Assembly (NCBI GenBank): GCA_903849645.1
Contig: CAINJJ010000001.1
Coordinates: 124,001 to 188,000, forward strand
DNA from: an uncultured Acidobacteriaceae bacterium
GTDB lineage: Bacteria > Acidobacteriota > Terriglobia > Terriglobales > Acidobacteriaceae
Reading direction: 5' to 3'
Length of the DNA: 64,000 bases
Positions within the stretch are counted from its first letter, which is position 1, and each line of letters begins with the position of its first letter. Of the stretch, positions 1 to 64,000 are shown in pieces. Position numbers and translations under genes: made by a program. Under the pieces are notes generated by a model that ran no database searches, was not told the origin of the DNA, and saw only the letters and a program-made list of their open reading frames with translations.

Positions 1-117
1 TCAGCGGGAGTAGGACAGGCAGGGCGGATAACGGCGGGGGAAAGCATCCGTGGGCCTCCATGGCGCGCCTTCAGGATAGCCGATGCGCCCATGGGAGCGG
101 CAGAGTAGACTTTGCCC

Positions 118-2736
118 ATGAATCGAAGGGACTTTCTGCAGAAGTCAGGGGCGTTGTGGGCTCTTCCACCGGTGTTGCAGGCATCCGCGACGGGGGCGCC
201 AGGGGGTGCGCAGGTTGAGTTGACACGGCCAGAGATAGCGCCGGATTCGCTGCTGGCGGCGATCGACCTGAAGCCCGCGCGCTGGATCTGGTATCCCATG
301 GGCCGGTGCCTGCCGAGCACAGTGGTGCTGCTGCGCCGGGAGATCGTGCTGGATGGGGCTCCCACCAAGGCGAGCGGACGCGTGGTGGCCGACAGCCGCT
401 ACAAGCTCACAGTGAACGGCGAGCGGGTGCAATGGGGGCCGGCGCCCTGCGATCCGCGCTGGCCGGAGGCCGACCCGCTGGACCTGACCGGGCATCTGCG
501 CAGCGGCAGGAATGTGATTGGCGCGAGCGTGCTGTTTTATGGGCAGGGAGACGGAACGTGGGTGGCGGGCAAGCCGGGATTCCTGTTTCATCTGGACCTG
601 GAATGGGCGGACGGACGGCGGGAGATGGTGGTCTCCGACGACACGTGGCAGGCGCACGTGGCGCGAAGCTGGCCGCCGGGGCACTACAAGCGCTGGTACC
701 TGCGCGCGTTTCAGGAGGAGTTTGACGCGCGGCTCTATCCCTACGGATGGGATGAGCCGGGATTCAAGCCCGCGAGCGGATGGCGCGCCGCGGCGGTGAC
801 CAGCGATGGCGGAGACAAGCCCGCGGTCTGCAGCCGGTCTGCCACGGTGATGGAGAGTGAGGGAGATCCCAAGGTTTGCTCGCTGCGGGCGCGCAGCGTT
901 CCCATGATGAACGAGCAGTTGCTGGGGGGCTTCTCGCTCAGGGAGACGTCTTTGCTCACCTGGAATTGCCCGGTGGAAGAGTACTTCGAGTGCGTGCCGC
1001 CGGACGCCTTTGCGGGCGAGTGGGCCGCGGCAGCCGAGGAGACAAGCCCCGGAACGTGGCGGGTGGGCGTGCAGGGCGCAAAGACGCCCGCGCTGACCTT
1101 TGCGCGCGGCGAGGAGGTGGTCGGCTGGCCCTGCTTCACCATCGACGCTCCAGAGGGGACGGTGGTGGAGATCCTGGTGCACGAGGCGCACACGCCGGGG
1201 AGTTGCTTTCTGCTGAACACCCACTTCCACTCCTGGAGCCGGTTCATCTGCCGGGAAGGGGAGAACCGCTTCGAGACCTTCGACTTTGAAAGCTTCCGCT
1301 GGATTCAGTTTGTGATCCGGAACCACACGCGACCGGTGACGCTGCGGGAGATAGGGGTGCGGCGGAGGGTGTTTCCCTGGCCGGACGAGCCCGCGATTGT
1401 GTGCTCTGACGCGAAGCTGAGCAAGCTGCTGACGGCCAGCGTGAACACGCTGAACAACTCGGCGCAGGACACGGTGGTGGACGGCATGGCGCGGGAGCGT
1501 CAGCAGTACAGCGGCGACGGCGGCCACCAACTGCATGCTCTGTATCACGCATTCAACGAGAACCGGCTGCCGGGGCGGTTTGTGAATACGTTCAGCCAGG
1601 GGGCGACGCCGGCGGGTTATTTCCTTGATAGCTGGCCGGCCTTTGACCGGGCCTGGCGGATTGTAGAGCGGAACCTCCAGCTCACGCACTGGGGGCCGAT
1701 TCTCGATCACGGCATCGGGTTCGCGTTCGACTGCCACTGGTATCACCTCTATACCGGAAAAATCGAGATGCTGAAGGAGGCCTATCCGCGATTTGCGGGA
1801 ATGGTGGAGTACCTGGGAACCATCCGCGACGAGGACGGGCTGCTGAAGGTGGAGAACCTGGGCATTCCCTATGTGTGGATCGACCACAATGCCTATCTGG
1901 AGCAACGCCACAAGCAGTGCGCGTTCAACCTGTATGCCGCGGCGGCCTTGCGCCATGCGCTGGCTCCGCTGGCGAGGGCCTTTGCGGATGAAGGCGCCGC
2001 GCGGAAGCTGGAGTCGTTTGGCAGGGAACTGGAAGCAGCCGCGGTGCGGCGCTTCTGGGACGCTGGGCGCGGGGTCTTTGTGGCCAACCTGCCCTGGAGC
2101 AGGGAAGAGGGCCGGGTGCGGACCTGCGACCGCTCACTGGCCACCGCAATTTTGTTCGATCAGTGCCCAGGGGGACGAACGGCCCGCGCGGTGAAGATGC
2201 TGACCGATTGTCCGCCGGAGATGGGCCTGTCTTACCCGGCGAACGCGGTCTGGCGTTACTGGGCGCTGGCGAAATCGCGCAAAATGCAGGTGGTTCTGGA
2301 CGACTTCCGTTCGCGCTGGGACATGACCGCGGCGGAGGAGAACAACACGCTCGCGGAGGACTGGGCGCCGGCGCACGACACGACGGCGGAGTGGAGCCAC
2401 TGTCCCGTGGCGCCGCTGATCCTGCTGTATCACGGCGTTCTGGGCCTGCGCCCGACCAGCCCCGGCTACTCCACCTGCGTGCTGGAGCCGCAACTGGGAG
2501 ATTTGGGTGAGATTGCATGCCGGGCGCATACGGTGCGGGGAACGATCCGGTTCTCGGCAAAACGGGCGGGGGCGGGGAGGCAACTTAGGTTATTCGTTCC
2601 GGCGGAGATTCGCGCGGAGCTGATTGTGGACGCTGGGATCAGTTTGGAGCTGCCGCCGGGAAGCGAACCCGCGCCGCCGGGCACCCGAAGCTATGCGCTG
2701 CCGAAGGGCGAGACGGTGGTGGTGACCGTCGCCTGA
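118..2736 (+). CDS. GH78 family alpha-L-rhamnosidase, exported
   Basis: Hydrolyses terminal alpha-L-rhamnose from plant or microbial glycans. The 872-residue product is full length for bacterial GH78. It begins with a twin-arginine signal (MNRRDFLQKSG), so Tat export is likely. A beta-rich N-terminal region (about 40-400) precedes the (alpha/alpha)6 catalytic barrel (about 410-770), where D455-G-M-A-R-E-R with a following GDG matches the family's conserved acidic motif; a C-terminal beta-sandwich follows. I chose the ATG at 118 over an in-frame TTG six bases earlier because it places the twin arginines at the N-terminus. The next gene, also a glycosidase, starts 70 bases on in the same direction, suggesting one glycan-use unit. 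The family call is from motif recognition; substrate specificity is inferred. Confidence 0.85.
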   Translation: MNRRDFLQKSGALWALPPVLQASATGAPGGAQVELTRPEIAPDSLLAAIDLKPARWIWYPMGRCLPSTVVLLRREIVLDGAPTKASGRVVADSRYKLTVNGERVQWGPAPCDPRWPEADPLDLTGHLRSGRNVIGASVLFYGQGDGTWVAGKPGFLFHLDLEWADGRREMVVSDDTWQAHVARSWPPGHYKRWYLRAFQEEFDARLYPYGWDEPGFKPASGWRAAAVTSDGGDKPAVCSRSATVMESEGDPKVCSLRARSVPMMNEQLLGGFSLRETSLLTWNCPVEEYFECVPPDAFAGEWAAAAEETSPGTWRVGVQGAKTPALTFARGEEVVGWPCFTIDAPEGTVVEILVHEAHTPGSCFLLNTHFHSWSRFICREGENRFETFDFESFRWIQFVIRNHTRPVTLREIGVRRRVFPWPDEPAIVCSDAKLSKLLTASVNTLNNSAQDTVVDGMARERQQYSGDGGHQLHALYHAFNENRLPGRFVNTFSQGATPAGYFLDSWPAFDRAWRIVERNLQLTHWGPILDHGIGFAFDCHWYHLYTGKIEMLKEAYPRFAGMVEYLGTIRDEDGLLKVENLGIPYVWIDHNAYLEQRHKQCAFNLYAAAALRHALAPLARAFADEGAARKLESFGRELEAAAVRRFWDAGRGVFVANLPWSREEGRVRTCDRSLATAILFDQCPGGRTARAVKMLTDCPPEMGLSYPANAVWRYWALAKSRKMQVVLDDFRSRWDMTAAEENNTLAEDWAPAHDTTAEWSHCPVAPLILLYHGVLGLRPTSPGYSTCVLEPQLGDLGEIACRAHTVRGTIRFSAKRAGAGRQLRLFVPAEIRAELIVDAGISLELPPGSEPAPPGTRSYALPKGETVVVTVA

Positions 2737-2806
2737 GCGCTCCTGCAAAGGGGCAGAGCGGGTGATATGATTGGGCCGTTTGGAAAGACGATGAGGGAAA
2801 TCGCCG

Positions 2807-5029
2807 ATGCTGAAAACATTTACAGGAGCTGTCATGATCCTGGCCGCCGCGCTCTCTGCTTCCGCGCAGCCTGCTTCCGTCAACTTTGACCCGGCCGCCA
2901 AGGTCTTCCGGCTGGATGGCGGGGGAACCTCGTACGCATTTGGCGTGAACGCGCACGGGGAACTGCAACAGCTCTACTGGGGCGGCAGGCTGGGCGCCGC
3001 GGACACCTTTCCGCAGGCGGTCCCGATGCCGGACTGGGCATCCTTCGACTCCTCCTACACCAACACGCCGCAGGAGTATGCGGGCTGGGGCGCCGGGCTG
3101 TTTGTAGAGCCGGGGCTGAAGGTGACCTGGGCAGATGGCAACCGCGACCTGGTGCTGCACTACGAAAGCCACAAGCTGAGCGCCAACGGCGTGGACGTGG
3201 TGTTGAAGGACATCAAACGGCCGGTGTACGTGACGCTGCACTATGCCATCGACGGGGAGACGGGCATCCTGGCGCGGTCGGCGACCATCGAGAATCGCGG
3301 CACGGAGGCTGTGACGGTGGAGCAGGCTGCGGCTGCCGCCTGGACCCTGCCCCCGGCCAGTTACACGCTGAACTACCTGACGGGACGCTGGGCGGGCGAG
3401 TGGTCGTTGACACAGGAGGCGCTGCATCCGGGGGCCCGGGTGATCGAGAGCCGGCGCGGATCGACCGGACATCAGGCCAACCCCTGGTTTGCGATTCAGG
3501 CCGGGGAGTCGAGCGAAGACCACGGAGAGGTGTGGTTTGGCGCGCTGGGCTGGAGCGGCTCGTGGCGCATCACGGTGGAGCAGGACCAACTGGACGAGGT
3601 GAAGGTGACGGGGGGCTTCAATCCCTTCGACTTCGGGTATGTGTTGCATCCGGGGCAGTCGCTGGAGACGCCGGTCTTCTATGGCGGGCACACGGCGCAC
3701 GGGCTGGGCGGGGCCTCGCGGCTGCTGCACCGCTTTGAGCTGGCGCAGATCTTGCCGCGGACGGCGGCGACGGCCAAGCAGCCGCTGCCCAAGCCGCGTC
3801 CCGTGATCTACAACTCCTGGGAAGCGACGGAGATGAACGTGAACCTGGCCGGGCAGTCGGCGCTGGCGGAGAAGGCAGCGGCGCTGGGCATTGACCGGTT
3901 TGTGATGGATGACGGCTGGTTTGGACAGCGCAAGACCGACCACGCGGGTCTGGGCGACTGGTATGTGAATCCGGAGAAGTTTCCCAACGGTCTGAAGCCG
4001 CTGATCGACAAGGTCCACTCGCTCAAGATGGACTTCGGCCTGTGGGTGGAGCCGGAGATGGTGAACCCGGACTCGGACCTCTACCGCAAGCATCCGGAGT
4101 GGGTATTGAATTTTCCGGGGCGGCCGCGGAACGAGCAGCGCACGCAACTGGTGCTGAACCTGGCGCGGCCCGATGTGCGCGCCTATGTGCTGGGCTTTCT
4201 GGACAAGCTGCTGAACGAGAACGACATTGCGTTTTTGAAGTGGGACTACAACCGCAACTGGAGCGAGCCTGGCTGGGATCAGCTTCCGCCAACCGAGCAG
4301 AAGAAGGTGTACGTCGAGTTCACCCGCAACCTCTATGCGATTCTGGCGGAGTTGCGGCACCGGCATCCGAACGTCGAGATCGAGTCCTGCTCGGGCGGCG
4401 GCGGCAGGGTGGACCTGGGGATTCTGCACTACACGGACGAGGTCTGGCCCTCGGACAATACGGACCCGTTTGACCGGCTGACCCAGCAGGACGGCTTCAG
4501 CTACGCGTATACGCCGCAGGTGATGATGGCCTGGGTTACCGACTCTCCGCATTGGCTCAACCATCGCGCCACCTCACTGTCCTACCGGATGCTGAGCTCG
4601 ATGCAGGGCTCGCTTGGCATTGGCGCCAACATCGGCAAGTGGGGCGACGAGGAGATGGCGACGGCCAGGCGGCTGATTGCTGCCTACCACGATGTGCAGC
4701 CGACGATTGTGCAGGGTGACCTGTTCCGGCTGATTTCGCCGCGGGACGGCAGCGAGTTCTCCGCAACGCAGACGGTGAGCCGGGACAAGGGCCAGTCGGT
4801 GGTCTTCGCCTTTGTGCACTCGACGCAGAAGGGGCGCCTGTTCCCGACCCTGAAGCTGAAGGGGCTGGACCCGGCGGCGCAGTATGCGCTGAGCGCGATC
4901 GAGGGCAAGGCGCGGACGGGAACGCCGGCGGTTGCCTCCGGGGCGTGGTGGATGAACCACGGACTCGATATGGACCAGGAGTTCCGGGGCGACTTTCAGG
5001 CCTCGGCGTTCCGGCTGGACAGGAAGTAG
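2807..5029 (+). CDS. GH36 family alpha-galactosidase
   Basis: Releases terminal alpha-1,6-galactose from oligosaccharides such as raffinose-type sugars or galactomannans. The 740-residue protein starts with a Sec-type signal (about residues 1-21, ending SASA). It has the GH36 order of N-terminal beta-supersandwich, (beta/alpha)8 barrel and C-terminal sandwich. The nucleophile motif FLKWDYNRNW places the catalytic Asp at D480, and WPSDNTDPFD places the acid/base Asp at D550; the spacing of 70 residues equals that of characterised GH36 enzymes. The substrate-loop motif ESCSGGGGRVD is also present. The start is supported by a GAGGGA ribosome site. It follows the rhamnosidase in the same direction. 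Confidence 0.92.
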   Translation: MLKTFTGAVMILAAALSASAQPASVNFDPAAKVFRLDGGGTSYAFGVNAHGELQQLYWGGRLGAADTFPQAVPMPDWASFDSSYTNTPQEYAGWGAGLFVEPGLKVTWADGNRDLVLHYESHKLSANGVDVVLKDIKRPVYVTLHYAIDGETGILARSATIENRGTEAVTVEQAAAAAWTLPPASYTLNYLTGRWAGEWSLTQEALHPGARVIESRRGSTGHQANPWFAIQAGESSEDHGEVWFGALGWSGSWRITVEQDQLDEVKVTGGFNPFDFGYVLHPGQSLETPVFYGGHTAHGLGGASRLLHRFELAQILPRTAATAKQPLPKPRPVIYNSWEATEMNVNLAGQSALAEKAAALGIDRFVMDDGWFGQRKTDHAGLGDWYVNPEKFPNGLKPLIDKVHSLKMDFGLWVEPEMVNPDSDLYRKHPEWVLNFPGRPRNEQRTQLVLNLARPDVRAYVLGFLDKLLNENDIAFLKWDYNRNWSEPGWDQLPPTEQKKVYVEFTRNLYAILAELRHRHPNVEIESCSGGGGRVDLGILHYTDEVWPSDNTDPFDRLTQQDGFSYAYTPQVMMAWVTDSPHWLNHRATSLSYRMLSSMQGSLGIGANIGKWGDEEMATARRLIAAYHDVQPTIVQGDLFRLISPRDGSEFSATQTVSRDKGQSVVFAFVHSTQKGRLFPTLKLKGLDPAAQYALSAIEGKARTGTPAVASGAWWMNHGLDMDQEFRGDFQASAFRLDRK

Positions 5030-5062
5030 AAGCGAGTGGCTTTCAGGCGCGTTTGGGGAAGG

Positions 5063-5449
5063 CTACCATTCGCGCCGGACGCCAAATATGTCCAGTTGCG
5101 GGTCGTTGCTGAGCAAGGGCAGGTCTTCGTGGATGGCCTGGGCGGCCAGCATCCGGTCGAAGGGGTCTCTGTGTTCGCCGGGAAGAAGCCCGGCGCGCAG
5201 GGCGTGTTCCACTGAGATGGGGAGCAGCAGGAAGCCCGCCGCGGTGATCTTTGGGATGAAGTCCTCGGCCAGGGCGCGGGCAAAATTGAGCTTGCCCAGG
5301 CGGAACTTGGTTGCAATCTCCCAGGCTGAAGCGGCGGACACAAACACCTCACTTCCTGGGGTTTGAACCAGTTGCCGCGCGCGTGGGGACAGCAATTCAT
5401 CTTCAAAGGCGAGCCACAAAAGAGCGTGCGTATCGAGCAGAAGCCTCAC
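5063..5449 (-). CDS. PIN-domain toxin (VapC-type ribonuclease)
   Basis: Toxin half of a type II toxin-antitoxin module; PIN-domain VapC proteins are Mg-dependent ribonucleases. The start LLLDTHALLWL carries the first conserved acidic residue, SAASAWEIATK the Glu, and DPFDRMLAAQA plus SNDPQLD the later Asps, so the catalytic set looks intact. I placed the start at a GTG whose GTGA overlaps the antitoxin stop codon, giving 128 residues; the frame stays open to a GTG at 5467, but that would bury the start in the antitoxin. It is translationally coupled to the Phd-like antitoxin. The target RNA cannot be read from sequence. Confidence 0.85.
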   Translation of the reverse strand: MRLLLDTHALLWLAFEDELLSPRARQLVQTPGSEVFVSAASAWEIATKFRLGKLNFARALAEDFIPKITAAGFLLLPISVEHALRAGLLPGEHRDPFDRMLAAQAIHEDLPLLSNDPQLDIFGVRREW

Positions 5450-5694
5450 TCGCCCTCGCCATTCCACAAGCGAAGCTCTTCTTCAGGAAGCGGGTCAAAG
5501 AACTCAGGACCCGCGTTGCCTTGTCCCTTCATGAATCCAATGCGACGGCTTTCCGGAGCCGGGTCTATGGCGACCAGTCGGGCCACTGGCTTGCGCGCGC
5601 GGCCTGAGGTGATGAGCACCTCTTCGCCAAGCTGGGCGCGGCGCAGCAATTCGGAGAAGTTGGTTTTCGCTTCGAAGACTGTGGCGGTGTACAT
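5446..5694 (-). CDS. Phd/YefM-family antitoxin
   Basis: Antitoxin partner of the PIN toxin downstream. The 82-residue protein opens MYTATVFEAKTNFSELL, the typical Phd/YefM N-terminal DNA-binding fold, followed by GEEVLITSGRARKPVARLV. Its C-terminus is acidic (EEELRLWNGEGE) and should wrap the toxin. It precedes the toxin with a GTGA overlap, the usual order for such modules, and is expected to autoregulate the pair. The upstream 100 bases hold only a hairpin assigned to the convergent side of the next gene. Confidence 0.85.
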   Translation of the reverse strand: MYTATVFEAKTNFSELLRRAQLGEEVLITSGRARKPVARLVAIDPAPESRRIGFMKGQGNAGPEFFDPLPEEELRLWNGEGE

Positions 5695-5770
5695 TTCGCC
5701 TACCTGCTAGGTTAGCTTAGTCAAGTATGAAACGCCCGTCAAATCACCAAGCCCAAACCGGTCTCCGATT

Positions 5771-5801
5771 GAGGATAGGGGGCTTTCACAGCCCCGTCCT
5801 C
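5771..5801 (-). terminator. Hairpin downstream of the GH109-like gene
   Basis: Inverted repeat GAGGA..GGGGCT / AGCCCC..TCCTC with a short loop, just beyond the stop of the minus-strand oxidoreductase-fold gene. There is no clear T-run, so termination is inferred from position and stem strength only. Confidence 0.45.
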
Positions 5802-5818
5802 TGAGACAACTCACCCAG

Positions 5819-7183
5819 TTATGCCTGCGTGGCGATTTGGGAGATAGCGCGGCCGCGCCAGAGTCCGCGTGTGAAGTCGGGGAACTTGACCGGGGCGCTG
5901 CCTCCGGCGACCGAGGCGCGGCTCAGGGGGCCGGGGGCCGACCACTCGGCGGCGTCGTAGACGTCCATGTCGGGGACCAGGCCCTCGCGGAGGCACTGAA
6001 TGAGGCGGTAGAGCATGATGTAGTCCATGCCGCCGTGGCCGCCCAGCTTTTTGGCGATCTCGCCTTCGCGCTTCCAGAGGGGGTGCTGATGGTCCTTCCA
6101 GGCGTCGATGCCGGCCCAGGCTTCCTCGCCCGCCTGGCCGTCGAAGTAGATGCGCGGGGGATAGTCGGCGAAGACGCCCTTGGTGCCGGCGATGGTGTTG
6201 ATGCGGTCGTAGGGATGGGGGTTGACGGTGTCGTGCTTGAGCGTAATGGTGAGCCCGTTGGCGGTCTTGATGAGCGAGGTGTTCATGTCGCCGTCGAGAT
6301 AGCGCTCGGCCCAGCGGGGGTCATCGGCGGCCAGATGGGCCTTGCGGTACTGGTCGAGGCCGCGCTGCGGCGTGGAGACGGAGACGATGTAGTCGAAGGT
6401 GTCCCCCCGCTGGATGCCCATGTAGTTGGCGACGGGGCCGAGGCCGTGTGTGGGGTAGAGGTTACCATCGCGCTGGGTGTGGACGGTGCGGCGCCAGAGG
6501 CCCTCGCCCTTGTTGGAGAAGAGCTCGTCGCGCAGGTCGTGGATGTAAGCGCCCTCGCCGTAGAGCAGGTCGCCAAAGAGGCCCTCGTGAATCATGCGCA
6601 GGATGAGGGTCTCGTTGTAGCCATAGCAGCAGTTCTCCAGCATGATGCAATGGCGGCGGGTCTGCTCGGAGGTGTTGACGAGCTTCCAGCAGTCTTCAAG
6701 GGTGGTGGCGGCGGGAACCTCGACGGCGGTGTGCTTGCCGTGGGTCATGGAGGCGACGGCCATCTCCACGTGCCAGTTCCAGGGGGTGGCGATGATGACA
6801 AGGTCCAGGTCTTCGCGGGCGACAAGGGACTCGAAGGCGTGGTCGCCGCTGGTGTAGAGCTCGGGGGCGGGCTGGCCGGCTTTGACGACCAGCGACTGGG
6901 CGTGCTCGGCCTTTTCGCGGACGATGTCGCAGAGGGCAAGGACGCGCACGTCGGCGGCGAGCAGGTTTTCAAGCAGGCTGGTGCCGCGGCCGCCGGTGCC
7001 GATGATGCCGATGCGCGGATTGGCCACTGGCGCAAAGGGAACGCCAATCATGGTGGCGGCGGAGGGAGCGGCGGCGTCCGCGTGGAGCTCGGCGATGCCA
7101 ATGCCGACGGCCGTGATGGAGCCGAGGCGGAGAAAGTCCCTGCGCGAAAGGTCGCTCAGCAGGTCGTTGTTCGAGTCGTTCAT
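5819..7183 (-). CDS. Gfo/Idh/MocA-fold protein, GH109-like glycosidase, Tat-exported
   Basis: The 454-residue product has a twin-arginine signal (SRRDFLRLGS, residues 13-22), then a Rossmann NAD-binding motif RIGIIGTGGRGTS near residue 55. The second half has blocks THGLGPVANYMGIQRGD and PYDRINTIAGTKGVFADYP, which resemble GH109 enzymes; these use bound NAD to cleave alpha-N-acetylgalactosaminides by an oxidation-elimination mechanism. A plain sugar dehydrogenase of the same fold remains possible. The start ATG has an AGGAG box five bases upstream and directly precedes the Tat signal; the longer open frame lacks this. It sits among other glycosidases, which supports a role in glycan use. Confidence 0.75.
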   Translation of the reverse strand: MNDSNNDLLSDLSRRDFLRLGSITAVGIGIAELHADAAAPSAATMIGVPFAPVANPRIGIIGTGGRGTSLLENLLAADVRVLALCDIVREKAEHAQSLVVKAGQPAPELYTSGDHAFESLVAREDLDLVIIATPWNWHVEMAVASMTHGKHTAVEVPAATTLEDCWKLVNTSEQTRRHCIMLENCCYGYNETLILRMIHEGLFGDLLYGEGAYIHDLRDELFSNKGEGLWRRTVHTQRDGNLYPTHGLGPVANYMGIQRGDTFDYIVSVSTPQRGLDQYRKAHLAADDPRWAERYLDGDMNTSLIKTANGLTITLKHDTVNPHPYDRINTIAGTKGVFADYPPRIYFDGQAGEEAWAGIDAWKDHQHPLWKREGEIAKKLGGHGGMDYIMLYRLIQCLREGLVPDMDVYDAAEWSAPGPLSRASVAGGSAPVKFPDFTRGLWRGRAISQIATQA

Positions 7184-7416
7184 AGGGCTCCTGGAGGGGG
7201 GATGAAGGGTTGGAGGGAGAAGCGGCCGGCGATGTGGATTCGTGTTGAGTCTAGGTGACCGATATGAGCAAGTCAACATGGAAGCGCTGAGGGCTGGAGA
7301 GAAGTGTGGCTTGGCTGGAAGTTGATGTGCTACCTTACTCTTGCTTTACAAGTGCAAGGATTCAAACGAGGTTGCCGCCAGAGCGAAAGGGCGGCGCGCT
7401 GGAGAGGTGGGGCTGG

Positions 7417-8640
7417 GTGCAGGAGACATTGAGATCAGAAATTGCCGAGATCAGGCAGGCGCGGGTTGCAGAAAAGCCGCAGCGGAACATCGCGGTGGAC
7501 GCGTACCGGGGCCTGGTGATGCTGCTGATGATGGGCGAGGTGATGAAGTTCGCCGAGGTGGCGCAGGCGTTTCCGCACAGCCTGTTCTGGCGCATCCTGG
7601 CCTATAACCAGACGCATGTGGAGTGGGCGGGCATGGGGCTTCACGACACAATTCAACCGGGATTCAGCTTCCTGGTGGGCGTGGCGCTGCCCTACTCGAT
7701 TCACAGCCGCACGGCGAAGGGACAGAGCTTCCGGCGGCAGTTGATTCACACCATCTGGCGGAGCCTGGTTCTGATCTTCCTGGGCTTCTTCTTGCGTTCA
7801 ATCCAGAGTGGGCAGACCAACTTCACGTTTGAAGACACCCTGACGCAGATCGGTCTGGGCTACACGTTTGCGTTTCTGCTGGCGCGTTGCCAGCCGAAGT
7901 GGCAGTGGACGGCGCTGGGGGCAATCCTGGTGGGGTACTGGGCGGCATGGGCGCTCTATCCTGCGCCGGGCGCGAACTTTGACTGGGCGGCGGTGGGCGT
8001 GCCGGCCAACTGGCCGTACAACTTCACAGGCTTTGCCGCGCACTGGAACAAGAACAGCAACCTGGGACAGGCGTTTGACGTATGGTTCCTGAACCTGCTG
8101 CCGCGGGCGTCGCGGTTCCTCTACAACGGGGGAGGGTACCTGACGCTGAGCTTCATTCCCACACTGGGGACGATCCTGCTGGGGCTGCGTGCGGGCGAGT
8201 GGTTCCGCGCGGCGGCCCCGAAGATTCCGGTGAAGAAGTTCGTGATCGCCGGGCTGCTGCTGATGGCGGCAGCAGCGGTGCTCCACTTCACGGGAATCTG
8301 CCCGATTGTGAAGCGCATCTGGACGCCGGCCTGGACGCTGTTCAGCGGCGGCGTGTGCCTGCTGTTTCTGGCCGCGTTCTCCTGGGTGATCGATGTAAAG
8401 GGCTACCGCAAGTGGGCGTTTCCACTGATGGTGGTGGGCATGAACTCGATTGCGGCCTACCTGATGGCGCACCTGTGGGAAGAGTTCATCCTGAGCAGCC
8501 TGCACATTCACCTGGGAACGAAGATCTTCCAGGTGTTGGGGCTGGGACTGGAACCGCTGCTGACGGGCATCGCGGTCATGCTGACGTACTGGCTGGTTCT
8601 CTACTGGATGTACCGGCGCAAGCTGTTCTTGCGGGTGTGA
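7417..8640 (+). CDS. Membrane acyltransferase, HGSNAT/DUF5009 family
   Basis: Integral membrane protein of about 407 residues with roughly ten hydrophobic segments. The N-terminal block RNIAVDAYRGLVMLLMMGEV is typical of the heparan-alpha-glucosaminide N-acetyltransferase/DUF5009 family, whose members move acyl groups across the membrane onto sugars. The start is uncertain: GTG 7417 follows a GGAGAGG at nine bases, but the frame is open from GTG 7306 and a TTG at 7429 is also possible. Divergent from the GH109-like gene and probably part of the same glycan-handling region. The exact acceptor is unknown. Confidence 0.7.
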   Translation: MQETLRSEIAEIRQARVAEKPQRNIAVDAYRGLVMLLMMGEVMKFAEVAQAFPHSLFWRILAYNQTHVEWAGMGLHDTIQPGFSFLVGVALPYSIHSRTAKGQSFRRQLIHTIWRSLVLIFLGFFLRSIQSGQTNFTFEDTLTQIGLGYTFAFLLARCQPKWQWTALGAILVGYWAAWALYPAPGANFDWAAVGVPANWPYNFTGFAAHWNKNSNLGQAFDVWFLNLLPRASRFLYNGGGYLTLSFIPTLGTILLGLRAGEWFRAAAPKIPVKKFVIAGLLLMAAAAVLHFTGICPIVKRIWTPAWTLFSGGVCLLFLAAFSWVIDVKGYRKWAFPLMVVGMNSIAAYLMAHLWEEFILSSLHIHLGTKIFQVLGLGLEPLLTGIAVMLTYWLVLYWMYRRKLFLRV

Positions 8641-8686
8641 TGCGGCGCAGAAAGATGCGCGGTACAATCTCGGCAGGGAGGGCGCC

Positions 8687-8959
8687 ATGGCGAGCCAATC
8701 GGATTCGATTCTGGTCAACCTGGGTCCGCTGCTGAAGAGCGTGGAAAGCCGAGTGCAGTCTGGGAGCTATGCGAGCGCCGATGAGGTGCTTAGGGCGGGA
8801 CTGCTGGCTCTGGAGCGCGAAGAGGCGGCGACGGATGAGTGGCTGATGCGTTTGGCTGAGGAGTCATTGGCGGATCCTCGGCAGAGCGTGTCGGCGGAGC
8901 AGGTCTTCAGGGAGTTGCGGGCGCGCCATGGAAGGCGGGCGGTCGACTCGCAATGGTAG
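8687..8959 (+). CDS. ParD-family antitoxin
   Basis: A 90-residue protein with a ribbon-helix-helix start (SDSILVNLGPLLKSVESRVQSG) and the ParD hallmark SYASADEVLRAGLLALEREE. The C-terminal tail is charged and should bind the toxin. It overlaps the downstream ParE-type gene by seven bases, so the two are co-translated, and it is expected to repress its own promoter. It lies 46 bases after the acyltransferase gene. Confidence 0.85.
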   Translation: MASQSDSILVNLGPLLKSVESRVQSGSYASADEVLRAGLLALEREEAATDEWLMRLAEESLADPRQSVSAEQVFRELRARHGRRAVDSQW

Positions 8960-9276
8960 ACCGGTATGAGGTTCATTTCAGCGCGAAGGCGGTCGAGGAT
9001 CTCGACCGCCTTTTCGTTTTCATCGCGGAACGATCGAGCTTGGAGATTGCGGACGGTTATCTTGCCCGCATCGAGCAGTTGTGTCTCAAGCTTCGCACGT
9101 TTCCAAACCGAGGAACGGCGGTGAAGGGGACGATCAAGGGGTTACGGCGGATGGGCTTTGAGCGTCGAGCGACTATTCTGTTTCGCGTTGGAGATAGGCG
9201 AGTGGAGGTGCTTCGCATTCTTTATGGAGGGCGGAATATCGACCCGCTCACTGGGAAGTCAGGGGAAGCAGAATGA
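8953..9276 (+). CDS. ParE/RelE-family toxin
   Basis: A 107-residue RelE/ParE-fold toxin: YEVHFSAKAVEDLDRLFVFI, then AIEQL-like helix, RRMGFERRATILFRVGDR and VEVLRILYGGRN near the C-terminus. ParE members poison DNA gyrase and RelE members cut mRNA; the ParD-type partner favours ParE. Its TGA stop overlaps the ATG of the next gene (ATGA), so a third, non-toxin gene is coupled to the module. Confidence 0.85.
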   Translation: MVDRYEVHFSAKAVEDLDRLFVFIAERSSLEIADGYLARIEQLCLKLRTFPNRGTAVKGTIKGLRRMGFERRATILFRVGDRRVEVLRILYGGRNIDPLTGKSGEAE

Positions 9277-10127
9277 ACGTGCCTTTGATTACCGGGTTGG
9301 GAGCTTTGGCGCTCGTCCTTGTCCAGAATGGATTTGCGCAGGCGACTGGCGCGAATCCCGTTCTGGCTCTGCCGCATGTCGTCCACGGGAGCCAGCCGGT
9401 CTATCCGAAGATAGCAATTGCAGCACGGGTTTCAGGCAAGGTTCACCTGCATGTGGTGACCGACGGAAAGCGTGTTGCGAAGATTGAGAGCGAAACCGGG
9501 CCGGCAATGCTGGTGAAATCCACTGAGGAGACGGTGCGGTCGTGGGAGTTCGAGGAGCACGCGCCAACGGAATTTGATACCACCTTTGTTTTCTTGCTGC
9601 TTCAACCAAAGGGGTGCGAGGAGGTGAATTCCGGAGTCACGATGGATCTTCCTGCACGCGTGGAGGTCCGAGACGGAATGGTGATGTGCGATGTCGAGCG
9701 ATATGAGCGTCTTCAAAAATACCTGCGGGAACAGCATGTCTATCCGCTTGAGTTGCATGTGAAAGTCAACGGAAAGGAAGAGCCGGACCCATCTGTGTTT
9801 TACGTCTTCGGAGGTAGCAAGGAATTTCGGATCCAAACGGAAGACGGGTTCTTCCTTGTTCCGGAGGAGTTAAGCAAAGAACCGACGATTGGAATTCGCG
9901 CCAAACTTCGGGGAGGTTGGATTCAAACGGGCGGAATCCCATCGAATCGACTTGAGTGCAACTGGACTATCGAATTGGGAAAGGACGCGATCAGGCGGCA
10001 GGGATGGATAAAAGAAGTCAAGGACTTTCGCTCAGCCTGTGTCATTGAATTTGATCCGCTCGACGGCGATGGCACGGTCCTGTTGAGTCAAGACTGTCGC
10101 GGCCGCTCAAAAGGGACACAGCGCTGA
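9273..10127 (+). CDS. Secreted TonB C-terminal-domain protein
   Basis: A 284-residue protein with an N-terminal signal or anchor (about 1-24, VPLITGLGALALVLVQNGF) and then a TonB-C-type domain: PVYPKIAIAARVSGKVHLHV, VAKIESETGPAMLVKST, ETVRSWEF (about 40-110). This domain normally contacts outer-membrane receptors. The remaining 170 residues are not recognised. It overlaps the ParE stop by four bases. Base composition is visibly less GC-rich than the flanking operons, which may reflect acquisition together with parDE. There is no proline-rich TonB spacer, so it is not a complete energy transducer. Confidence 0.65.
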   Translation: MNVPLITGLGALALVLVQNGFAQATGANPVLALPHVVHGSQPVYPKIAIAARVSGKVHLHVVTDGKRVAKIESETGPAMLVKSTEETVRSWEFEEHAPTEFDTTFVFLLLQPKGCEEVNSGVTMDLPARVEVRDGMVMCDVERYERLQKYLREQHVYPLELHVKVNGKEEPDPSVFYVFGGSKEFRIQTEDGFFLVPEELSKEPTIGIRAKLRGGWIQTGGIPSNRLECNWTIELGKDAIRRQGWIKEVKDFRSACVIEFDPLDGDGTVLLSQDCRGRSKGTQR

Positions 10128-10184
10128 CCGGCCTTTAGGAACCACCAACAGATCTCTGCATTGGATTGGACGATGCCAAAGAGG

Positions 10185-10213
10185 GAAGCCCTGCGGCATC
10201 GCCGCAGGGCTTC
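10185..10213. terminator. Hairpin between convergent genes
   Basis: GAAGCCCTGCGG / CCGCAGGGCTTC with a 5-base loop lies between the stop of the TonB-like gene and the stop of ilvC. Good position for a bidirectional terminator; T-runs are weak on both sides. Confidence 0.6.
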
Positions 10214-10235
10214 ATGGATTGGCCTATCGAACTGC

Positions 10236-11366
<1,131 letters not shown>

Positions 11367-11948
11367 TTAGTCCTGCTTGACGGCGGAGAGGTCCTGGAGC
11401 GAAACAGCGGCGGCTTCTTCGAGGTCCGCATTGGCCGCGCCGAGCGCGCGCAGGACGCCGCTGGTGTGATGGCCGCGGCGCATGGTCATCTTGCCGCTGC
11501 GGCAGATTTCGAGGATCTGGCCCTCGCTCTCATTGAGAACCTGGATGAGGCCCTCGATCTTGCTCTCGACGCCGGTCATCTCGATCATGAGGGACTCGGA
11601 GGTGAGATCGACGATGCGGGCGCGAAAGACCTCGACCAGCTCGAAGATCTGCGAGCGGCTGTGCGGCGTGGCGGCCACCTTGATGAGCGCGAGCTCGCGG
11701 GTCACATTGGGGGCCTGGGCGATGTCGTCCACATCGACGACATTTTCCAGCTTGAAGAGGCTGGCGCGGATGCGGTGACCGGCCTCGCCGGAGGCCTCGC
11801 AGACGAGGGTGAGGCGGGAGAGGCCCGCCTTCTCGCTGCGGCCCACGGTGAGCGAGTTGATGTTGATGTTGAGGCGGCGGAAGAGGGACGCGACGCGCGT
11901 CAACACTCCCGGCAGATCTTCCACGTAGGCGACGAATGTATGCAGCAT
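11367..11948 (-). CDS. ilvN: Acetolactate synthase, small regulatory subunit
   Basis: Regulatory partner of IlvB, conferring feedback inhibition by branched-chain amino acids. The 193-residue protein opens MLHTFVAYVEDLPGVLTRVASLF, a classical ACT domain, with NINSLTVGRSEKAGLSRLTLV following; a second ACT-like region covers about 80-160 (RSQIFELVEVFRARIVDL). An ilvH name would be equally acceptable. It lies between ilvB and ilvC on the same strand; the spacer to ilvB contains a heptamer repeat array. Confidence 0.95.
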   Translation of the reverse strand: MLHTFVAYVEDLPGVLTRVASLFRRLNININSLTVGRSEKAGLSRLTLVCEASGEAGHRIRASLFKLENVVDVDDIAQAPNVTRELALIKVAATPHSRSQIFELVEVFRARIVDLTSESLMIEMTGVESKIEGLIQVLNESEGQILEICRSGKMTMRRGHHTSGVLRALGAANADLEEAAAVSLQDLSAVKQD

Positions 11949-12043
11949 AAGACGGTCCTTGCTTTGCAGTTAGAGGCTGACAGCCAACAGATATGCGTGA
12001 TCAGTCCGGGGAGCAATCGAGTTCGGGAGGGCCAGCGACCATA

Positions 12044-12078
12044 CTGATTCCTGATCCCTGACCCCTGATCCCTGTCCT
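12044..12078. repeat. Heptamer tandem array, ilvB-ilvN spacer
   Basis: Five degenerate 7-base units, ctgattc, ctgatcc, ctgaccc, ctgatcc, ctgtcct, running into the ilvB stop codon. Same period as the arrays in the other spacers of this operon but a different unit sequence. Confidence 0.8.
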
Positions 12079-13843
12079 AGATGTCTTCCGGCGACTCGAC
12101 GAGCGGGTCCTTGCCGGGGCGGCGAATCATCTCGTGCAGGGCGTTGCCCGCGGGAATCATGGGGTAGACGGCGTCTTCCTTTTCCACCATGAAGTTGAGC
12201 AGGTAGGTGCCCTTGGAGGAGCGGGCTTCGGCGACGGCATCGGCCACCTCGGCGCGGGTGCGGACGGCGCGGCCGGGGATGCCGTGGGCATCGGCGAGCT
12301 TGACGAAGTCGGGACTGACGAGCGGGGTGGCCTCGTAGTTGCGCTCGTAGAAGAACTCCTGCCACTGGCGCACCATGCCGAGGTAGCCGTTGTTGATGAC
12401 GGCGATATTGATCTTGAGGCCCTCCTGGACGATGGTGGAGAGCTCGGGCGAGGTCATCTGGAAGCCGCCGTCGCCGGCGATGACCCAGACTTCCTTTTCA
12501 GGGCAGGCGGTCTTGGCGCCGATGGCGGCGGGCAGGGCAAAGCCCATGGTCCCCAGGCCACCGGAGGTAATGAGGGTGCGGGGATTCTCGTGGTGGAAGT
12601 ACTGCGCCTCCCACATCTGGTGCTGGCCGACGTCGGTGACCACGATGGCATTGCCCGCGGTGATGCGCCACAGGTCGTGCATGACGTGGGCGGCATAGAG
12701 GTGGCCGGAGTCGGCGATGTTCTTGATGTCGCGAACCGCCACTGCGCCCTTGCTGGCGTCAATGGACTTGAGCCATGCGGAGCCGTCACGGCCGGGGATG
12801 CGGGGCAGCAGGTCTTCCAGCACGGCGCGCAGGTCGCCGATGAGGGCCACATCGACCTTGATGTTCTTGTTGACCTCGGCGGGATCGACCTCGATGTGAA
12901 TCTTCTTGGCCTTGGTGGCGTAGGTGGAGGTCGAGCCGGTGACGCGGTCGTCGAACCGCATGCCGCAGGCGATGAGCAGGTCGGCTTCCTGAATGGCGTT
13001 GTTGACCCAGGACTCGCCGTGCATGCCCATCATGCCGAGGTTGAGAGGATGCGAGGCGGGGAAGTTGCCGAGGCCGAGAAGGGTGAGGGCGACGGGAATC
13101 TGCGCGCGCTCGGCGAGGGTGCGCAACTGCTCCATGGCGCCGGACTCGGAGACGCCGTGGCCGGCGAGGATAACGGGCCGCTTGGCATTGCGAATGAGTT
13201 CTGCTGCGTGCGCCAGTCCGGACTCCTCCACCTTGAGCATGGGATGGGGCCGGTGGGCGCGGGGCTTGGCGGCGGCGAAGTCGAAGATGGCCGTGCCCTG
13301 CTGCGCGTCCTTGGTGATGTCCACGAGGACCGGACCGGGGCGGCCGGACTGGGCAATCTGAAAGGCGTAGCGAATCGCCGGGGCAATGTCTTCGGTCTTG
13401 TTGATAAGGAAGTTGTGCTTGGTCACGGGCAGGGTAATGCCGGTGATGTCCACTTCCTGAAAGGCGTCGGTGCCCAGAATCTTGGACGACACGTTGCCGG
13501 TGATGCAGACGACCGGAATGGAGTCGAGCATGGCGGTGGCGATGCCGGTCACCAGATTTGTTGCCCCGGGGCCGCTGGTGGCGATGGCGACGCCGACCTT
13601 GCCCGAGGCGCGGGCATAGCCGTCGGCCATGTGGGAGGCGCCCTGCTCGTGGCGGACGAGGGTGTGGTGGATGGGGAACTTGCGCAGCGCGTCATAGACG
13701 GGCAGGATGGCCCCGCCGGGGTAGCCGAAGACGTCTGTGACGCCCTCGCCCACGAGCGTTGCCCAGACGATCTCCGCGCCGGTGAGGCGGGTGGGTGTGG
13801 TGAGGTGGGCGTTCGCGGCCTGGGTAGTTGCGTTGGTTCCCAT
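12077..13843 (-). CDS. ilvB: Acetolactate synthase, large catalytic subunit
   Basis: Thiamine-diphosphate enzyme that condenses two pyruvates (or pyruvate and 2-oxobutyrate). The 588-residue protein has the three expected domains: N-terminal PYR domain with the catalytic Glu in RHEQGASHMADGYA, central FAD-binding domain, and C-terminal PP domain with the ThDP motif GDGGFQMTSPEL ending in the NNGYLGM segment. An AAGGAG box stands seven bases before the ATG. A heptamer array lies immediately upstream of that box. Partnered by IlvN next in the operon. Confidence 0.97.
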   Translation of the reverse strand: MGTNATTQAANAHLTTPTRLTGAEIVWATLVGEGVTDVFGYPGGAILPVYDALRKFPIHHTLVRHEQGASHMADGYARASGKVGVAIATSGPGATNLVTGIATAMLDSIPVVCITGNVSSKILGTDAFQEVDITGITLPVTKHNFLINKTEDIAPAIRYAFQIAQSGRPGPVLVDITKDAQQGTAIFDFAAAKPRAHRPHPMLKVEESGLAHAAELIRNAKRPVILAGHGVSESGAMEQLRTLAERAQIPVALTLLGLGNFPASHPLNLGMMGMHGESWVNNAIQEADLLIACGMRFDDRVTGSTSTYATKAKKIHIEVDPAEVNKNIKVDVALIGDLRAVLEDLLPRIPGRDGSAWLKSIDASKGAVAVRDIKNIADSGHLYAAHVMHDLWRITAGNAIVVTDVGQHQMWEAQYFHHENPRTLITSGGLGTMGFALPAAIGAKTACPEKEVWVIAGDGGFQMTSPELSTIVQEGLKINIAVINNGYLGMVRQWQEFFYERNYEATPLVSPDFVKLADAHGIPGRAVRTRAEVADAVAEARSSKGTYLLNFMVEKEDAVYPMIPAGNALHEMIRRPGKDPLVESPEDI

Positions 13844-13859
13844 GGATGACTCCTTTTGC

Positions 13860-13901
13860 AGTGGACAGTGGACGGTGGACAGTGAACGGTGGACAGTGAA
13901 C
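13860..13901. repeat. Heptamer tandem array, ilvD-ilvB spacer
   Basis: Six 7-base units: agtggac, agtggac, ggtggac, agtgaac, ggtggac, agtgaac. It fills most of the 68-base spacer between the ilvD stop and the ilvB ribosome site. Confidence 0.9.
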
Positions 13902-13911
13902 TGCGCCTGTC

Positions 13912-15600
13912 CTACGTGGTTGCGCCTTCTGAGGCGCTGGTTACCCGGTCAACATACTTGCGGAAGACGCCGTTGGGCCAACGAAGGGCCGGAGCGGTGA
14001 AGCCCTTGAGGCGCGCGGTGATCTCTTCGTCGCTGACTTCGAGGGTGAGCTTGCGGTTGGGAATGTCGAAGTGGATGATGTCGCCCTCGCGAACGGCGGC
14101 GATGGGCCCGCCGACAAAGGCCTCCGGGGCGACGTGCCCGGCGGTGAAGCCGCGCGTTGCGCCGCTGAAGCGGCCGTCGGTGAGCAGGGCCACTGTCGCG
14201 CTCAACTCGGCATTGGAGGAGACGGCGGCGGTGACCTGCAGCATCTCTCTCATGCCGGGGCCGCCCTTGGGGCCTTCATAGCGAATGACGAGCACGTCGC
14301 CGGGATTGATCCTGCCGGTCTGCACGGCGGCGAAGCAGTCCTCTTCGCACTCGAAGACGCGGGCCGGGCCGCGATGGTCGTAGCGGTTGGCGGCGGCGAT
14401 CTTCATGACCGAGCCCTCGGGCGCGAGGTTGCCCTTGAGGATGACGAGGCCGCCGTTGGGCTTGATGGGGTTGTCAAAGGTGTGGATGACAACCTGGCCG
14501 GGCGTTTCCTCAGCGAGCGCGGCTTCTTCGGCAAGGGTCTTGCCGCTGATGGTGAGAGTGGCGCCGTTGGCGTGGCCGGCCTCGATGAGGCGCTTGGCCA
14601 GCAGGCGCGAGCCGCCCGCGGCCTGATAATCCTTGGCCACATATTTGCCGGCCGGGGTGAGGTCGCAGATGAAGGGCGTGCGCTTGCTGATCTCGTCAAA
14701 GTCGTCGATGGAGAGGGGAATGCCCATCTCGCGGGCGATGGCGAGCAGGTGGAGCACGGCGTTGGTGGAGCCGCCCGAGGCCGCGACGCTGGCGATGGTG
14801 TTTTCAATGGAGGTGCGCGTGATGATGTCGGAGGGGCGGCGGTTGGCGCGGACGGCGTCCATGAGGATGTGGCCGGCCTGGCGGGTAGCCTCGTGCTTGT
14901 CTTTGGAGGTGGCGGGCACGCCGGAGAGCTGGATAGGCGAGATGCCGAGGATTTCGCCGCTCATGGCCATGGTGTTGGCGGTGAACTGGCCGCCGCATGC
15001 GCCGGCGCCGGGACAGGCGTTGGCTTCGAGCGCTTCAAGGCCGGCGTCGTCGATCTTGCCTGCGGCGTAAGAGCCGATGCCCTCGAAGACGTTCTGAATG
15101 GTGATGTCAATCGTCTCGCCATTGGGACCGTTGAGCTTGCCGGGAGCGATGGAGCCCCCATAGAGCATGATGCCGGGAATGTTGAGGCGGCAGAGCGCCA
15201 TGATGATGCCGGGCATGTTCTTGTCGCAGCCGCCGATGCCGACCAGGCCATCGAAGAGGTTGCCGCGGGCGACCAGCTCGATGCTGTCGGCGATGACTTC
15301 GCGCGAGACCAGCGAGGCCTTCATGCCCTGCGTGCCCATGGTGATGCCGTCGGAGATGGTGATGGTATTAAATTCCATCGGTGTCCCGCCGGCCTCGCGG
15401 ATGCCCTCCTTCAGGGCCTCGGCCACTTCGCGGAGATGGACGTTGCAGGTGCCGATCTCGGTCCAGGTGTTGGCGATGCCGATGATGGGCTTGTGCAGAT
15501 CGTCCTTCGAATATCCGGAGCCGCGCAGGTAGGACCGCGCGGCGGCTCGGCTGGGGCCTTCAGTCAACGGGATGCTTTGGCGCTTGCCTTCGATGGTCAT
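13912..15600 (-). CDS. ilvD: Dihydroxy-acid dehydratase
   Basis: Iron-sulfur dehydratase forming 2-oxoisovalerate and 2-oxo-3-methylvalerate. The 562-residue length is standard. Cluster and substrate motifs visible are GIGGCDKNMPGIIMA and ANACPGAGACGGQFTANTM; the C-terminal half contains DGRFSGATRGFTAGHVAPEA, the conserved active-site loop. It follows leuD on the same strand across a spacer with four heptamer units. Confidence 0.97.
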   Translation of the reverse strand: MTIEGKRQSIPLTEGPSRAAARSYLRGSGYSKDDLHKPIIGIANTWTEIGTCNVHLREVAEALKEGIREAGGTPMEFNTITISDGITMGTQGMKASLVSREVIADSIELVARGNLFDGLVGIGGCDKNMPGIIMALCRLNIPGIMLYGGSIAPGKLNGPNGETIDITIQNVFEGIGSYAAGKIDDAGLEALEANACPGAGACGGQFTANTMAMSGEILGISPIQLSGVPATSKDKHEATRQAGHILMDAVRANRRPSDIITRTSIENTIASVAASGGSTNAVLHLLAIAREMGIPLSIDDFDEISKRTPFICDLTPAGKYVAKDYQAAGGSRLLAKRLIEAGHANGATLTISGKTLAEEAALAEETPGQVVIHTFDNPIKPNGGLVILKGNLAPEGSVMKIAAANRYDHRGPARVFECEEDCFAAVQTGRINPGDVLVIRYEGPKGGPGMREMLQVTAAVSSNAELSATVALLTDGRFSGATRGFTAGHVAPEAFVGGPIAAVREGDIIHFDIPNRKLTLEVSDEEITARLKGFTAPALRWPNGVFRKYVDRVTSASEGATT

Positions 15601-15619
15601 GAGTCTCGCTTTGCTCGAC

Positions 15620-15647
15620 AGTGAACAGTAAACAGTGAAGAGTGAAC
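15620..15647. repeat. Heptamer tandem array, leuD-ilvD spacer
   Basis: Four 7-base units: agtgaac, agtaaac, agtgaag, agtgaac, lying just upstream of the ilvD start on the coding strand. Confidence 0.85.
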
Positions 15648-15668
15648 ATTTCTGGTTGCAGGCCGAGG

Positions 15669-16280
15669 CTATTTTGCCTTGAGCCAGTTGGCCTGGTCGT
15701 GCTTTGCTTCAAACGCATCGAGGGCGGCGGCGTGGCGGAGAGTGAGTCCAATGTCGTCGAGGCCTTCAATGAGGCAGAACTTGCGGAACGGGTCGATGTC
15801 AAATGTGGCGCGGAAGCCGTGGATGTCGGAGACGGTCTGCTCTTCAAGCGAGACGGTGAGCTGGTAGCCCTCGATCGTCTGCGCCTTGTGCAGCAGCTCG
15901 GCGACCTGCTCCTCTGAGATGCGTACGAGGACGATGCCGTTCTTGCCGGCGTTGGAAAAGAAGATGTCGGCAAAAGTCGGCGCGATGACGGCGCGGAATC
16001 CGTAGTCGCTCAGCGCCCAGGCGGCGTGCTCGCGGCTGGAGCCGCAGGCGAAGTTCTTGCCGGCGATGAGAATCTGCGCGCCGCGGTAGCGGGGCTGGTT
16101 GAGCTCGAAGGCGGGGTTCTCTTCGCCGGAGGCGGTGCGCCGCCAGTCATAGAAGAGAAAGTCGCCGTAGCCGGTGCGCTCGATGCGCTTGAGAAACTGC
16201 TTGGGAATGATCTGGTCGGTATCGACGTTGGTGCGGTCGAGGGGCGCGGCCAGGGAAGTGAGTGTGCGAAAGGGTTCCAT
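15669..16280 (-). CDS. leuD: 3-isopropylmalate dehydratase, small subunit
   Basis: Swivel-domain subunit of isopropylmalate isomerase. The 203-residue protein has the family blocks NVDTDQIIPKQFLKRI (about 17-32) and GKNFACGSSREHAAWAL (about 75-91). Its ATG shares one base with the TGA of leuC, so the two subunits are translationally coupled. Length is that of the bacterial LeuD with leucine-specific function rather than the shorter archaeal form. Confidence 0.97.
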   Translation of the reverse strand: MEPFRTLTSLAAPLDRTNVDTDQIIPKQFLKRIERTGYGDFLFYDWRRTASGEENPAFELNQPRYRGAQILIAGKNFACGSSREHAAWALSDYGFRAVIAPTFADIFFSNAGKNGIVLVRISEEQVAELLHKAQTIEGYQLTVSLEEQTVSDIHGFRATFDIDPFRKFCLIEGLDDIGLTLRHAAALDAFEAKHDQANWLKAK

Positions 16281-17713
16281 CAGGCCTTCACCTCTTCACG
16301 AACGGTCCAGTTGCGAATGTCGACAAAGTGGCCGGCGATGGCGGCCGCGGCGGCCATCTCGGGGGAGACAAGGTGGGTGCGCCCGCCGCGTCCCTGGCGG
16401 CCTTCGAAGTTGCGGTTGCTGGTGGAGGCGCAGCGCTCGCCGGGGGCCAGAATGTCGGGGTTCATGGCCAGGCACATGCTGCAGCCGGGTTCGCGCCAGT
16501 CAAAACCGGCCTCGATGAAGATGCGGTCCAGTCCCTCGGCCTCTGCCGCGGCCTTGACCGCCTGCGAGCCGGGAACGACCATTGCGCCGACAAGCGACGA
16601 GACTTTGTAGCCGGCGGCGATGCGGGCGGCGGCGCGCAGGTCTTCCAGGCGGCCGTTGGTGCAGGATCCGATAAAGACGCGGTCGATCACAACATCCTCG
16701 AGCGGCGTGCCGGCCTTCAGGTCCATGTATTCCAGGGCGCGCTCCAGGCTCTTGCGGTCCTGCTCGTTGGCCACGGCGGCGGGGTTGGGCACGGAGGCGG
16801 TGATGGGCGCGACCATGCCGGGGCTGGTGCCCCAACTGACGTAAGGAACCAGCGAGGCGGCATCGATAACGAGTTCGCGGTCGAAGGTTGCGCCGGGGTC
16901 GGAGGGCAGCTTGCTCCACTCGGCGACGGCTGCGTCCCAGGCTTCGCCTTTGGGCGAGAAGCGGCGGCCCTTGAGGTAGGCGAAGGTGGTTTCATCGGGG
17001 GCGATCATGCCGGCGCGCGCGCCCGCCTCGATGCTCATGTTGCAGATGGTCATGCGGCCTTCCATGGAAAGCGCGCGAATGGCGGAGCCGGCGTACTCGA
17101 TCACGCAGCCGGTGGCGCCGTCGGTGCCGATCTGGCCAATGATGGCGAGGATGATGTCCTTGGCGGTGACGCCCTGGGGCAGCTCGCCCTCCACGGCAAT
17201 GCGGAAGGTCCGCGGCTTGCCCTGAGGCAGGGTCTGCGTGGCGAGCACGTGCTCCACTTCGCTGGTGCCGATGCCGAAGGCCAAAGCTCCGAAGGCCCCG
17301 TGGGTCGAGGTGTGCGAGTCGCCGCAGACAATGGTCATGCCGGGCTTGGTGATGCCGAGTTCGGGTCCGATGACGTGGACAATGCCCTGGTCGCGCGAGT
17401 TGACGTCGTAGAGCTCGATGCCGGTCTCAAGGCAGTTCTGGCGCAGGGTGGAGATCTGCCTGGCGGCGATCTGATCGACGATGTTGAGGCGGCCCTCGAG
17501 GGTGGTGGGCACGTTGTGGTCCACGGTGGCGATGCAGCGGTCGGGGCGGCGCACGCTGCGGCCCGCCAGGCGGAGGCCCTCAAACGCCTGCGGGGAGGTG
17601 ACCTCGTGCAGCAGTTGCAGGTCGATGTAGAGCAGGGTCGGCTCGCCCTGCGGCTCGACGACAACGTGCTGCTGCCATACTTTTTCGAATAGCGTCTTTG
17701 GTGCGGTGGTCAT
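16280..17713 (-). CDS. leuC: 3-isopropylmalate dehydratase, large subunit
   Basis: Aconitase-fold [4Fe-4S] subunit of isopropylmalate isomerase. The 477-residue protein contains the cluster cysteines in [17 protein letters not shown] and [12 protein letters not shown], and the substrate segment [25 protein letters not shown] box precedes the ATG. Upstream, an octamer array separates it from leuB; downstream it overlaps leuD. Confidence 0.97.
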
Positions 17714-17726
17714 GAAGCTCCCTGTT

Positions 17727-17774
17727 GGTGAACTAGTGAACTAGTGAACAAGTGAAAAAGTGAACCAGTAAATG
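17727..17774. repeat. Octamer tandem array, leuB-leuC spacer
   Basis: Six units of period 8: ggtgaact, agtgaact, agtgaaca, agtgaaaa, agtgaacc, agtaaatg. The core (agtgaac) is the same as in the heptamer arrays but one base has been added per unit. Confidence 0.88.
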
Positions 17775-17779
17775 ACTGA

Positions 17780-18871
17780 TTATGCGTTGACGAGCATGGT
17801 CTTTACGGTTTCGCGGACCTTGGCGCCCATCTCGGTTGTCGTGAGAACGGTGAAGCCCTGCGGGTTTGAGCGGGCGAGGTCCGGGGTGCGGAAGCCCTGT
17901 TCGAGGACCTTGCGGACCGCGCCTTCAATGGCCGCGGCTTCGGCCTCAAGGCCGCCGGAGTGGCGTAGCACAAGCGCGCCGGTGAGGATGGCGCCGAGCG
18001 GATTGGCCAGCCCCTTGCCCGCGATGTCGGGCGCGGATCCGTGGATGGGTTCGTATAGATTGACCTTGCCGCCGATGGTGGCCGAGGGCAGCATGCCGAG
18101 CGAACCTGTGATGACGCCGGACTCATCGGAGAGGATGTCGCCGAAGAGGTTTTCGGTGAGGACCACGTCGTAGCTGCGCGGCTGGTTCATCAGGTGCATG
18201 GCCATGGCGTCAACGTATTGATGTTCGAGCGCAACATCGGGATAGTCGGCGGCGACCTCAATCACCGTGGCGCGCCAGAGCTGCGATACCTCGAGCACGT
18301 TGGCCTTGTCCACCGAGCAAAGCTTCTTGCGGCGCTTCTGCGCGAGCTGGAAGGCGACGCGGGCCACGCGGATGACCTCGTCGCGCGTGTAGATCATGGT
18401 GTTGAAGGCGAGGCCGGTCTCCTTGTTCCACTCGCGGGGCTTGCCGAAGTAGGCTCCGCCGAGCAGTTCGCGGACGAAGAGAATGTCTGCTCCGTCGATG
18501 ATCTCGGGACGCAGCGGCGAGTTGACGGCCAGCTCCTTCAAGGCGAAGGCGGGGCGCAGATTGGCAAACCCGCCGAGGGCCGCGCGCAGGCCCAGCAGGC
18601 CGGCCTCGGGGCGCTTGTCGGGGGCCAGGGAGTTGAACTCGTTGCCGCCCACGGCGCCGAGCAGGACGGCGTCGGAGTCGAGAGCAGCGGCCAGGGTGTC
18701 GGCGGGCAGCGGGGTGCCGTCAGTGACGATGGCGATGCCGCCAATGCGCTTGTGGTCCAGCGCGAGCGTGTGGCCGCCGAGGGACGCGACCTCCTGCAGC
18801 ACCGCGACTGCTTCATTGGTGACTTCAGGGCCGATGCCGTCGCCGGCGGTGACGAGTATCTTGAGGTGCAT
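17780..18871 (-). CDS. leuB: 3-isopropylmalate dehydrogenase
   Basis: NAD-dependent oxidative decarboxylation of 3-isopropylmalate in leucine synthesis. The 363-residue protein starts [17 protein letters not shown], carries the loop [13 protein letters not shown], the substrate/metal motif [21 protein letters not shown] and the NAD-binding [19 protein letters not shown]. All match LeuB of standard length. It follows leuA across a spacer that contains a bipartite hairpin repeat. Confidence 0.97.
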
Positions 18872-18888
18872 TCTGGATTGATTTCCTC

Positions 18889-18958
18889 AGGGGCCAAAGC
18901 CCCGGTGCGTTTTCAGGCGGTTGCGGCACGGCTAAAGCTGTGCCCTTTCAAAGCTGCA
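18889..18958. repeat. Bipartite hairpin repeat of acidobacterial type
   Basis: Two small hairpins in tandem between leuA and leuB: GGGGC-caaa-GCCCC at 18890-18903 and GGCACGGC-taaa-GCTGTGCC at 18925-18944, followed by CTTTCAAAG. The same layout with a TGAAG/TAAAG loop occurs at 60139-60238. Such elements are scattered between genes in acidobacterial genomes, from general knowledge; the copy here sits inside an operon. Confidence 0.65.
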
Positions 18959-18974
18959 ATCGGTATGCGGCAGG

Positions 18975-20171
18975 CTAATCGAGTTCGGCCACAGGCACAC
19001 GGCGGTTCTCGCGAATCTGGTCGGGCAAAATGCCGACGAGGTCCTGGTCGTAGATGTTCTTCTTGCGGTCGGCAAGGGCAACAAAGCGATAGTAGGTTTG
19101 CTGCAGCTCCTCGCGGGTGAGGGTGAAGCCGAGCTGTTCGAGCCGGTGCCGCAGCGCCGCGCGCCCGGAGTGCTTGCCCAGGACGAGATGCGTCTTGGCC
19201 ACACCCACCAGGGCCGGGGTCATGATCTCGTAGCAGAGGGGATTGGCCAGCATGCCGTGCTGGTGAATGCCGGATTCGTGCGCAAAGGCGTTGTCGCCCA
19301 CGATGGCCTTGTTGGGCGAGGGGCGGAAGGTGATGATCTGGCCCAGCACCTGGCTGGTGGGGTAGAGATTGACCAGCTTGATGTTGGTGTCCACCCCGTA
19401 GCGGTCGCCGCGCACGTAGAGCGCCGCGGCAATCTCTTCCAGAGCCGCGTTGCCGGCGCGTTCGCCGATGCCGTTGATGGTGCACTCCACCTGCCGCGCG
19501 CCGTTCTGGATTGCGGCCAGAGAGTTGGCCACAGCGAGGCCAAGATCGTTGTGGCAGTGGGAGGAGAGAACGATGCCCTGCTCGTCGATGGCCGGAATGC
19601 GTTCGCGGACCTCGGCGAACATGCGGCCGTACTCCTCGGGCGTGGAGTAGCCCACGGTGTCAGGCATGTTGATGGTGGTGGCGCCGGCCTCGACGGCGAT
19701 GCGCACCATCTCCACCAGGTAGTCGCGGTCGGAGCGGGTGGCGTCTTCCGGAGAGAACTCGACGTCGTCCACCAGCGAGCGGGCCAGCCGTACGGACTCG
19801 CCGCAGAGGTCGAGCGCCTCGGCCCGGCCCATCTTGAGCTTGTATTCAAGGTGCAGGTCGCTGGAGGCGAGGAAGACGTGGATGCGCGAGCGGTCGGCGA
19901 ACTGCAGGGCGCGGGCGGCCATCTCAATGTCTTCCGTCTTGGCGCGGGCCAGAGAGGCGATGCGGGGCTTGCGCACAGCCTGCGTGATGGTGGCGATGGC
20001 CGCGAAGTCGCCCTCGGAGGCCATGGCGAAGCCGGCCTCGATGATGTCCACGCCAAGGTCTTCAAGGGCGTGGGCCATGGTGAGCTTTTCCTGGGTGGTC
20101 ATGCTGCAGCCGGGGGACTGTTCGCCGTCGCGCAGCGTGGTGTCGAAGAAGACAACTCGATTTGAGATCAT
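18975..20171 (-). CDS. leuA: 2-isopropylmalate synthase, short form without regulatory domain
   Basis: Condenses acetyl-CoA with 2-oxoisovalerate, the committed step of leucine synthesis. The 398-residue product has the DRE-TIM barrel: [14 protein letters not shown] at the N-terminus, the metal-binding [16 protein letters not shown], and [15 protein letters not shown], then [11 protein letters not shown] and the linker [18 protein letters not shown]. It ends where the C-terminal leucine-binding domain of typical LeuA (about 500 residues) should begin, and only 103 bases remain before leuB. I chose ATG 20171, which gives [10 protein letters not shown]; the frame is open 33 bases further. First gene of the operon. 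A NifV- or citramalate-type activity is possible but the operon argues for LeuA. Confidence 0.88.
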
Positions 20172-20227
20172 GTACCTGCCTGCCGGGGAAGCGATTGCAA
20201 ACACTGGTAGTGTCTCGTACGCGGGCG

Positions 20228-20275
20228 GTATAAGGCAAAGTTATTCTTTTTGGGGTTGCGATTAGAATTGCTTAT
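20228..20275. promoter_or_regulatory. Candidate LysR-type operators and promoters between leuA and lysR
   Basis: ATAAGGCAAAGTTAT (20230-20244) fits the LysR T-N11-A rule as an inverted repeat ATAA-N7-TTAT. A second T-N11-A site, ATAAGCAATTCTAAT on the minus strand, lies at 20261-20275 and shares the ATAAG half. A leuA -10 candidate TTATAC (20228-20233, minus strand) overlaps the first box and lacks a good -35, as expected of an activator-dependent promoter; TAGAAT at 20263-20268 could be the lysR -10. Confidence 0.5.
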
Positions 20276-20280
20276 GGGGT

Positions 20281-20354
20281 AGTGAAGGAGTGAAGCAGTG
20301 AACCAGTGAACACTGACCACTGTCCAATGTTCACTGCCCACAGTCCACTGCCTT
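20281..20354. repeat. Composite octamer/heptamer array, leuA-lysR region
   Basis: Four octamers (agtgaagg, agtgaagc, agtgaacc, agtgaaca) followed without a break by six heptamers (ctgacca, ctgtcca, atgttca, ctgccca, cagtcca, ctgcctt). The heptamers are the same agtggac-type unit in reverse complement, so the array switches both period and orientation, and ends at the lysR ribosome site. Confidence 0.88.
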
Positions 20355-20366
20355 CCGGAGGAATGC

Positions 20367-21290
20367 ATGGAGCTGAACCAGCTTGAGACGTTTCTGGCGG
20401 TGGCCGAGGAGCGAAGCTTTTCGCGGGCGGCGGTGCGCCTGCACCGGACGCAGCCGGCGGTGAGTCAGGTAATCCGCAAACTGGAGGCGGCGGTGGGGGA
20501 GACGCTGTTTGACCGGGCGGCGCGGGACGGCTCGCTGACGGCGGCGGGGGTGCTGCTGCGGGACTATGCGCTGCGGCTGCTGGCGTTGCGGCGGGAGGCC
20601 TCCAGCGCGCTCGGCGAGCTGAAGAGCCTGGAGCGCGGGCGGCTGCAACTGGCGGCCAACGAGTACACCTGCATGTACCTGCTGCACGCCATTGACGCGT
20701 TCCGGGGGGAGTTTCCGCACATCAGCGTGGCGGTGCACCGCATGCTTGCCTCGCGGATTCCCGAGGAACTGAACCTGCGCACCTTTGAGCTGGGGGTGAT
20801 CTCGTTCCGGCCCGACCCGGCGCTTTTCCGGACCATTGCGGTCTACTCCGACAGCCTGGCGCTGATTGTGAGCCCGGGGCACGCGCTGGCGGCCAGGGAG
20901 CGGGTCTCCATCAGCGACCTGGGGCAGGAGCTGTTTGTGGCGCACAACGTGACCTCGCCCCTGCGGCGGAAGGTGATTGAGACCTTTCAGCGCTACCGGA
21001 CGCCCCTGAACATGGCCATCGAGCTGCCGACCATCGAGGCCATCAAGCGGTTTGTGGCCATGGGGAACGGGGTGGCGCTGGTGCCGCGGCTGACGGTGGC
21101 CAGGGAACTGGAGACCGGCGACCTGGTGCGGGTTCCGGTGGACGAACTGGAGGTCAAGCGGGTGCTGCGGCTGGTGCACCGGCGGCAGGCGACGCTATCT
21201 TACGCCGCGGAGGCGTTCCTGCGCACCGTGCGCGGGCTGGCGGTGGAGAAGGGCGCGCCGTTCCACTATCAGGTGGAGAGAGCCGGGTAG
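20367..21290 (+). CDS. LysR-family transcriptional regulator
   Basis: A 307-residue LysR-type regulator. The winged helix-turn-helix covers about residues 1-60 (MELNQLETFLAVAEERSFSR, then RTQPAVSQVIRKLE), followed by a linker helix and a two-lobe effector-binding domain (about 90-295). It is divergent from leuA with a 195-base shared region containing T-N11-A sites, so it is the likely regulator of the leu-ilv operon, sensing a pathway metabolite as LeuO, IlvY or similar proteins do. That role is inferred from position only. CGGAGG precedes its ATG. Confidence 0.9.
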   Translation: MELNQLETFLAVAEERSFSRAAVRLHRTQPAVSQVIRKLEAAVGETLFDRAARDGSLTAAGVLLRDYALRLLALRREASSALGELKSLERGRLQLAANEYTCMYLLHAIDAFRGEFPHISVAVHRMLASRIPEELNLRTFELGVISFRPDPALFRTIAVYSDSLALIVSPGHALAARERVSISDLGQELFVAHNVTSPLRRKVIETFQRYRTPLNMAIELPTIEAIKRFVAMGNGVALVPRLTVARELETGDLVRVPVDELEVKRVLRLVHRRQATLSYAAEAFLRTVRGLAVEKGAPFHYQVERAG

Positions 21291-21293
21291 GGC

Positions 21294-21321
21294 AGTGAAC
21301 AGTGGGCAGTGGACAGTGGAC
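21294..21321. repeat. Heptamer tandem array after lysR
   Basis: Four 7-base units, agtgaac, agtgggc, agtggac, agtggac, beginning five bases past the lysR stop codon. Confidence 0.88.
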
Positions 21322-21519
21322 GAGTCGTTTGGGAGGGGGCGGTGATGAATTCCAGGGGGGTGCGTCCAAAGGCTCAGGGAATCCGATGAGCAGGTGAGAG
21401 CCAAGACCCGCCCCGGCCAGTTACAATGGCGAGAGCGGGGCCCGGCACGAACCGGAGCGCCGGAATCGACAAGCTCGATGCCAGCCGGACGGTTGTGCAG
21501 TCGTGAGGTTCAGGACCGA

Positions 21520-22122
21520 ATGAAGAAGATCGCAATCATTGCATTTCTGCTGCTGGTATCTGTGGCAGCAGGCCGCGCTCAGGAAAGCCGCCAGGACATC
21601 AGCATCAGCGGCATGGGACTTGTTGAGCCTTTCATTGCCTCGTCCACGGACGTTCAGGTTCACTCGAATGCCGCCTACGGCGCCCTGGCCAGCTATCGAT
21701 TCATGCTGACGCCGTCGAGCGCCCTGGAGGCCAACTACGGCATCACCTACCAGAACAAGATTCACTACTACGTCAACCCCAACAACTACCAGATTCTGAC
21801 CCGCACGCAGGAAGTCTCCGCGGCGTATGTGCGGACCTTCAACTTCCACAAGTTCAATCCGTTTCTCGAAGCGGGTCCGGGAGCGTTCATCTTCCTGCCC
21901 ATTCGCAACTCGGGCACGCAGTCGCTGGACGTGAAGCAGCAGATCAACATTGGCGCCATCTACGGCGGCGGCATCGCCTATGAGATCAGCCCCAGCTTCG
22001 ACATCCGTGCGGAGTTCCGCGGCTGGGTGACGAAGGTGCCGACCTTTGCCTACACGGCGTTCACGACCAACAAGTACTACAACATCTACAACCCGGTGCT
22101 GGGCGTGGCGTACCACTTCTAG
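21520..22122 (+). CDS. Outer-membrane beta-barrel protein
   Basis: A 200-residue exported protein. MKKIAIIAFLLLVSVAAGRAQ is a clear Sec signal peptide, which also fixes the start at 21520. The mature part alternates polar and aromatic residues (SSALEANYGITYQNKIHYYV, FNPFLEAGPGAFIF, YEISPSFDIRAEFRGWVT) and ends VLGVAYHF, the terminal-Phe signature used by the outer-membrane assembly machinery. It probably forms an eight-stranded OmpW/OmpA-like barrel. Function unknown. A hairpin follows. Confidence 0.75.
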   Translation: MKKIAIIAFLLLVSVAAGRAQESRQDISISGMGLVEPFIASSTDVQVHSNAAYGALASYRFMLTPSSALEANYGITYQNKIHYYVNPNNYQILTRTQEVSAAYVRTFNFHKFNPFLEAGPGAFIFLPIRNSGTQSLDVKQQINIGAIYGGGIAYEISPSFDIRAEFRGWVTKVPTFAYTAFTTNKYYNIYNPVLGVAYHF

Positions 22123-22142
22123 ACGCGGGTCATGCGGGAACT

Positions 22143-22179
22143 GCAAAAGGGGATGGGCTCAGAGCCGATCCCCTTTTGC
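22143..22179. terminator. Bidirectional terminator hairpin
   Basis: GCAAAAGGGGAT..GGCTC / GAGCC..ATCCCCTTTTGC, a stem of about 17 pairs, between convergent genes. The A-run and T-run built into the stem suit termination in both directions. Confidence 0.75.
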
Positions 22180-22197
22180 TTTGGGTGAAAAGCCGGG

Positions 22198-23016
22198 TTA
22201 GCTGGCGGCGTCGCGGTAGCGGCCGAGTTCCTTGACCATGGCGCAGTGGGGGGCGAGGGCTGCCAGGGCGCGTGCGCCTTCCTCGGGGGACTGAATCTGG
22301 CAATCGACGTAGAAGATGTACTCCCAGGGCTTGCCGTGGACCGGCCGGGACTCGATCTTGGTCAGGTTGGTGCCGAGGGCGGAGAGTTCCTGTAGGGCGG
22401 CGACGAGGGAGCCGGGCCGATTTTCGAGAGAGAAGGCGATGCTGATCTTGTTGGACTCGGGGTCGGGCACGGCATCGGCCTTGCGGCGGACCAGGAAGAA
22501 GCGGGTGAAGTTTTCCGGGTTGTCTTCGATGCCGTGGTGCAGGATCTGCGCGCCGTAGTAGTGGGCGGCTGCCTCGCTGGCAATGGCGGCGGCGTGGCGG
22601 TCGCGGATTTCCACCAGTTGCTTGACGCTGCCGGCGGTGTCGTAGAAGGCGAAGGACTCCATGCGCGGGTGTTCTGCGAGGAAGCGGCGGCACTGCGCCA
22701 GGGCGACGGGATGGGAGAAGACGCGGTCGATTTCGCCGGTGGATGTGCCGGAGATGGCGATCAGGTTATGGCGGATGCGGAGCAGGGTTTCGCGGACCAC
22801 GGTGACGTTGTGGGCGAGCAGCAGGTCAAAGTGCTCGGAGACGGAGCCGGCGAGGCTGTTCTCGATAGGGATGGCCGCGGCCTCCACCTTTCCCTCGGAA
22901 AGGGCGGCAAAGACCTCGGCGGAGAGGGAATAGGGCACGATCACCGCGTCGGCGACGAGTTTCATCGCCGCTTCATGGCTAAATGAGCCGGGTTCTCCCT
23001 GGATCGCGATCTTCAT
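22198..23016 (-). CDS. pheA: Prephenate dehydratase
   Basis: Converts prephenate to phenylpyruvate in phenylalanine synthesis. The 272-residue monofunctional enzyme begins MKIAIQGEPGSFSHEAA, has the dehydratase motif IPIENSLAGSVSEHFDLL, and FYDTAGSVKQLVE, and then a C-terminal ACT domain (about 190-265; ENRPGSLVAALQELSALGTNL, followed by the ESRP phenylalanine-binding motif), so feedback inhibition by phenylalanine is expected. There is no chorismate mutase domain. I chose the ATG that begins the conserved N-terminus, although the frame is open to 23151. Confidence 0.95.
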   Translation of the reverse strand: MKIAIQGEPGSFSHEAAMKLVADAVIVPYSLSAEVFAALSEGKVEAAAIPIENSLAGSVSEHFDLLLAHNVTVVRETLLRIRHNLIAISGTSTGEIDRVFSHPVALAQCRRFLAEHPRMESFAFYDTAGSVKQLVEIRDRHAAAIASEAAAHYYGAQILHHGIEDNPENFTRFFLVRRKADAVPDPESNKISIAFSLENRPGSLVAALQELSALGTNLTKIESRPVHGKPWEYIFYVDCQIQSPEEGARALAALAPHCAMVKELGRYRDAAS

Positions 23017-23147
23017 GCCAGTGTCTTGCTCTCCTGTGGTATGAGTCCTGCCGGTGCCTGGTGCTGCGTTTTGAAAATGGGTCTTTCTCGCACCATACCA
23101 CAGATGGATTGGAGATTCTTCAGGGGGATTTTTGGAGGTCATGGGAA

Positions 23148-24026
23148 TCAACTCCGGAGCCAGAGATCGGCTGCGACAAAGGCAAGAAAGACCATGGCGA
23201 TGACGCCATTCATGGTGAAGAATGCGGCGTTGAGGCGGCGCAGGTCGCGGGGCGAGACGAGGGAGTGTTCCCAGGCGAGGAGCAGGGCGACGGCTGCGAT
23301 GCCGAGCCAGCCAGCGGCGTGAAACTCAAAGAGGATCCCAAACCACGCCAGCAGGCCAAGCATAGCCAGATGCATGACGCGGGCAATTCCGAACGCAACA
23401 GGAATGCCGACTGCCTGAGGCAGGCTGTGCAGTCCGGCGGCGCGGTCGTGCTCGAAGTCCTGACAGGCGTAGAGCACGTCAAATCCGCCCACCCAGAGGG
23501 TGACTGCGGCGGTGAGCACGAGGATGCGAGGGTCGAGCGAGCCGCGCACTGCCACCCAGGCCGCGGAGGGAGCAAGGCCGAGCGCGAGCCCGAGGACGAG
23601 ATGCGACCAGCGGGTGACGCGCTTCATGTAGCTGTAGCCGAGGAGCACGACCAGTACTACGGGGGAGAGATACAGCGTGAGGCGGTTGAGCTGGCTGGAG
23701 GCGAGGACAAAGACCGCAGCTGCCAGCAGGGTGAAGCCGAACACGAATCCGCGCGAAAGCTGGCCGGCGGGGATGGCGCGAGTGCGAGTGCGGGGATTGG
23801 CGGCGTCGAGGTCGGCGTCGGCCCAGCGATTGAAGGCCATGGCGGCGGAGCGGGCGGCGATCATGGCCACCAGAATCCAGGCGACGGTGCGGAGGGCGGG
23901 AAGGCCGCGCGCGGCAAGCAGGGTGGCGGTGAGGGCAAACGGCAGCGCGAAGATGGAGTGCTCCCACTTGATCATCTCGAGCGTGGTGCGCGTCTTGTCC
24001 CAGAGGTTTGGCATGGCCTGCTCCAT
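23148..24026 (-). CDS. UbiA-family aromatic prenyltransferase
   Basis: Attaches a polyprenyl chain to an aromatic acid during quinone synthesis; integral membrane. The 292-residue protein has about nine hydrophobic helices and both Asp-rich motifs: NRWADADLDAANPRTRTR near residue 65 and DVLYACQDFEHDRAAGLHSLP near 190, with GYSYMKRVTRWSHLVLG between. This resembles the 4-hydroxybenzoate-type group that includes MqnP of the futalosine menaquinone pathway; UbiA itself is the alternative, and no other quinone genes are here to decide. Confidence 0.85.
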   Translation of the reverse strand: MEQAMPNLWDKTRTTLEMIKWEHSIFALPFALTATLLAARGLPALRTVAWILVAMIAARSAAMAFNRWADADLDAANPRTRTRAIPAGQLSRGFVFGFTLLAAAVFVLASSQLNRLTLYLSPVVLVVLLGYSYMKRVTRWSHLVLGLALGLAPSAAWVAVRGSLDPRILVLTAAVTLWVGGFDVLYACQDFEHDRAAGLHSLPQAVGIPVAFGIARVMHLAMLGLLAWFGILFEFHAAGWLGIAAVALLLAWEHSLVSPRDLRRLNAAFFTMNGVIAMVFLAFVAADLWLRS

Positions 24027-24083
24027 GGACCAGTGTACTTGAGGGGCAATCGCCGTTCTCCGAGGCGCCGGTTCGGGTCGGGC

Positions 24084-25826
24084 TTACGGGGCAGGCGCGG
24101 GAACGGGGATTTCGAGAGAGCCGGATTTGGCGGCGGTGAGGTCGGAGACGCCGGTGGCAAGGGAGACGGCGGTGGGAGGCAGGTCCAGCAGCAGGTGGGC
24201 GGGAATGCCGGAGCGCTGCACCTGGGCGTACGAAGCCGCGGGCAGGTTCAGCCCCAGGGTGGAGCCGGTCCAATTGAGTGCCTTGCCGCCGCGGTCAAAG
24301 GCCACGACGGCCACCTGGATCTTGCCGACGCGCGAGCCGTCGGCGGCTGGGTCAAGCGTCACGCCCTCGGCGGGGATGGCGAAGTCCACTTTGTAGCGGG
24401 TCAATGGCGGCGCGAGCTTGCTGTTGCCCCCGGCGGCGGGCGCGCCGGGACCGGGTTGCGGGACCGCGGCGCCGATGCGCACCTGGTAGACAACCTGGGT
24501 GGAAGGCGGCAGCCCGCGGGCCAGCAGGGAGGCCAGTGACTCGGCGGCCGGTGCGGGTGTTGCTGCCTGCGAGCTGGAGTCGGCCGCATAGTAGCCGCGG
24601 CGAAAGGCGAGCTTGTAGTGGCCCGTGATGAGCTTGACTTCAATGCGGCGGAAGGCGCCGTCCATGCGGGTGTTGGCGGGCGCGTAGACCAGCGTGTAGT
24701 AATGGGCGCCGTTGTCCACGGCCTGGCGGACCTGCTGGCTCAGGTTGTTGGACGTATAGAAGGCACGGCCGCCCGTGTCTGCGGCGAGCTGCTCCATGGC
24801 GGCGGTGTTGGAGGCGCGCGCGGCGGCCTCGGCTGGCCCTGTCAGGGCGGGGTCAGAACCCTCGGATGCTGCGCTTTCGGCGTCCAGGCTGTGGTCCGCC
24901 TGGATGCCCTGGGCGGCGATGGGATAGACGGCGACCCTGGCCATCGTGAGCAGGCTGGAGGCTTCGCGTACCTGCTTCCAAAGTTGCCCGCCCGGCAGAA
25001 GGATCTGCTTGTCCTGTCCGGCCGGAGAGATGGCCACGGGGAAGGAGCTGGCAAACCACAACAGGTTTTTGCGGCCTGGAACGCCGGCCAGATAGCGGGA
25101 CAACTGCTTGAGGGCCTCAAGGGTGATCTTGGTGCGCTGGACGAGCTGGTAATTGGAGAACTCGTTCAGGCTGTGGGCGGCGATATTGGTGGTCAGCAGG
25201 CTTCCGCCGTCGGCGTCGGCCAGCATGGACGCAAAGTTGGCGATCTCTTCGCGGTCGCTCAGGTCGTCTTCGCTCGAGCGGGAAACGGAGGTGGTGCCGG
25301 GAACGGATGCCTGATTTTTGGCCGCGAGAACGGACTGGAGCAGCGAGGTGTCGGCCGTGAAGCCCTGCAGGAGCCGCAGCCGGGAGTTGAGAGCGAAGAC
25401 GGCCACGCGGACGCCGGGCTGCAGATGCTGGAGGAAGTCGAGCGTCTGCCTGCGCACCAGGGCCTGGTCGGGGCCGGGGGTGTTGAGGCTGTCGAGGAGC
25501 AGGACGTTCACGGCGGTGGCAACAGAAGCGGACGGGCGATTGGTGAAGACATGCGGAGGCAGTTGCGGCGCCAGGCCGGCGGGCGCGCTTGAGAGTGTGT
25601 GCTCCTCAAAGAAGTCGATTGCCTGCGGCTTGCCGTCTTCCAGGATCTGAAAGTCCTTTTGAGCGAGGGCCGGAATGGGCTCGCTCGCGCCATTGGTCAC
25701 CACAACATCGACGACAACCGCCTGGGCGCCGGTGTGAAAGACCGGTGTGGAGGCAGGGGCGTCCTGGGCGGCAAGCGGAAGAGAGCAAAGGGCGGCAAGG
25801 ACGGGGAGGAGAATACGAAGGCGCAA
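24084..25826 (-). CDS. Secreted VWFA-related acidobacterial-domain protein
   Basis: A 580-residue exported protein. LRLRILLPVLAALCSLPLAAQ is the signal peptide and sets the start at a TTG with a GAGG box upstream; a longer open frame would run into the divergent S4 gene. The mature region opens with VVVDVVVTNGASEPIPALAQKDFQILEDGKPQAI, the beta-sandwich that precedes the von Willebrand A-type fold in this family, then LLLDSLNTPGPDQAL and the VWA-like domain to about residue 390. The family is strongly expanded in Acidobacteriota; function unknown, probably protein-protein contact in the envelope. Confidence 0.8.
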   Translation of the reverse strand: MRLRILLPVLAALCSLPLAAQDAPASTPVFHTGAQAVVVDVVVTNGASEPIPALAQKDFQILEDGKPQAIDFFEEHTLSSAPAGLAPQLPPHVFTNRPSASVATAVNVLLLDSLNTPGPDQALVRRQTLDFLQHLQPGVRVAVFALNSRLRLLQGFTADTSLLQSVLAAKNQASVPGTTSVSRSSEDDLSDREEIANFASMLADADGGSLLTTNIAAHSLNEFSNYQLVQRTKITLEALKQLSRYLAGVPGRKNLLWFASSFPVAISPAGQDKQILLPGGQLWKQVREASSLLTMARVAVYPIAAQGIQADHSLDAESAASEGSDPALTGPAEAAARASNTAAMEQLAADTGGRAFYTSNNLSQQVRQAVDNGAHYYTLVYAPANTRMDGAFRRIEVKLITGHYKLAFRRGYYAADSSSQAATPAPAAESLASLLARGLPPSTQVVYQVRIGAAVPQPGPGAPAAGGNSKLAPPLTRYKVDFAIPAEGVTLDPAADGSRVGKIQVAVVAFDRGGKALNWTGSTLGLNLPAASYAQVQRSGIPAHLLLDLPPTAVSLATGVSDLTAAKSGSLEIPVPAPAP

Positions 25827-25848
25827 GGAACTACCTCGGGGATGCCTC

Positions 25849-25854
25849 AGTATA
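25849..25854 (-). promoter_or_regulatory. -10 element of the VWA gene
   Basis: TATACT on the minus strand, 23 bases before the TTG start; five of six match the sigma-70 consensus. No convincing -35 is seen. Confidence 0.4.
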
Positions 25855-25926
25855 GTCCCGTGCGTGTGCGCGGGCTGTGGGCGCGCGGTTCCAGGCCGGG
25901 GGCCGGATTGGGCGACAATAGGGGGC

Positions 25927-26307
25927 ATGGACGCTGTGCGGATGGACAAGTGGCTGTGGGCGGCGCGGTTTTTCAAGACGCGGGCGCTGGCTTCAAAGGC
26001 CTGCGAACTCGGACGCATTCACTCCAACGGGGTGGAGGCCAAGCCGGCGAGGATGGTGCGGGCCGGAGACCGTCTGCGGGTGAAGAACGAGGGCGGGGAA
26101 TTTGAGATCGAGGTCCTGGTTTTGAGCGAGGCGCGGGGACCGGCGGCAGTGGCGCAGGGGCTCTTCCGGGAGACCGAGGCGAGCCGGGAGGCGCGGATCA
26201 AGGCGGCGGCGGAGCGCAAGGCGATGCAGGAGTTTGCCCCCCTGCCGGAGCGGCGGCCCTCCAAGCGGGACCGGCGGCGGATCATTCAGTTCCGGGGCGG
26301 AAGCTGA
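25927..26307 (+). CDS. S4-domain RNA-binding protein, Hsp15 type
   Basis: A 126-residue protein whose N-terminus is a single S4 domain: VRMDKWLWAARFFKTRALASKACELGRIHSNG, then KPARMVRAGDRLRVKN. Hsp15 (HslR) members bind stalled 50S subunits carrying peptidyl-tRNA. The C-terminal tail is strongly basic (RRPSKRDRRRIIQF), consistent with rRNA binding. ATG 25927 is the only start close to the S4 fold, though ATG 25942 is possible. It is divergent from the VWA gene. Confidence 0.85.
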   Translation: MDAVRMDKWLWAARFFKTRALASKACELGRIHSNGVEAKPARMVRAGDRLRVKNEGGEFEIEVLVLSEARGPAAVAQGLFRETEASREARIKAAAERKAMQEFAPLPERRPSKRDRRRIIQFRGGS

Positions 26308-26405
26308 GAGGCGTGTCCTGCGGAAGCGGTTACGAGGAACGGCGCGCGGAGTGTATACGGGTAACCTGTGCCGCAAGAGCGGACTTTAGTAGACTCAGGG
26401 GCAGA

Positions 26406-28718
26406 ATGTATCTGCCGAGCCGCACAAATCGCCGCATTTTGAGAGTTTTGAGCCTCGTTTCCCTGGCTGCCCTGGCCGGAAGCCTGCCGGGCCGTGCGCA
26501 GGGGACCCACCTTTGGACCCAATCCCGCATTGAGGACTTTGAGAAGGGCACGCCCGTGGGGGTTGCCGTGTCGAGCGATGGCCGCCTGCGCGAAGGCCCG
26601 GCGCTGGCCGAGCGGCTGACGACGGCCTCGACCGCGGTCTGGTCGGTGGCGGTGAATGCGACGGGAACCGCCTGGCTGGGAACCAGTGGGCCGGCAACCG
26701 TGGTGCGCGTGGGCGCGGACGGCAAGTCGTTTGTGCTCTTCGAGAGCAAGGACCTGAGCGTGCAGGTGGTGCGGCTGGGGCCGGACGGCGCGCTGTATGC
26801 GGCAACGCTGCCGGGCGGGCGGGTCTACCGGATCAAGGCTGACGCCACGGAGAAGGTGGACGAGAGCAGCGCTGCGGTGGTGTTTGACGCGGCCAGAATG
26901 GACGAGGGCAAGGCGGCCGCCGAGCAAAAGAAGAGCGACGATGGAAAGGCCCCCACTGAGAAGCCGGAGGCGCGGTCGCACTATGTGTGGGACATGACCT
27001 TTGACGCGGCGGGGCGGCTCTATATCGCCACCGGCGGGCCGGGCGTTGTGTACCGAGTGGACGCGGGTAAGCCGGATGCGCGGCCGGAGGTGTTTTTCCG
27101 CAGCGACGAGCAGCATATTCGGGCGCTGGCCTGGGACGCGAAGGGCAACCTGATTGCTGGTTCGGATGGCTCGGGACTGGTGTACCGCATCAACCCGGCG
27201 GGCAAGGGGTATGTGCTGTTTGAGGCGCCCCGGCGGGAGATTACCTCCGTGGCGGTGGCGGCCAACGGCACGATTTATGCGGCCAGCGTGGGCGACAAGA
27301 GCCGCAATCCGCTGCCGCCGCTGCCAGTGCAGGGCGTGGGGTCGGTGAGCTTTACCGTGATGCAGCCGGGGTCCCTGCAGGCGGCCAATGCCAGCACCAC
27401 GGTGCCGGAGGGAACGGAGATCTGGGCGCTGAGCGAAGGACAAGCTCCACGCAAGCTCTGGGCGGGCAAGGACGAGATTGTGTACGCGCTGGCTGCGCGG
27501 CGCGACGGACTGCTGGCGCTGAGCGGCAACCGCGGGCGCATCCTGAAGATCGGCAACGATGGAAGCTGGGCGGATGTCGGACGTCTGGAGGCGCAACTCG
27601 GTCTATGCCTGGCCGAGCTGCCGGAGGCCGCCGGTGCGAATGCGTTGCTGGTGGGAACGGGCAATACCGGCAAGCTCTACCGGTTGGGCGGCGGTGGAGG
27701 CCGGCACGAGTTTGCCAGCGACGTGCTGGATGCCGGCGCTCTGGCGCGCTACGGGCGGGTCGAGGTGCAGCCTGGGTCGGCCAACTACGATCTCTGGACC
27801 CGGACGGGCAACGTGGAGCAGCCGGCCAGGGGACGCAACGACTGGGGCTGGTCGGAGTGGGAGCCGCTGAAGGACGGCGCGGTGGCTTCGCCGACAGGTC
27901 GGTTTCTGCAGTGGAAGGTGACCCTCCATCCGGGCGGAACCGTGGGCGGGGTGGCCGTGAATTACCTGCCGGTCAATGCCGCTCCGGTGGTCGATGACCT
28001 TGTGGTGGCAGTGGGAGCCAGGCTGAGCGCTCCCAGCCAGGCGGCGCAGCCGGCGACGGTCAATATTGTGTTTGCCGCGCCAGCCCAGAATCCCGGAGTG
28101 ACCTTTGACAACGGCTCGGCCCAGCCCTTGCAGGCGGTCAAGGACCGGACGGCGGTTACGGTGCGGTGGGGCGCGCACGACGACAACGGCGACGACCTGA
28201 CCTTTGCGCTCCACCTGCGCGGAGACGGGGAGAAGACGTGGCGGCTGCTCAAGGACGGACTCACCGAGAAGGCATACAGCTTTGACGCCACGCTGATTCC
28301 CGATGGCGGCTACCAAATCAGGGTGGTTGCCTCCGACGCGCCCTCGCACACGCCGGGCGACGCGCTGACGGGGAGCAAAGAGAGCGAGCGGTTCGAGGTG
28401 GATACTACGGCTCCGGTTGTGAGCGGGCTGACGGCGGAGTGCGCCGAGGTAGGCTGCGGCAAGGGGCTGCACGTCCGGTTCACGGCCGAGGATGCTTTTT
28501 CGCCCCTGGCGCGAGCGGAGTATTCGCTGAATGCTGGCCCGTGGCAGTTCATCGAGCCGGTGGGCGGGCTTTCGGATGCGCGGCGCGAGGAATATGACTT
28601 CAGGATTCCGGCGGCGGGCGAAGCCAAGAGCGGCGAGCAACTGGTCACGGTCCGGGTCTATGACCGCCACGACAACGTGGGCGTGGCCAAGACCGTGATT
28701 GCCGCCGAGGCGAAGTAA
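26406..28718 (+). CDS. Exported beta-propeller protein
   Basis: A 770-residue protein of unknown role. The signal peptide (about 1-31, RRILRVLSLVSLAALAGSLP) fixes the start. Residues about 60-480 hold repeated blades of the form AVNATGTAWLGTSG, LGPDGALYAATLPGGRVYRI, TFDAAGRLYIATGGPGVVYRV, WDAKGNLIAGSDGSGLVYRI, VAANGTIYAAS, which read as a six- or seven-bladed NHL/SMP-30-like propeller. The C-terminal 250 residues look like fibronectin-type beta-sandwiches. It ends five bases before the LolC/E permease gene, so the two are probably co-transcribed. Confidence 0.7.
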   Translation: MYLPSRTNRRILRVLSLVSLAALAGSLPGRAQGTHLWTQSRIEDFEKGTPVGVAVSSDGRLREGPALAERLTTASTAVWSVAVNATGTAWLGTSGPATVVRVGADGKSFVLFESKDLSVQVVRLGPDGALYAATLPGGRVYRIKADATEKVDESSAAVVFDAARMDEGKAAAEQKKSDDGKAPTEKPEARSHYVWDMTFDAAGRLYIATGGPGVVYRVDAGKPDARPEVFFRSDEQHIRALAWDAKGNLIAGSDGSGLVYRINPAGKGYVLFEAPRREITSVAVAANGTIYAASVGDKSRNPLPPLPVQGVGSVSFTVMQPGSLQAANASTTVPEGTEIWALSEGQAPRKLWAGKDEIVYALAARRDGLLALSGNRGRILKIGNDGSWADVGRLEAQLGLCLAELPEAAGANALLVGTGNTGKLYRLGGGGGRHEFASDVLDAGALARYGRVEVQPGSANYDLWTRTGNVEQPARGRNDWGWSEWEPLKDGAVASPTGRFLQWKVTLHPGGTVGGVAVNYLPVNAAPVVDDLVVAVGARLSAPSQAAQPATVNIVFAAPAQNPGVTFDNGSAQPLQAVKDRTAVTVRWGAHDDNGDDLTFALHLRGDGEKTWRLLKDGLTEKAYSFDATLIPDGGYQIRVVASDAPSHTPGDALTGSKESERFEVDTTAPVVSGLTAECAEVGCGKGLHVRFTAEDAFSPLARAEYSLNAGPWQFIEPVGGLSDARREEYDFRIPAAGEAKSGEQLVTVRVYDRHDNVGVAKTVIAAEAK

Positions 28719-28723
28719 GCGCC

Positions 28724-30004
28724 ATGCGATTTGAACTCTATGTGGCGGCGCGTTATCTGAGGGCCAAGCGGCGGCAGGCGGTGGTGGGCGTGGTCACGGC
28801 CATCTCGGTGGCGGGCGTGGCCGCGGGCGTGGCGGCTCTGATTATCGCGCTGGCCATCACCAACGGCATGCGCCGGGACCTGCAGGAGCGGCTGCTGGGG
28901 GCCTCGGCCCACGTGGACCTCATGCGCGTGGAGTCCGATGGGATGCGCGACTGGAGACCGCTGGTGGACCGTCTGCGGCTGGTTCCCCATGTGAAGGCGG
29001 CTGCGCCGGGGCTCTACGGGCAGGTGCTGGTTTCGCGTGGGCCGCGGGCGGGATTCGCGCTCATCAAGGGAATCATTCCGGCCGAAGAGCGCACGGTGAG
29101 CAGCCTGCTGGACACAGTAATCGCCGGCTCCGCGAGGGACCTGGCGCCGGAAGCCACGGAGAAAGCGCCCGCCCCCGAACTGGACGGGCTCACTGCACCG
29201 GCGGCTGCGGCTTATCCGCCGCTGGTGCTGGGCAAGGACATAGCCGAGCAGATTGGCGCGCAAGTGGGCGAAAGCGTCCTGGTAACCAGTCCGCAGGGGG
29301 AGCTGACGCCAATGGGATTGGTGCCCAAGTATCAGCGCTTCCGTCTGGCGGCCATCTTTCACTCCGGCTTTTACCAGTACGACTCGGCCATGGCGTTCAT
29401 GCGCCTCAAGGACGCGCAGAGCCTCTTCAGCGAGCCGGACCTGGTGTCGGTGGTGAGCTTCAAGGTGGACGACCTGGACCAGGCGCCGGCGATTGCGCGG
29501 GCCATTGAGCACGCGGCCGGCCGGGGCTACATGGCCACCAACTGGATGGAGCAGAACCGGGAGCTGTTCCGCGCGCTCAAGCTGGAGCAGGTGGTCACGT
29601 TTATCGTCATCGCGCTCATCGTGATTGTGGCCGCCCTCAACATCCTCATTGCGCTCACCATGATGGTGATGGAGAAGACGCGGGACATCGCCGTGATGAT
29701 GAGCTTTGGCGTGGAGCCGGCGCAGGTGCGGCGTATCTTCCTGATGCAGGGGCTGCTGATCTCGGTGATCGGGACGGCGCTGGGGCTGCTGCTGGGGTAC
29801 ATTGCCGCGTGGGCGGGCGGACACTACCACTTCATCTCGTTGTCGGCAGAGGTGTATTCGATTGACACGCTGCCGTTTGCGCCCAGGCCGCTGGACGGGC
29901 TGATTGTGGCGGCGGTTTCCATCGGGATCTCGGTGCTGGCGACGCTCTATCCGTCGTCTTCCGCCGCGCGGGTGAGGCCGGCGGAGGCGCTACGGTACGA
30001 ATAG
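28724..30004 (+). CDS. LolC/LolE-family lipoprotein-releasing ABC permease
   Basis: Inner-membrane subunit of an ABC exporter of the MacB/FtsX fold; the LolCDE complex extracts lipoproteins for transfer to the outer membrane. The 426-residue protein has one N-terminal transmembrane helix (VVGVVTAISVAGVAAGVAAL), a large periplasmic domain (about 50-275) and three C-terminal helices with the typical TMMVMEKTRDIAVMMSFG and RRIFLMQGLLISVIG segments. No LolD ATPase or LolA is in the window. The preceding propeller protein may be a partner or just a neighbour. Confidence 0.88.
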   Translation: MRFELYVAARYLRAKRRQAVVGVVTAISVAGVAAGVAALIIALAITNGMRRDLQERLLGASAHVDLMRVESDGMRDWRPLVDRLRLVPHVKAAAPGLYGQVLVSRGPRAGFALIKGIIPAEERTVSSLLDTVIAGSARDLAPEATEKAPAPELDGLTAPAAAAYPPLVLGKDIAEQIGAQVGESVLVTSPQGELTPMGLVPKYQRFRLAAIFHSGFYQYDSAMAFMRLKDAQSLFSEPDLVSVVSFKVDDLDQAPAIARAIEHAAGRGYMATNWMEQNRELFRALKLEQVVTFIVIALIVIVAALNILIALTMMVMEKTRDIAVMMSFGVEPAQVRRIFLMQGLLISVIGTALGLLLGYIAAWAGGHYHFISLSAEVYSIDTLPFAPRPLDGLIVAAVSIGISVLATLYPSSSAARVRPAEALRYE

Positions 30005-30031
30005 CAAGCAGGAACTGGGCGGCTTTTGACT

Positions 30032-30055
30032 TGTGTCACATGATGTGTCACATTT
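30032..30055. promoter_or_regulatory. Paired TGTG-N-CACA palindromes upstream of vapBC
   Basis: TGTGTCACA occurs twice with a 12-base period (30032-30040, 30044-30052), directly before the antitoxin start. Each copy is an imperfect palindrome, as expected for an autorepression operator of the module. Confidence 0.5.
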
Positions 30056-30060
30056 GAGCC

Positions 30061-30306
30061 ATGCAGAGCATCACTCTCCGCCAGCTTCGCGATACCCGTC
30101 AGGTCAAAGCCTGGCTCAAGGCGGGCGTCCACATCGAAGTGCGCGAGCGGAACGTCGTGCTGGGCGATCTGGTGCCGCGCACTCCGCCCAATCCAAGCGC
30201 TGTCGAGTGGCCCGATTTTGCCGCCCGCCTAAAGGCCATTTACGGAGACCGGGTCATCCCCGCGGTTGCTGACTTACTTGAAGACCGGGAGAACAGCCGC
30301 TATTGA
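30061..30306 (+). CDS. Antitoxin, Phd/VapB type
   Basis: An 81-residue protein in the antitoxin position before a PIN toxin. The N-terminal half SITLRQLRDTRQVKAWLKAG and VEVRERNVVLGDLVPR resembles Phd/YefM antitoxins. The C-terminal half (residues 40-81) is acidic and probably disordered until bound by the toxin. Its TGA overlaps the TTG of the toxin gene (TTGA). Confidence 0.72.
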   Translation: MQSITLRQLRDTRQVKAWLKAGVHIEVRERNVVLGDLVPRTPPNPSAVEWPDFAARLKAIYGDRVIPAVADLLEDRENSRY

Positions 30307-30731
30307 TCGTTTATGTTGATTCCAGCTTTCTCGTTGCGGCTTACGCTCAGGATGAGCACTCCGCCGAAGTCGCCCGGAGGTTATCCAGGCAGCATCAGGT
30401 CGCAATCACGCCTTTCAACCAAGTTGAACTGGAGAATGCCGTTTTCCGGCTGGTCTTTCTTGGCAGGCATTCAATGGGCGAGGCGCACCTGGCATCCCGG
30501 AGCTTCGAAAGCGACTGCCGACAAGCAGTCTGGTCAGCTGTGGCGTTCCCCGCTCGCGCTTGGGAGACATGTGCAGATCTAGCCCGCCGATACGGCCCCG
30601 CCTTTGGGGTACGCACACTCGACACCCTGCACGTTGCCTGCGCTTTGGAGCTGAACGCGCAGAAGTTCTGGACATTCGATGAACGGCAGGCTCGGCTCGC
30701 CGAAGCGGTTGGACTCGACACCAGCGCCTGA
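30303..30731 (+). CDS. PIN-domain toxin (VapC-type ribonuclease)
   Basis: A 142-residue PIN protein. The acidic set is visible: D5 in MIVYVDSSFLVAAY, E in PFNQVELENAVFRL, D in RTLDTLHVACAL, and D in FWTFDERQARLAEA. The start is a TTG in four-base overlap with the antitoxin, so translation is coupled. Unlike the toxin at 5063-5449, this one belongs to a different PIN subgroup (VDSSFLVA rather than LDTHALLW). Confidence 0.88.
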   Translation: MIVYVDSSFLVAAYAQDEHSAEVARRLSRQHQVAITPFNQVELENAVFRLVFLGRHSMGEAHLASRSFESDCRQAVWSAVAFPARAWETCADLARRYGPAFGVRTLDTLHVACALELNAQKFWTFDERQARLAEAVGLDTSA

Positions 30732-30749
30732 ATCCCTGGCGCCCCCGCT

Positions 30750-30953
30750 CTACTGCGGCGTGATAATCCCGCCCAGTGCGTGACGCCGGGGCAGGACGAT
30801 GCCGCGGTGATCAACCTCCGGGCCCAAGGCCGCTGCCGGTTCGGAGGCGGGCTGTGTGGGGCGCTCCATTAGGGCTCCTCCGCAGGCGGGGCACCAGTCG
30901 GCCTGGGTATCGGGGGCGAGTTGAGCGCGGCAGTGGGTGCAGATCCGTTCCAT
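30750..30953 (-). CDS. Small zinc-ribbon protein
   Basis: A 67-residue protein with two knuckles, CTHC (residues 5-8) and CPAC (about 20-23), a C-x2-C-x11-C-x2-C zinc ribbon, and a non-conserved tail. No ribosome site is obvious. Convergent with the vapC gene, divergent from the HAD gene. Role unknown; it may bind a nucleic acid or another protein. Confidence 0.55.
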   Translation of the reverse strand: MERICTHCRAQLAPDTQADWCPACGGALMERPTQPASEPAAALGPEVDHRGIVLPRRHALGGIITPQ

Positions 30954-31017
30954 AGAGATGAGATTACCGGATCCGGGCTTAAGAAGGCGCGAGTCGGGCG
31001 GCCGGTACAATGGAGAT

Positions 31018-31899
31018 ATGCATCCTCCCGTGCGGCTGGTGGCGATTGACATGGACGGCACGCTGCTCCCAACCTTTGCCCAGGAAGTCAGCCGCCGTTC
31101 GGTGAAGGCCCTGCGCGCCGCGCAGGATGCGGGGATTACGGTGGCCATCGCGACCGGGCGGCGAACGGCCTACACCGCGCCGCTGCTCGACGGACTGGGC
31201 CTGCGAGCGGATATGCCCCTGATCACGTCCAATGGTGCAGTGACCCGGACCCTGGGCGGCGAACCCATCGACCGGCGTCACATGGAGTCCAGAGTGGCGC
31301 GGGGGGTATGCGGGCTGCTGCGGGGCTTTGGAGCAATGGTCTTTACGTTTGACCGGCCGGGCCGCGGTGAACTGGTGCTGGAAGACCTGGAACAGGCAAA
31401 CGGGCGGATCTCCCTGTGGGTGGAGGCCAACCGCAACGCCATCGAGGTGGTCAAGCCGCTGGAAGATGCTCTGATTGACGGCCAGGACCCCATTCAGGGG
31501 ATGGTGACCGGGGCTCTGAGCAAGATGCGCAAGGCGGAAGAGGCGCTGAAGGCCAGCGAATGGGGCGCGAGTTGCGCGTCGATGCGGACCGAGTATCCGT
31601 CGCGGGACCTGTCGATTGTGGACCTGCTGCCGCTGGGGGTTTCAAAGGCCACGGCGCTCGAAGCGCTGGCCGCACGGTTGGGCGTGGACCGCAAGGAGAC
31701 CATGGCCATCGGCGACAACTGGAACGACGTGGGGATGCTGGAGTGGGCCGGGCAGAGTGTGATGATGGGCAATGCGTCGCTGGAGTTGCGCACCATGGCC
31801 AAAATGCGCGGCTGGAAGCAGGCTCCGCCGAACGATGAAGACGGCGTGGCGGCGGTGCTGGAAAAGGCTATCGCGCGGCGCAAAGCCGCAGGCGCCTGA
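31018..31899 (+). CDS. HAD-superfamily phosphatase, Cof/YidA type
   Basis: A 293-residue sugar-phosphate or nucleotide phosphatase. Motif I is VAIDMDGTLLPTF with the nucleophile Asp, motif II lies in GITVAIATGRRTAYT, and motif IV in MAIGDNWNDVGML. A C2B-type cap is inserted between motifs II and III (about 85-200), and the segment SKATALEALAARLGVDRKET is typical of the Cof subfamily. The ATG follows TGGAGAT. The lytic transglycosylase gene starts 24 bases downstream. Confidence 0.9.
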   Translation: MHPPVRLVAIDMDGTLLPTFAQEVSRRSVKALRAAQDAGITVAIATGRRTAYTAPLLDGLGLRADMPLITSNGAVTRTLGGEPIDRRHMESRVARGVCGLLRGFGAMVFTFDRPGRGELVLEDLEQANGRISLWVEANRNAIEVVKPLEDALIDGQDPIQGMVTGALSKMRKAEEALKASEWGASCASMRTEYPSRDLSIVDLLPLGVSKATALEALAARLGVDRKETMAIGDNWNDVGMLEWAGQSVMMGNASLELRTMAKMRGWKQAPPNDEDGVAAVLEKAIARRKAAGA

Positions 31900-31923
31900 G
31901 CAGGGAAGCGGGACGGGAGCGGG

Positions 31924-32691
31924 ATGCGGGCAGTTTCATTCATCACGGCGCTGGCGGGGCTGGCGATGCTTGCGGGCTCGGCGCGGGCGGCTGAGCAGGT
32001 GACGCTGCGCAACGGCTTCGCCCTGCGCTGCGACCACCATGCGCCGGTCGACGGGCGCGTGCGGGTCTTCCTCAGCGCGGGCGGCAGCAACTACATCGAA
32101 TTCCGGCCGGAAGAGATCGCCGTTGTGGAGGCCGTGGCGGACGAGCCGGCAGTCGAAGAGCCTGCCGTCCAATCGGCTGCGCCTGTCGCAATCCCAAAGG
32201 CGGAGACCACCCTCTCGGCTGCCGACCTCCGCGAGATGTTGGCGCGCGCCGGACATGAGCACAATCTGGACGTGGACCTGCTGGCCAGCCTGGTGAAGGC
32301 GGAGAGCGGCGGAAACAGCCGGGCCGTGAGCCGCGCGGGCGCGCGTGGGCTGATGCAACTGATGCCGGGAACGGCGGCCAACCTGGGCGTGCGCGACAGC
32401 TTTGAGCCGGAGCAGAACGTGGGCGGGGGCGCGGTCTATCTGAACGCGCTGCTCGTGCGCTATCACGACAACATCGCGCTGGCGCTCGCAGCCTACAACG
32501 CCGGGCCGGAGGCGGTGGACCGCTATCATGGCATTCCGCCCTACCGCGAGACGCAGACTTACGTCGCGTGGGTGATTCACGAGTTCAACAAGAGGGTGAA
32601 GGCGCGGGAGGCCGAGGCGCGCCGGGTGCCTCGCGCCCCGGACACGCAGAGGGTGGCAGGCTCGGCGGCAGACCAGAAGGCCAGCCGCTAG
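31924..32691 (+). CDS. Lytic transglycosylase, SLT domain
   Basis: A 255-residue exported muramidase that cleaves peptidoglycan with 1,6-anhydro product. Signal peptide about 1-22 (ALAGLAMLAGSARA). A variable region with a basic start is followed by the Slt domain at about 110-225: catalytic E127 in LVKAESGGNSRAVS, then ARGLMQLMPGTAANLGV and LALAAYNAGPEAVDRY. It lies just before the encapsulin operon in the same direction; a 7-bp inverted repeat (32692-32717) between them might limit read-through. Confidence 0.9.
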   Translation: MRAVSFITALAGLAMLAGSARAAEQVTLRNGFALRCDHHAPVDGRVRVFLSAGGSNYIEFRPEEIAVVEAVADEPAVEEPAVQSAAPVAIPKAETTLSAADLREMLARAGHEHNLDVDLLASLVKAESGGNSRAVSRAGARGLMQLMPGTAANLGVRDSFEPEQNVGGGAVYLNALLVRYHDNIALALAAYNAGPEAVDRYHGIPPYRETQTYVAWVIHEFNKRVKAREAEARRVPRAPDTQRVAGSAADQKASR

Positions 32692-32847
32692 GGATCACCT
32701 GCGCAAGCCAGTGATCCAGGCGGTTCAGCTTCGCCAGCCAGGACGACCTCCCAGGCCCTCAAGAACAAGGATTCCGGCTTCCGCAACGCTCGAAACCACC
32801 AGATTCGGCGTAAAATCCTTGAGAAAGCTCTTCAAGGAGTCAAGACC

Positions 32848-33765
32848 GTGCCTTCGACCGAAAATCGCCGTTCCCTTGCCGATGCAGCAGCCCGCCAGTT
32901 AGCCAACACGACCAAAACCGCTCCTCAACTCTCCGCGATCACGCCGCGCTGGCTGGTGCAACTGCTCTCGTGGGTTCCGGTTGAGTCGGGAACCTACCGG
33001 GTGAACTCGGTCAAGAAAGAGCAGGTCACCGAGGTTGCGTGCGGCTCGCGCGACGAGCGGAAGCTCCCCGAGACCTTTGTGGACTACGTGGAGAAGGCGC
33101 GCGAGTATTCCCTGAGCGCCATCTCGACCATCGTGGACGTGCACACGCGTGTTTCCGATCTCTATAGCCATCCCCACGACCAGATCCGCGAGCAGCTCAG
33201 GCTGACGGTGGAGAAGGTGAAGGAGCGGCAGGAGAGCGAGCTGATCAACAACGCCGATTACGGCCTGTTGAACAGCGCGGCGCCGGAGTTCCGCATCAAG
33301 ACGCGGAAGGGCGCGCCGACGCCGGACGATCTGGACGAGTTGCTGGCGAAGATATGGAAGGAGCCGGCGTTTTTCCTGGCCCATCCGCGGTCGATTGCAG
33401 CCTTTGGGCGCGAGTGCACCCGGCGCGGCGTTCCTCCGCCGACGGTGACCCTGTTCGGCTCTTCCTTCCTGACCTGGCGCGGGGTGCCCATCGTGCCGTC
33501 GGACAAGCTGACCGTGGACGCGGCGGGCAGGAGCAACATCCTGCTGCTGCGCACGGGCGAGAAGCGCCAGGGCGTGGTGGGGCTGTTCCAGCCTGGGTTG
33601 CCGGGCGAGCAGACGCCGGGCCTCTCGGTGCGCTTCATGGGCATTGACCGCGCCTCCATCGCTTCTTACCTGGTTTCGCTCTATTGCTCGGCGGCGGTCC
33701 TCACCGAAGATGCCCTGGGCGTGCTCGAGCAGGTCGAGGTCGGTCACTACCATGAGTACAAGTAA
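32848..33765 (+). CDS. Family 2A encapsulin shell protein
   Basis: Self-assembles into a virus-like (HK97-fold) protein shell that houses a cargo enzyme. The 305-residue product resembles the SrpI type of family 2A encapsulin along its length; blocks such as [60 protein letters not shown] and [15 protein letters not shown] are characteristic, and no cyclic-nucleotide domain is present, which excludes family 2B. It starts at a GTG with AAGGAG eight bases upstream. It overlaps the cysteine desulfurase gene by 14 bases, so shell and cargo are co-translated. A weak -10 (TAAAAT) lies shortly upstream. Formerly annotated as a stress-inducible membrane protein; no membrane helix is seen. Confidence 0.92.
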
Positions 33766-35836
33766 TCCCTTTCCCGATCCAGGGGTTGAAGTGCTTCAGT
33801 TGGACGAGACGGCGGTGACCGCGGCACGGCAGGCGGTGGGCGCCGCTCTGCCCGACGTGGGCACGCTCACCCGCATGGCCAACGCGTTCTTCCGCGCCCT
33901 GCCGGGGGAGGGACTGCCCGCGGACCTGGAGCAGGTTCCGGCCAGTTTGACTCCGTCTGGATTCGGACACTCTTCGCTGAGCCAGGCAGCAGGCGGTGTG
34001 GCTCCCGAGGCCTGGGTTCCGGCGGCTGCGCAGCCCGCGCAGTTTGGGGTTCCCGTGCCTTCGATGCCGGGGCCGGTTCCCGCTCCAGTGTCCATCACGG
34101 CCGCACCGGGCTTCGGCTCGGCCATGCCGCAATCAGGAGCGGCTGTGCCCGGCGTGCCTTCCCTGCCCAATATCGACAAGATTCCCACGGAGTCTGACCT
34201 GGCGCGGCTCTATGGACGCGACTGGTCAAGGGGGCTGGGCGCCGAAGCCGCGGCGTTTGCTCCAGGCCCGGGGGGCTCTCTCTACGACGCACCGGTTCCC
34301 GCCGGCTACTCGACGGGAGCGCTGTCCGCCTCGCCGCAGCCGGGTGTGGGTTCGCTGCCGGGGACTGAGGTTGCTCAGTCGCCCTTTGCCATGCCGCTGC
34401 CGGAGTTTGACCTGGCCTTCCCGAACTTCGAGGCGTCGCTGCCGGTGATTCCGGCCCTGCCGGCGCAGGGTGACGACGACTGGTCCCAGGCGGCGCTCAA
34501 GGCAGGTTCGCAGTTCTATTTTCTGGAGCAGTCGGGCGCGCTCTCGCAGCCGGTGGAGACCGCTCAGGCTCCGCACACAACGCAGCCGGCCCAACCGTCG
34601 GTGCTGCCGGAGATCGATACCGCGCACCGGCAGTTTGACGTGACGACCATTCGCCGCGACTTTCCCATTCTGAACGAGAAGGTGAACGGAAAGCCCCTCA
34701 TCTGGCTGGACAATGCGGCAACCACGCAGAAGCCGCAGGCAGTCATTGACCGCATCTCGTGGTTCTACGAGCACGAGAACTCCAACATCCATCGCGCCGC
34801 GCATGAGTTGGCTGCGCGCGCCACGGACGCCTACGAGGACGCCCGAAACAAGGTAGCGCACTTCCTCAAGGCTTCCAGTTCCAAGGAGATTATCTTTGTT
34901 CGCGGGGCCACGGAGGCCATCAACCTCATCGCGGGCAGTTGGGGCCGGCGGTTCATCGGCAAGGACGACGAGATCGTGGTCAGCTGGATCGAACACCACG
35001 CCAACATCGTTCCCTGGCAGATGCTGGCGCAGGAAAAAGGCGCGCGGCTGCGGGTGATTCCCGTGGACGATACGGGCCAGATCCTGCTGGATGAGTATGA
35101 GAAGCTGCTGAACCCGCGGACGAAGCTGGTTTCGTTTACGCAGGTCTCGAATGCCCTGGGCACGGTGACGCCAGTCAATACGATGGTGCAGATGGCGCAT
35201 CGCCATGGCGCCCGCGTGCTGGTGGACGGCGCACAGGCGGTCTCGCACATGCCGGTGGACGTGCAGGATCAGGACTGCGACTTCTTTGTCTTCTCCGGGC
35301 ACAAGGTCTTTGGGCCGACGGGCATCGGCGTGGTCTACGGCAAGGAAGACGTGCTGGCCGATATGCCTCCCTGGCAGGGCGGCGGCAACATGATTGTCGA
35401 CGTCACCTTCGAAAAAACCATCTACCAGGGACCTCCGGCGCGGTTTGAGGCCGGGACGGGCAACATTGCAGACGCCGTGGGTTTGGGCGCGGCCATCGCC
35501 TACGTGGAGCGCATCGGGATGGAAAACATTGCGCGCCACGAGTATGAGCTGCTGGTTTACGCGACCAAAGAGCTGCTGCAGATTCCAGGGTTGCACCTGA
35601 TCGGTACGGCGAAGGAGAAGGCCGGGGTGCTGTCGTTCGTTCTGGATGGCTACCGCACCGAAGAGGTGGGCGCGGCTCTCAACAAGGAAGGCATCGCCGT
35701 GCGCTCAGGGCATCACTGCGCGCAGCCCGCTCTGCGGCGGTTTGGGCAGGAGACCTCGGTGCGGCCTTCGCTGGCGCTCTACAACAACCACGAAGACATC
35801 GACGCGCTGATTGCGGTGCTGCGCCGTCTGCGCTAG
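33752..35836 (+). CDS. Cysteine desulfurase, encapsulin cargo with long N-terminal extension
   Basis: PLP enzyme that takes sulfur from cysteine, forming a persulfide. Of 694 residues, about 1-294 are a Pro/Ala/Gly/Ser-rich, probably disordered extension; the SufS-type class V aminotransferase fold runs from about 295 ([16 protein letters not shown]) to the end. PLP lysine K518 lies in [13 protein letters not shown] and the catalytic C656 in [14 protein letters not shown]. SufS proteins are about 400 residues, so the extension is extra; in known family 2A systems such an extension directs loading into the shell. Only short blocks in it look ordered, for example [12 protein letters not shown] and [18 protein letters not shown] chose ATG 33752, overlapping the shell gene. 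A strong terminator follows. Confidence 0.92.
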
Positions 35837-35850
35837 AGCGGCAAAGAACC

Positions 35851-35910
35851 AAACGCCTCACCTGGGGCCGTTTCCGCGCGGGGCGCGGCGACCCTGGGTG
35901 AGGCGTTTTT
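35851..35910 (+). terminator. Terminator of the encapsulin operon
   Basis: AACGCCTCACC / GGTGAGGCGTT stem with a GC-rich inner segment, followed by TTTTT, 15 bases after the cysteine desulfurase stop. Classical intrinsic terminator. Confidence 0.82.
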
Positions 35911-36066
35911 CGTTCTGCTCATGCCGGCGGCCAGCAGGACCGGGGCCGGTCCGCACGGACCGCATTCACAACATATTGACCGTGATTGAATTGCGCGGAG
36001 CCGGACCAGCGGCTCGGGCGGCGATTTAGACTAGGCGAAGCCCACAGGGCAGGGTACGGAGGGCGC

Positions 36067-37143
36067 TTGACCAAGAAGCAGTGGATTGCGGGATTGGTGG
36101 TGGTGGTGGCGCTGGTTGCGCTCGTCGTATGGGGGCGCGATCGGATCCACTTCGATTTCGGGGTCTTCCGGTCGCAACTGGCGCAGGCCAACTGGTGGAA
36201 GATTGCCATCGCCACTGGCTGCATCTATGTGGGGTATGTCTTCCGGTCGGTGCGCTGGGCCTGGCTGCTGCGGCACAACAAGAAGGTTTCGCCGCTCTCC
36301 CTGGTGGGAACACAGGTCATCGGCTTCACCGCCGTGGCGCTGATTGGCCGCGTGGCAGACCCGGTGCGGCCCTACCTGGTGTCAAAGAGGACCGGGCTGC
36401 CGCTCAGCTCGCAGATTGCGGTCTACATTGTGGAGCGGCTGTTTGACGCGGGCTCGATGGCGCTGATCTTCTCTTCCGTGATCCTGCTGGCGCCGGCCGG
36501 GGCCATGCCTCATGCAGAGGTGGTGAAGAAGGCCGGCTACTGGGGCCTGCTGCTGACGGTGGCGGGCGCGCTGTTCCTGGTGGCGGTGCGGCTGGCTGGC
36601 GGGCTGGTTGCTGCGTTCTTCGAGAAGGTCTTCGGGCTGGTGTCAAAGAAGCTCGGCTTTGCCATCGGGCACAAGATTCGCACCTTCCGCGCCGGTCTTG
36701 ACACGATGCGCTCGTTCTCGGATTTCAGTGTTGCGGCAGCGGTTTCCCTGCTGATGTGGGGCCTGATTGCGCTCGCGTACCTGGAGACGACGCTGGCCTT
36801 TACCGCAAGCCCTGAACTGAGCGCCATGACGCTGCCCAGGGTCATGCTGCTGCTGGCCTTCAGCGGCGGCGCCAGCGCCCTGCAATTGCCAATCCTGGGG
36901 TGGTTTACGCAGATCGGGCTGGTGGCCGCGGCGATGACCAGCTTCTACGGAGTGGGGACTGAGGCATCCACCGCCTGCGCCGCGACCCTGCTGCTGGTCA
37001 CGTTTTTGAGCATCATTCCGGTGGGGCTGATCTGGGCGCGGTTTGAGCATGTGAGCCTGCGCAAGGTGGCCGCCGACAGCGGCCATGCGGAAGAAGAGCT
37101 GGTGGTCGAGGGCGAACCCAAGGCCGCCGACTGGGGCGTCTAG
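36067..37143 (+). CDS. YbhN/UPF0104-family flippase-like membrane protein
   Basis: A 358-residue integral membrane protein with about eight helices, of the lysylphosphatidylglycerol-synthase transmembrane family, thought to flip lipids or glycolipids. Family blocks are RSVRWAWLLRHNKKVSPLSL, GFTAVALIGRVADPVRPYLV and IVERLFDAGSMALIF. There is no aminoacyltransferase domain. A TTG start is inferred from GGAGGG just upstream and from the lysine-rich start preceding the first helix. Its own transcript presumably begins after the terminator of the encapsulin genes. Confidence 0.82.
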   Translation: MTKKQWIAGLVVVVALVALVVWGRDRIHFDFGVFRSQLAQANWWKIAIATGCIYVGYVFRSVRWAWLLRHNKKVSPLSLVGTQVIGFTAVALIGRVADPVRPYLVSKRTGLPLSSQIAVYIVERLFDAGSMALIFSSVILLAPAGAMPHAEVVKKAGYWGLLLTVAGALFLVAVRLAGGLVAAFFEKVFGLVSKKLGFAIGHKIRTFRAGLDTMRSFSDFSVAAAVSLLMWGLIALAYLETTLAFTASPELSAMTLPRVMLLLAFSGGASALQLPILGWFTQIGLVAAAMTSFYGVGTEASTACAATLLLVTFLSIIPVGLIWARFEHVSLRKVAADSGHAEEELVVEGEPKAADWGV

Positions 37144-37150
37144 CGGCGAC

Positions 37151-37834
37151 CTAGTTAGCCTGCACGGAGTGCTCTTCCGAGACAACCTCATCGGAATGGG
37201 TGAAGCGCAGGACATCGGGTCCTACCGCGCCGCCCGTCATCAGCATACTCATGGCCTGCTCCATGTTCATGTCGGTGTCCGTGACCCTGTGGAGCGGCAG
37301 AATCTGCAGGAAGGCCGAGGTCGGATTGATGGCGTTGGGCACCAGCACCGCGGCGAGCGGTTCGCCGGTGATGGCGTCGGTCATGGTGCGGGTAAGAAAG
37401 CCGATGCTCTTCTGGCCGGGGATGGGGAAGTCGATCAGCACCACGCGCTGGCTGGTCTCCTTCTTCGTCATCATCGTGTCGAGCAACTGGCGCACCGAGG
37501 TGTAGACCTTGGCCACAAAGGGCAGGCGCTCCAGCACCGCTTCAAAAATACTGAAGGCCTGGCGGCCAATGACCAGCGACGTGACGCGGCCAAGCACCCA
37601 GAGCGCGCCCAGCGTCAGCAGAATGGCCAGGATGGATTGCAGCCAGGGCTCGCCCAGCCACTCTTCAGGAAAGATGGCGGCCAGCAGATGCACCACCGGG
37701 AGCCCCGCGCGGGCCAGGTTGCCCAGAACAAAGCTGAAGATGAGCCAGGTGACAAAGAGTGGGCCGATGGTGATGAGGCCGGCCAGGATGTTGCGTTGCA
37801 GGCTGCGCAGCGTACGGGCAAGGACTGGTTTCAC
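37151..37834 (-). CDS. DUF502-family membrane protein
   Basis: A 227-residue protein with two N-terminal transmembrane segments (ILAGLITIGPLFVTWLIFSF and a second at about 65-90) and the DUF502 hallmark LPFVAKVYTSVRQLLDTM, then VVLIDFPIPGQKSIGFLT and a C-terminal VLVPNAINPTSAFLQILP block. Function unknown; homologues are common in bacteria and plants. Convergent with the YbhN-like gene, seven bases apart. Confidence 0.85.
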   Translation of the reverse strand: MKPVLARTLRSLQRNILAGLITIGPLFVTWLIFSFVLGNLARAGLPVVHLLAAIFPEEWLGEPWLQSILAILLTLGALWVLGRVTSLVIGRQAFSIFEAVLERLPFVAKVYTSVRQLLDTMMTKKETSQRVVLIDFPIPGQKSIGFLTRTMTDAITGEPLAAVLVPNAINPTSAFLQILPLHRVTDTDMNMEQAMSMLMTGGAVGPDVLRFTHSDEVVSEEHSVQAN

Positions 37835-37941
37835 GCGCTTCTCCTGAGGATGAGGATACGCGAAGCGTTGCGGATTTGGCTGCGCGGGGCGGATGCGGTG
37901 GATGGGTAAAATTCCTTATATAGTAGGGGAGAAGGAAGTTC

Positions 37942-38601
37942 ATGAACGATTCCGAAGCTTCAGTTACACGGGAGTTGGAACACCAGGGCAGGGGCGCGCG
38001 CGCGCTGCATGGCCGCGCCGTGGGCTCGCCGCTGCCCATGGGGGGCGCAGCGCGTCCCGCCGCGTCGGCGCTTGCGCAGGAGGCCTCAGATGAGCCGCGC
38101 GCGCACGCCGGGCTTCCACTGGGACGCGCGCTCTTGAATGGAGCGGGTGCGGGCGACGCCGGCCCGGCAGGGACGGGCTTTCAGCGGGCGGTGGGCACCC
38201 TGAAGATGGCGATTCCGTTCCTGCAGCGCATCCTGCCTCTGCTGGACGGAAACGTGGCCACGGCGGTATCGAATCTGCTGGGGCCGCATCCCGCGCAGGC
38301 CCAGCCGCGCCTCGACCTGGCGCCCATCGAAGACGGGCTGGCGGAGCTGAATGCCGAGCATCACGAACTGCGCGAGCAGGTGGCGGAGCAGAATGCGTCG
38401 CTCAAGCGCGTGGAAGATCAGCTCGAGATGGTGCGGGAAGCGACAGACCGCAACACGCTGGAGCAGCAGGAGCTGATGGAAGACCTGAAGACCGTTGGCA
38501 ACAAGGTCAATGCCTTCGCCATGATCGCCCTCGTTCTGCTCGGTATCTCCATTGTGATCAACGTGATTTTGTTCCTGCACATTCAGCGGGTTCTGCCCTG
38601 A
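37942..38601 (+). CDS. Coiled-coil tail-anchored protein of unknown function
   Basis: Not recognised as any family. 219 residues: an Ala/Gly/Arg-rich N-terminal 80, an amphipathic segment (FQRAVGTLKMAIPFLQRILP), a long charged coiled coil (about 130-185, LAELNAEHHELREQVAEQ on to NTLEQQELMEDLKTV), and one C-terminal helix (AMIALVLLGISIVINVILFL) ending HIQRVLP. This is the layout of a tail-anchored inner-membrane protein with a cytoplasmic coiled coil. GAAGGAAG precedes the ATG. Divergent from DUF502. Confidence 0.6.
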   Translation: MNDSEASVTRELEHQGRGARALHGRAVGSPLPMGGAARPAASALAQEASDEPRAHAGLPLGRALLNGAGAGDAGPAGTGFQRAVGTLKMAIPFLQRILPLLDGNVATAVSNLLGPHPAQAQPRLDLAPIEDGLAELNAEHHELREQVAEQNASLKRVEDQLEMVREATDRNTLEQQELMEDLKTVGNKVNAFAMIALVLLGISIVINVILFLHIQRVLP

Positions 38602-38952
38602 GGCGCTCGCCGGCCAGGGGATGCGAGCCAGGCTGCATGGGCGAATCGCGGCGTGGGCAGAAAATCTTGATGCCATCCAAATGGGGAATGCGGTCAAAGC
38701 GGAACAGAGTTTGATGCAGTCAATCACATTTTTGTCATTACAAATACAACTTTAGTTGGAGCTGCAAGATAAACGATCGACTGTGACGGCGGATGTTGCC
38801 AGTTGTATTTTCAGAGGGCTACTATTCGGGATAGTTCGACGAGGTCTGGTTCCAAGGCCTCGACCACATGCCCGCTATGCAGTTGTTCCCAAGTTCACAG
38901 AGCTTTACCAACGAGCGGCGCTTACCGGCGCGCGCAGACGGAGTGTCTCGTC
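38602..38952. other. Non-coding region before the GvpL/F-like gene
   Basis: No gene seen. It contains an AT-rich island unlike the surroundings, with a perfect inverted repeat AAATACAACT (38742-38751) / AGTTGTATTT (38801-38810), 49 bases apart, and a nested CAACT-TT-AGTTG palindrome (38747-38758). Probably the regulatory region of the following gene. Confidence 0.5.
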
Positions 38953-39768
38953 ATGGCATGGTATGCCTACTGCATCGGAGAAAAGCAAGCATTTCCTGAA
39001 TTGGCCCGTCATCGCAAACCTGTTCCACTGGAATCTGTTGTCGGCGTAAGCGGCAACCAGGTATTCCTTTATCCCGCCAGCGACCTCGCGATTATCGTCA
39101 GCGAGCACAACCCGGCAGAGACCCTCAATCAGAAATCCGGCGTGGACCACGCCCGGGTGATTGCCGACTGTTTTCAGCACTCCACGGTGCTTCCTTTCCG
39201 GTTCGGAACCGTTTTCAACGACGACGAAAGTTTGCGCAAGTCCATCCGCTCCAATCAACGCCAGTTCCAGGGAAACATCGACAAGCTGCGGGGCAAGACA
39301 GAGATGCATCTCAAGATCTTTGTGGATGACTGCGGCAGCCACGCGGGGGAGAAGCATCATCCCGCGGAGGGCGTGGGCCGGGAGTACCTGACCAGCCTGC
39401 GGGAGAATGCATCGCGGCAGCGCGAGCGCCAAACCAGGGCGCGCGCGGTGAGCTTTCAGATGCATCGGCTGTTTATGCCGCTGGACGAAGAAGTGAGCTG
39501 CCGGCTGACCGAGAGCGGCAAGATGGTGCTGGATGTGGCCCATCTGATTGACCGCAAGTATGTGGAGCGCTACCAGAACAAGTTCGCCACCACAAGCACC
39601 ATGATGCGGGAGTGCCAGATGCAGCTTTCCGGTCCCTGGCCGCCCTATCACTTTGTGCATCGGCTGACGCGCAGCCCTCATGCCCATCCGCAGCAGCCCG
39701 CGGCGATCGCGGCGGTCGCTCCTCTGGCGCAGGCTCCGATGGCGGACCAGATCGCGGTCATGGCTTAG
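38953..39768 (+). CDS. GvpL/GvpF gas-vesicle-family protein, solitary
   Basis: A 271-residue protein with the GvpL/F layout: MAWYAYCIGEK start, an N-terminal ferredoxin-like half with YPASDLAIIVSEHNPAE and HARVIADCFQHSTVLPFRFGTVFNDD, and a C-terminal half with EMHLKIFVDD and REYLTSL, ending GPWPPYHFV, the usual GvpL/F terminal block. The last 30 residues are an Ala/Pro tail. In gas-vesicle clusters these proteins are minor assembly factors. No GvpA, GvpN or other gas-vesicle gene is nearby, so its job here is unknown. I chose ATG 38953 as it begins the conserved fold. Confidence 0.82.
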   Translation: MAWYAYCIGEKQAFPELARHRKPVPLESVVGVSGNQVFLYPASDLAIIVSEHNPAETLNQKSGVDHARVIADCFQHSTVLPFRFGTVFNDDESLRKSIRSNQRQFQGNIDKLRGKTEMHLKIFVDDCGSHAGEKHHPAEGVGREYLTSLRENASRQRERQTRARAVSFQMHRLFMPLDEEVSCRLTESGKMVLDVAHLIDRKYVERYQNKFATTSTMMRECQMQLSGPWPPYHFVHRLTRSPHAHPQQPAAIAAVAPLAQAPMADQIAVMA

Positions 39769-39795
39769 CCTGCCTGGTCCAACTGAACCAAGGGA

Positions 39796-39829
39796 GCGAC
39801 AGGCCCCGGCGACTGCCGGGGCTTGTCGC
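39796..39829 (+). terminator. Hairpin after the GvpL/F-like gene
   Basis: GCGACA-GCCCCGGC / GCCGGGGC-TGTCGC, a 15-pair stem with a 4-base loop, 27 bases past the stop. T-run lacking. Confidence 0.5.
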
Positions 39830-39872
39830 GTCTGCGGAGAAGAGAAAGCGCGGGCGGAGGAAAGAGGCAAGC

Positions 39873-39904
39873 AAAAAGGCCACTCCGCGGGGCGGAGTGG
39901 CCTT
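39873..39904 (-). terminator. Intrinsic terminator of the STAS gene
   Basis: On the minus strand: AAGGCCACTCCGC / GCGGAGTGGCCTT then TTTTT-type run, 38 bases after the STAS stop codon. Strong stem and T-tail. Confidence 0.8.
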
Positions 39905-39941
39905 CGGTGGTGCGCCTGCGGCGAGGGGCCGCAGTCCGCTT

Positions 39942-40286
39942 CTACTTGAAGGAGGCGATCGCGCTGGCTTCGTCGTCCTTGATGTCGAAAACGGTGTAGA
40001 GCTTGGTGAGCTGCAACAGGTCGTGAACCTTTTTGGTGAGGTTGAGGAGCTTGATCTCGCCCCCCTGATTCTTGGCGGTCGTAAAGGCGCTGACCAATTC
40101 ACCGAGGCCGGAGCTATCGATGTAGTTTACGTCTCCCAGGTTCAACAGGATGCTTTTTGCACCCTTGCTGATCAGGTCGCGAACGGCATCGCGCAACTGC
40201 ACACTGCCCTCGCCCAGAGTGATCCGCCCACTGAGATCGAGAACGGTAACGCCGTCCACTTCTCGGGAAGCAATTGTCAATGCCAC
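39942..40286 (-). CDS. STAS-domain anti-anti-sigma factor (RsbV/SpoIIAA type)
   Basis: A 114-residue single STAS domain. The phospho-acceptor site is [12 protein letters not shown] with S58 or S59. In partner-switching systems the unphosphorylated form binds the anti-sigma kinase and frees a sigma factor. An RsbW-like kinase gene lies upstream on the same strand, 133 bases away, with which it should pair. No sigma factor is in the window. Confidence 0.9.
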
Positions 40287-40419
40287 GGAAGTTCCTCCTT
40301 GTTGGTATTACGGTTATAGCACTTTTTGGGTTCCGGGCGCTGTGGAAACTTCCCTGGAGTCCGGCGCCATGGCCCAAGCCATCCGGCTTCAATCCGCTGC
40401 AACTCCCTGTGCAAGTGCT

Positions 40420-40860
40420 TCAGGCTTTTTCCCCTGCCTGCGCCAGATGCTTTACCAGCGTCAGCTCAGTGCCGGGATGCAGTTGACGAAAGTGTACCTC
40501 ATCCATGAAGGAGCGAATGAGGAAGATGCCGCGACCGGTGCCGCGGAGAAGATTTTCAGGGGCCAGGGGGTCGGGCAGGGTGTCGGGCTCGAGTCCCTTG
40601 CCCTGGTCGGCCACGGTGAACACAAGGGCCGCGCCGGTGTTTTCAAAGCTGACGGCGATGCGCTTGGCGGGGTCGTATTCATTGCCATGCAGTACGGCGT
40701 TGACGGCGGCTTCGCGCAGCGCCATGGTGACGTGAAAGCGATCGTCTTCGTCGAGCCCGGCTTCGGCGGCCAGCTTTTCCGCGGCCGCTTCCACCTCGCT
40801 CACGCTCTCCATGGTGGAACTCAGGGTAAAACTCAGCCGTCCTGCCTTGGGTCCATTCAC
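40420..40860 (-). CDS. RsbW-type anti-sigma serine kinase, HATPase fold
   Basis: A GHKL ATPase of about 146 residues. N box: RFHVTMALREAAVNAVLHGNEYD; G1 box: VADQGKGLEPD; G2: RGTGRGIFLIRSFMDEV. It would phosphorylate the STAS protein and sequester a sigma factor when active. Start uncertain: GTG 40860 keeps the first beta strand (RLSFTLSSTMESV); ATG 40812 would cut it, and the frame is open to 40974. Located upstream of the STAS gene on the same strand. Confidence 0.8.
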   Translation of the reverse strand: MNGPKAGRLSFTLSSTMESVSEVEAAAEKLAAEAGLDEDDRFHVTMALREAAVNAVLHGNEYDPAKRIAVSFENTGAALVFTVADQGKGLEPDTLPDPLAPENLLRGTGRGIFLIRSFMDEVHFRQLHPGTELTLVKHLAQAGEKA

Positions 40861-41067
40861 CGGGTTCGTGTCCCCATTTCCGGAGCGGGCGGTGAGAGAG
40901 CAGCTATCCCGCCACCAGCAGCCTTGCAGGCAGTTTGATGGGTGGCGCGGAACTGTGTCAAGCGCAACAGGCACAGGGTGTTGGATTCGTGGAAATCAGG
41001 CCGCGGCCTGAGGCCATGCGAGCCATCGCAGCGGCGTGAACACGGGCTGAAGGGTTACACTTTTGCC

Positions 41068-42324
41068 ATGCAACCACGAACCACTGCACGGGTGAGCCTG
41101 ACGGCGCTGCTCGGTACGCCCGTGACGGACGCGCAAGGGCACCTGCGCGGGCGGCTCAAGGACATTGCGGTGGCCACGGGAGCCGACGCCGGCAAGGTGG
41201 CCGGACTGGTCCTCAAGACCCGCGCTGGCCTCTTCATCGTGCCCTCGCAGGAGGTGATGGAGACGCCCGCCGGGACGCTGGAGCTGCGTTCAGCCGGGGC
41301 CCTGGTGCCGCTCGAGGACGAGGGCAACTATCTCTACCTGCAGCAGGACCTGGTCGACCGCCAGATCATCGACATACACGGACGCAAGGTGGTGCGCGTC
41401 AACGATGTGGACCTGGAGTGGCTCGGGCGGGGCGCCGCCCACCTGCTGCGCGTGGCCGAAGTGGAAGTGGGCCTGCGCGGCGCCTTCCGGCGGGTCTTCA
41501 AGGGACTGCTGCCCAGGGCCACCCTGGAGTCGCTCTCGCGCAAGTTCAAGGCCAGCGGCATTCCCTGGCAGTTTGTGGATGTGATCGAGGTGGACCCCGC
41601 GCGGCGCGTCAAGCTGCGCATTGCCCACGAGCGGCTGGCGGATATGCACCCCTCTGACCTGGCCGAGATTCTGGAAGACCTGGCTCCGGCCGAACGCGAG
41701 GCGGTCTTTACCTCGCTTGATGAAGAGGTGGCGGCCGAGGCGCTGGAAGAGGTCGAGCCCCGCCTGCAGAAGGCCCTGCTGGAAAAGCTCGACGAAGAGA
41801 AGATTGCCGACATTGTGGAAGAGATGGACCCCGGCGCGGCGGCCGACCTGCTGGCCGAGCTGTCCGAGGAGCAGTCGGACGCCATTCTCGAAGAGATGGA
41901 GCCGGAGGAGCGGCAGGAGGTCGCGGAACTGCTCGAGTTTGACGAGCGCTCGGCGGCCGGATGCATGACCACCGACTTTGTGGCGCTGGGCATGGATGCC
42001 ACCGTGGCCAACGCGGTGCAGGCGCTGAAAAACTTTGACGGCGACCATGAGGGCGTCACCGAGATATACCTGCTCGATGAGAAGCGGGTGCTCAAGGGGG
42101 CCATCGGCCTGGCGCGGCTGGTGATGGCGCAGCCGGAGACGCGCCTGTCTGTGCTGGCCGAGCAGCGGGTGCTCTCCTGCGCGGCGGAGATGCACCAGAA
42201 CGAGCTGGCGGAGATGTTTGACAAGTACAACCTGCACGCGCTGCCGGTGGTGGACCTGCAGGGGCGGATGGTCGGTGTGGTGCAGGCCGACCATGTGATC
42301 AGCTTCCTGCGCGACAAGCTCTAA
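41068..42324 (+). CDS. Soluble MgtE-N/CBS protein with PRC-barrel
   Basis: A 418-residue protein made of two PRC-barrel-like segments (about 1-180: LLGTPVTDAQGHLRGRLKDI, VVRVNDVDLEWLG), an MgtE N-terminal superhelical domain (about 190-300: DLAEILEDLAPAEREAVF, DPGAAADLLAELSEEQS) and a pair of CBS domains to the end. The MgtE transporter uses the last two as its Mg sensor, but the five-helix channel is absent. So it is a Mg- or nucleotide-sensing regulator rather than a transporter. ATG 41068 chosen. Confidence 0.85.
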   Translation: MQPRTTARVSLTALLGTPVTDAQGHLRGRLKDIAVATGADAGKVAGLVLKTRAGLFIVPSQEVMETPAGTLELRSAGALVPLEDEGNYLYLQQDLVDRQIIDIHGRKVVRVNDVDLEWLGRGAAHLLRVAEVEVGLRGAFRRVFKGLLPRATLESLSRKFKASGIPWQFVDVIEVDPARRVKLRIAHERLADMHPSDLAEILEDLAPAEREAVFTSLDEEVAAEALEEVEPRLQKALLEKLDEEKIADIVEEMDPGAAADLLAELSEEQSDAILEEMEPEERQEVAELLEFDERSAAGCMTTDFVALGMDATVANAVQALKNFDGDHEGVTEIYLLDEKRVLKGAIGLARLVMAQPETRLSVLAEQRVLSCAAEMHQNELAEMFDKYNLHALPVVDLQGRMVGVVQADHVISFLRDKL

Positions 42325-42446
42325 CCCGGCCCACCTCCTCTCCATTCTGAGCAGAATTGCTCAAGATTGTCCAAATCTGTTGACGCCATCGAGCGAATGG
42401 TCAAGAAAACGATTGCGCTTATCTTGATTTGTGAAACAATTCATGG

Positions 42447-43928
42447 ATGGTGCAGTTTCCTAAGATCATTCAGGGCGGCATGGGCGTGGGCGTCTCGAAC
42501 TGGAGTCTGGCGCAGGCCGTCTCCAAGTTGGGCCAGCTCGGCGTAGTCTCCGGCACAGCGCTTGACTCGCTGTTTGTGCGCCGGCTTGCGGAAGGCGACA
42601 AGGGCGGCAACATGCGCCGCGGCCTCGATGCCTTTCCGTTCCCTGACATGGCGAAACGCATCTGGGATGAGTACTTTGTCCCCGGGGGCAAGGCCGCGGG
42701 CGCGCCGTTTCCTGTGGCGCCCATGCACCAGCGCCGCGAGCTGCGCAAGGTGGTCGAGCTCTGCATCGTCAGCAACTTCGTCGAGGTGTTTCTGGCCCGC
42801 GAAGGGCACAAGAATCCCGTAGGCATCAATTTTCTTGAGAAGGTGCAGATGCCGCACCTCTCGTCGATTTACGGCGCCATGCTCGCCGGCGTGGGCTACG
42901 TGCTGATGGGCGCAGGCATTCCTCTCCACATTCCCGGCGTTCTGGACGCCTTTGCCGCGCAGCATCCGGCGGAGTACAAGCTTTCGGTGACAGGGGCGGC
43001 GCAGGGCCAGGATACGGCCATGACGTTTGATCCGGCCGACTACGTCGAGGGTCCGCTGCCCATCCTGCACCGTCCCAGGTTTCTGGCCATTGTCTCCTCC
43101 AACACCCTGGCGACCACCATGCTGCGGCGCGCCAGTGGACGGGTGGACGGCCTGGTGATCGAAAGCCCCACGGCCGGCGGCCACAATGCGCCTCCCCGGG
43201 GCAAGCTGCAACTGAATGAAGCGGGCGAGCCCATCTATGGCGAGCGGGACATGGTGAACATCGCCGACCTGCGTACGCTGGGTGTGCCTTTCTGGCTGGC
43301 AGGCGGCTATGGAAGCGCCGAGATGGTTCGTGATGCGCTGGAGCAGGGAGCCGCGGGTGTGCAGGTAGGCACCGCTTTTGCCTTCAGCGAAGAGTCCGGG
43401 CTGCGGCCTGACCTGAAAGATACCCTGCTGGCGCAGGCTGTGGCGGGCACGGGCGAGGTGTTTACCGACCCTCTGGCCTCGCCCACGGGATTTCCGTTCA
43501 AGGTGGCCCAGTTGCAGGGTTCCTACTCCGACCCTGCCGTTGCTGAAGCCCGCACCCGCGTTTGCGATCTTGGCTATCTGCGGGAGCCCTATGCGGCTGG
43601 CGAAGGAAAAATAGGGTATCGCTGCGCGGCCGAGCCGGTGCAGAACTACATCGCCAAAGGCGGCAAGATCGAGGACACGGTGGGGCGCAAGTGCCTCTGC
43701 AACGCCCTCCTGTCCAATATCGGCCTTGCGCAGGTCCGCAAGGATCAGTCGGAAGAGCCCGCGCTCGTTACCGTGGGCGACGATCTGAACACGGTGGCGC
43801 AGTTCCTGACCCCTGGACGGACGTCCTACAGCGCCGCGGACGTGGTGGAGACCCTTCTGAGCCTCACCAAGAGCGCGGAAGCGGAACCGGCGCCGGAGCA
43901 AGAACACGCGTTTGCCGCTACTGCTTGA
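42447..43928 (+). CDS. Nitronate monooxygenase-family FMN protein
   Basis: A 493-residue protein with the TIM-barrel fold of 2-nitropropane dioxygenases: PKIIQGGMGVGVSNWSLAQA at the N-terminus, the phosphate-binding WLAGGYGSAEMVRDALEQGAAGVQVGT, and VIESPTAGGHNAPPRG near the active site. It is about 130 residues longer than typical fungal or Pseudomonas enzymes, with a C-terminal extension containing RKCLCNALLSNIGLAQ; that longer form resembles PfaD-like members. Physiological substrate unknown, perhaps propionate-3-nitronate or another nitronate. No clear operon partner. Confidence 0.8.
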   Translation: MVQFPKIIQGGMGVGVSNWSLAQAVSKLGQLGVVSGTALDSLFVRRLAEGDKGGNMRRGLDAFPFPDMAKRIWDEYFVPGGKAAGAPFPVAPMHQRRELRKVVELCIVSNFVEVFLAREGHKNPVGINFLEKVQMPHLSSIYGAMLAGVGYVLMGAGIPLHIPGVLDAFAAQHPAEYKLSVTGAAQGQDTAMTFDPADYVEGPLPILHRPRFLAIVSSNTLATTMLRRASGRVDGLVIESPTAGGHNAPPRGKLQLNEAGEPIYGERDMVNIADLRTLGVPFWLAGGYGSAEMVRDALEQGAAGVQVGTAFAFSEESGLRPDLKDTLLAQAVAGTGEVFTDPLASPTGFPFKVAQLQGSYSDPAVAEARTRVCDLGYLREPYAAGEGKIGYRCAAEPVQNYIAKGGKIEDTVGRKCLCNALLSNIGLAQVRKDQSEEPALVTVGDDLNTVAQFLTPGRTSYSAADVVETLLSLTKSAEAEPAPEQEHAFAATA

Positions 43929-44033
43929 GGCGAACCTGCCGTAAAGTACCTGACTGAACCTGGGTGGTGAACCGTTGGGCCCTGCGACGCCTGTCGCAGT
44001 TTCAGGCCGAGGTTTCGGTTGCGCGTGTACGGC

Positions 44034-44492
44034 CTACTTGGCGCGCGCGATCTGCGCCTGGGGGACGAGCGTCTGCGCCGCCAGGTCGGCAACCGTGCTG
44101 GAGTTCAGGACCCCGATCATCGCTTCCTGGGCTCGAACCCACACCGGGTGGGCGGGGCAGAAGTTCTTGCGGTTGCACGAGTTCCCCGACATCATGCACA
44201 CATTCAGGAAGATGGGCCCGTCGATGGCCTCGATTACCTGGCGCATGGAGGCGGTCCGCCCGGCCGGCTGGATCTCAAAGCCCCCAGCCTGCCCGCGGCG
44301 CGACTGGATGAATCCGGCGCGGCACAAACCCTGCAGAACCTTGGAGAGAAAGCTCTCAGGGGCGCCAGTGGCGTGCGCCAGCGTGGGCAGCAGGGCGCGT
44401 TCCGCCGCAGGCTGCTTGGCCAGGTGGACCATCACGCGCACCGCATAATCGGCGGCGCGGGTGAGCTGCATGGACGAGGTTGATCTTCCCAT
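44034..44492 (-). CDS. Rrf2-family regulator with three-cysteine cluster motif
   Basis: A 152-residue Rrf2 protein: winged helix with QLTRAADYAVRVMVHLAKQ and the wing RGQAGGFEI. Cys99, Cys106 and Cys112 form C-x6-C-x5-C, the iron-sulfur ligand pattern of NsrR/IscR-type members, so it may sense NO, oxygen or Fe-S status. ATG 44492 is chosen because GGAG lies seven bases upstream. It sits right beyond the end of the hydrogenase-glycosylase cluster; its targets are not shown. Confidence 0.85.
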   Translation of the reverse strand: MGRSTSSMQLTRAADYAVRVMVHLAKQPAAERALLPTLAHATGAPESFLSKVLQGLCRAGFIQSRRGQAGGFEIQPAGRTASMRQVIEAIDGPIFLNVCMMSGNSCNRKNFCPAHPVWVRAQEAMIGVLNSSTVADLAAQTLVPQAQIARAK

Positions 44493-44563
44493 ACGATAAC
44501 TTTCTCCAATTTTGATGCTAACAACGATTGCTGTCCACGAAAAGTGTTAGCAGGCAGTTTGGC

Positions 44564-45289
44564 TCAACGTGCCGCGAATTGCCAGGCTGGAACGCTGGCC
44601 AGGGGATGGGTAAGATCCGTGGCGAGGGGACAGCCTTTGCAGTCGGCGGTGCGGCCACAGTGGGCCTTGCCCACGGCCACCGTGAGGGCATGGAACTCGT
44701 TGTAGAGCCCTGAGAGTGCGGGCGCGGGGTCGGCGGCAAAGGCCTGGCGGGTGAGAGCCACCAGGGCGTCATAGCCCTTGCGGTTGCGTCCCGGTGGTGG
44801 TGCAAGGAGCTGATGGCGGTCGGCGATGCGGCGGAGGTACTCATCGGCCACGGGAACGGGGTGGCCCAAAGCATAGAGCAGGATGGCGTCCGCGGTCTCT
44901 GGACCCACGCCAGGCAGCGCCAGGAGCCGGAGCCGCAGCGAGAAGGTGGGCGCCGCGGCCATCGCGTCCAGGGAGCCGCCAAATTCGACCTCCAGCATCG
45001 CCAGGAAGGCCTTGAGCGCGGCCGGCTTGCGGGTATGAAACCCGGAGGGCTGGATCAGGCCCATAAGCGCCGGAAGCGTGAGCGCATGGAAACCGTCCAG
45101 GGTGAGGGCATTGGCCGCGCGCAGATTGGCCAGCGAACGCTCCACGGCCTTCCATGAGGTGTTCTGCGTCAGATAGGCGCCGAGGACGACCTCAAACGGC
45201 GTCTCGGCAGGCCACCAGTGTTGCGGCCCGTAGGCCCCGGCAAGCAGGTCGTGCATTCGGCGCAAACGTTGGGCGGGCGCGGAGGTCAC
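44564..45289 (-). CDS. HhH-GPD DNA glycosylase, MagIII/EndoIII-like
   Basis: A 241-residue base-excision enzyme. The helix-hairpin-helix and loop read LPGVGPETADAILLYALG, followed by the catalytic Asp D149 in VADEYLRR. The Lys of true endonuclease III is E131 here, as in monofunctional MagIII-type 3-methyladenine glycosylases. The C-terminal Fe-S loop shows C-x5-C-x2-C (HCGRTADCKGCPL) but no fourth Cys. The GTG start overlaps the stop of the TPR gene (GTGA), so they are coupled. The last gene of the hydrogenase cluster by strand. Confidence 0.82.
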   Translation of the reverse strand: MTSAPAQRLRRMHDLLAGAYGPQHWWPAETPFEVVLGAYLTQNTSWKAVERSLANLRAANALTLDGFHALTLPALMGLIQPSGFHTRKPAALKAFLAMLEVEFGGSLDAMAAAPTFSLRLRLLALPGVGPETADAILLYALGHPVPVADEYLRRIADRHQLLAPPPGRNRKGYDALVALTRQAFAADPAPALSGLYNEFHALTVAVGKAHCGRTADCKGCPLATDLTHPLASVPAWQFAAR

Positions 45290-45663
45290 GGCAGGGAGTC
45301 TTCCGAGGGCGGGGACTGGAGCTGGATCTTCCACTCCAGAACGCGTGCGCGCGCGGCGGCGGTCTCCGCCTCCGGCACATGGCCGGCCTGCTGCAGGGCG
45401 ATGGACAGGGCCGTATGGGCCAGCGGATCGCGGGGAGTGAGAGCGGTCAGGGCCAGGGCCGCGCCCACGGCCTGCTCCAGGCGTCCGGCGTCGCGCAGAG
45501 CGCGCACCAGGCCATGGTGGGCCTCGATGTGCCCGGAGTCCGCGGCGATGGCCTCGCGAAAGGCGGAGGCTGCTTCGGCGGGAGAGGCCGCGGCGAGCAG
45601 GTCGAGCCCGCGCTGCGAGAGAAGGTCGGCTGGGGTGGGGGCGGTCACGGCTGGATTCAGCAT
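45286..45663 (-). CDS. Small TPR-repeat protein
   Basis: A 125-residue protein of two to three TPR motifs: SPAEAASAFREAIAADSGHI, AHHGLVRALRDAGRLEQAV, DPLAHTALSIALQQAGHVPEA. No signal peptide, so cytoplasmic. It begins 30 bases after hoxW and overlaps the glycosylase gene, suggesting it rides on the hydrogenase transcript. A specific function is not evident. Confidence 0.7.
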   Translation of the reverse strand: MLNPAVTAPTPADLLSQRGLDLLAAASPAEAASAFREAIAADSGHIEAHHGLVRALRDAGRLEQAVGAALALTALTPRDPLAHTALSIALQQAGHVPEAETAAARARVLEWKIQLQSPPSEDSLP

Positions 45664-45693
45664 AAGGGATGGGAGCGGGGAGGGGAACCGCGG

Positions 45694-46164
45694 TCAGGCC
45701 AGCAGGCGCTGAACCGTCTCCTCAATCAGGCGGCAGGCCTCGGGCAGAGCTGCGCGGACCGGCTCGCTGAAGATCTCGCCAAACTCCGTCGAGCCCGCGC
45801 CGATCGTCAGCATCCTGGCCTGCGCGGGAAGCGAAGAGTATAGGTCTTTACTCAGGGCCAGCAACTCGGCAGCGCCAAGGTGGTGGGTTGCGAGGCCCTC
45901 CCGCGGGGCGGCGGGCGTGACTGGAAGAAGGCGCAGCGAGCCGGCGGGGCTGTCGATGGAGCAGTCGATAAAGAGCACGGAATGGGCCTGCGCAATCTCT
46001 TCGGCCAGCTCCGGGGTCCATTGCTGACGGGAGCGGACCTGCACGGACGCGTTGGCCGCGAAGCGCTCCTCGGCCCAGTCAGCCAGCCACGGACCCACGC
46101 CGTCATCCCCGCGCAGCGTGTTGCCGCAGGCAAGAATCAGGCATCGGGCGGGGGTGAGGTTCAT
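45694..46164 (-). CDS. hoxW: Hydrogenase maturation protease
   Basis: A 156-residue endopeptidase of the HycI/HoxW type that clips the C-terminus of the [NiFe] large subunit after nickel insertion. N-terminal block ILACGNTLRGDDGVGPWLADW has the nickel-binding Asp; LFIDCSIDSPAG and ATHHLGAAELLALS carry the second acidic and His ligands. It follows hoxH on the same strand with a 142-base gap. The other Hyp maturation genes are not in the window and must lie elsewhere. Confidence 0.9.
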   Translation of the reverse strand: MNLTPARCLILACGNTLRGDDGVGPWLADWAEERFAANASVQVRSRQQWTPELAEEIAQAHSVLFIDCSIDSPAGSLRLLPVTPAAPREGLATHHLGAAELLALSKDLYSSLPAQARMLTIGAGSTEFGEIFSEPVRAALPEACRLIEETVQRLLA

Positions 46165-46306
46165 TGAAGAGTCTCCAGATGCAAAGCGCATGCGGCGCAA
46201 CCAATGCTGGGGTAAGCGTCGGCCCTTCAAAATTGTAGAGCCCCACCCTCTCCGCAAATATCGCAAAAAAGGTGAGGCTCCGGTTCGTGTGCGTTATGGC
46301 TGAGCG

Positions 46307-47728
46307 CTAGCGGATCAGCTGGTCCACCTGCTTGCCCTCGGCGTTGAGCAGGGTGAGAACCAGCGGCATCTGTCCAAAGGCATGAGTGGAGCAACTGAGG
46401 CAGGGGTCAAAGGTGCGCACCACGGCTTCAATGCGGTTGAGTACGCCCTCGGTGAACTTGCCGTCCTTGACGTAGCTTTTTGCCGCCTGCAGCACGCCCT
46501 TGTTCATCGCGTTGTTGTTCTGGCCGGTGGCGATGACGAGGTTGGCCCAGGTGATGAGCCCGTTCTCGTCCACCTTGTAGTGGTGCATCAGCGTGCCACG
46601 CGGAGCTTCGGCCTGTCCCGCGCCTTCAAGGCGGTTGACGCCGGCCACGGCGCGCACATGCGTGTCGAGGATGAGCGAGTCGGTGAGGATCTCCTCGATC
46701 TTCTCGATCCCGTAAAGGATCTCGATGAGGCGCGCGTGGTGGTAGTGGAAAGAGCTCTCGACGGGGCCTTTCGCAATCTGCTTGAACTCGATCAGTTCTT
46801 TCTCCGCGAGCGGGGTGCCCATGGAGTCGACGATGTTGAGGCGGGCAAGAGGGCCCACGCGGTAGCTGCCGTCTGGGTAGCCGAGGGGCTTGTAGTAGGC
46901 GAATTTGGTGTAGCTGTAGTCCTCGACGGCCTCGCCGATGACCTCAGTGAACCGGGTTGCCGTGATGCCGTCCTCAATGACGCCGCCGTGTGGCCCGATG
47001 AGGCGGAGATTGCCGTCGGTGAACTGGATGGACTCGTCTTCGTTGATGAGCGAGAGGTAGTTGGACGGAAAGTTTGCGAAGACTTCAATCTCTGGCTTGA
47101 ATCGGTCGGCGATCTGCTTGTAAGCGGTGAGGGCCAGCTTGATGCCAGCATACGCTTCCGGCAGCATGGCCAGGATCTCGTCGCGCTTGGCCGAGGACAG
47201 GGGCTCGGTGACGCCGCCGGGCACAACCCATCCTGGATGGATGCGCTTGTTGCCCAGCAACTCGATGATGTGCTGGCCAAAGCGGCGCAGGGCAATGCCG
47301 GCGCGGCCCAGCTCGGGCGCGGCAGCCACCACGCCGAAGACGTGCCGTGTCGCGGGGTCCGATTCCATGCCCAGCAGCAGGTCGGGCGAGGAGAGATAAA
47401 AGAAGCTCAGCGCGTGCGACTGCACCATCTGGGCCAGGTTCAGCATGCGCCGCAGTTGCGCGGCGGTATGCGGAATGCGGACGGCCATGATGGCTTCGCA
47501 GGCCTTGGCCGAGGCAATCAGATGCGAGACCGGGCAGATGCCGCAGATGCGCGCCATCAGGCTGGGCATCTCATAGAACGGGCGGCCCTCGGCGAACTTC
47601 TCAAAGCCACGCACCTGCGTGACGTGAAAGTGCGCGTCCTCCACCAGGCCCTGGTCGTTCAGCTGGATGGTGATCTTGCCGTGGCCTTCGAGGCGTGTGA
47701 CGGGATCGATGGTAATGGTCTGACTCAT
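46307..47728 (-). CDS. hoxH: Bidirectional [NiFe] hydrogenase, large catalytic subunit
   Basis: The 473-residue subunit carries the NiFe centre. Ligand motif L1 is [17 protein letters not shown] (about residue 58-74) and L2 is [17 protein letters not shown] near the C-terminus. Residues after L2 ([18 protein letters not shown]) form a tail that HoxW may cleave after the conserved His. Other blocks [14 protein letters not shown] at the N-terminus and [10 protein letters not shown] are typical. In operon after hoxY. The HoxEFUYH set marks group 3d, NAD-linked, cytoplasmic. Confidence 0.95.
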
Positions 47729-47750
47729 GGGGCAGGCTCCAGAAAACTCT

Positions 47751-48284
47751 TTAGGCTCCGAAACGGGTGAGGGCTGGAATGTCCAGCGGCTCGCCGGTAA
47801 TCAGCGCGGTGAGCGCTGCGTGGAAGGTGTCAGCCGAGGGCGGGCAGCCGGGCAGGAAGACGTCTACCTTGACGAACTCGTGGATGGGACGCACCACACG
47901 CAGCAGCTTGGGCACAACAACGCAGGGAATCTGCTGCTGCACGTCGGCGTTCTCAATGTAGGCGCGCTCCAGGATGGCTTCCGGGCCGATGGGATTGCGC
48001 ATCGAGGGCACGTTGCCGGCCACGGCGCAGTCGCCCATCGCGATCAGCAGCTTGGCGTGGGCGCGGATCTTCTTGATCTTCTTCTCGTCGTCCACCGAGG
48101 CCACGGCGCCCTCGACCAGCGCGATATCCACTTCGTCGGGGAACTCCTTGGTATCGACGATGGGGCTGTAAACCACATCGACCAGTGCGGCCAGTTCGAT
48201 GAGCCGCTCGTCCATGTCCAGGAACGACATGTGACATCCGGAACATCCGTCCAGCCAGACAGTTGCCAGTTTCAGTTTGCTCAT
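47751..48284 (-). CDS. hoxY: Bidirectional hydrogenase, small subunit
   Basis: A 177-residue subunit holding the proximal [4Fe-4S] cluster: [29 protein letters not shown] and [16 protein letters not shown] provide the four cysteines. It is short, without a Tat signal, as expected for the cytoplasmic HoxY (NuoB-like) form. Its ATG overlaps the hoxU stop by four bases. Confidence 0.95.
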
Positions 48285-48994
48285 TGCGCTTCCCTCATGA
48301 GGTTCAGCCAGGGCAGAAAATCAGGATACTTGGGATGATCAGAGCCGACCTTGCTCTTGTCGAACAGGGCTCCGGTGGGGCACACCTGCACGCACTTGCC
48401 GCAGCGTGTGCAACTCGAGCTTCCCCAGGGATCGTTCAGGTCGGTGATGACCGATGAATTGATGCCGCGTCCCATCACATCCCACACATGCGCGCCTTCG
48501 ATCTCCGCGCAGACCCGCACGCAGCGCGTGCAGAGGATGCAGCGGTTGTGATCGAGCGTGAACCGCTCATGCGAGGCGTCGACCGTCAGTTCCGGATTGC
48601 GATAGGGCAGGCGGACGTGCGTGAGCCCCTGCTGCTGGCCCAGTGCCTGCAGTTCGCAATGGCCGTTGGCCACGCAGACCGAGCAGATGTGGTTGCGCTC
48701 GGCAAAGAGTAGCTCAAGGATCGTCTTGCGGTGCTTCTTGAGCCGGTCGGTGGCTGTTTCCACCTCCATGCCTTCTTCAACCGTTGCCACGCAGGCGGGC
48801 AGCAGCTTGTTGGTGCCCTTGATCTCGACCAGGCAGAGGCGGCACGCGCCCACGTCGCCCAGGCCATCGAGATGGCAGAGCGTGGGAATGTCGATCTTGT
48901 TTTCCCGCGCCACTTCAAGAATGGTCTGGCCGGCGCGCGCGCTCACGTTCTGGCCATCGATTACGAGTGTTTTTACGTCCACGGCGACACTCAT
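48281..48994 (-). CDS. hoxU: Bidirectional hydrogenase diaphorase, iron-sulfur subunit
   Basis: A 237-residue NuoG-N-like electron-transfer subunit. Plant-type [2Fe-2S] at [19 protein letters not shown] (about 40-60), the His-Cys-ligated cluster near [16 protein letters not shown], and two [4Fe-4S] motifs [14 protein letters not shown] and [17 protein letters not shown]. It links HoxF to HoxY. ATGA overlaps on both sides: with hoxF upstream and hoxY downstream. Confidence 0.95.
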
Positions 48995-50631
48995 GCCAAC
49001 ACCTCCACGGGAGCTTCAATGTTGCAGACGCCGGCCGGACAACGCTTGTGCACGATGTGATCGATGTACTCGTTCTTGAAGTACCGGAGCGTGCTGAGGA
49101 CCGGGTTGGGCGCCGTCATGCCGAGGCCGCATAGGCTGGTCTCCTTGATGGTGCCGCAGAGATCGACCAGCAGGTCCAGGTCGTCCATGGTGCCTGTTCC
49201 GGCGCAGATGCGCGAGAGCAGGGTGAACATCTGCGCCGTGCCCGCGCGGCAGGGAATGCACTTGCCGCAGGACTCGGTCATGCAGAACTCCACGAAGAAG
49301 CGCGCCACGTTGACCATGCAGGACGTATCGTCCATCACGATCATGCCGCCCGAGCCCATCATCGAGCCAGCCTGGATCAGCGATTCGTAGCTGACCTGCA
49401 GGTCGAGATGCTCATCGGGGATGCAGCCTCCGGAGGGTCCGCCGGTTTGCACGGCCTTGAACTTGTGACCGTCGGGAACGCCGCCGCCGATGCCTTCTAT
49501 GATCTGGCGCAGGGTCATGCCCATGGGCACTTCCACCAGGCCGGTGTTGGTGATCTTGCCGGTGATGGCGAAGACCTTGGTGCCCTTGCTCTTTTCCGTT
49601 CCCACGCTGGCGAACCACTTGCCGCCCTTGCGGATGATCGGCGCGATGTTGGCAAAGGTCTCCACGTTGTTGATGAGCGTCGGCTTGCCCCACAGGCCGC
49701 TGACCGCCGGATAGGGCGGGCGGGGCTTGGGTGTGCCGCGCTTGCCCTCGATGGAGGCGATGAGCGCTGTTTCCTCGCCGCACACAAAGGCGCCGGCGCC
49801 GAGGCGAATCTCCACATCGAAGTTGAAGGGCGTGTTGCAGATGTTGTTGCCCAGCAGGCCGCGCCGCCGCGCATCGCGCAGGCAGTTGGTCAGCCGCGCC
49901 ACCGCCAGCGGATACTCAGCGCGGACATAGACATAGCCCTTGCTCGCGCCCACGGCATAGGCTGCAATGGCCATGCCTTCCAGCACGCGCTGCGGGTCGC
50001 TCTCCAGCACGCTGCGATCCATGAATGCGCCGGGGTCGCCCTCGTCGCCGTTGCAGATCACATACTTCAGGTCGCCGCCGGCCTTGGCCACCGTGCCCCA
50101 CTTCAGGCCCGTGGGATAGCCGCCGCCGCCGCGGCCGCGCAGGCCGCTCTCGGTGATCTGCTTGATCACATCGTTGGGCTCCATCTCCGTGAGAGCCTTC
50201 ACCAGCGCCTGGTAGCCGTCGTGGGCGATGTAGTCGTCGATGCGCTCCGGGTCAATGTGGCCCGAGTTCTCAAGCACCACGTGGACCTGCTGGTCAAAGT
50301 GCTCGCGCAGGTCGCACTGCAGCGCGGCCACGGGCTCTGCGCCCAGGCTGGCTGCCACGGCCGCGGCGTCCGAGGCCTTCACATGCTGATAGAGAATCTC
50401 TTCCGGGTCCACCAGAACCAGCGGGCCCGCGGCGCACAATCCCATGCAGCCGGTGCGGCGGATGAAGGCGTTCTTGCCCTGCTTCTCGGCTTCCTTGACC
50501 AGTTCATCCTTGAGCTTGTCCGAGTGCTGGCTCAGGCAGCCTGTGCCCATGCAGACATTGATCTCGTAATCGAACTTGGCGTTCTCCGCGCGAACGGATT
50601 CGGCAATCTGTTCCAGTTCTTCGATGTTCAT
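48991..50631 (-). CDS. hoxF: Bidirectional hydrogenase diaphorase, NAD/FMN subunit
   Basis: A 546-residue NADH-binding subunit. The N-terminal thioredoxin-like [2Fe-2S] domain shows [11 protein letters not shown] and [13 protein letters not shown]; the NuoF part shows [16 protein letters not shown] (NADH), [15 protein letters not shown] (FMN) and [15 protein letters not shown] (N3-type [4Fe-4S]). The start is ATG 50631, whose ATGA overlaps the hoxE stop. Reaction: electron transfer between NAD(H) and the hydrogenase module. Confidence 0.96.
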
Positions 50632-51125
50632 TCCACAGCCCACCTTTCCAGTTGCTCCAGCATCTGCTCGCCGGTCATCTGGCCCACCAGTTCGCCGTCG
50701 GTCAGCACCACCGGAGCACGCCCGCAGGCGCCCACGCAGCGCGCCGTCATCAGGCTGATCTTGCCGTCCGCGGTGGTCTGGCCCTGGGGAATGGCGAGGC
50801 GCTTCTCCGCCGCCGCCACCAGCTTGTCGGTCCCCTTGATGTAGCAGGCCGTACCGGTGCAGATTGTCATGGTGTGCTTGCCCGGAGGCTTGAGGCTGAA
50901 GTAGTGGTAGAAGGTCACCACGCCATAAGCCTGGCTCAGCGGTACGCGCAACGAACGCGCTACAAACCGGATCGAGTCGTCATCGAGGTAACCGAAGGCA
51001 GACTGCACGGTGTGGAGCGTTTCAATCAGCGCGTAACGAGCAAAGCCATTCTTGCGCATGGTGCCGTTCACGATCTTCCAACGTTTGTCGTCGCTCGGCA
51101 GCGGCGGTGGTGTGAAAGCTGGCAC
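50628..51125 (-). CDS. hoxE: Bidirectional hydrogenase, HoxE [2Fe-2S] subunit
   Basis: A 165-residue NuoE-like subunit with the thioredoxin-fold cluster CTGTACYIKGTD and ARCVGACGRAPVV (two and two cysteines), preceded by AYGVVTFYHYFSL. Presence of HoxE separates this group 3d enzyme from the Ralstonia soluble form. I chose GTG 51125 because GGGAGGA lies four bases upstream; the frame is open to 51221. First gene of the hox operon, divergent from adhE. Confidence 0.93.
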   Translation of the reverse strand: MPAFTPPPLPSDDKRWKIVNGTMRKNGFARYALIETLHTVQSAFGYLDDDSIRFVARSLRVPLSQAYGVVTFYHYFSLKPPGKHTMTICTGTACYIKGTDKLVAAAEKRLAIPQGQTTADGKISLMTARCVGACGRAPVVLTDGELVGQMTGEQMLEQLERWAVE

Positions 51126-51506
51126 GGTTCCTCCCGTTGACGGAACAAAACGCTCAGCGATTGTGCTGCCGGAGTTCGCTCCGTGTCTAGGCTTGTTGTA
51201 CGGCCCGGGGGGCGAAGGCAACCGTGACCACGGTCACCCGCATGATAAGAAGTCCCACTTTGTGGAATACCGTTCCGTAAGTCCCACAATGAATTGGGGG
51301 AAAGCGCATCGACCGCGGGGCTGACTTCGCAAGATCTCCCTCTCTCGATTTCTCTTGCTCAACTCCCGCGCCAACCGTGACTCGTGTCACATCGCGGGAT
51401 ATGGATTGAGTTCCATAATCCTCGTGAGGCGGTCCGGCCCTTTTGGGGCTTCTGCACCCTTCCAATCTGGCACGCTCCGACCTTCAATCCCTTGCGGAGG
51501 TTGTGG
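51126..51506. promoter_or_regulatory. Divergent hox-adhE regulatory region with two GTGA-N6-TCAC sites
   Basis: No gene is seen in these 381 bases. Two dyads fit the CRP/FNR-superfamily pattern: GTGACCACGGTCAC at 51224-51237, about 100 bases before hoxE, and GTGACTCGTGTCAC at 51377-51390, about 117 bases before adhE. Each faces one of the divergent genes. CGGAGG stands just before the adhE ATG. Confidence 0.6.
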
Positions 51507-54167
51507 ATGAGCGTCACATCGTTGGCCGAACTGAACTCCCTGATAGCGCGCGTTGAGAAGGCGCAGCGGCTTTTTGCCGCCTTCTCCCAGGCACAGGTAG
51601 ACCACATCTTCGCGCACGCCGCCCTGGCCGCGGCGGGCGAACGCATCCCCCTGGCGCAGATGGCCTGCGATGAGACCGGCATGGGCGTCGTGGAAGACAA
51701 GGTCATCAAAAACCACTTCGCCTCCGAGTACATCTTCAACAAGTACAAGGACGAGAAGACCTGCGGCATCCTCAGCGAAGACGAGGAGTCCGGCACCATG
51801 ACCGTGGCCGAGCCCATGGGCGTCATCTGCGGCATCATCCCCACCACCAACCCCACCTCGACGGCCATCTTCAAGGCGCTCATTGCCCTCAAAACGCGCA
51901 ACGGCATCGTCTTCAGCCCCCACCCCCGCGCCCGCCGCTCCACCTGCGCCGCGGCCCGCATCGTGCTGGATGCGGCTGTCGAAGCCGGCGCGCCCCAGGA
52001 CATCATCGGCTGGATCGACGAGCCATCTCTGGAACTCTCGAACGCCCTCATGCGCCACCCCGCCATCCGCCTCATTCTGGCCACCGGCGGCCCTGGAATG
52101 GTCCACGCCGCCTACTCCTCCGGCACGCCGGCCATCGGCGTCGGCCCCGGCAATACGCCTGTGGTCATTGACGAAACCGCCGACCTCAAGCGTGCCGTCG
52201 CGTCCATCCTCATGTCCAAGACCTTTGACAACGGCGTGGTCTGCGCCTCCGAGCAGGCCGTCATCGCCGTCGACGCCATCTACGACGACCTCCGCGACCG
52301 CTTCCGCCGCCACCTCGGCTACATCCTTTCGCCCAAGGAGACCGATGCGGTGCGCACGGTGCTCATGGTCAACGGCACGGTCAACCCCGCCATTGTGGGC
52401 CAGGCGGCCACACGCATCGCCGCCATGGCAGGCTTTTCCGTGCCGGCCAACACCCAGGTGCTCATCGGCGAAGTCACTGAAATCTCTCCCGCCGAGCCCT
52501 TCGCGCATGAGAAGCTCTCCACCGTCCTCGCCCTCTACCGCGCTCGTGACTTTGAAGACGCCGTCGACCGCGCCGCCGCCCTCGTCGCGCTCCAGGGCAT
52601 CGGCCACACCTCTGTTCTCTACACCGATCAGGACGGGCAGCACGACCGCGTCAACTACTTCAGCGCCCGCATGAAGACCTCCCGCATCCTCATCAACACG
52701 CCCTCCTCGCACGGCGGCATCGGCGACCTCTACAACTTCAGCCTCGCGCCCTCGCTCACACTCGGCTGCGGTTCGTGGGGCGGCAACTCCGTCTCCGCCA
52801 ATGTGGGACCGCAGCACCTGCTCAATATCAAGACGGTGGCCATGCGCGCCGAGAACATGCTCTGGCACAAGCTGCCCCACTCCATCTACTTCCGCCGCGG
52901 CTGCATGAGCGAAGCCATGAAGGAACTGGCCGACAAGAAGCGCGCCCTCATCGTCACCGACCCCTACCTCTTCAACCACGGCCACGCCGACGACCTGATC
53001 GCGCAGCTCAAGCGCCACGGTCTCGAGGTCGAGGTCTTCTTCCAGGTGGAGCCCGACCCCACCCTGACCACCGTTCGCAAGTGCGCCGAGGTGGCCGCGG
53101 CCTTCCGTCCCGACGTCATTGTTGCCTTTGGCGGCGGCTCGCCCATGGATGCGGCCAAAATCGCCTGGGCACTCTACGAACATCCTGAGGTCGACTTTCA
53201 CAGCCTCGCCATGCGCTTCATGGACATTCGCAAGCGCATCTATCCCTTCCCCAAGCTCGGCGCCAAGGCCACCCTCGTGGCCATCCCCACCACCTCCGGA
53301 ACCGGCAGCGAGGTCACGCCCTTTGCCGTGGTCACCGATGACGCCACAGGCAAAAAATATCCCCTCGCCGACTACGAGCTCACCCCGCGCATGGCCATCG
53401 TGGACCCCAACCTCGTCATGGGCATGCCCAAATCCCTCACCGCCTTTGGCGGCATCGATGCGGTCACTCACGCTATCGAGGCCTATGTTTCCATTATGGC
53501 CACGGAGTTCACTGACGGCCACGCCCTGCAGGCCCTCAAGCTGCTCAAGGACTACCTGCCGCAGGCCTATGCCCGCGGCGCGCAAGACCCCGTCGCCCGT
53601 GAAAAGGTCCACTACGCGGCCACCCTCGCCGGCATGGCCTTCGCCAACGCCTTCCTCGGCGTCTGCCACTCCATGGCCCACAAGCTCGGCGCGCATTTCC
53701 ACCTGCCCCACGGCCTCGCCAACGCCCTGCTGCTCTCCAACGTGGTGCGCTACAACGCCAACGACAACCCCACCAAGCAGTCGGCCTTCTCGCAATACGA
53801 CCGGCCCAAGGCGCGCTGCCGCTATGCGGAGATCGCCGTGGCCCTCGGCCTCGGCGGAGACACCACCGGCGAAAAAGTCGACAACCTCGTCGCATGGATT
53901 GAGGGCCTCAAGACCGCCATCGAGATTCCGCCCTCCATGCAGGCCGCTGGCGTGCCGGAGGCGGAGTTCCTCGCGCGCCTCGACACCGTCGCCGTCGACG
54001 CCTTCGACGACCAGTGCACCGGCGCCAATCCCCGCTATCCGCTTATCAGCGAACTGCGCCAGATTCTGCTCGACTCCTACTACGGCCGCCCCTTCGCCGA
54101 ACCGGGCAACGAAGAGCAGCCGCAGCCGGCAGAAGCAATGGAAGAAGTCCTCGCCGCTCACGCATAA
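51507..54167 (+). CDS. adhE: Bifunctional acetaldehyde-CoA/alcohol dehydrogenase
   Basis: Reduces acetyl-CoA to acetaldehyde and then to ethanol, using two NADH. The 886-residue protein has an aldehyde dehydrogenase half (about 1-450; catalytic Cys in [13 protein letters not shown], and [18 protein letters not shown]) and an iron-type alcohol dehydrogenase half (about 460-870; [26 protein letters not shown], and the metal-binding [19 protein letters not shown]). Full-length fusion. The ATG follows CGGAGG. Divergent from hoxE with a shared regulatory region, so the two may respond together to low oxygen. Confidence 0.96.
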
Positions 54168-54562
54168 GCGACAGCCCAGCCTGCGCTATCGCGCCAGCGG
54201 TAAACACTTGCAATTCAGATGCGAATGTTTGCACATTGTGAAGACTGACCTCTCATAAACACCGGCAATCAGGCTGCATCTCTTTGGCGATAGACGTGCA
54301 AGTAACAGTGTGCAAGCGTATGTGCTGCTTCACCGCGCATCCGCATGGCATGCAATCTTTATCATTTTTTCGCCAGATATCTCTCCTTGGTCGCATTCCG
54401 GGCATCCCCCAATGCACGGCGTGAGTCGAGATTCTTCTTCGAGAGGCCTGCGCGATCATGGGCGCCGGCATGCCGGCGACTCGCACCGCCGGTTGTTCGG
54501 GGCTGAACCCGGGCTGACCGGCAGCGCTCGGGCCGTCGCCGGACTTACGAGGAGACATCCAC
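54168..54562. other. Non-coding region before the PEP-CTERM gene
   Basis: 395 bases without a convincing gene. The first half is AT-richer, with GTGCAAG appearing twice around 54296-54316 and an ATCATTTTTTCG stretch near 54360. The second half is GC-rich with several short palindromes such as CGCCGGCATGCCGGCG. It is long for a leader; a cyclic-di-GMP-type riboswitch was considered and not supported. Confidence 0.4.
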
Positions 54563-55264
54563 ATGAAGACCTCCATTGCAGCATTCCTGGCCTTGACCAT
54601 GGCGTCATCGATTTCCGTTCTCTCAGCGCGCGCCGACACAGTGTGCAATGCGGTGGCATGCAACGTGACGATTGCCGCTGACCCCAATGCGCCCAACGGC
54701 AACTTCGGAAACCCGGGCACAACCGCAAACGTTGGTTACACCATCAGGACCAGCGATAACGGAACAAACTTCCTGGTCAGCCTTGTTTCCACAGATTCCA
54801 CGGCACTGCCGTTCGCCAACCTTTACTTCGATACGATCGCCTCGACGCTCGGTACGGGATCGAATCTCGGTTTTGAATTCGGGCAGAACTCAATCGACGC
54901 ATTCATTCCCGGCGTAAGCGGCTCGAACATCCCCATCACCGGGACCGGAGTTGCTGACACAATCACGCAGAACGGCGGCGTCACCGACGTGGAAGTCACC
55001 ATCCCCAACAGCTTTTTCCTCGAAAATCCATTGGGAATGGCGTTCGCCAAGACGCCGAACGGCACGCTCGTATCGCTGCACCTGTCGCAGAGCTTCTCAT
55101 ACTCCGTCGTCGGTGGCGGCGCCAACTATCCAGCGCCCGTGGAGCTTGGCGATGCAATAGTCGCAGCAGCAAGCCCGGTTCCCGAACCGAGTTCGCTGCT
55201 TCTGTTTGGCTCTGGATTGATCGCCGCTGCGGGAGCACTTCGCCGCCGCTTCCTGAGGGCATGA
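54563..55264 (+). CDS. PEP-CTERM sorting-domain protein
   Basis: A 233-residue exported protein. Signal peptide about 1-26 (AAFLALTMASSISVLSARA), a beta-rich middle of unknown fold with many Asn/Thr/Gly residues, and a C-terminal PEP-CTERM signal: VPEPSSLLLFGSGLIAAAGA followed by LRRRFLRA. Such proteins are processed by an exosortase and often linked to exopolysaccharide or biofilm. AGGAG precedes the ATG. No exosortase gene is in the window, though a polysaccharide locus begins at 60.3 kb. Confidence 0.85.
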   Translation: MKTSIAAFLALTMASSISVLSARADTVCNAVACNVTIAADPNAPNGNFGNPGTTANVGYTIRTSDNGTNFLVSLVSTDSTALPFANLYFDTIASTLGTGSNLGFEFGQNSIDAFIPGVSGSNIPITGTGVADTITQNGGVTDVEVTIPNSFFLENPLGMAFAKTPNGTLVSLHLSQSFSYSVVGGGANYPAPVELGDAIVAAASPVPEPSSLLLFGSGLIAAAGALRRRFLRA

Positions 55265-55271
55265 CCGATCT

Positions 55272-55323
55272 GGCAGTTGACCCATCCTTCGACCGCTTCT
55301 GGTCGAAGGATGGGTCAACTGCC
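55272..55323. repeat. Perfect 23-bp inverted repeat hairpin
   Basis: GGCAGTTGACCCATCCTTCG.. pairs perfectly over 23 bases with its complement across the 6-base loop gcttct, seven bases after the PEP-CTERM stop codon. No T-run follows, so it is not a standard intrinsic terminator. Confidence 0.85.
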
Positions 55324-55447
55324 AGAGGCCCAGACTCGCCTGTTACCGAGCCCCAAAATAGCTTCCGCTGCCGCCCTCAATCCGAGTCACGGGTCCACGC
55401 CGGGCATGGCCCGAAGCCTCCGAAAACGCAGCCTCCCGGCAACGCCC

Positions 55448-55804
55448 TCAGCGCGGCTCCCATAGCTCGACACGGTTGCCCTCGGGATCCGTCAGCCACC
55501 CGAACTTGCCGAAATCGTACTCGTCCCGGTGCTCATCCACCGCGACTCCGGCGGCGATCAGAGAGGCCAGCAACGCATCCAGGTCGTCCACCTGAAAGTT
55601 CAACATGGCCGGCTGGGTCACCGGAAAATAGTCCGAGGTGCGCTTGAAAAACGACACGGTGATCTGCGCCCGCTGGCTGGCCGCTGGAAAGGCGAAGTAC
55701 CCCTCCTGCAGCTTGATTCCGAGATGCTGCGCGTACCACTTGTAGAGCGCTGCAGGGTCGGTTGCCCTGATGAACGCTCCTCCCAAGCCCGTGACCTGTG
55801 CCAT
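55448..55804 (-). CDS. VOC-family (glyoxalase-fold) protein
   Basis: A 118-residue single vicinal-oxygen-chelate domain: GLGGAFIRATDPAALYKWYAQ, then LNFQVDDLDALLASL, ending DPEGNRVELWEP with the conserved Glu. Such proteins include glyoxalase I and dioxygenase relatives; substrate unknown. The ATG chosen starts the fold. It lies upstream of etfA on the same strand but is separated by a gap with a heptamer array. Confidence 0.85.
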   Translation of the reverse strand: MAQVTGLGGAFIRATDPAALYKWYAQHLGIKLQEGYFAFPAASQRAQITVSFFKRTSDYFPVTQPAMLNFQVDDLDALLASLIAAGVAVDEHRDEYDFGKFGWLTDPEGNRVELWEPR

Positions 55805-55923
55805 GTTGGATACCTCCGGGGAATCATCAAGTATCAACGATACTGACACAACTCCGCGCTCCCCGAAAGCCGCCGATTCAAAAATTCACGCCAGCCCCCA
55901 AACCACCCACCACCGCCGCCCGC

Positions 55924-55965
55924 CCCTATCCCCTAGTCCCTATTGCCTATTGCCTAGTCCCTATC
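55924..55965. repeat. Heptamer tandem array beside etfA
   Basis: Six 7-base units, ccctatc, ccctagt, ccctatt, gcctatt, gcctagt, ccctatc, running over the etfA stop codon. Period is exact; unit resembles cyanobacterial short tandem heptamers. Confidence 0.88.
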
Positions 55966-56932
55966 CCTTCCCCGCCTTCACCGCCTCGGTCAGCGCCGGC
56001 ACCACCTCGAACAGGTCGCCCACGATGCCGTAGTCGGCCGCCTCAAAGATGGGCGCGTCCGGGTCCTTGTTGATGGCCACAATGCACTGCGATCCCTTGA
56101 TGCCTACCAGGTGCTGAATGGCGCCCGAGATGCCGATGGCTACATACAGCTTGGGTGAAACGGTCTGGCCCGAGCTGCCCACCTGGCGCTCCATGGGCAG
56201 CCATCCGGCGTCGCAGATGGGCCGTGAGGCGGCCAGCTCCGCGCCGAGCGCGGTGGCCAGCTCCTGCGCCATGGGCAGGTTGGCGGCGTCCTTGATGCCC
56301 CGGCCCACGCTCACAATCATGGGGGCGGAGCCCAGGTCCACCGTCTGCGCCGAGGCCCGGAAGCGCTCCCCCGGCCGGGTGCGAATCTGCGTCGCCTCAA
56401 TGGCCGGCGTAAACAGCGAGACCTCCGCGGACCCTGCGCCGAGTCCATCCGCCCGGAACGCCCCCGCCTGCACGGAGACAAAGCACGGACCGCCGCCCGC
56501 ATGCCGATACGCCCCGGCCAGCCGGCCCTGCATCAGTTGCCTTGTGAAGACCGGGCCCTCGCCAATCGCGGTTACGTCGCCGATCAGCACCTGGCCCAGA
56601 CGCGCGGCCAGAGCCGGAGCGTAGTCGCGAACCTGGTAGGTGTGCGGAAACACCAGGTGCGTCGGGCTCTCCATGGCGATAAGCTGCTGGAGCGCCAGCA
56701 CAAATCCGTCCGCGGTATAGGCGCCGAGCAGGCCATGCTCGATGCGTACCACCCGCGCCAGCGGCAGCGCGGCGGCTTCAGCGGCCAGCGCCCCGGTTTG
56801 CGCGCCCAGCACCGCGGCGTTGACCGGCTGGCCGGTCTGCGCGCCAAGCAGTTGCGCGGCGGCCACGGCCTCCAGGCTGATGCGGCCAATGCGGCCTTCG
56901 CGTTCTTCCAGTACGACCCAGATGCCGCTCAT
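55961..56932 (-). CDS. etfA: Electron transfer flavoprotein, alpha subunit
   Basis: A 323-residue FAD-binding ETF subunit. The C-terminal FAD domain has MIVSVGRGIKDAANL, PICDAGWLPMERQVGSSGQT, SPKLYVAIGISGAIQHL and the NKDPDAPIFEAADYGIVGD segment. It accepts electrons from acyl-CoA dehydrogenases and passes them to the quinone reductase encoded next in the cluster. Stop and start overlap with etfB by four bases. Confidence 0.95.
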   Translation of the reverse strand: MSGIWVVLEEREGRIGRISLEAVAAAQLLGAQTGQPVNAAVLGAQTGALAAEAAALPLARVVRIEHGLLGAYTADGFVLALQQLIAMESPTHLVFPHTYQVRDYAPALAARLGQVLIGDVTAIGEGPVFTRQLMQGRLAGAYRHAGGGPCFVSVQAGAFRADGLGAGSAEVSLFTPAIEATQIRTRPGERFRASAQTVDLGSAPMIVSVGRGIKDAANLPMAQELATALGAELAASRPICDAGWLPMERQVGSSGQTVSPKLYVAIGISGAIQHLVGIKGSQCIVAINKDPDAPIFEAADYGIVGDLFEVVPALTEAVKAGKG

Positions 56933-57699
56933 AGGACCCTCGCTTCAAACTTGAGCTTTTCAACCAGTGCCGCCGCGGCTTCCTTGGGGGAGCCAGGGAG
57001 GATCTGCGTGGACTTCTGCTTCTGCGGCAGCGCCACCCGCTCCAGCACCGCAACCGGCGCGGCGTCCACGCCCAGCTCGGCCGCGGTCACCGTGCGCACC
57101 TCCTTCATCTTGGCCCGCTTGATGCCCATCAGCGTGGCGTAGCGCAGCTTGCTGCCCCCGGACTGAACGGTCAGCACGGCCGGCGTGGGCAGCTCGATCT
57201 GCTGGAACCAGCCCTCCTCCAGTTCCCGCTTCACGCTGAGGCCGTTATCGGTCTTCTCCACGTGCAGGATGAGCGTGGCATGCGGCAGCCCCAGCAGCTC
57301 CGCCACAATCACCCCCGTCTGCCCCTGGCCCAGATCGTCGGATTGCAGCCCAGTGAGCAGCAGGTCCGCCGCCTCCGGCCTGGCGGCCGCGGCCAGCAGC
57401 CGCGCCACGCCCAAAGCGTCCCGCGCGCCCAGGTCCCCGCAATCCACATGGATGGCCCGGTCCGCGCCCTTGGCCAGAGCTTCGCGGATGGTGGGACCCA
57501 CCCGCTCCGGCCCGGCGGTCAGCACAATCACCTCGCCGCCGTGCTTCTCCTTCAGTTGCAGCGCCTCTTCCAGCGCATAAGCGTCGGACTCGTTGAGCGC
57601 CCATTGCAGGCCGACCTCGTCGATCCAGTGGGCTGCGGCGTCCACGCGTATCTGCGCGTCGCGCTCGGGAACTTGCTTGATGGCTACGATGATCTTCAT
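56929..57699 (-). CDS. etfB: Electron transfer flavoprotein, beta subunit
   Basis: A 256-residue AMP-binding ETF subunit: MKIIVAIKQVPERDAQIRVD, then ALNESDAYALEEALQLKEKH, and DLLLTGLQSDDLGQGQTGVI, the classical EtfB blocks. Co-translated with etfA. It starts 21 bases after the stop of the membrane-linked reductase gene, giving the order reductase-etfB-etfA. Confidence 0.95.
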   Translation of the reverse strand: MKIIVAIKQVPERDAQIRVDAAAHWIDEVGLQWALNESDAYALEEALQLKEKHGGEVIVLTAGPERVGPTIREALAKGADRAIHVDCGDLGARDALGVARLLAAAARPEAADLLLTGLQSDDLGQGQTGVIVAELLGLPHATLILHVEKTDNGLSVKRELEEGWFQQIELPTPAVLTVQSGGSKLRYATLMGIKRAKMKEVRTVTAAELGVDAAPVAVLERVALPQKQKSTQILPGSPKEAAAALVEKLKFEARVL

Positions 57700-57720
57700 A
57701 AGGAAATTCTCCCGTATATC

Positions 57721-59607
57721 TTAGCTGGCGGGGCTTTGGGGCAGCGCCCTCGCCGTCAACTGCGCAATGTCCAGCAACTGCGGCGCGCCCTCCCCCTGTT
57801 CGGCCAGCGCATCGCGGAACATGGAGTTGCAGAAAGGGCAGGCCGTGCCGATAGTGGCGGCGCCAGTGGCAACCAGCTCAGCCGTGCGCACCTTGCTCAC
57901 GCGCTCCCCGGTCTCTTCGCCCAGAAAGGCCAGTCCGCCCCCCGCCCCGCAGCAGAAGCTGCGCTCGTGGCTGCGCGGCGCCTCCACTAGCTGGCCAGCG
58001 GCGCGAACCACCGTGCGCGGCTCCTCGTAAACATCCCGATAACGGCCCAGGTAGCAGGGGTCGTGGTAGACGATCGTCTCTTCCTTCGGCTGTTTCGGCA
58101 GCCGGTCCGCAACCCGCGCCAGAAACTCGCTGTGATGCTCGGCCTCCGGCGGCGCGCCAAACTCCTTCCAGTCCTGCCGCATCGTCCGCACGCAGTGGGG
58201 ACAGATGGAGAGCACCTTCTTGACCTCGCTCTGGGCCATGGCTTCGAGATTTGCCTCGGCAAGCTGCTGGAAAACCAGGTCATTGCCCAGGCGCCGGGCC
58301 GCGTCGCCGGTGCACTTCTCCTTGCGCAGCACCCCGTAGGTAACTCCCAGGTGGTCCAGCACCCGCGCCAGGTCCGTGACAATCTCCCGGCCCTTGGGAT
58401 CGTAGGCGCCCATGCAGCCCAGCCACAGGCAATACTCCTGTGTGCCGTCGAAGAAGGGCAGTCCGGCCTTCTGGATGAACTTGTCGCGCTCGGCGGCGGG
58501 GATGCCCAGCGGATTGCTGCCGCGTTCGAGCCCCAGGAAGAGCTTCGACCCGTATTCATCGTCCCACTCGCCCGTGTTCACCGCGCCGCGCCGCAGCCCC
58601 ACCAGAATGGGCAGGTGCTCAATGCCCACCGGGCACTGGTACTCGCAGGCCCCGCAGGTGGTGCACTGGAACGGCACCTCTGGCGCGGCCAGGCTCTCAA
58701 CCAGCGGCTTCTCGGACGCTGGGCCAAACTCGTTCAGGTAGCTCCTCAGGTTGAGGATCACCTCTTTCGGGTTGAGCAGCTTGCCGGTGTTGGCCGCCGG
58801 GCAGTGCTCCGTGCAGCGGCCGCACTCCACGCAACTGTAGGCCTGCAGGGTTACCAGGCGGGTCAGGTCCTGGCCGCTCACCAGCCCAAAGTCCTCATCT
58901 CCGGCCAGTGGAGGAATGGCGCTGAAGCCCCCCCGCGAAAGGAAGACGGTGGCCGGGCTGAGCACCAGGTGCAGGTGCTTGGTGTGGGGAATGATGGGTA
59001 GAAACGTGAGCAGCGCCAGCGTGTGAGCCCACCACAGGGCGCGCGCCCCCGCGCCGGCCTCGGCCACAAAGAATCCGGCCAGATAGGTGGCCATCAGCAC
59101 AAAGATGAGGAAGGCGATGAATCCGGATTCGTAGGAGAGCTTCTTGCCCAGCCACCCTGGGCGCACTAGAAACCGGCGCACAAACAGCGCCAGGATGCCC
59201 AGGGCGCAGGCCAGGGCGAAGGCCGCCGCAACGTCAAAATAGAACTGCCCAAACCACCCCTCGGGCGACAGAAAACCGAATCCCATGCCCACGGCAAAGT
59301 GATTCAGCGTGACCAGCGCAAAGGCGCAGAAGCCCCAGAAGACCGCGGCATGGGCCAGCCCTGGCAGCGGCCGCTGCCGGATCACCTTGACCTGGAAGAC
59401 GACCTCCCACAGGAAGTCGGCAACCCGGCGTCCAAGCGGAAAAATGCTGAATCCAGGGTCCTTCTTCGACTGCAGAATCTTGCCCAGCACGACGCGAAAC
59501 CGGCGCCAGAAAAGAGAACCGGACGTCAGCGTGAGGGCGGCGACAAGAACCTTCTCCAGCAGCGAGAAGGCGGGCGGTTCAGCAAGTTGGAGATGGAAGG
59601 CGAACAT
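57721..59607 (-). CDS. ETF:quinone reductase of EtfD type (CCG iron-sulfur membrane protein)
   Basis: A 628-residue inner-membrane protein. N-terminal nitrate-reductase-gamma-like part with about five helices (1-230), then two [4Fe-4S] motifs CVECGRCTEHCPAAN and CTTCGACEYQCPVGI, then two CCG (heterodisulfide-reductase) repeats: CLWLGCMGAYDPKG..CPHCVRTMRQDW and YHDPCYLGRYRDV..SFCCGAGGGLAF. This layout is that of ETF-linked menaquinone reductases found with etfBA. It would pass electrons from the flavoprotein to the quinone pool. ATG 59607 chosen; the frame opens with a TTG at 59622. Confidence 0.9.
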   Translation of the reverse strand: MFAFHLQLAEPPAFSLLEKVLVAALTLTSGSLFWRRFRVVLGKILQSKKDPGFSIFPLGRRVADFLWEVVFQVKVIRQRPLPGLAHAAVFWGFCAFALVTLNHFAVGMGFGFLSPEGWFGQFYFDVAAAFALACALGILALFVRRFLVRPGWLGKKLSYESGFIAFLIFVLMATYLAGFFVAEAGAGARALWWAHTLALLTFLPIIPHTKHLHLVLSPATVFLSRGGFSAIPPLAGDEDFGLVSGQDLTRLVTLQAYSCVECGRCTEHCPAANTGKLLNPKEVILNLRSYLNEFGPASEKPLVESLAAPEVPFQCTTCGACEYQCPVGIEHLPILVGLRRGAVNTGEWDDEYGSKLFLGLERGSNPLGIPAAERDKFIQKAGLPFFDGTQEYCLWLGCMGAYDPKGREIVTDLARVLDHLGVTYGVLRKEKCTGDAARRLGNDLVFQQLAEANLEAMAQSEVKKVLSICPHCVRTMRQDWKEFGAPPEAEHHSEFLARVADRLPKQPKEETIVYHDPCYLGRYRDVYEEPRTVVRAAGQLVEAPRSHERSFCCGAGGGLAFLGEETGERVSKVRTAELVATGAATIGTACPFCNSMFRDALAEQGEGAPQLLDIAQLTARALPQSPAS

Positions 59608-59664
59608 AACCGGAAGCAGCAACTCTACAGGATGAGCGCATCCGCTGTCGTGAGGGCGCGCACA

Positions 59665-60069
59665 TCAGGCCGGCCACTGCAGGCAGATGTTGTAGCCGTC
59701 CGGGTCGTGCAGAAAGAGCTGCTTCATCCCGTACGGGGCCACCTTGGGCGGATTGAGCTTCAGCCCCTTCCCGCTCAAAACCTCGTAGGCCCGGTCCACG
59801 TCCGGGCAGCCGATAAACAGGCAGGTGTCGTCGTGGGCGGCCAGCCGCTCAGAGTCCGGAGCCGCCGGCCGGCTGTCGAACTCGAAGGCAGTGTTGAGCA
59901 TCAGGTCGGTGGCGTTGGACTTGAGCCACACCCAGTCGCAGTCGTCCGGCGAGCGCTCCTGCGATGCCTGGTAGACGATGAAGCCCAGCACATCCCGATA
60001 GAAGCGCAGAGAGGTCGGCATGTCGAAGACCTGAACAAGGGGGCAAAGTCCGTGCATGTCGATGGACAT
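59665..60069 (-). CDS. VOC-family (glyoxalase-fold) protein
   Basis: A 134-residue VOC domain: PLVQVFDMPTSLRFYRDVLGF, ACLFIGCPDVDRAYEVL-like second half, and YGMKQLFLHDPDGYNICLQW with the conserved Glu/Gln region at the end. Substrate unknown. It is upstream of the ETF reductase gene by 57 bases on the same strand but there is no direct sign of shared function. Confidence 0.85.
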   Translation of the reverse strand: MSIDMHGLCPLVQVFDMPTSLRFYRDVLGFIVYQASQERSPDDCDWVWLKSNATDLMLNTAFEFDSRPAAPDSERLAAHDDTCLFIGCPDVDRAYEVLSGKGLKLNPPKVAPYGMKQLFLHDPDGYNICLQWPA

Positions 60070-60138
60070 GGGGTCCTCCAGGGTCTGACGGGGATGAACA
60101 GGCTGCGGAATGACTCCACAAATGCCATCGAAGCGTCA

Positions 60139-60238
60139 GGGCGCGACTTCAGTCGTGCCGATCAAGCCAATCAAATCAACAGGGCTTTAGCCCCTGGGTT
60201 GTCCTTTTCGGGCTACCGTCTAAAAGACGAGCCTTTTT
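60139..60238. repeat. Tripartite hairpin repeat of acidobacterial type
   Basis: Three small hairpins: GGCGCGACT..AGTCGTGCC at 60140-60159, GGGC-ttta-GCCC at 60182-60193, and GGCTACCGTCT..AGACGAGCC at 60211-60233 followed by TTTTT. The motif style (GAAG or TAAAG loops in GC stems) matches the copy at 18889-18958. Confidence 0.6.
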
Positions 60239-60262
60239 CAGCAGCCTGAGAACCAGCAGAAC

Positions 60263-61618
60263 TCAGCAGCGCACAATCTTCGCCGACTGAATCCCCTTGG
60301 TTGCGTTGCGCGTATCCACCACAAGCTGCGACTGCTCCACGATGGCCTTGTAGTCGTAGTCCGAGTGGTCGGTCACAATGATCACCGCGTCGTACTGGCC
60401 CAGGTTGTCGAGCGGCGTGTTGGTCATGTTCAGGTCGTAGTGGCGTCCCCGGCCCACCGTCGGAAAGTAGGGGTCGTTGTAAAATACCTCCGCGCCCTTG
60501 TCGCGCAGCATCTCCAGGATGGGCAGGGAAGGGGATTCGCGCAGGTCGTCAATGTCCCGCTTGTAGGCCAGGCCAAGGACCAGGATGCGGGAGCCCTTGA
60601 GCGACTTTGAGTGCTCGTTGAGTCCTGCTGCGATCTGCTCGATGACGAAGTAAGGCATGGCCGTGTTCACTTCGCCCGCCAGTTCAATGAAGCGGGTGCG
60701 GAAGTCGAACTGCTTGGCCTTCCAGGAGAGGTAAAAGGGGTCAATGGGGATGCAGTGGCCGCCCAGCCCCGGCCCCGGATAAAAGGCCTGGAAGCCGAAG
60801 GGCTTGGTCTTGGCCGCGTCAATCACCTCAAAAATGTCGATTCCCATCCTCATGCAGAGCTGCTTGAGCTCGTTGACCAGGGCGATGTTGACGCAGCGGT
60901 AGATGTTCTCCAGCAGCTTGGTCATCTCCGCGGCCGAGGGGCTGCTGACGGGAACGACGCGGCGGAAGATGGAGCCGTAGAGGGCCGCGGCGAGCTCCGA
61001 GGCGGCAGGTCCGCAGCCGCCCACCACCTTGGGAATGTCGTGCCGCGCCACCGTTTCGTTGCCGGGGTCTTCGCGTTCCGGAGAGAAGGCGACGTGGATG
61101 CCGGGCTGCTCCAGAGTGCGGGCCACCTTCAGGCCCAGAGGGTTGCCGGCTTCGAGCAGGGGCACCACCAGCTCTTCCGTTGTGCCGGGGTAGGTGGTGC
61201 TTTCCAGCACGATGAGCTGTCCCTCGTGCAGGTGTGGAGCAATGGACTCGACGGTGCCGGAGACATAGCTCAGGTCGGGCTCGTGGTACTCGTTCAGCGG
61301 CGTGGGGACGCAGATGATGACCGCATCCATCTGGTCAATTTCAGAGTAGTCGGCGGTGGCGCGGAAGCCCGCCTGCTGCGCCTCCTGGATCTCGGCAGGC
61401 AAAATGCGGACGATGTAGGAGCCGCCCGCATTGAGGGTGGCCACCTTGTCGGCGGCGATGTCGAATCCGGTCACCTGAAAGCGCTGCTCGCTGAACAGGA
61501 GCGCCAGAGGCAGCCCTACATATCCCATGCCGACGATCCCGATGCGGGCCTGGCGGCTTTCCATCTTGTGCTTGAGTTCAGCAAGGCGATTTTCGGTCCC
61601 AGGGGTCATGTCCACCAT
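60263..61618 (-). CDS. Nucleotide-sugar dehydrogenase, UDP-HexNAc type
   Basis: A 451-residue UDP-glucose/UDP-N-acetyl-sugar 6-dehydrogenase. Rossmann start RIGIVGMGYVGLPLALLFSE, catalytic Cys in GLGGHCIPIDPFYLSWKAKQ, and C-terminal LGLAYKRDIDDLRESPSLPI. The blocks are of the WbpA/Cap5O group, which oxidise UDP-GlcNAc or related sugars twice at C6. ATG 61618 is used; ATG 61609 is equally possible. Divergent from the epimerase gene, both serving surface polysaccharide precursor supply. Confidence 0.92.
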   Translation of the reverse strand: MVDMTPGTENRLAELKHKMESRQARIGIVGMGYVGLPLALLFSEQRFQVTGFDIAADKVATLNAGGSYIVRILPAEIQEAQQAGFRATADYSEIDQMDAVIICVPTPLNEYHEPDLSYVSGTVESIAPHLHEGQLIVLESTTYPGTTEELVVPLLEAGNPLGLKVARTLEQPGIHVAFSPEREDPGNETVARHDIPKVVGGCGPAASELAAALYGSIFRRVVPVSSPSAAEMTKLLENIYRCVNIALVNELKQLCMRMGIDIFEVIDAAKTKPFGFQAFYPGPGLGGHCIPIDPFYLSWKAKQFDFRTRFIELAGEVNTAMPYFVIEQIAAGLNEHSKSLKGSRILVLGLAYKRDIDDLRESPSLPILEMLRDKGAEVFYNDPYFPTVGRGRHYDLNMTNTPLDNLGQYDAVIIVTDHSDYDYKAIVEQSQLVVDTRNATKGIQSAKIVRC

Positions 61619-61743
61619 TGTAGTTCGCATGCAAAGTCGCGTCATGTGACGCCGCGCCAGCTATTCTACATTCCCCGGTAGTATCCTTCTTGAAGTTTGC
61701 ATTTGAGCTTGCCGTCGAATCCAAAAGAACCGGGGAGAGTGCC

Positions 61744-62688
61744 TTGTCCAAATATCTGGTAACGGGAGCAGCGGGATTTATCGGCCGGTCCATTGCGGCG
61801 GCGCTTCTGGCGCGCGGTGAGAGCGTACGCGGGGTGGACAGCTTTATCACCGGCAAGCGCTCCAACCTTGTGGGCCTGGAGGCGATGGAGTTTGTCGAGG
61901 GCGACCTGGCTGACCCAGCCGTCTGCGCCCGGGTGTGCGAGGGTGTCGAGGTGGTCTATCACGAGGCGGCCCTTGCCTCCGTGCCGCGGTCCGTGGCAGA
62001 CCCCGTGGGCACCAACGTCAACTGCGTGGACGCGACGCTCAATGTGCTGGTGGCCGCCCGCGCGGCTGGAGTGCGCCGCGTGGTCTATGCCGGTTCCTCC
62101 TCGGCCTATGGCGACACCCCCACCCTGCCCAAGCGCGAGGACATGCTGCCCAGGCCCATCTCTCCCTACGCCGTGGCCAAGCTGGCCGGCGAGCACTACA
62201 TGGGAGCGTTCACCCGCGTCTACGGGCTCGAGACAGTAGTCTTGCGCTACTTCAACGTCTTCGGCCCCTACCAGGACCCCACCTCCCACTACTCTGGCGT
62301 GCTGGCCATCTTCTGCCGCAAGATGCTGGCCGGGGAGCAGCCCACCATCTATGGCGACGGCGAACAGAGTCGCGACTTCACTTTTATCGAGAACGTGGTC
62401 CATGCCAACCTGCTGGCCGGGTCGGCCCCTGCGGAGAAGGTCGCGGGCCAGATGATGAACCTGGCCACCGGCATGAGAATCACCCTCAATGAGACCTTCG
62501 CCATCCTCTGCGACCTGACCGGATACAGCGGCAGACCGGCCTATGTGCCCGAGCGCGCCGGCGACATTCGCGACTCGCTGGCGGACATCGGCCTGGCCAG
62601 GGAACTGCTTGGCTACACGCCGGTGGTGGACTTCCGCGAAGGACTGCGCCGCACCGTGGAGTGGTACCGCGCTGGTGGCGGAAGCTAG
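61744..62688 (+). CDS. NAD-dependent sugar epimerase/dehydratase, WbpP-like
   Basis: A 314-residue short-chain dehydrogenase-fold enzyme. KYLVTGAAGFIGRSIAAALL is the NAD motif, YAGSSSAYGDTP has the catalytic Ser, and SPYAVAKLAGEHYM the Tyr-x3-Lys pair; DFTFIENVVHANLLA is typical of UDP-GlcNAc/GalNAc C4 epimerases. A TTG start at 61744 is inferred from GGGGAGAG just upstream; the frame is also open from 61690. It is divergent from the nucleotide-sugar dehydrogenase, and the two together could make a modified uronic acid donor. Confidence 0.9.
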   Translation: MSKYLVTGAAGFIGRSIAAALLARGESVRGVDSFITGKRSNLVGLEAMEFVEGDLADPAVCARVCEGVEVVYHEAALASVPRSVADPVGTNVNCVDATLNVLVAARAAGVRRVVYAGSSSAYGDTPTLPKREDMLPRPISPYAVAKLAGEHYMGAFTRVYGLETVVLRYFNVFGPYQDPTSHYSGVLAIFCRKMLAGEQPTIYGDGEQSRDFTFIENVVHANLLAGSAPAEKVAGQMMNLATGMRITLNETFAILCDLTGYSGRPAYVPERAGDIRDSLADIGLARELLGYTPVVDFREGLRRTVEWYRAGGGS

Positions 62689-62859
62689 CATTCATTCCTT
62701 GCGACGCGTCATCTTGCGACATTCCTTTTCTTTGCGTCCGTCTCTATTGACGAATTCCCCTCAATGAAGGAAACTTGCGATAATTTTCCGCGCAGTTTTC
62801 TTGCTTTGCATCCGTGAGTCCTCTGCGGGAGACCTTTGTGGGAATGAGGATGCCTGCAC

Positions 62860-64000
62860 TTGCCGAGAGCAGATGGACTTCCGCACGAGCCGGCCGAAGG
62901 GCAGCCCAGGGACGCAACCAGCGCGCGCGGGTCCTTCGCATCGCTGGCTGAGCTTTGGGCAGTGTTGCGCCGCCGCCGCCGCTTTGTCGGGTCCGTGGTG
63001 GGCGGATTGCTCCTGGCCTGCCTTTTCTACTGCCTCATTGCCCCCAATCAATTCGAAGCCACGGCCAAAGTCGCCCTGCGCACCTCACCCGACTCATCGC
63101 TGAGCCTCCAGGCTTCAGAGTCCATGGTGACGGCCTCCATCCTGTCTGCTCCGATACAACAGGAGACCCTGGCCAACGTCTTCCGCAGCGAGCAACTGGC
63201 GTGGAAGGTCATTACCGCTCTCAAGCTTTATCAGGAGCCGGGGTTCATGGGCAGCTTCGCCCGCCGCTTCCCCGGCTTCGCCCCCGACAAGCCGGCTCCG
63301 GATGCCCAGGAGTACCTCCTGGAGCGATTTGCCCGGCGCCTGAGCGTGCAAACGGTTCCCCGCACCTTGCTCATTCAGATCCGCTTTCGCTGCCGGGACG
63401 CCGCCCTCTCAGCCAGGGTCGTCAACACGCTTATCGGAGTCTACGGCCAGCAGGACAGCGAGGCGCGGCGCTTCTCCACGGGGCAGGCCTCCGATTGGCT
63501 GGCCGGCCAGCTCAAGGACTTGAAGGCCCGCGTGGATCGCGACCAGAGCCAACTCGCGGCCTTCCAGCGGGAGCACGGCATCCTGGCCCCGCCGGACTCG
63601 GCAAGCGGCGGCCCGCGGAGTGTGACCGACCACTCTTCGGCGCTGCTCCAGATCGACGAACTCGGCAGGGAACTGGTCACGGCCACCACCAATCGCATCC
63701 TGCGCGAGGCCGAGTACCGCTCCGCTGCGCAGGGCGATCCGGAGCTTGTGAATGCCTCCGATGCGCGGCTTCAGGAAGAGGGCGGCACGTTTGCCACAGC
63801 CCTTCTCCAGCAGATCCACGCCCGCCACAGCGAACTGGAGCAGGAGCAGGCCCTCCTGAGCATCGAGCACGGGCCCAACTTTCCCCGCGTCGTCGAGATT
63901 GACGGCCAGTTGCGGGACCTGGACAGGCAACTGAAGGCCGAGGACGCCCGGCTGCTGGAGCGCTTTCGCAACGCCTGGAAGACCGCGGCCGACCGGGAGC
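62860..64000 (+). CDS. Chain-length determinant/GNVR-type exopolysaccharide protein, partial
   Basis: An open frame running off the right edge (380 residues seen). After an N-terminal basic segment (SLAELWAVLRRRRRFVGS) comes a transmembrane helix (VVGGLLLACLFYCLIAP) and NQFEATAKVALRT, the classical Wzz/PCP layout. A long coiled-coil region follows with DRDQSQLAAFQREHGILAPP, then two or more GNVR-like helices (ELGRELVTATTNRILREAEY). It would set polysaccharide length or join a tyrosine kinase. Start uncertain: TTG 62860, or GTG 62962 nearer the basic segment. Same direction as the epimerase; start of a polysaccharide operon. Confidence 0.8.
   Translation, partial: MPRADGLPHEPAEGQPRDATSARGSFASLAELWAVLRRRRRFVGSVVGGLLLACLFYCLIAPNQFEATAKVALRTSPDSSLSLQASESMVTASILSAPIQQETLANVFRSEQLAWKVITALKLYQEPGFMGSFARRFPGFAPDKPAPDAQEYLLERFARRLSVQTVPRTLLIQIRFRCRDAALSARVVNTLIGVYGQQDSEARRFSTGQASDWLAGQLKDLKARVDRDQSQLAAFQREHGILAPPDSASGGPRSVTDHSSALLQIDELGRELVTATTNRILREAEYRSAAQGDPELVNASDARLQEEGGTFATALLQQIHARHSELEQEQALLSIEHGPNFPRVVEIDGQLRDLDRQLKAEDARLLERFRNAWKTAADRE

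Follow-up and report, generated by a model that had tools for sequence, protein, structure and literature searches.

A two-gene family 2A encapsulin and cysteine desulfurase operon, likely acquired by horizontal transfer, in an Acidobacteriaceae genome

The 64-kb window (the whole stretch of DNA analysed, from an uncultured Acidobacteriaceae bacterium) contains a two-gene operon for a family 2A encapsulin shell and for a SufS-type cysteine desulfurase, which is predicted to be packaged within the shell by means of its N-terminal extension. The pair appears to be a free-standing sulfur cassette, likely acquired horizontally, and its most likely role would be the banking or buffering of cysteine sulfur. 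It belongs to an already known kind of system, the family 2A cage with a desulfurase. In a protein search, in which the 8000 candidates with the most words in common were scored and the best 120 listed, one source record from Terracidiphilus already bears the family name. A search of part of the literature listed no publication about a family 2A cage in acidobacteria.

The shell protein is assigned by homology to family 2A, with a predicted HK97 fold. It matched the NCBIfam model NF041162 (encap_f2a) at 528.6 bits (cut-off, 380) over positions 1 to 295 of the 295-position profile, which bears out the original prediction of a full-length family 2A shell. The only Pfam match was PF19307 (SrpI-like), at 364.4 bits, and the solved SrpI shell (PDB 6x8m) was matched at 482.8 bits, well past chance level. 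In Foldseek, the top seven solved matches of the predicted structure, a low-confidence model with a mean pLDDT of 56.5, were family 2 encapsulin shells (best E value, 1.1e-30), in line with the HK97 fold expected for this 305-residue protein. Because the pLDDT is this low, the homology to solved shells bears the weight of the fold assignment. The models of both shell and cargo are poor because their alignments are shallow (29 and 12 rows, respectively). The shell also scored above the cut-off of the family 2B model (447.3 against 400 bits), with the best stretch of this match covering the shell core only (57 to 300 on 208 to 450). Despite this score, family 2B was rejected, since the 305-residue shell has no cyclic-nucleotide-binding domain and is too short to accommodate one.

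The downstream gene adjoins the shell gene, and its product passed the curated cargo model NF041166 (f2_encap_cargo1) at 879.4 bits (cut-off, 800), indicating a family 2A cargo desulfurase, as had been proposed. The SufS subfamily model (TIGR01979) was matched at 566.4 bits (cut-off, 475.1); together with the PLP lysine and the RxGHHC cysteine, this score indicates a SufS-type cysteine desulfurase. Matches to PDB sequences begin at residue 285 to 295. We take K518 to be the PLP lysine and C656 to be the persulfide cysteine. The earlier statement that the catalytic residues are intact proved correct, with a numbering that fits only the ATG at 33752; the mechanically called reading frame opens at a TTG at 33644 and has 730 residues. 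The cargo alignment had 72 rows, one for the window's protein and the others for relatives' proteins (71 of 76, as five were left out for want of a start codon near the shell stop). Lysine occupied its column in all 71 rows that reached it, and cysteine in all 68.

The N-terminal extension of the cargo carries counterparts of both motifs printed in PMC8049743 (LARLANEFFS and AASPYYFLDG), a 10-residue stretch at residue 39 and another near residue 252. Loading mediated by the cargo extension has been shown in Synechococcus elongatus only (PMC8049743). Residues P34, A43, N44, F47 and P51, in the region of motif 1, were invariant in 12 aligned cargo proteins, and the YFLE of motif 2 was invariant among eight Granulicella-type extensions. 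Among 68 full-length cargo proteins, looser patterns, used with no shuffled control, recovered motif 1 in 64 and motif 2 in 49, and these counts are given no weight here. The pLDDT of residues 47 to 295 was below 50, in a cargo model that is poor as a whole (mean, 45.3; alignment of 12 rows), so these values are not evidence of a disordered extension.

The 14-base overlap of the two genes was found as described, with the cargo ATG in it, and an ATG stands at the same offset in 29 of the 76 relatives' loci holding both genes. The pair had been called a self-contained operon closed by a strong terminator. Half of this is borne out: the terminator is strong, with a fold of -44 kcal/mol (shuffle mean, -26.9; z, -5.6) and none of 200 shuffles as stable, but a sigma-70 scan of positions 32600 to 36100 found no promoter (0.4 expected). 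A simple terminator scan, whose rule admits loops of 3 to 8 bases only, did not list this terminator. In the window, no Rfam family scored above threshold, and a tRNA search found none.

Table 1. Features of the encapsulin-desulfurase pair and its flanks (window positions)
Feature	Position	Strand	Details
Lytic transglycosylase (SLT) gene, left flank	31924..32691	+	PF01464, 88.5 bits
AAGGAG, likely ribosome-binding site of shell gene	32834..32839	+	Read from sequence
Family 2A encapsulin shell gene	32848..33765	+	GTG start, TAA stop, 305 residues
Shell/cargo gene overlap	33752..33765	+	14 bases; sequence
Cargo cysteine desulfurase gene	33752..35836	+	ATG start, 694 residues
Cargo N-terminal extension, presumed loading domain	33752..34633	+	Residues 1 to ~294; Pro/Ala/Ser/Gly-rich
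Motif 1	33866..33904	+	Residues 39-51; counterpart of published LARLANEFFS
Motif 2	34496..34537	+	Residues 249-262; counterpart of published AASPYYFLDG
SufS-type cysteine desulfurase domain	34634..35833	+	Residues 295-694
K518 codon	35303..35305	+	
C656 codon	35717..35719	+	
Intrinsic terminator closing the pair	35851..35914	+	Arms 35851-35870 and 35889-35908, then Ts; inverted repeat I3
Flippase-like membrane protein gene, right flank	36067..37143	+	PF03706, 65 bits; TTG start likely (mechanically called ORF opens at 35986)

The gene upstream of the pair had been described as encoding a membrane-lytic enzyme, but its PF01464 domain indicates a peptidoglycan lytic transglycosylase, a cell-wall enzyme instead. 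Its position was rightly considered incidental, because it is a member of an older row of HAD hydrolase, transglycosylase and flippase genes. Of the best 30 flippase loci, one is the window's own and 29 are from relatives. In 21 of these 29, the SLT and flippase genes are adjacent, with 61 to 190 bases between them; in the other eight the SLT gene was not visible, and these are uninformative. Neither a shell nor a desulfurase gene was present in any of the 29 loci, within flanks of at most about 1.5 kb. The same adjacency was found in 8 of the 9 named-locus genomes with the cage elsewhere and in four cage-carrying congeners (G007, G010, G024 and G043). This adjacency suggests that the pair was most likely gained at this site, between the SLT and flippase genes. 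DNA similarity to relatives' pairs runs from the ribosome-binding site to the stop, and for Granulicella sp. S156 (L002), the nearest relative, the blastn match starts at 32831. A repeat search of positions 32600 to 36100 recognised no flanking repeat copies at both insertion ends.

A scan of genome contigs yielded 106 shell loci, of which the best 80 were examined. The desulfurase gene lies downstream of the shell gene in 76 of these 80, and the order is kept in all 76 where the contig is long enough; in the remaining four, the contig ends 10 to 1046 bases past the shell stop. The window's shell is 90% identical to that of Granulicella sp. S156 but only 62 to 70% identical to 11 shells of its own genus. 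The IscS and HscA proteins show the opposite: IscS is 83% identical to that of S156 and 91 to 94% identical to those of seven of the nine congeners tested, and HscA is 69% identical to that of S156 and 85 to 88% identical to those of congeners. Given this opposition, horizontal acquisition of the pair is likely, probably from a Granulicella-like lineage. In the shell tree, the window's shell grouped with those of S156 and Granulicella palsa_287 (support, 97/96), and the congeners' shells formed a separate group (100/100). The window's shell falls with Granulicella shells, apart from 11 of 12 full-length shells of its own genus. The AU test gave a P value of 0.0115 against a grouping of the window's shell with its congeners', the tested group having been picked after the first tree had been viewed. 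That tree left out two partial shells (L067 and L068), and a second tree comprised the window's shell and 35 relatives' shells chosen by hand.

The window's genus is itself split, as the shell of genome G006 is of the Granulicella type (79%). Two old copies with unequal loss could therefore mimic a transfer: the ancestor of the family would have carried two shell lineages, one retained by the window's strain and the other by its congeners, and the pair would have moved within the genome. Granulicella sp. S156 and G010 each carry two shell genes, which favours this reading. The composition of the pair fits it as well. The GC and third-position GC contents resemble those of the neighbouring genes, so a foreign-composition signal was rejected, and a recent foreign origin is not supported on this ground. 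However, the window's shell is closer to that of S156 (90%) than to that of the L003 genome (86%), although the latter genome is the closer of the two by IscS (86 against 83%), HscA (75 against 69%) and flippase (64 against 41%). In addition, 18 of 149 relatives are carriers, and among the 13 full-length shells placed from that search, G006 alone has the Granulicella type. Ten Granulicella-type loci have almost no neighbours in common. Descent without transfer is therefore considered unlikely, and horizontal acquisition is the preferred reading.

The original prediction that no serine acetyltransferase or rhodanese gene lies nearby was confirmed. CysE and CysK were not found in the 64 kb (tblastn at 1e-10 with one relative's protein each), nor were the metallo-beta-lactamase-rhodanese, sulfate-binding and oxidoreductase proteins that occur in relatives (tblastn, again with one protein each). 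A domain search of the whole contig found no rhodanese; the four rhodanese domains of the genome are on contigs 8, 25, 30 and 53.

No scaffold of the SUF Fe-S assembly pathway was found in the host genome. PF01458 (SufB/SufD) had no match in this genome (100% complete by the tool used) and matched 14 of 14 control genomes. The genome has an ISC operon that includes IscS, plus another desulfurase gene beside mnmA. Since SufB and SufD were not found, the SufS-type cargo is probably not feeding a SUF scaffold, and sulfur storage or release probably fits it better. Among cage carriers of the genus, three have SUF (G006, G023 and G038), whereas no match to SUF was obtained in nine (G007, G008, G009, G010, G021, G024, G027, G043 and the window's genome), some of these nine genomes being incomplete.

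In the proposed mechanism, the shell proteins would assemble into icosahedral cages, as in studied relatives, and the cargo extension, which bears motif 1 and the FYFLEQSG of motif 2, would bind the shell wall during assembly. Cysteine would enter through the pores, and the desulfurase would free its sulfur as a persulfide, to be passed on to a stored form. Fe-S clusters and tRNA thiolation would be served by the ISC IscS and the mnmA-adjacent desulfurase, and the stored sulfur would be released by a host thiol or an acceptor protein encoded elsewhere. Desulfurase encapsulins are described as sulfur storage in PMC12407261. For S. elongatus, PMC8049743 gives a faster turnover for the encapsulated desulfurase and induction under sulfate starvation, and it also gives no growth defect for knockouts, so the role is unproven even there.

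Alternatively, the sulfur freed by the cargo may go not into a store but to Fe-S cluster assembly or some other acceptor protein, with the shell selecting the acceptor. The placement of the catalytic domain in the SufS subfamily and the four rhodanese domains of the host genome are consistent with this. Rhodaneses and serine acetyltransferases are the most enriched accessory genes of such operons in PMC8346489, where channelling of sulfur to a chosen rhodanese is proposed. Against this, no SufB or SufD was found in the host, its ISC operon has its own IscS, the pair's contig has no rhodanese and the cage-carrying genomes of the genus include some with SUF and some in which SUF was not matched. 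Supply to an acceptor instead of a store is therefore regarded as quite improbable. That the shell gene is a decayed or silent phage capsid remnant beside an unrelated desulfurase is extremely improbable and was rejected: although the encapsulin fold is common to phage capsids and some source records label relatives 'Phage capsid-like protein', neither reading frame is disrupted, the family 2A models are matched along almost their whole length, the gene order and catalytic residues are conserved as described above, and the only two matches in the phage collection (328 to 379 kb, labelled Acinetobacter phage) carry the usual bacterial mmpI-sufS pair.

Storage of cysteine sulfur by a transferred pair thus remains the preferred reading. 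It may tentatively be extended to a mobile two-gene 'sulfur bank' that has no dedicated partners, enters unrelated acidobacterial sites and might work in ISC or SUF hosts, its product being stored sulfur rather than scaffold-bound persulfide. Family 2A desulfurase cages are widespread, and their role has been argued from very few organisms. The present host offers a natural test, a cage with neither a SUF scaffold nor operon partners, so a sulfur phenotype here would not be attributable to SUF. In close relatives the site is empty, which provides a clean comparison, with and without the pair, for physiology and also suggests that the two genes alone suffice to be useful after transfer.

Among known systems, the family 2A encapsulin of Acinetobacter baumannii is reportedly an elemental-sulfur store, a role that is only predicted for the window's pair. 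The window's shell matches the A. baumannii protein (PDB 8t6r) at 475.3 bits, and the cargo is of the same type in an unrelated host.

SrpI and CyD of S. elongatus PCC 7942 (PDB 6x8m/6x8t; PMC8049743) are a further counterpart. The shells are homologous over their full length, with 64% identity in a structural alignment, and the S. elongatus cargo is likewise a SufS-type desulfurase with a long extension and both published motifs. The extension has 225 residues there and about 294 in the window's cargo, and the pair is plasmid-borne there but on a chromosome contig in the window's host. Induction by sulfate starvation is known for the S. elongatus system. Family 2B encapsulins (e.g., PDB 9bje and 9bhu) have a homologous shell core. 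Some of them load desulfurases (PMC8346489), and their shells have an inserted cyclic-nucleotide-binding domain (PMC12407261), unlike the window's shell.

The pairs of Ca. Sulfotelmatobacter and related Terriglobales (L018, L021, L027 and L040 to L060) have the same shell and cargo types. Their cargo extension is about 425 residues long, with one to four LFSFP-like repeats in 12 examined, and several of the pairs have neighbours such as CysE, CysK, an oxidoreductase-like protein that is uncharacterised and a metallo-beta-lactamase-rhodanese protein. The Granulicella-type pairs (L002 to L010; Granulicella sp. S156, G. mallensis and metagenome-assembled genomes) share the clade and gene order of the window's pair. 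CysE accompanies none of these nine and CysK only one. Each lies at a different genomic place, none beside the SLT and flippase genes within the flanks examined. Their cargo extensions have 222 to 246 residues in L002 to L008 and 337 in L010, against 295 in the window's cargo, and the cargo ATG overlaps the shell gene by 14 bases in eight of the nine, as it does in the window.

The shell and cargo genes lie on contig 1 (positions 124001-188000 for the window) of a 4.54-Mb host genome in 56 contigs. The shell scored 528.6 bits (cut-off, 380) against the curated model for family 2A, which it matched along its whole length. The cargo scored above the cut-off both against the curated model for family 2A cargo (879.4; cut-off, 800) and against that for the SufS subfamily (566.4; cut-off, 475.1). 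These matches confirm the original prediction of a full-length family 2A shell with an overlapping cysteine desulfurase. Among solved structures, the shell scored best against SrpI (482.8 bits) and its A. baumannii counterpart (475.3 bits), and cargo residues 285 to 693 scored best against the desulfurase domain 8kg1 (635.3 bits). The catalytic residues K518 and C656 are intact and correctly placed, as predicted; they were unvaried in 71/71 and 68/68 aligned cargo rows reaching these columns, respectively, the window's own row counted. The proposed strong terminator after the cargo gene was likewise found (-44 kcal/mol). For the low-confidence predicted shell model, the best seven solved matches were family 2 encapsulin shells, and the predicted cargo model was poor throughout; these models do not add much to the mechanism.

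Features of the encapsulin locus and other genes in the window
Feature	Location	Description	Basis
Shell gene	32848-33765	GTG start, TAA stop; AAGGAG ahead of start	sequence
Cargo gene	33752-35836	ATG start	sequence
Extension motif 1	cargo residues 39-51	13 residues; counterpart of published LARLANEFFS	
Extension motif 2	cargo residues 249-262	14 residues; counterpart of published AASPYYFLDG	
Transglycosylase (SLT) gene	31924-32691	left of pair	
Flippase-like gene	36067-37143	right of pair	
ParD/ParE-like toxin-antitoxin pair	8687-9273		
PIN-domain gene	30303-30731	preceded by small unassigned ORF; 2.1 kb upstream of shell gene	
STAS-domain and HATPase_c_2 genes	39945-40974	adjoining; resemble anti-sigma antagonist and kinase pair	
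NiFe-hydrogenase large-subunit, NuoF-like, and AdhE-like genes	46310-54164	NuoF-like gene near the hydrogenase gene, then opposite-strand AdhE-like aldehyde/alcohol dehydrogenase gene	

A scan of genome contigs gave 106 relatives. Among the best 80 of these 106, the desulfurase gene was downstream of the shell gene in 76; in the remaining 4, the contig stops 10 to 1,046 bases past the shell stop. An ATG at the window's -14 offset was present in 29 of the 76 loci with both genes, and 21 had an ATG at -29 and none at -14. The 14-base overlap arises because the codons of the conserved shell end YHEY (TAC CAT GAG TAC in the window) contain an ATG in the +1 frame, an origin that may extend to the relatives.

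Besides M1, the residues P34, A43, N44, F47, and P51 of the cargo extension were invariant among 12 aligned cargo proteins. Two more conserved blocks, around PQFGA..PS and SPF..PLP.F, were found among eight Granulicella-type extensions. The 12 cargo proteins examined from the Sulfotelmatobacter-like group (L018, L021, L027, and L040 to L060) differ in having an extension of about 425 residues with one to four LFSFP-like repeats, which were absent from the 9 Granulicella-type and 17 alphaproteobacterial extensions examined. These repeats are perhaps multiple shell-binding sites.

The flippase-like gene was matched in 78 of 89 relatives' genomes searched, and the best 30 of the 78 loci were fetched, one being the window's own. 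No shell or desulfurase gene was detected within the short flanks of the 29 other best-matching loci. The transglycosylase gene adjoined the flippase gene in 21 of them (61 to 190 bases from transglycosylase stop to flippase match) and was absent from the short flank in 8. Four of these 21 genomes (G007, G010, G024, and G043) have a shell elsewhere. Among the ten genomes that carry shell loci L002, L003, L004, L006, L007, L008, L010, L018, L041, and L048, nine had a flippase match, and in eight of the nine the transglycosylase gene was next to it with no shell or desulfurase gene between. The upstream transglycosylase gene is incidental, as suspected. Since the uninterrupted row is widespread in the group, parsimony favors a gain of the pair here by the lineage of the window.

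The shell was found in 18 of 149 relatives (14 above the cut-off) and in none of the 14 control genomes. Granulicella sp. S156 has two shells, and the window's shell shares 90% identity with one of them, compared with 62 to 70% for 11 shells from ten congeneric genomes and 79% for the shell of congener G006. The core proteins IscS and HscA show the opposite pattern: IscS is 91 to 94% identical to that of seven congeners versus 83% to that of S156, and HscA 85 to 88% versus 69%. Nine congeners were tested, and G006 and G038 among them had no close IscS or HscA (best, 44 to 49%). In a careful shell tree, the window grouped with S156 and Granulicella palsa_287 (97/96), and the 11 congeneric shells formed one group (100/100). 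Grouping of the window with the congeneric shells was rejected at a P of 0.0115, a value somewhat flattering because a quick first tree had already been seen when the groups were picked. Similarity at the DNA level to relatives' pairs starts at 32831 and stops among the final codons of the cargo. Neighboring genes were barely shared among the ten Granulicella-type loci, window included: of 45 locus pairs, 3 (among L007, L008, and L009) share one gene at 78 to 83% identity and 2 share one match at 36 to 38%. From these comparisons, horizontal transfer of the pair appears quite probable. The rival explanation is old gene copies with unequal loss; the third-position GC of the pair resembles that of neighboring genes, which counts against a recent foreign origin. 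A polarized empty site with likely transfer is a useful addition. Granulicella sp. S156 (L002 and L005) and G010 (L085 and L100) both have two family 2A shells, located on separate contigs.

SufB/SufD (PF01458) had no match in the host genome at an E value of 0.001, whereas 14 of 14 control genomes matched. Contig 56 carries genes for an Rrf2-type regulator, IscS, IscU, an IscA-like protein, an HscB-like protein, and HscA, in this order; IscS exceeded its equivalog cut-off, IscU and HscA also exceeded theirs, and the HscB-like protein fell below. On contig 34, a NifS/IscS-like desulfurase gene adjoins mnmA. These genes indicate that Fe-S cluster assembly and tRNA thiolation are each served by their own predicted desulfurases. 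SufB/SufD was present in 43 of 89 relatives. Cage carriers include genomes that have it (G006, G023, and G038) as well as genomes with no match, namely the window's and at least eight more, of which some are incomplete; there is thus no fixed link between the cage and SUF. A cage host without SUF scaffold genes found is a useful addition. In the window's genus, SUF and ISC seem to replace each other: the host has ISC without a SufBD match, and G006 and G038 have SufBD with no close IscS or HscA.

What was directly observed for the pair is gene content, intact residues, motifs, and site. In the proposed mechanism, cargo translation would be coupled to shell translation via the gene overlap, and the two proteins would co-assemble. 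Cysteine would enter the cage, and the persulfide on C656 would be handed to a sulfur store, from which thiols or a host protein encoded outside the window would later release the sulfur.

Among the best 80 of 106 loci, flanks were unequal and some loci short, so partner counts are lower bounds. A CysE-like gene was present in at least 32 (the CysE reference protein exceeds the EpsC-type acetyltransferase cut-off and falls below that of TIGR01172), a CysK-like gene in at least 23, either in at least 45, and a sulfate-binding-protein gene in at least 8. A metallo-beta-lactamase-rhodanese fusion gene, possibly a persulfide-handling partner, flanked the shell in at least 8 (L027, L040, L042, L046, L047, L049, L051, and L058). 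Of nine Granulicella-type loci, only L006 holds a partner gene (a CysK), so their absence from the window is typical of its clade.

Published reports count 1,281 desulfurase operons of family 2A across 12 phyla, in which genes for serine acetyltransferases and rhodaneses show the strongest enrichment among accessory genes (PMC8346489), and place desulfurase encapsulins under sulfur storage (PMC12407261). Work on S. elongatus describes desulfurase loading via an N-terminal extension with two short motifs, an activity about seven times higher when the enzyme is in the shell, induction of the cage by sulfate starvation, and no growth defect in the knockout (PMC8049743). Two phage collection records (CAKLQH020000001 and CAKLQF020000001; 328 to 379 kb, labeled Acinetobacter phage) contain the usual mmpI-sufS cage pair and are probably bacterial contigs. 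Source records already name a 90% identical Terracidiphilus MAG protein and an 83% identical Acidobacteriaceae MAG protein "family 2A encapsulin nanocompartment shell protein." Because these records and the literature describe such cages, the window's pair is not a new type; it is ordinary in type and its identification is well supported, adding to an established kind of cage.
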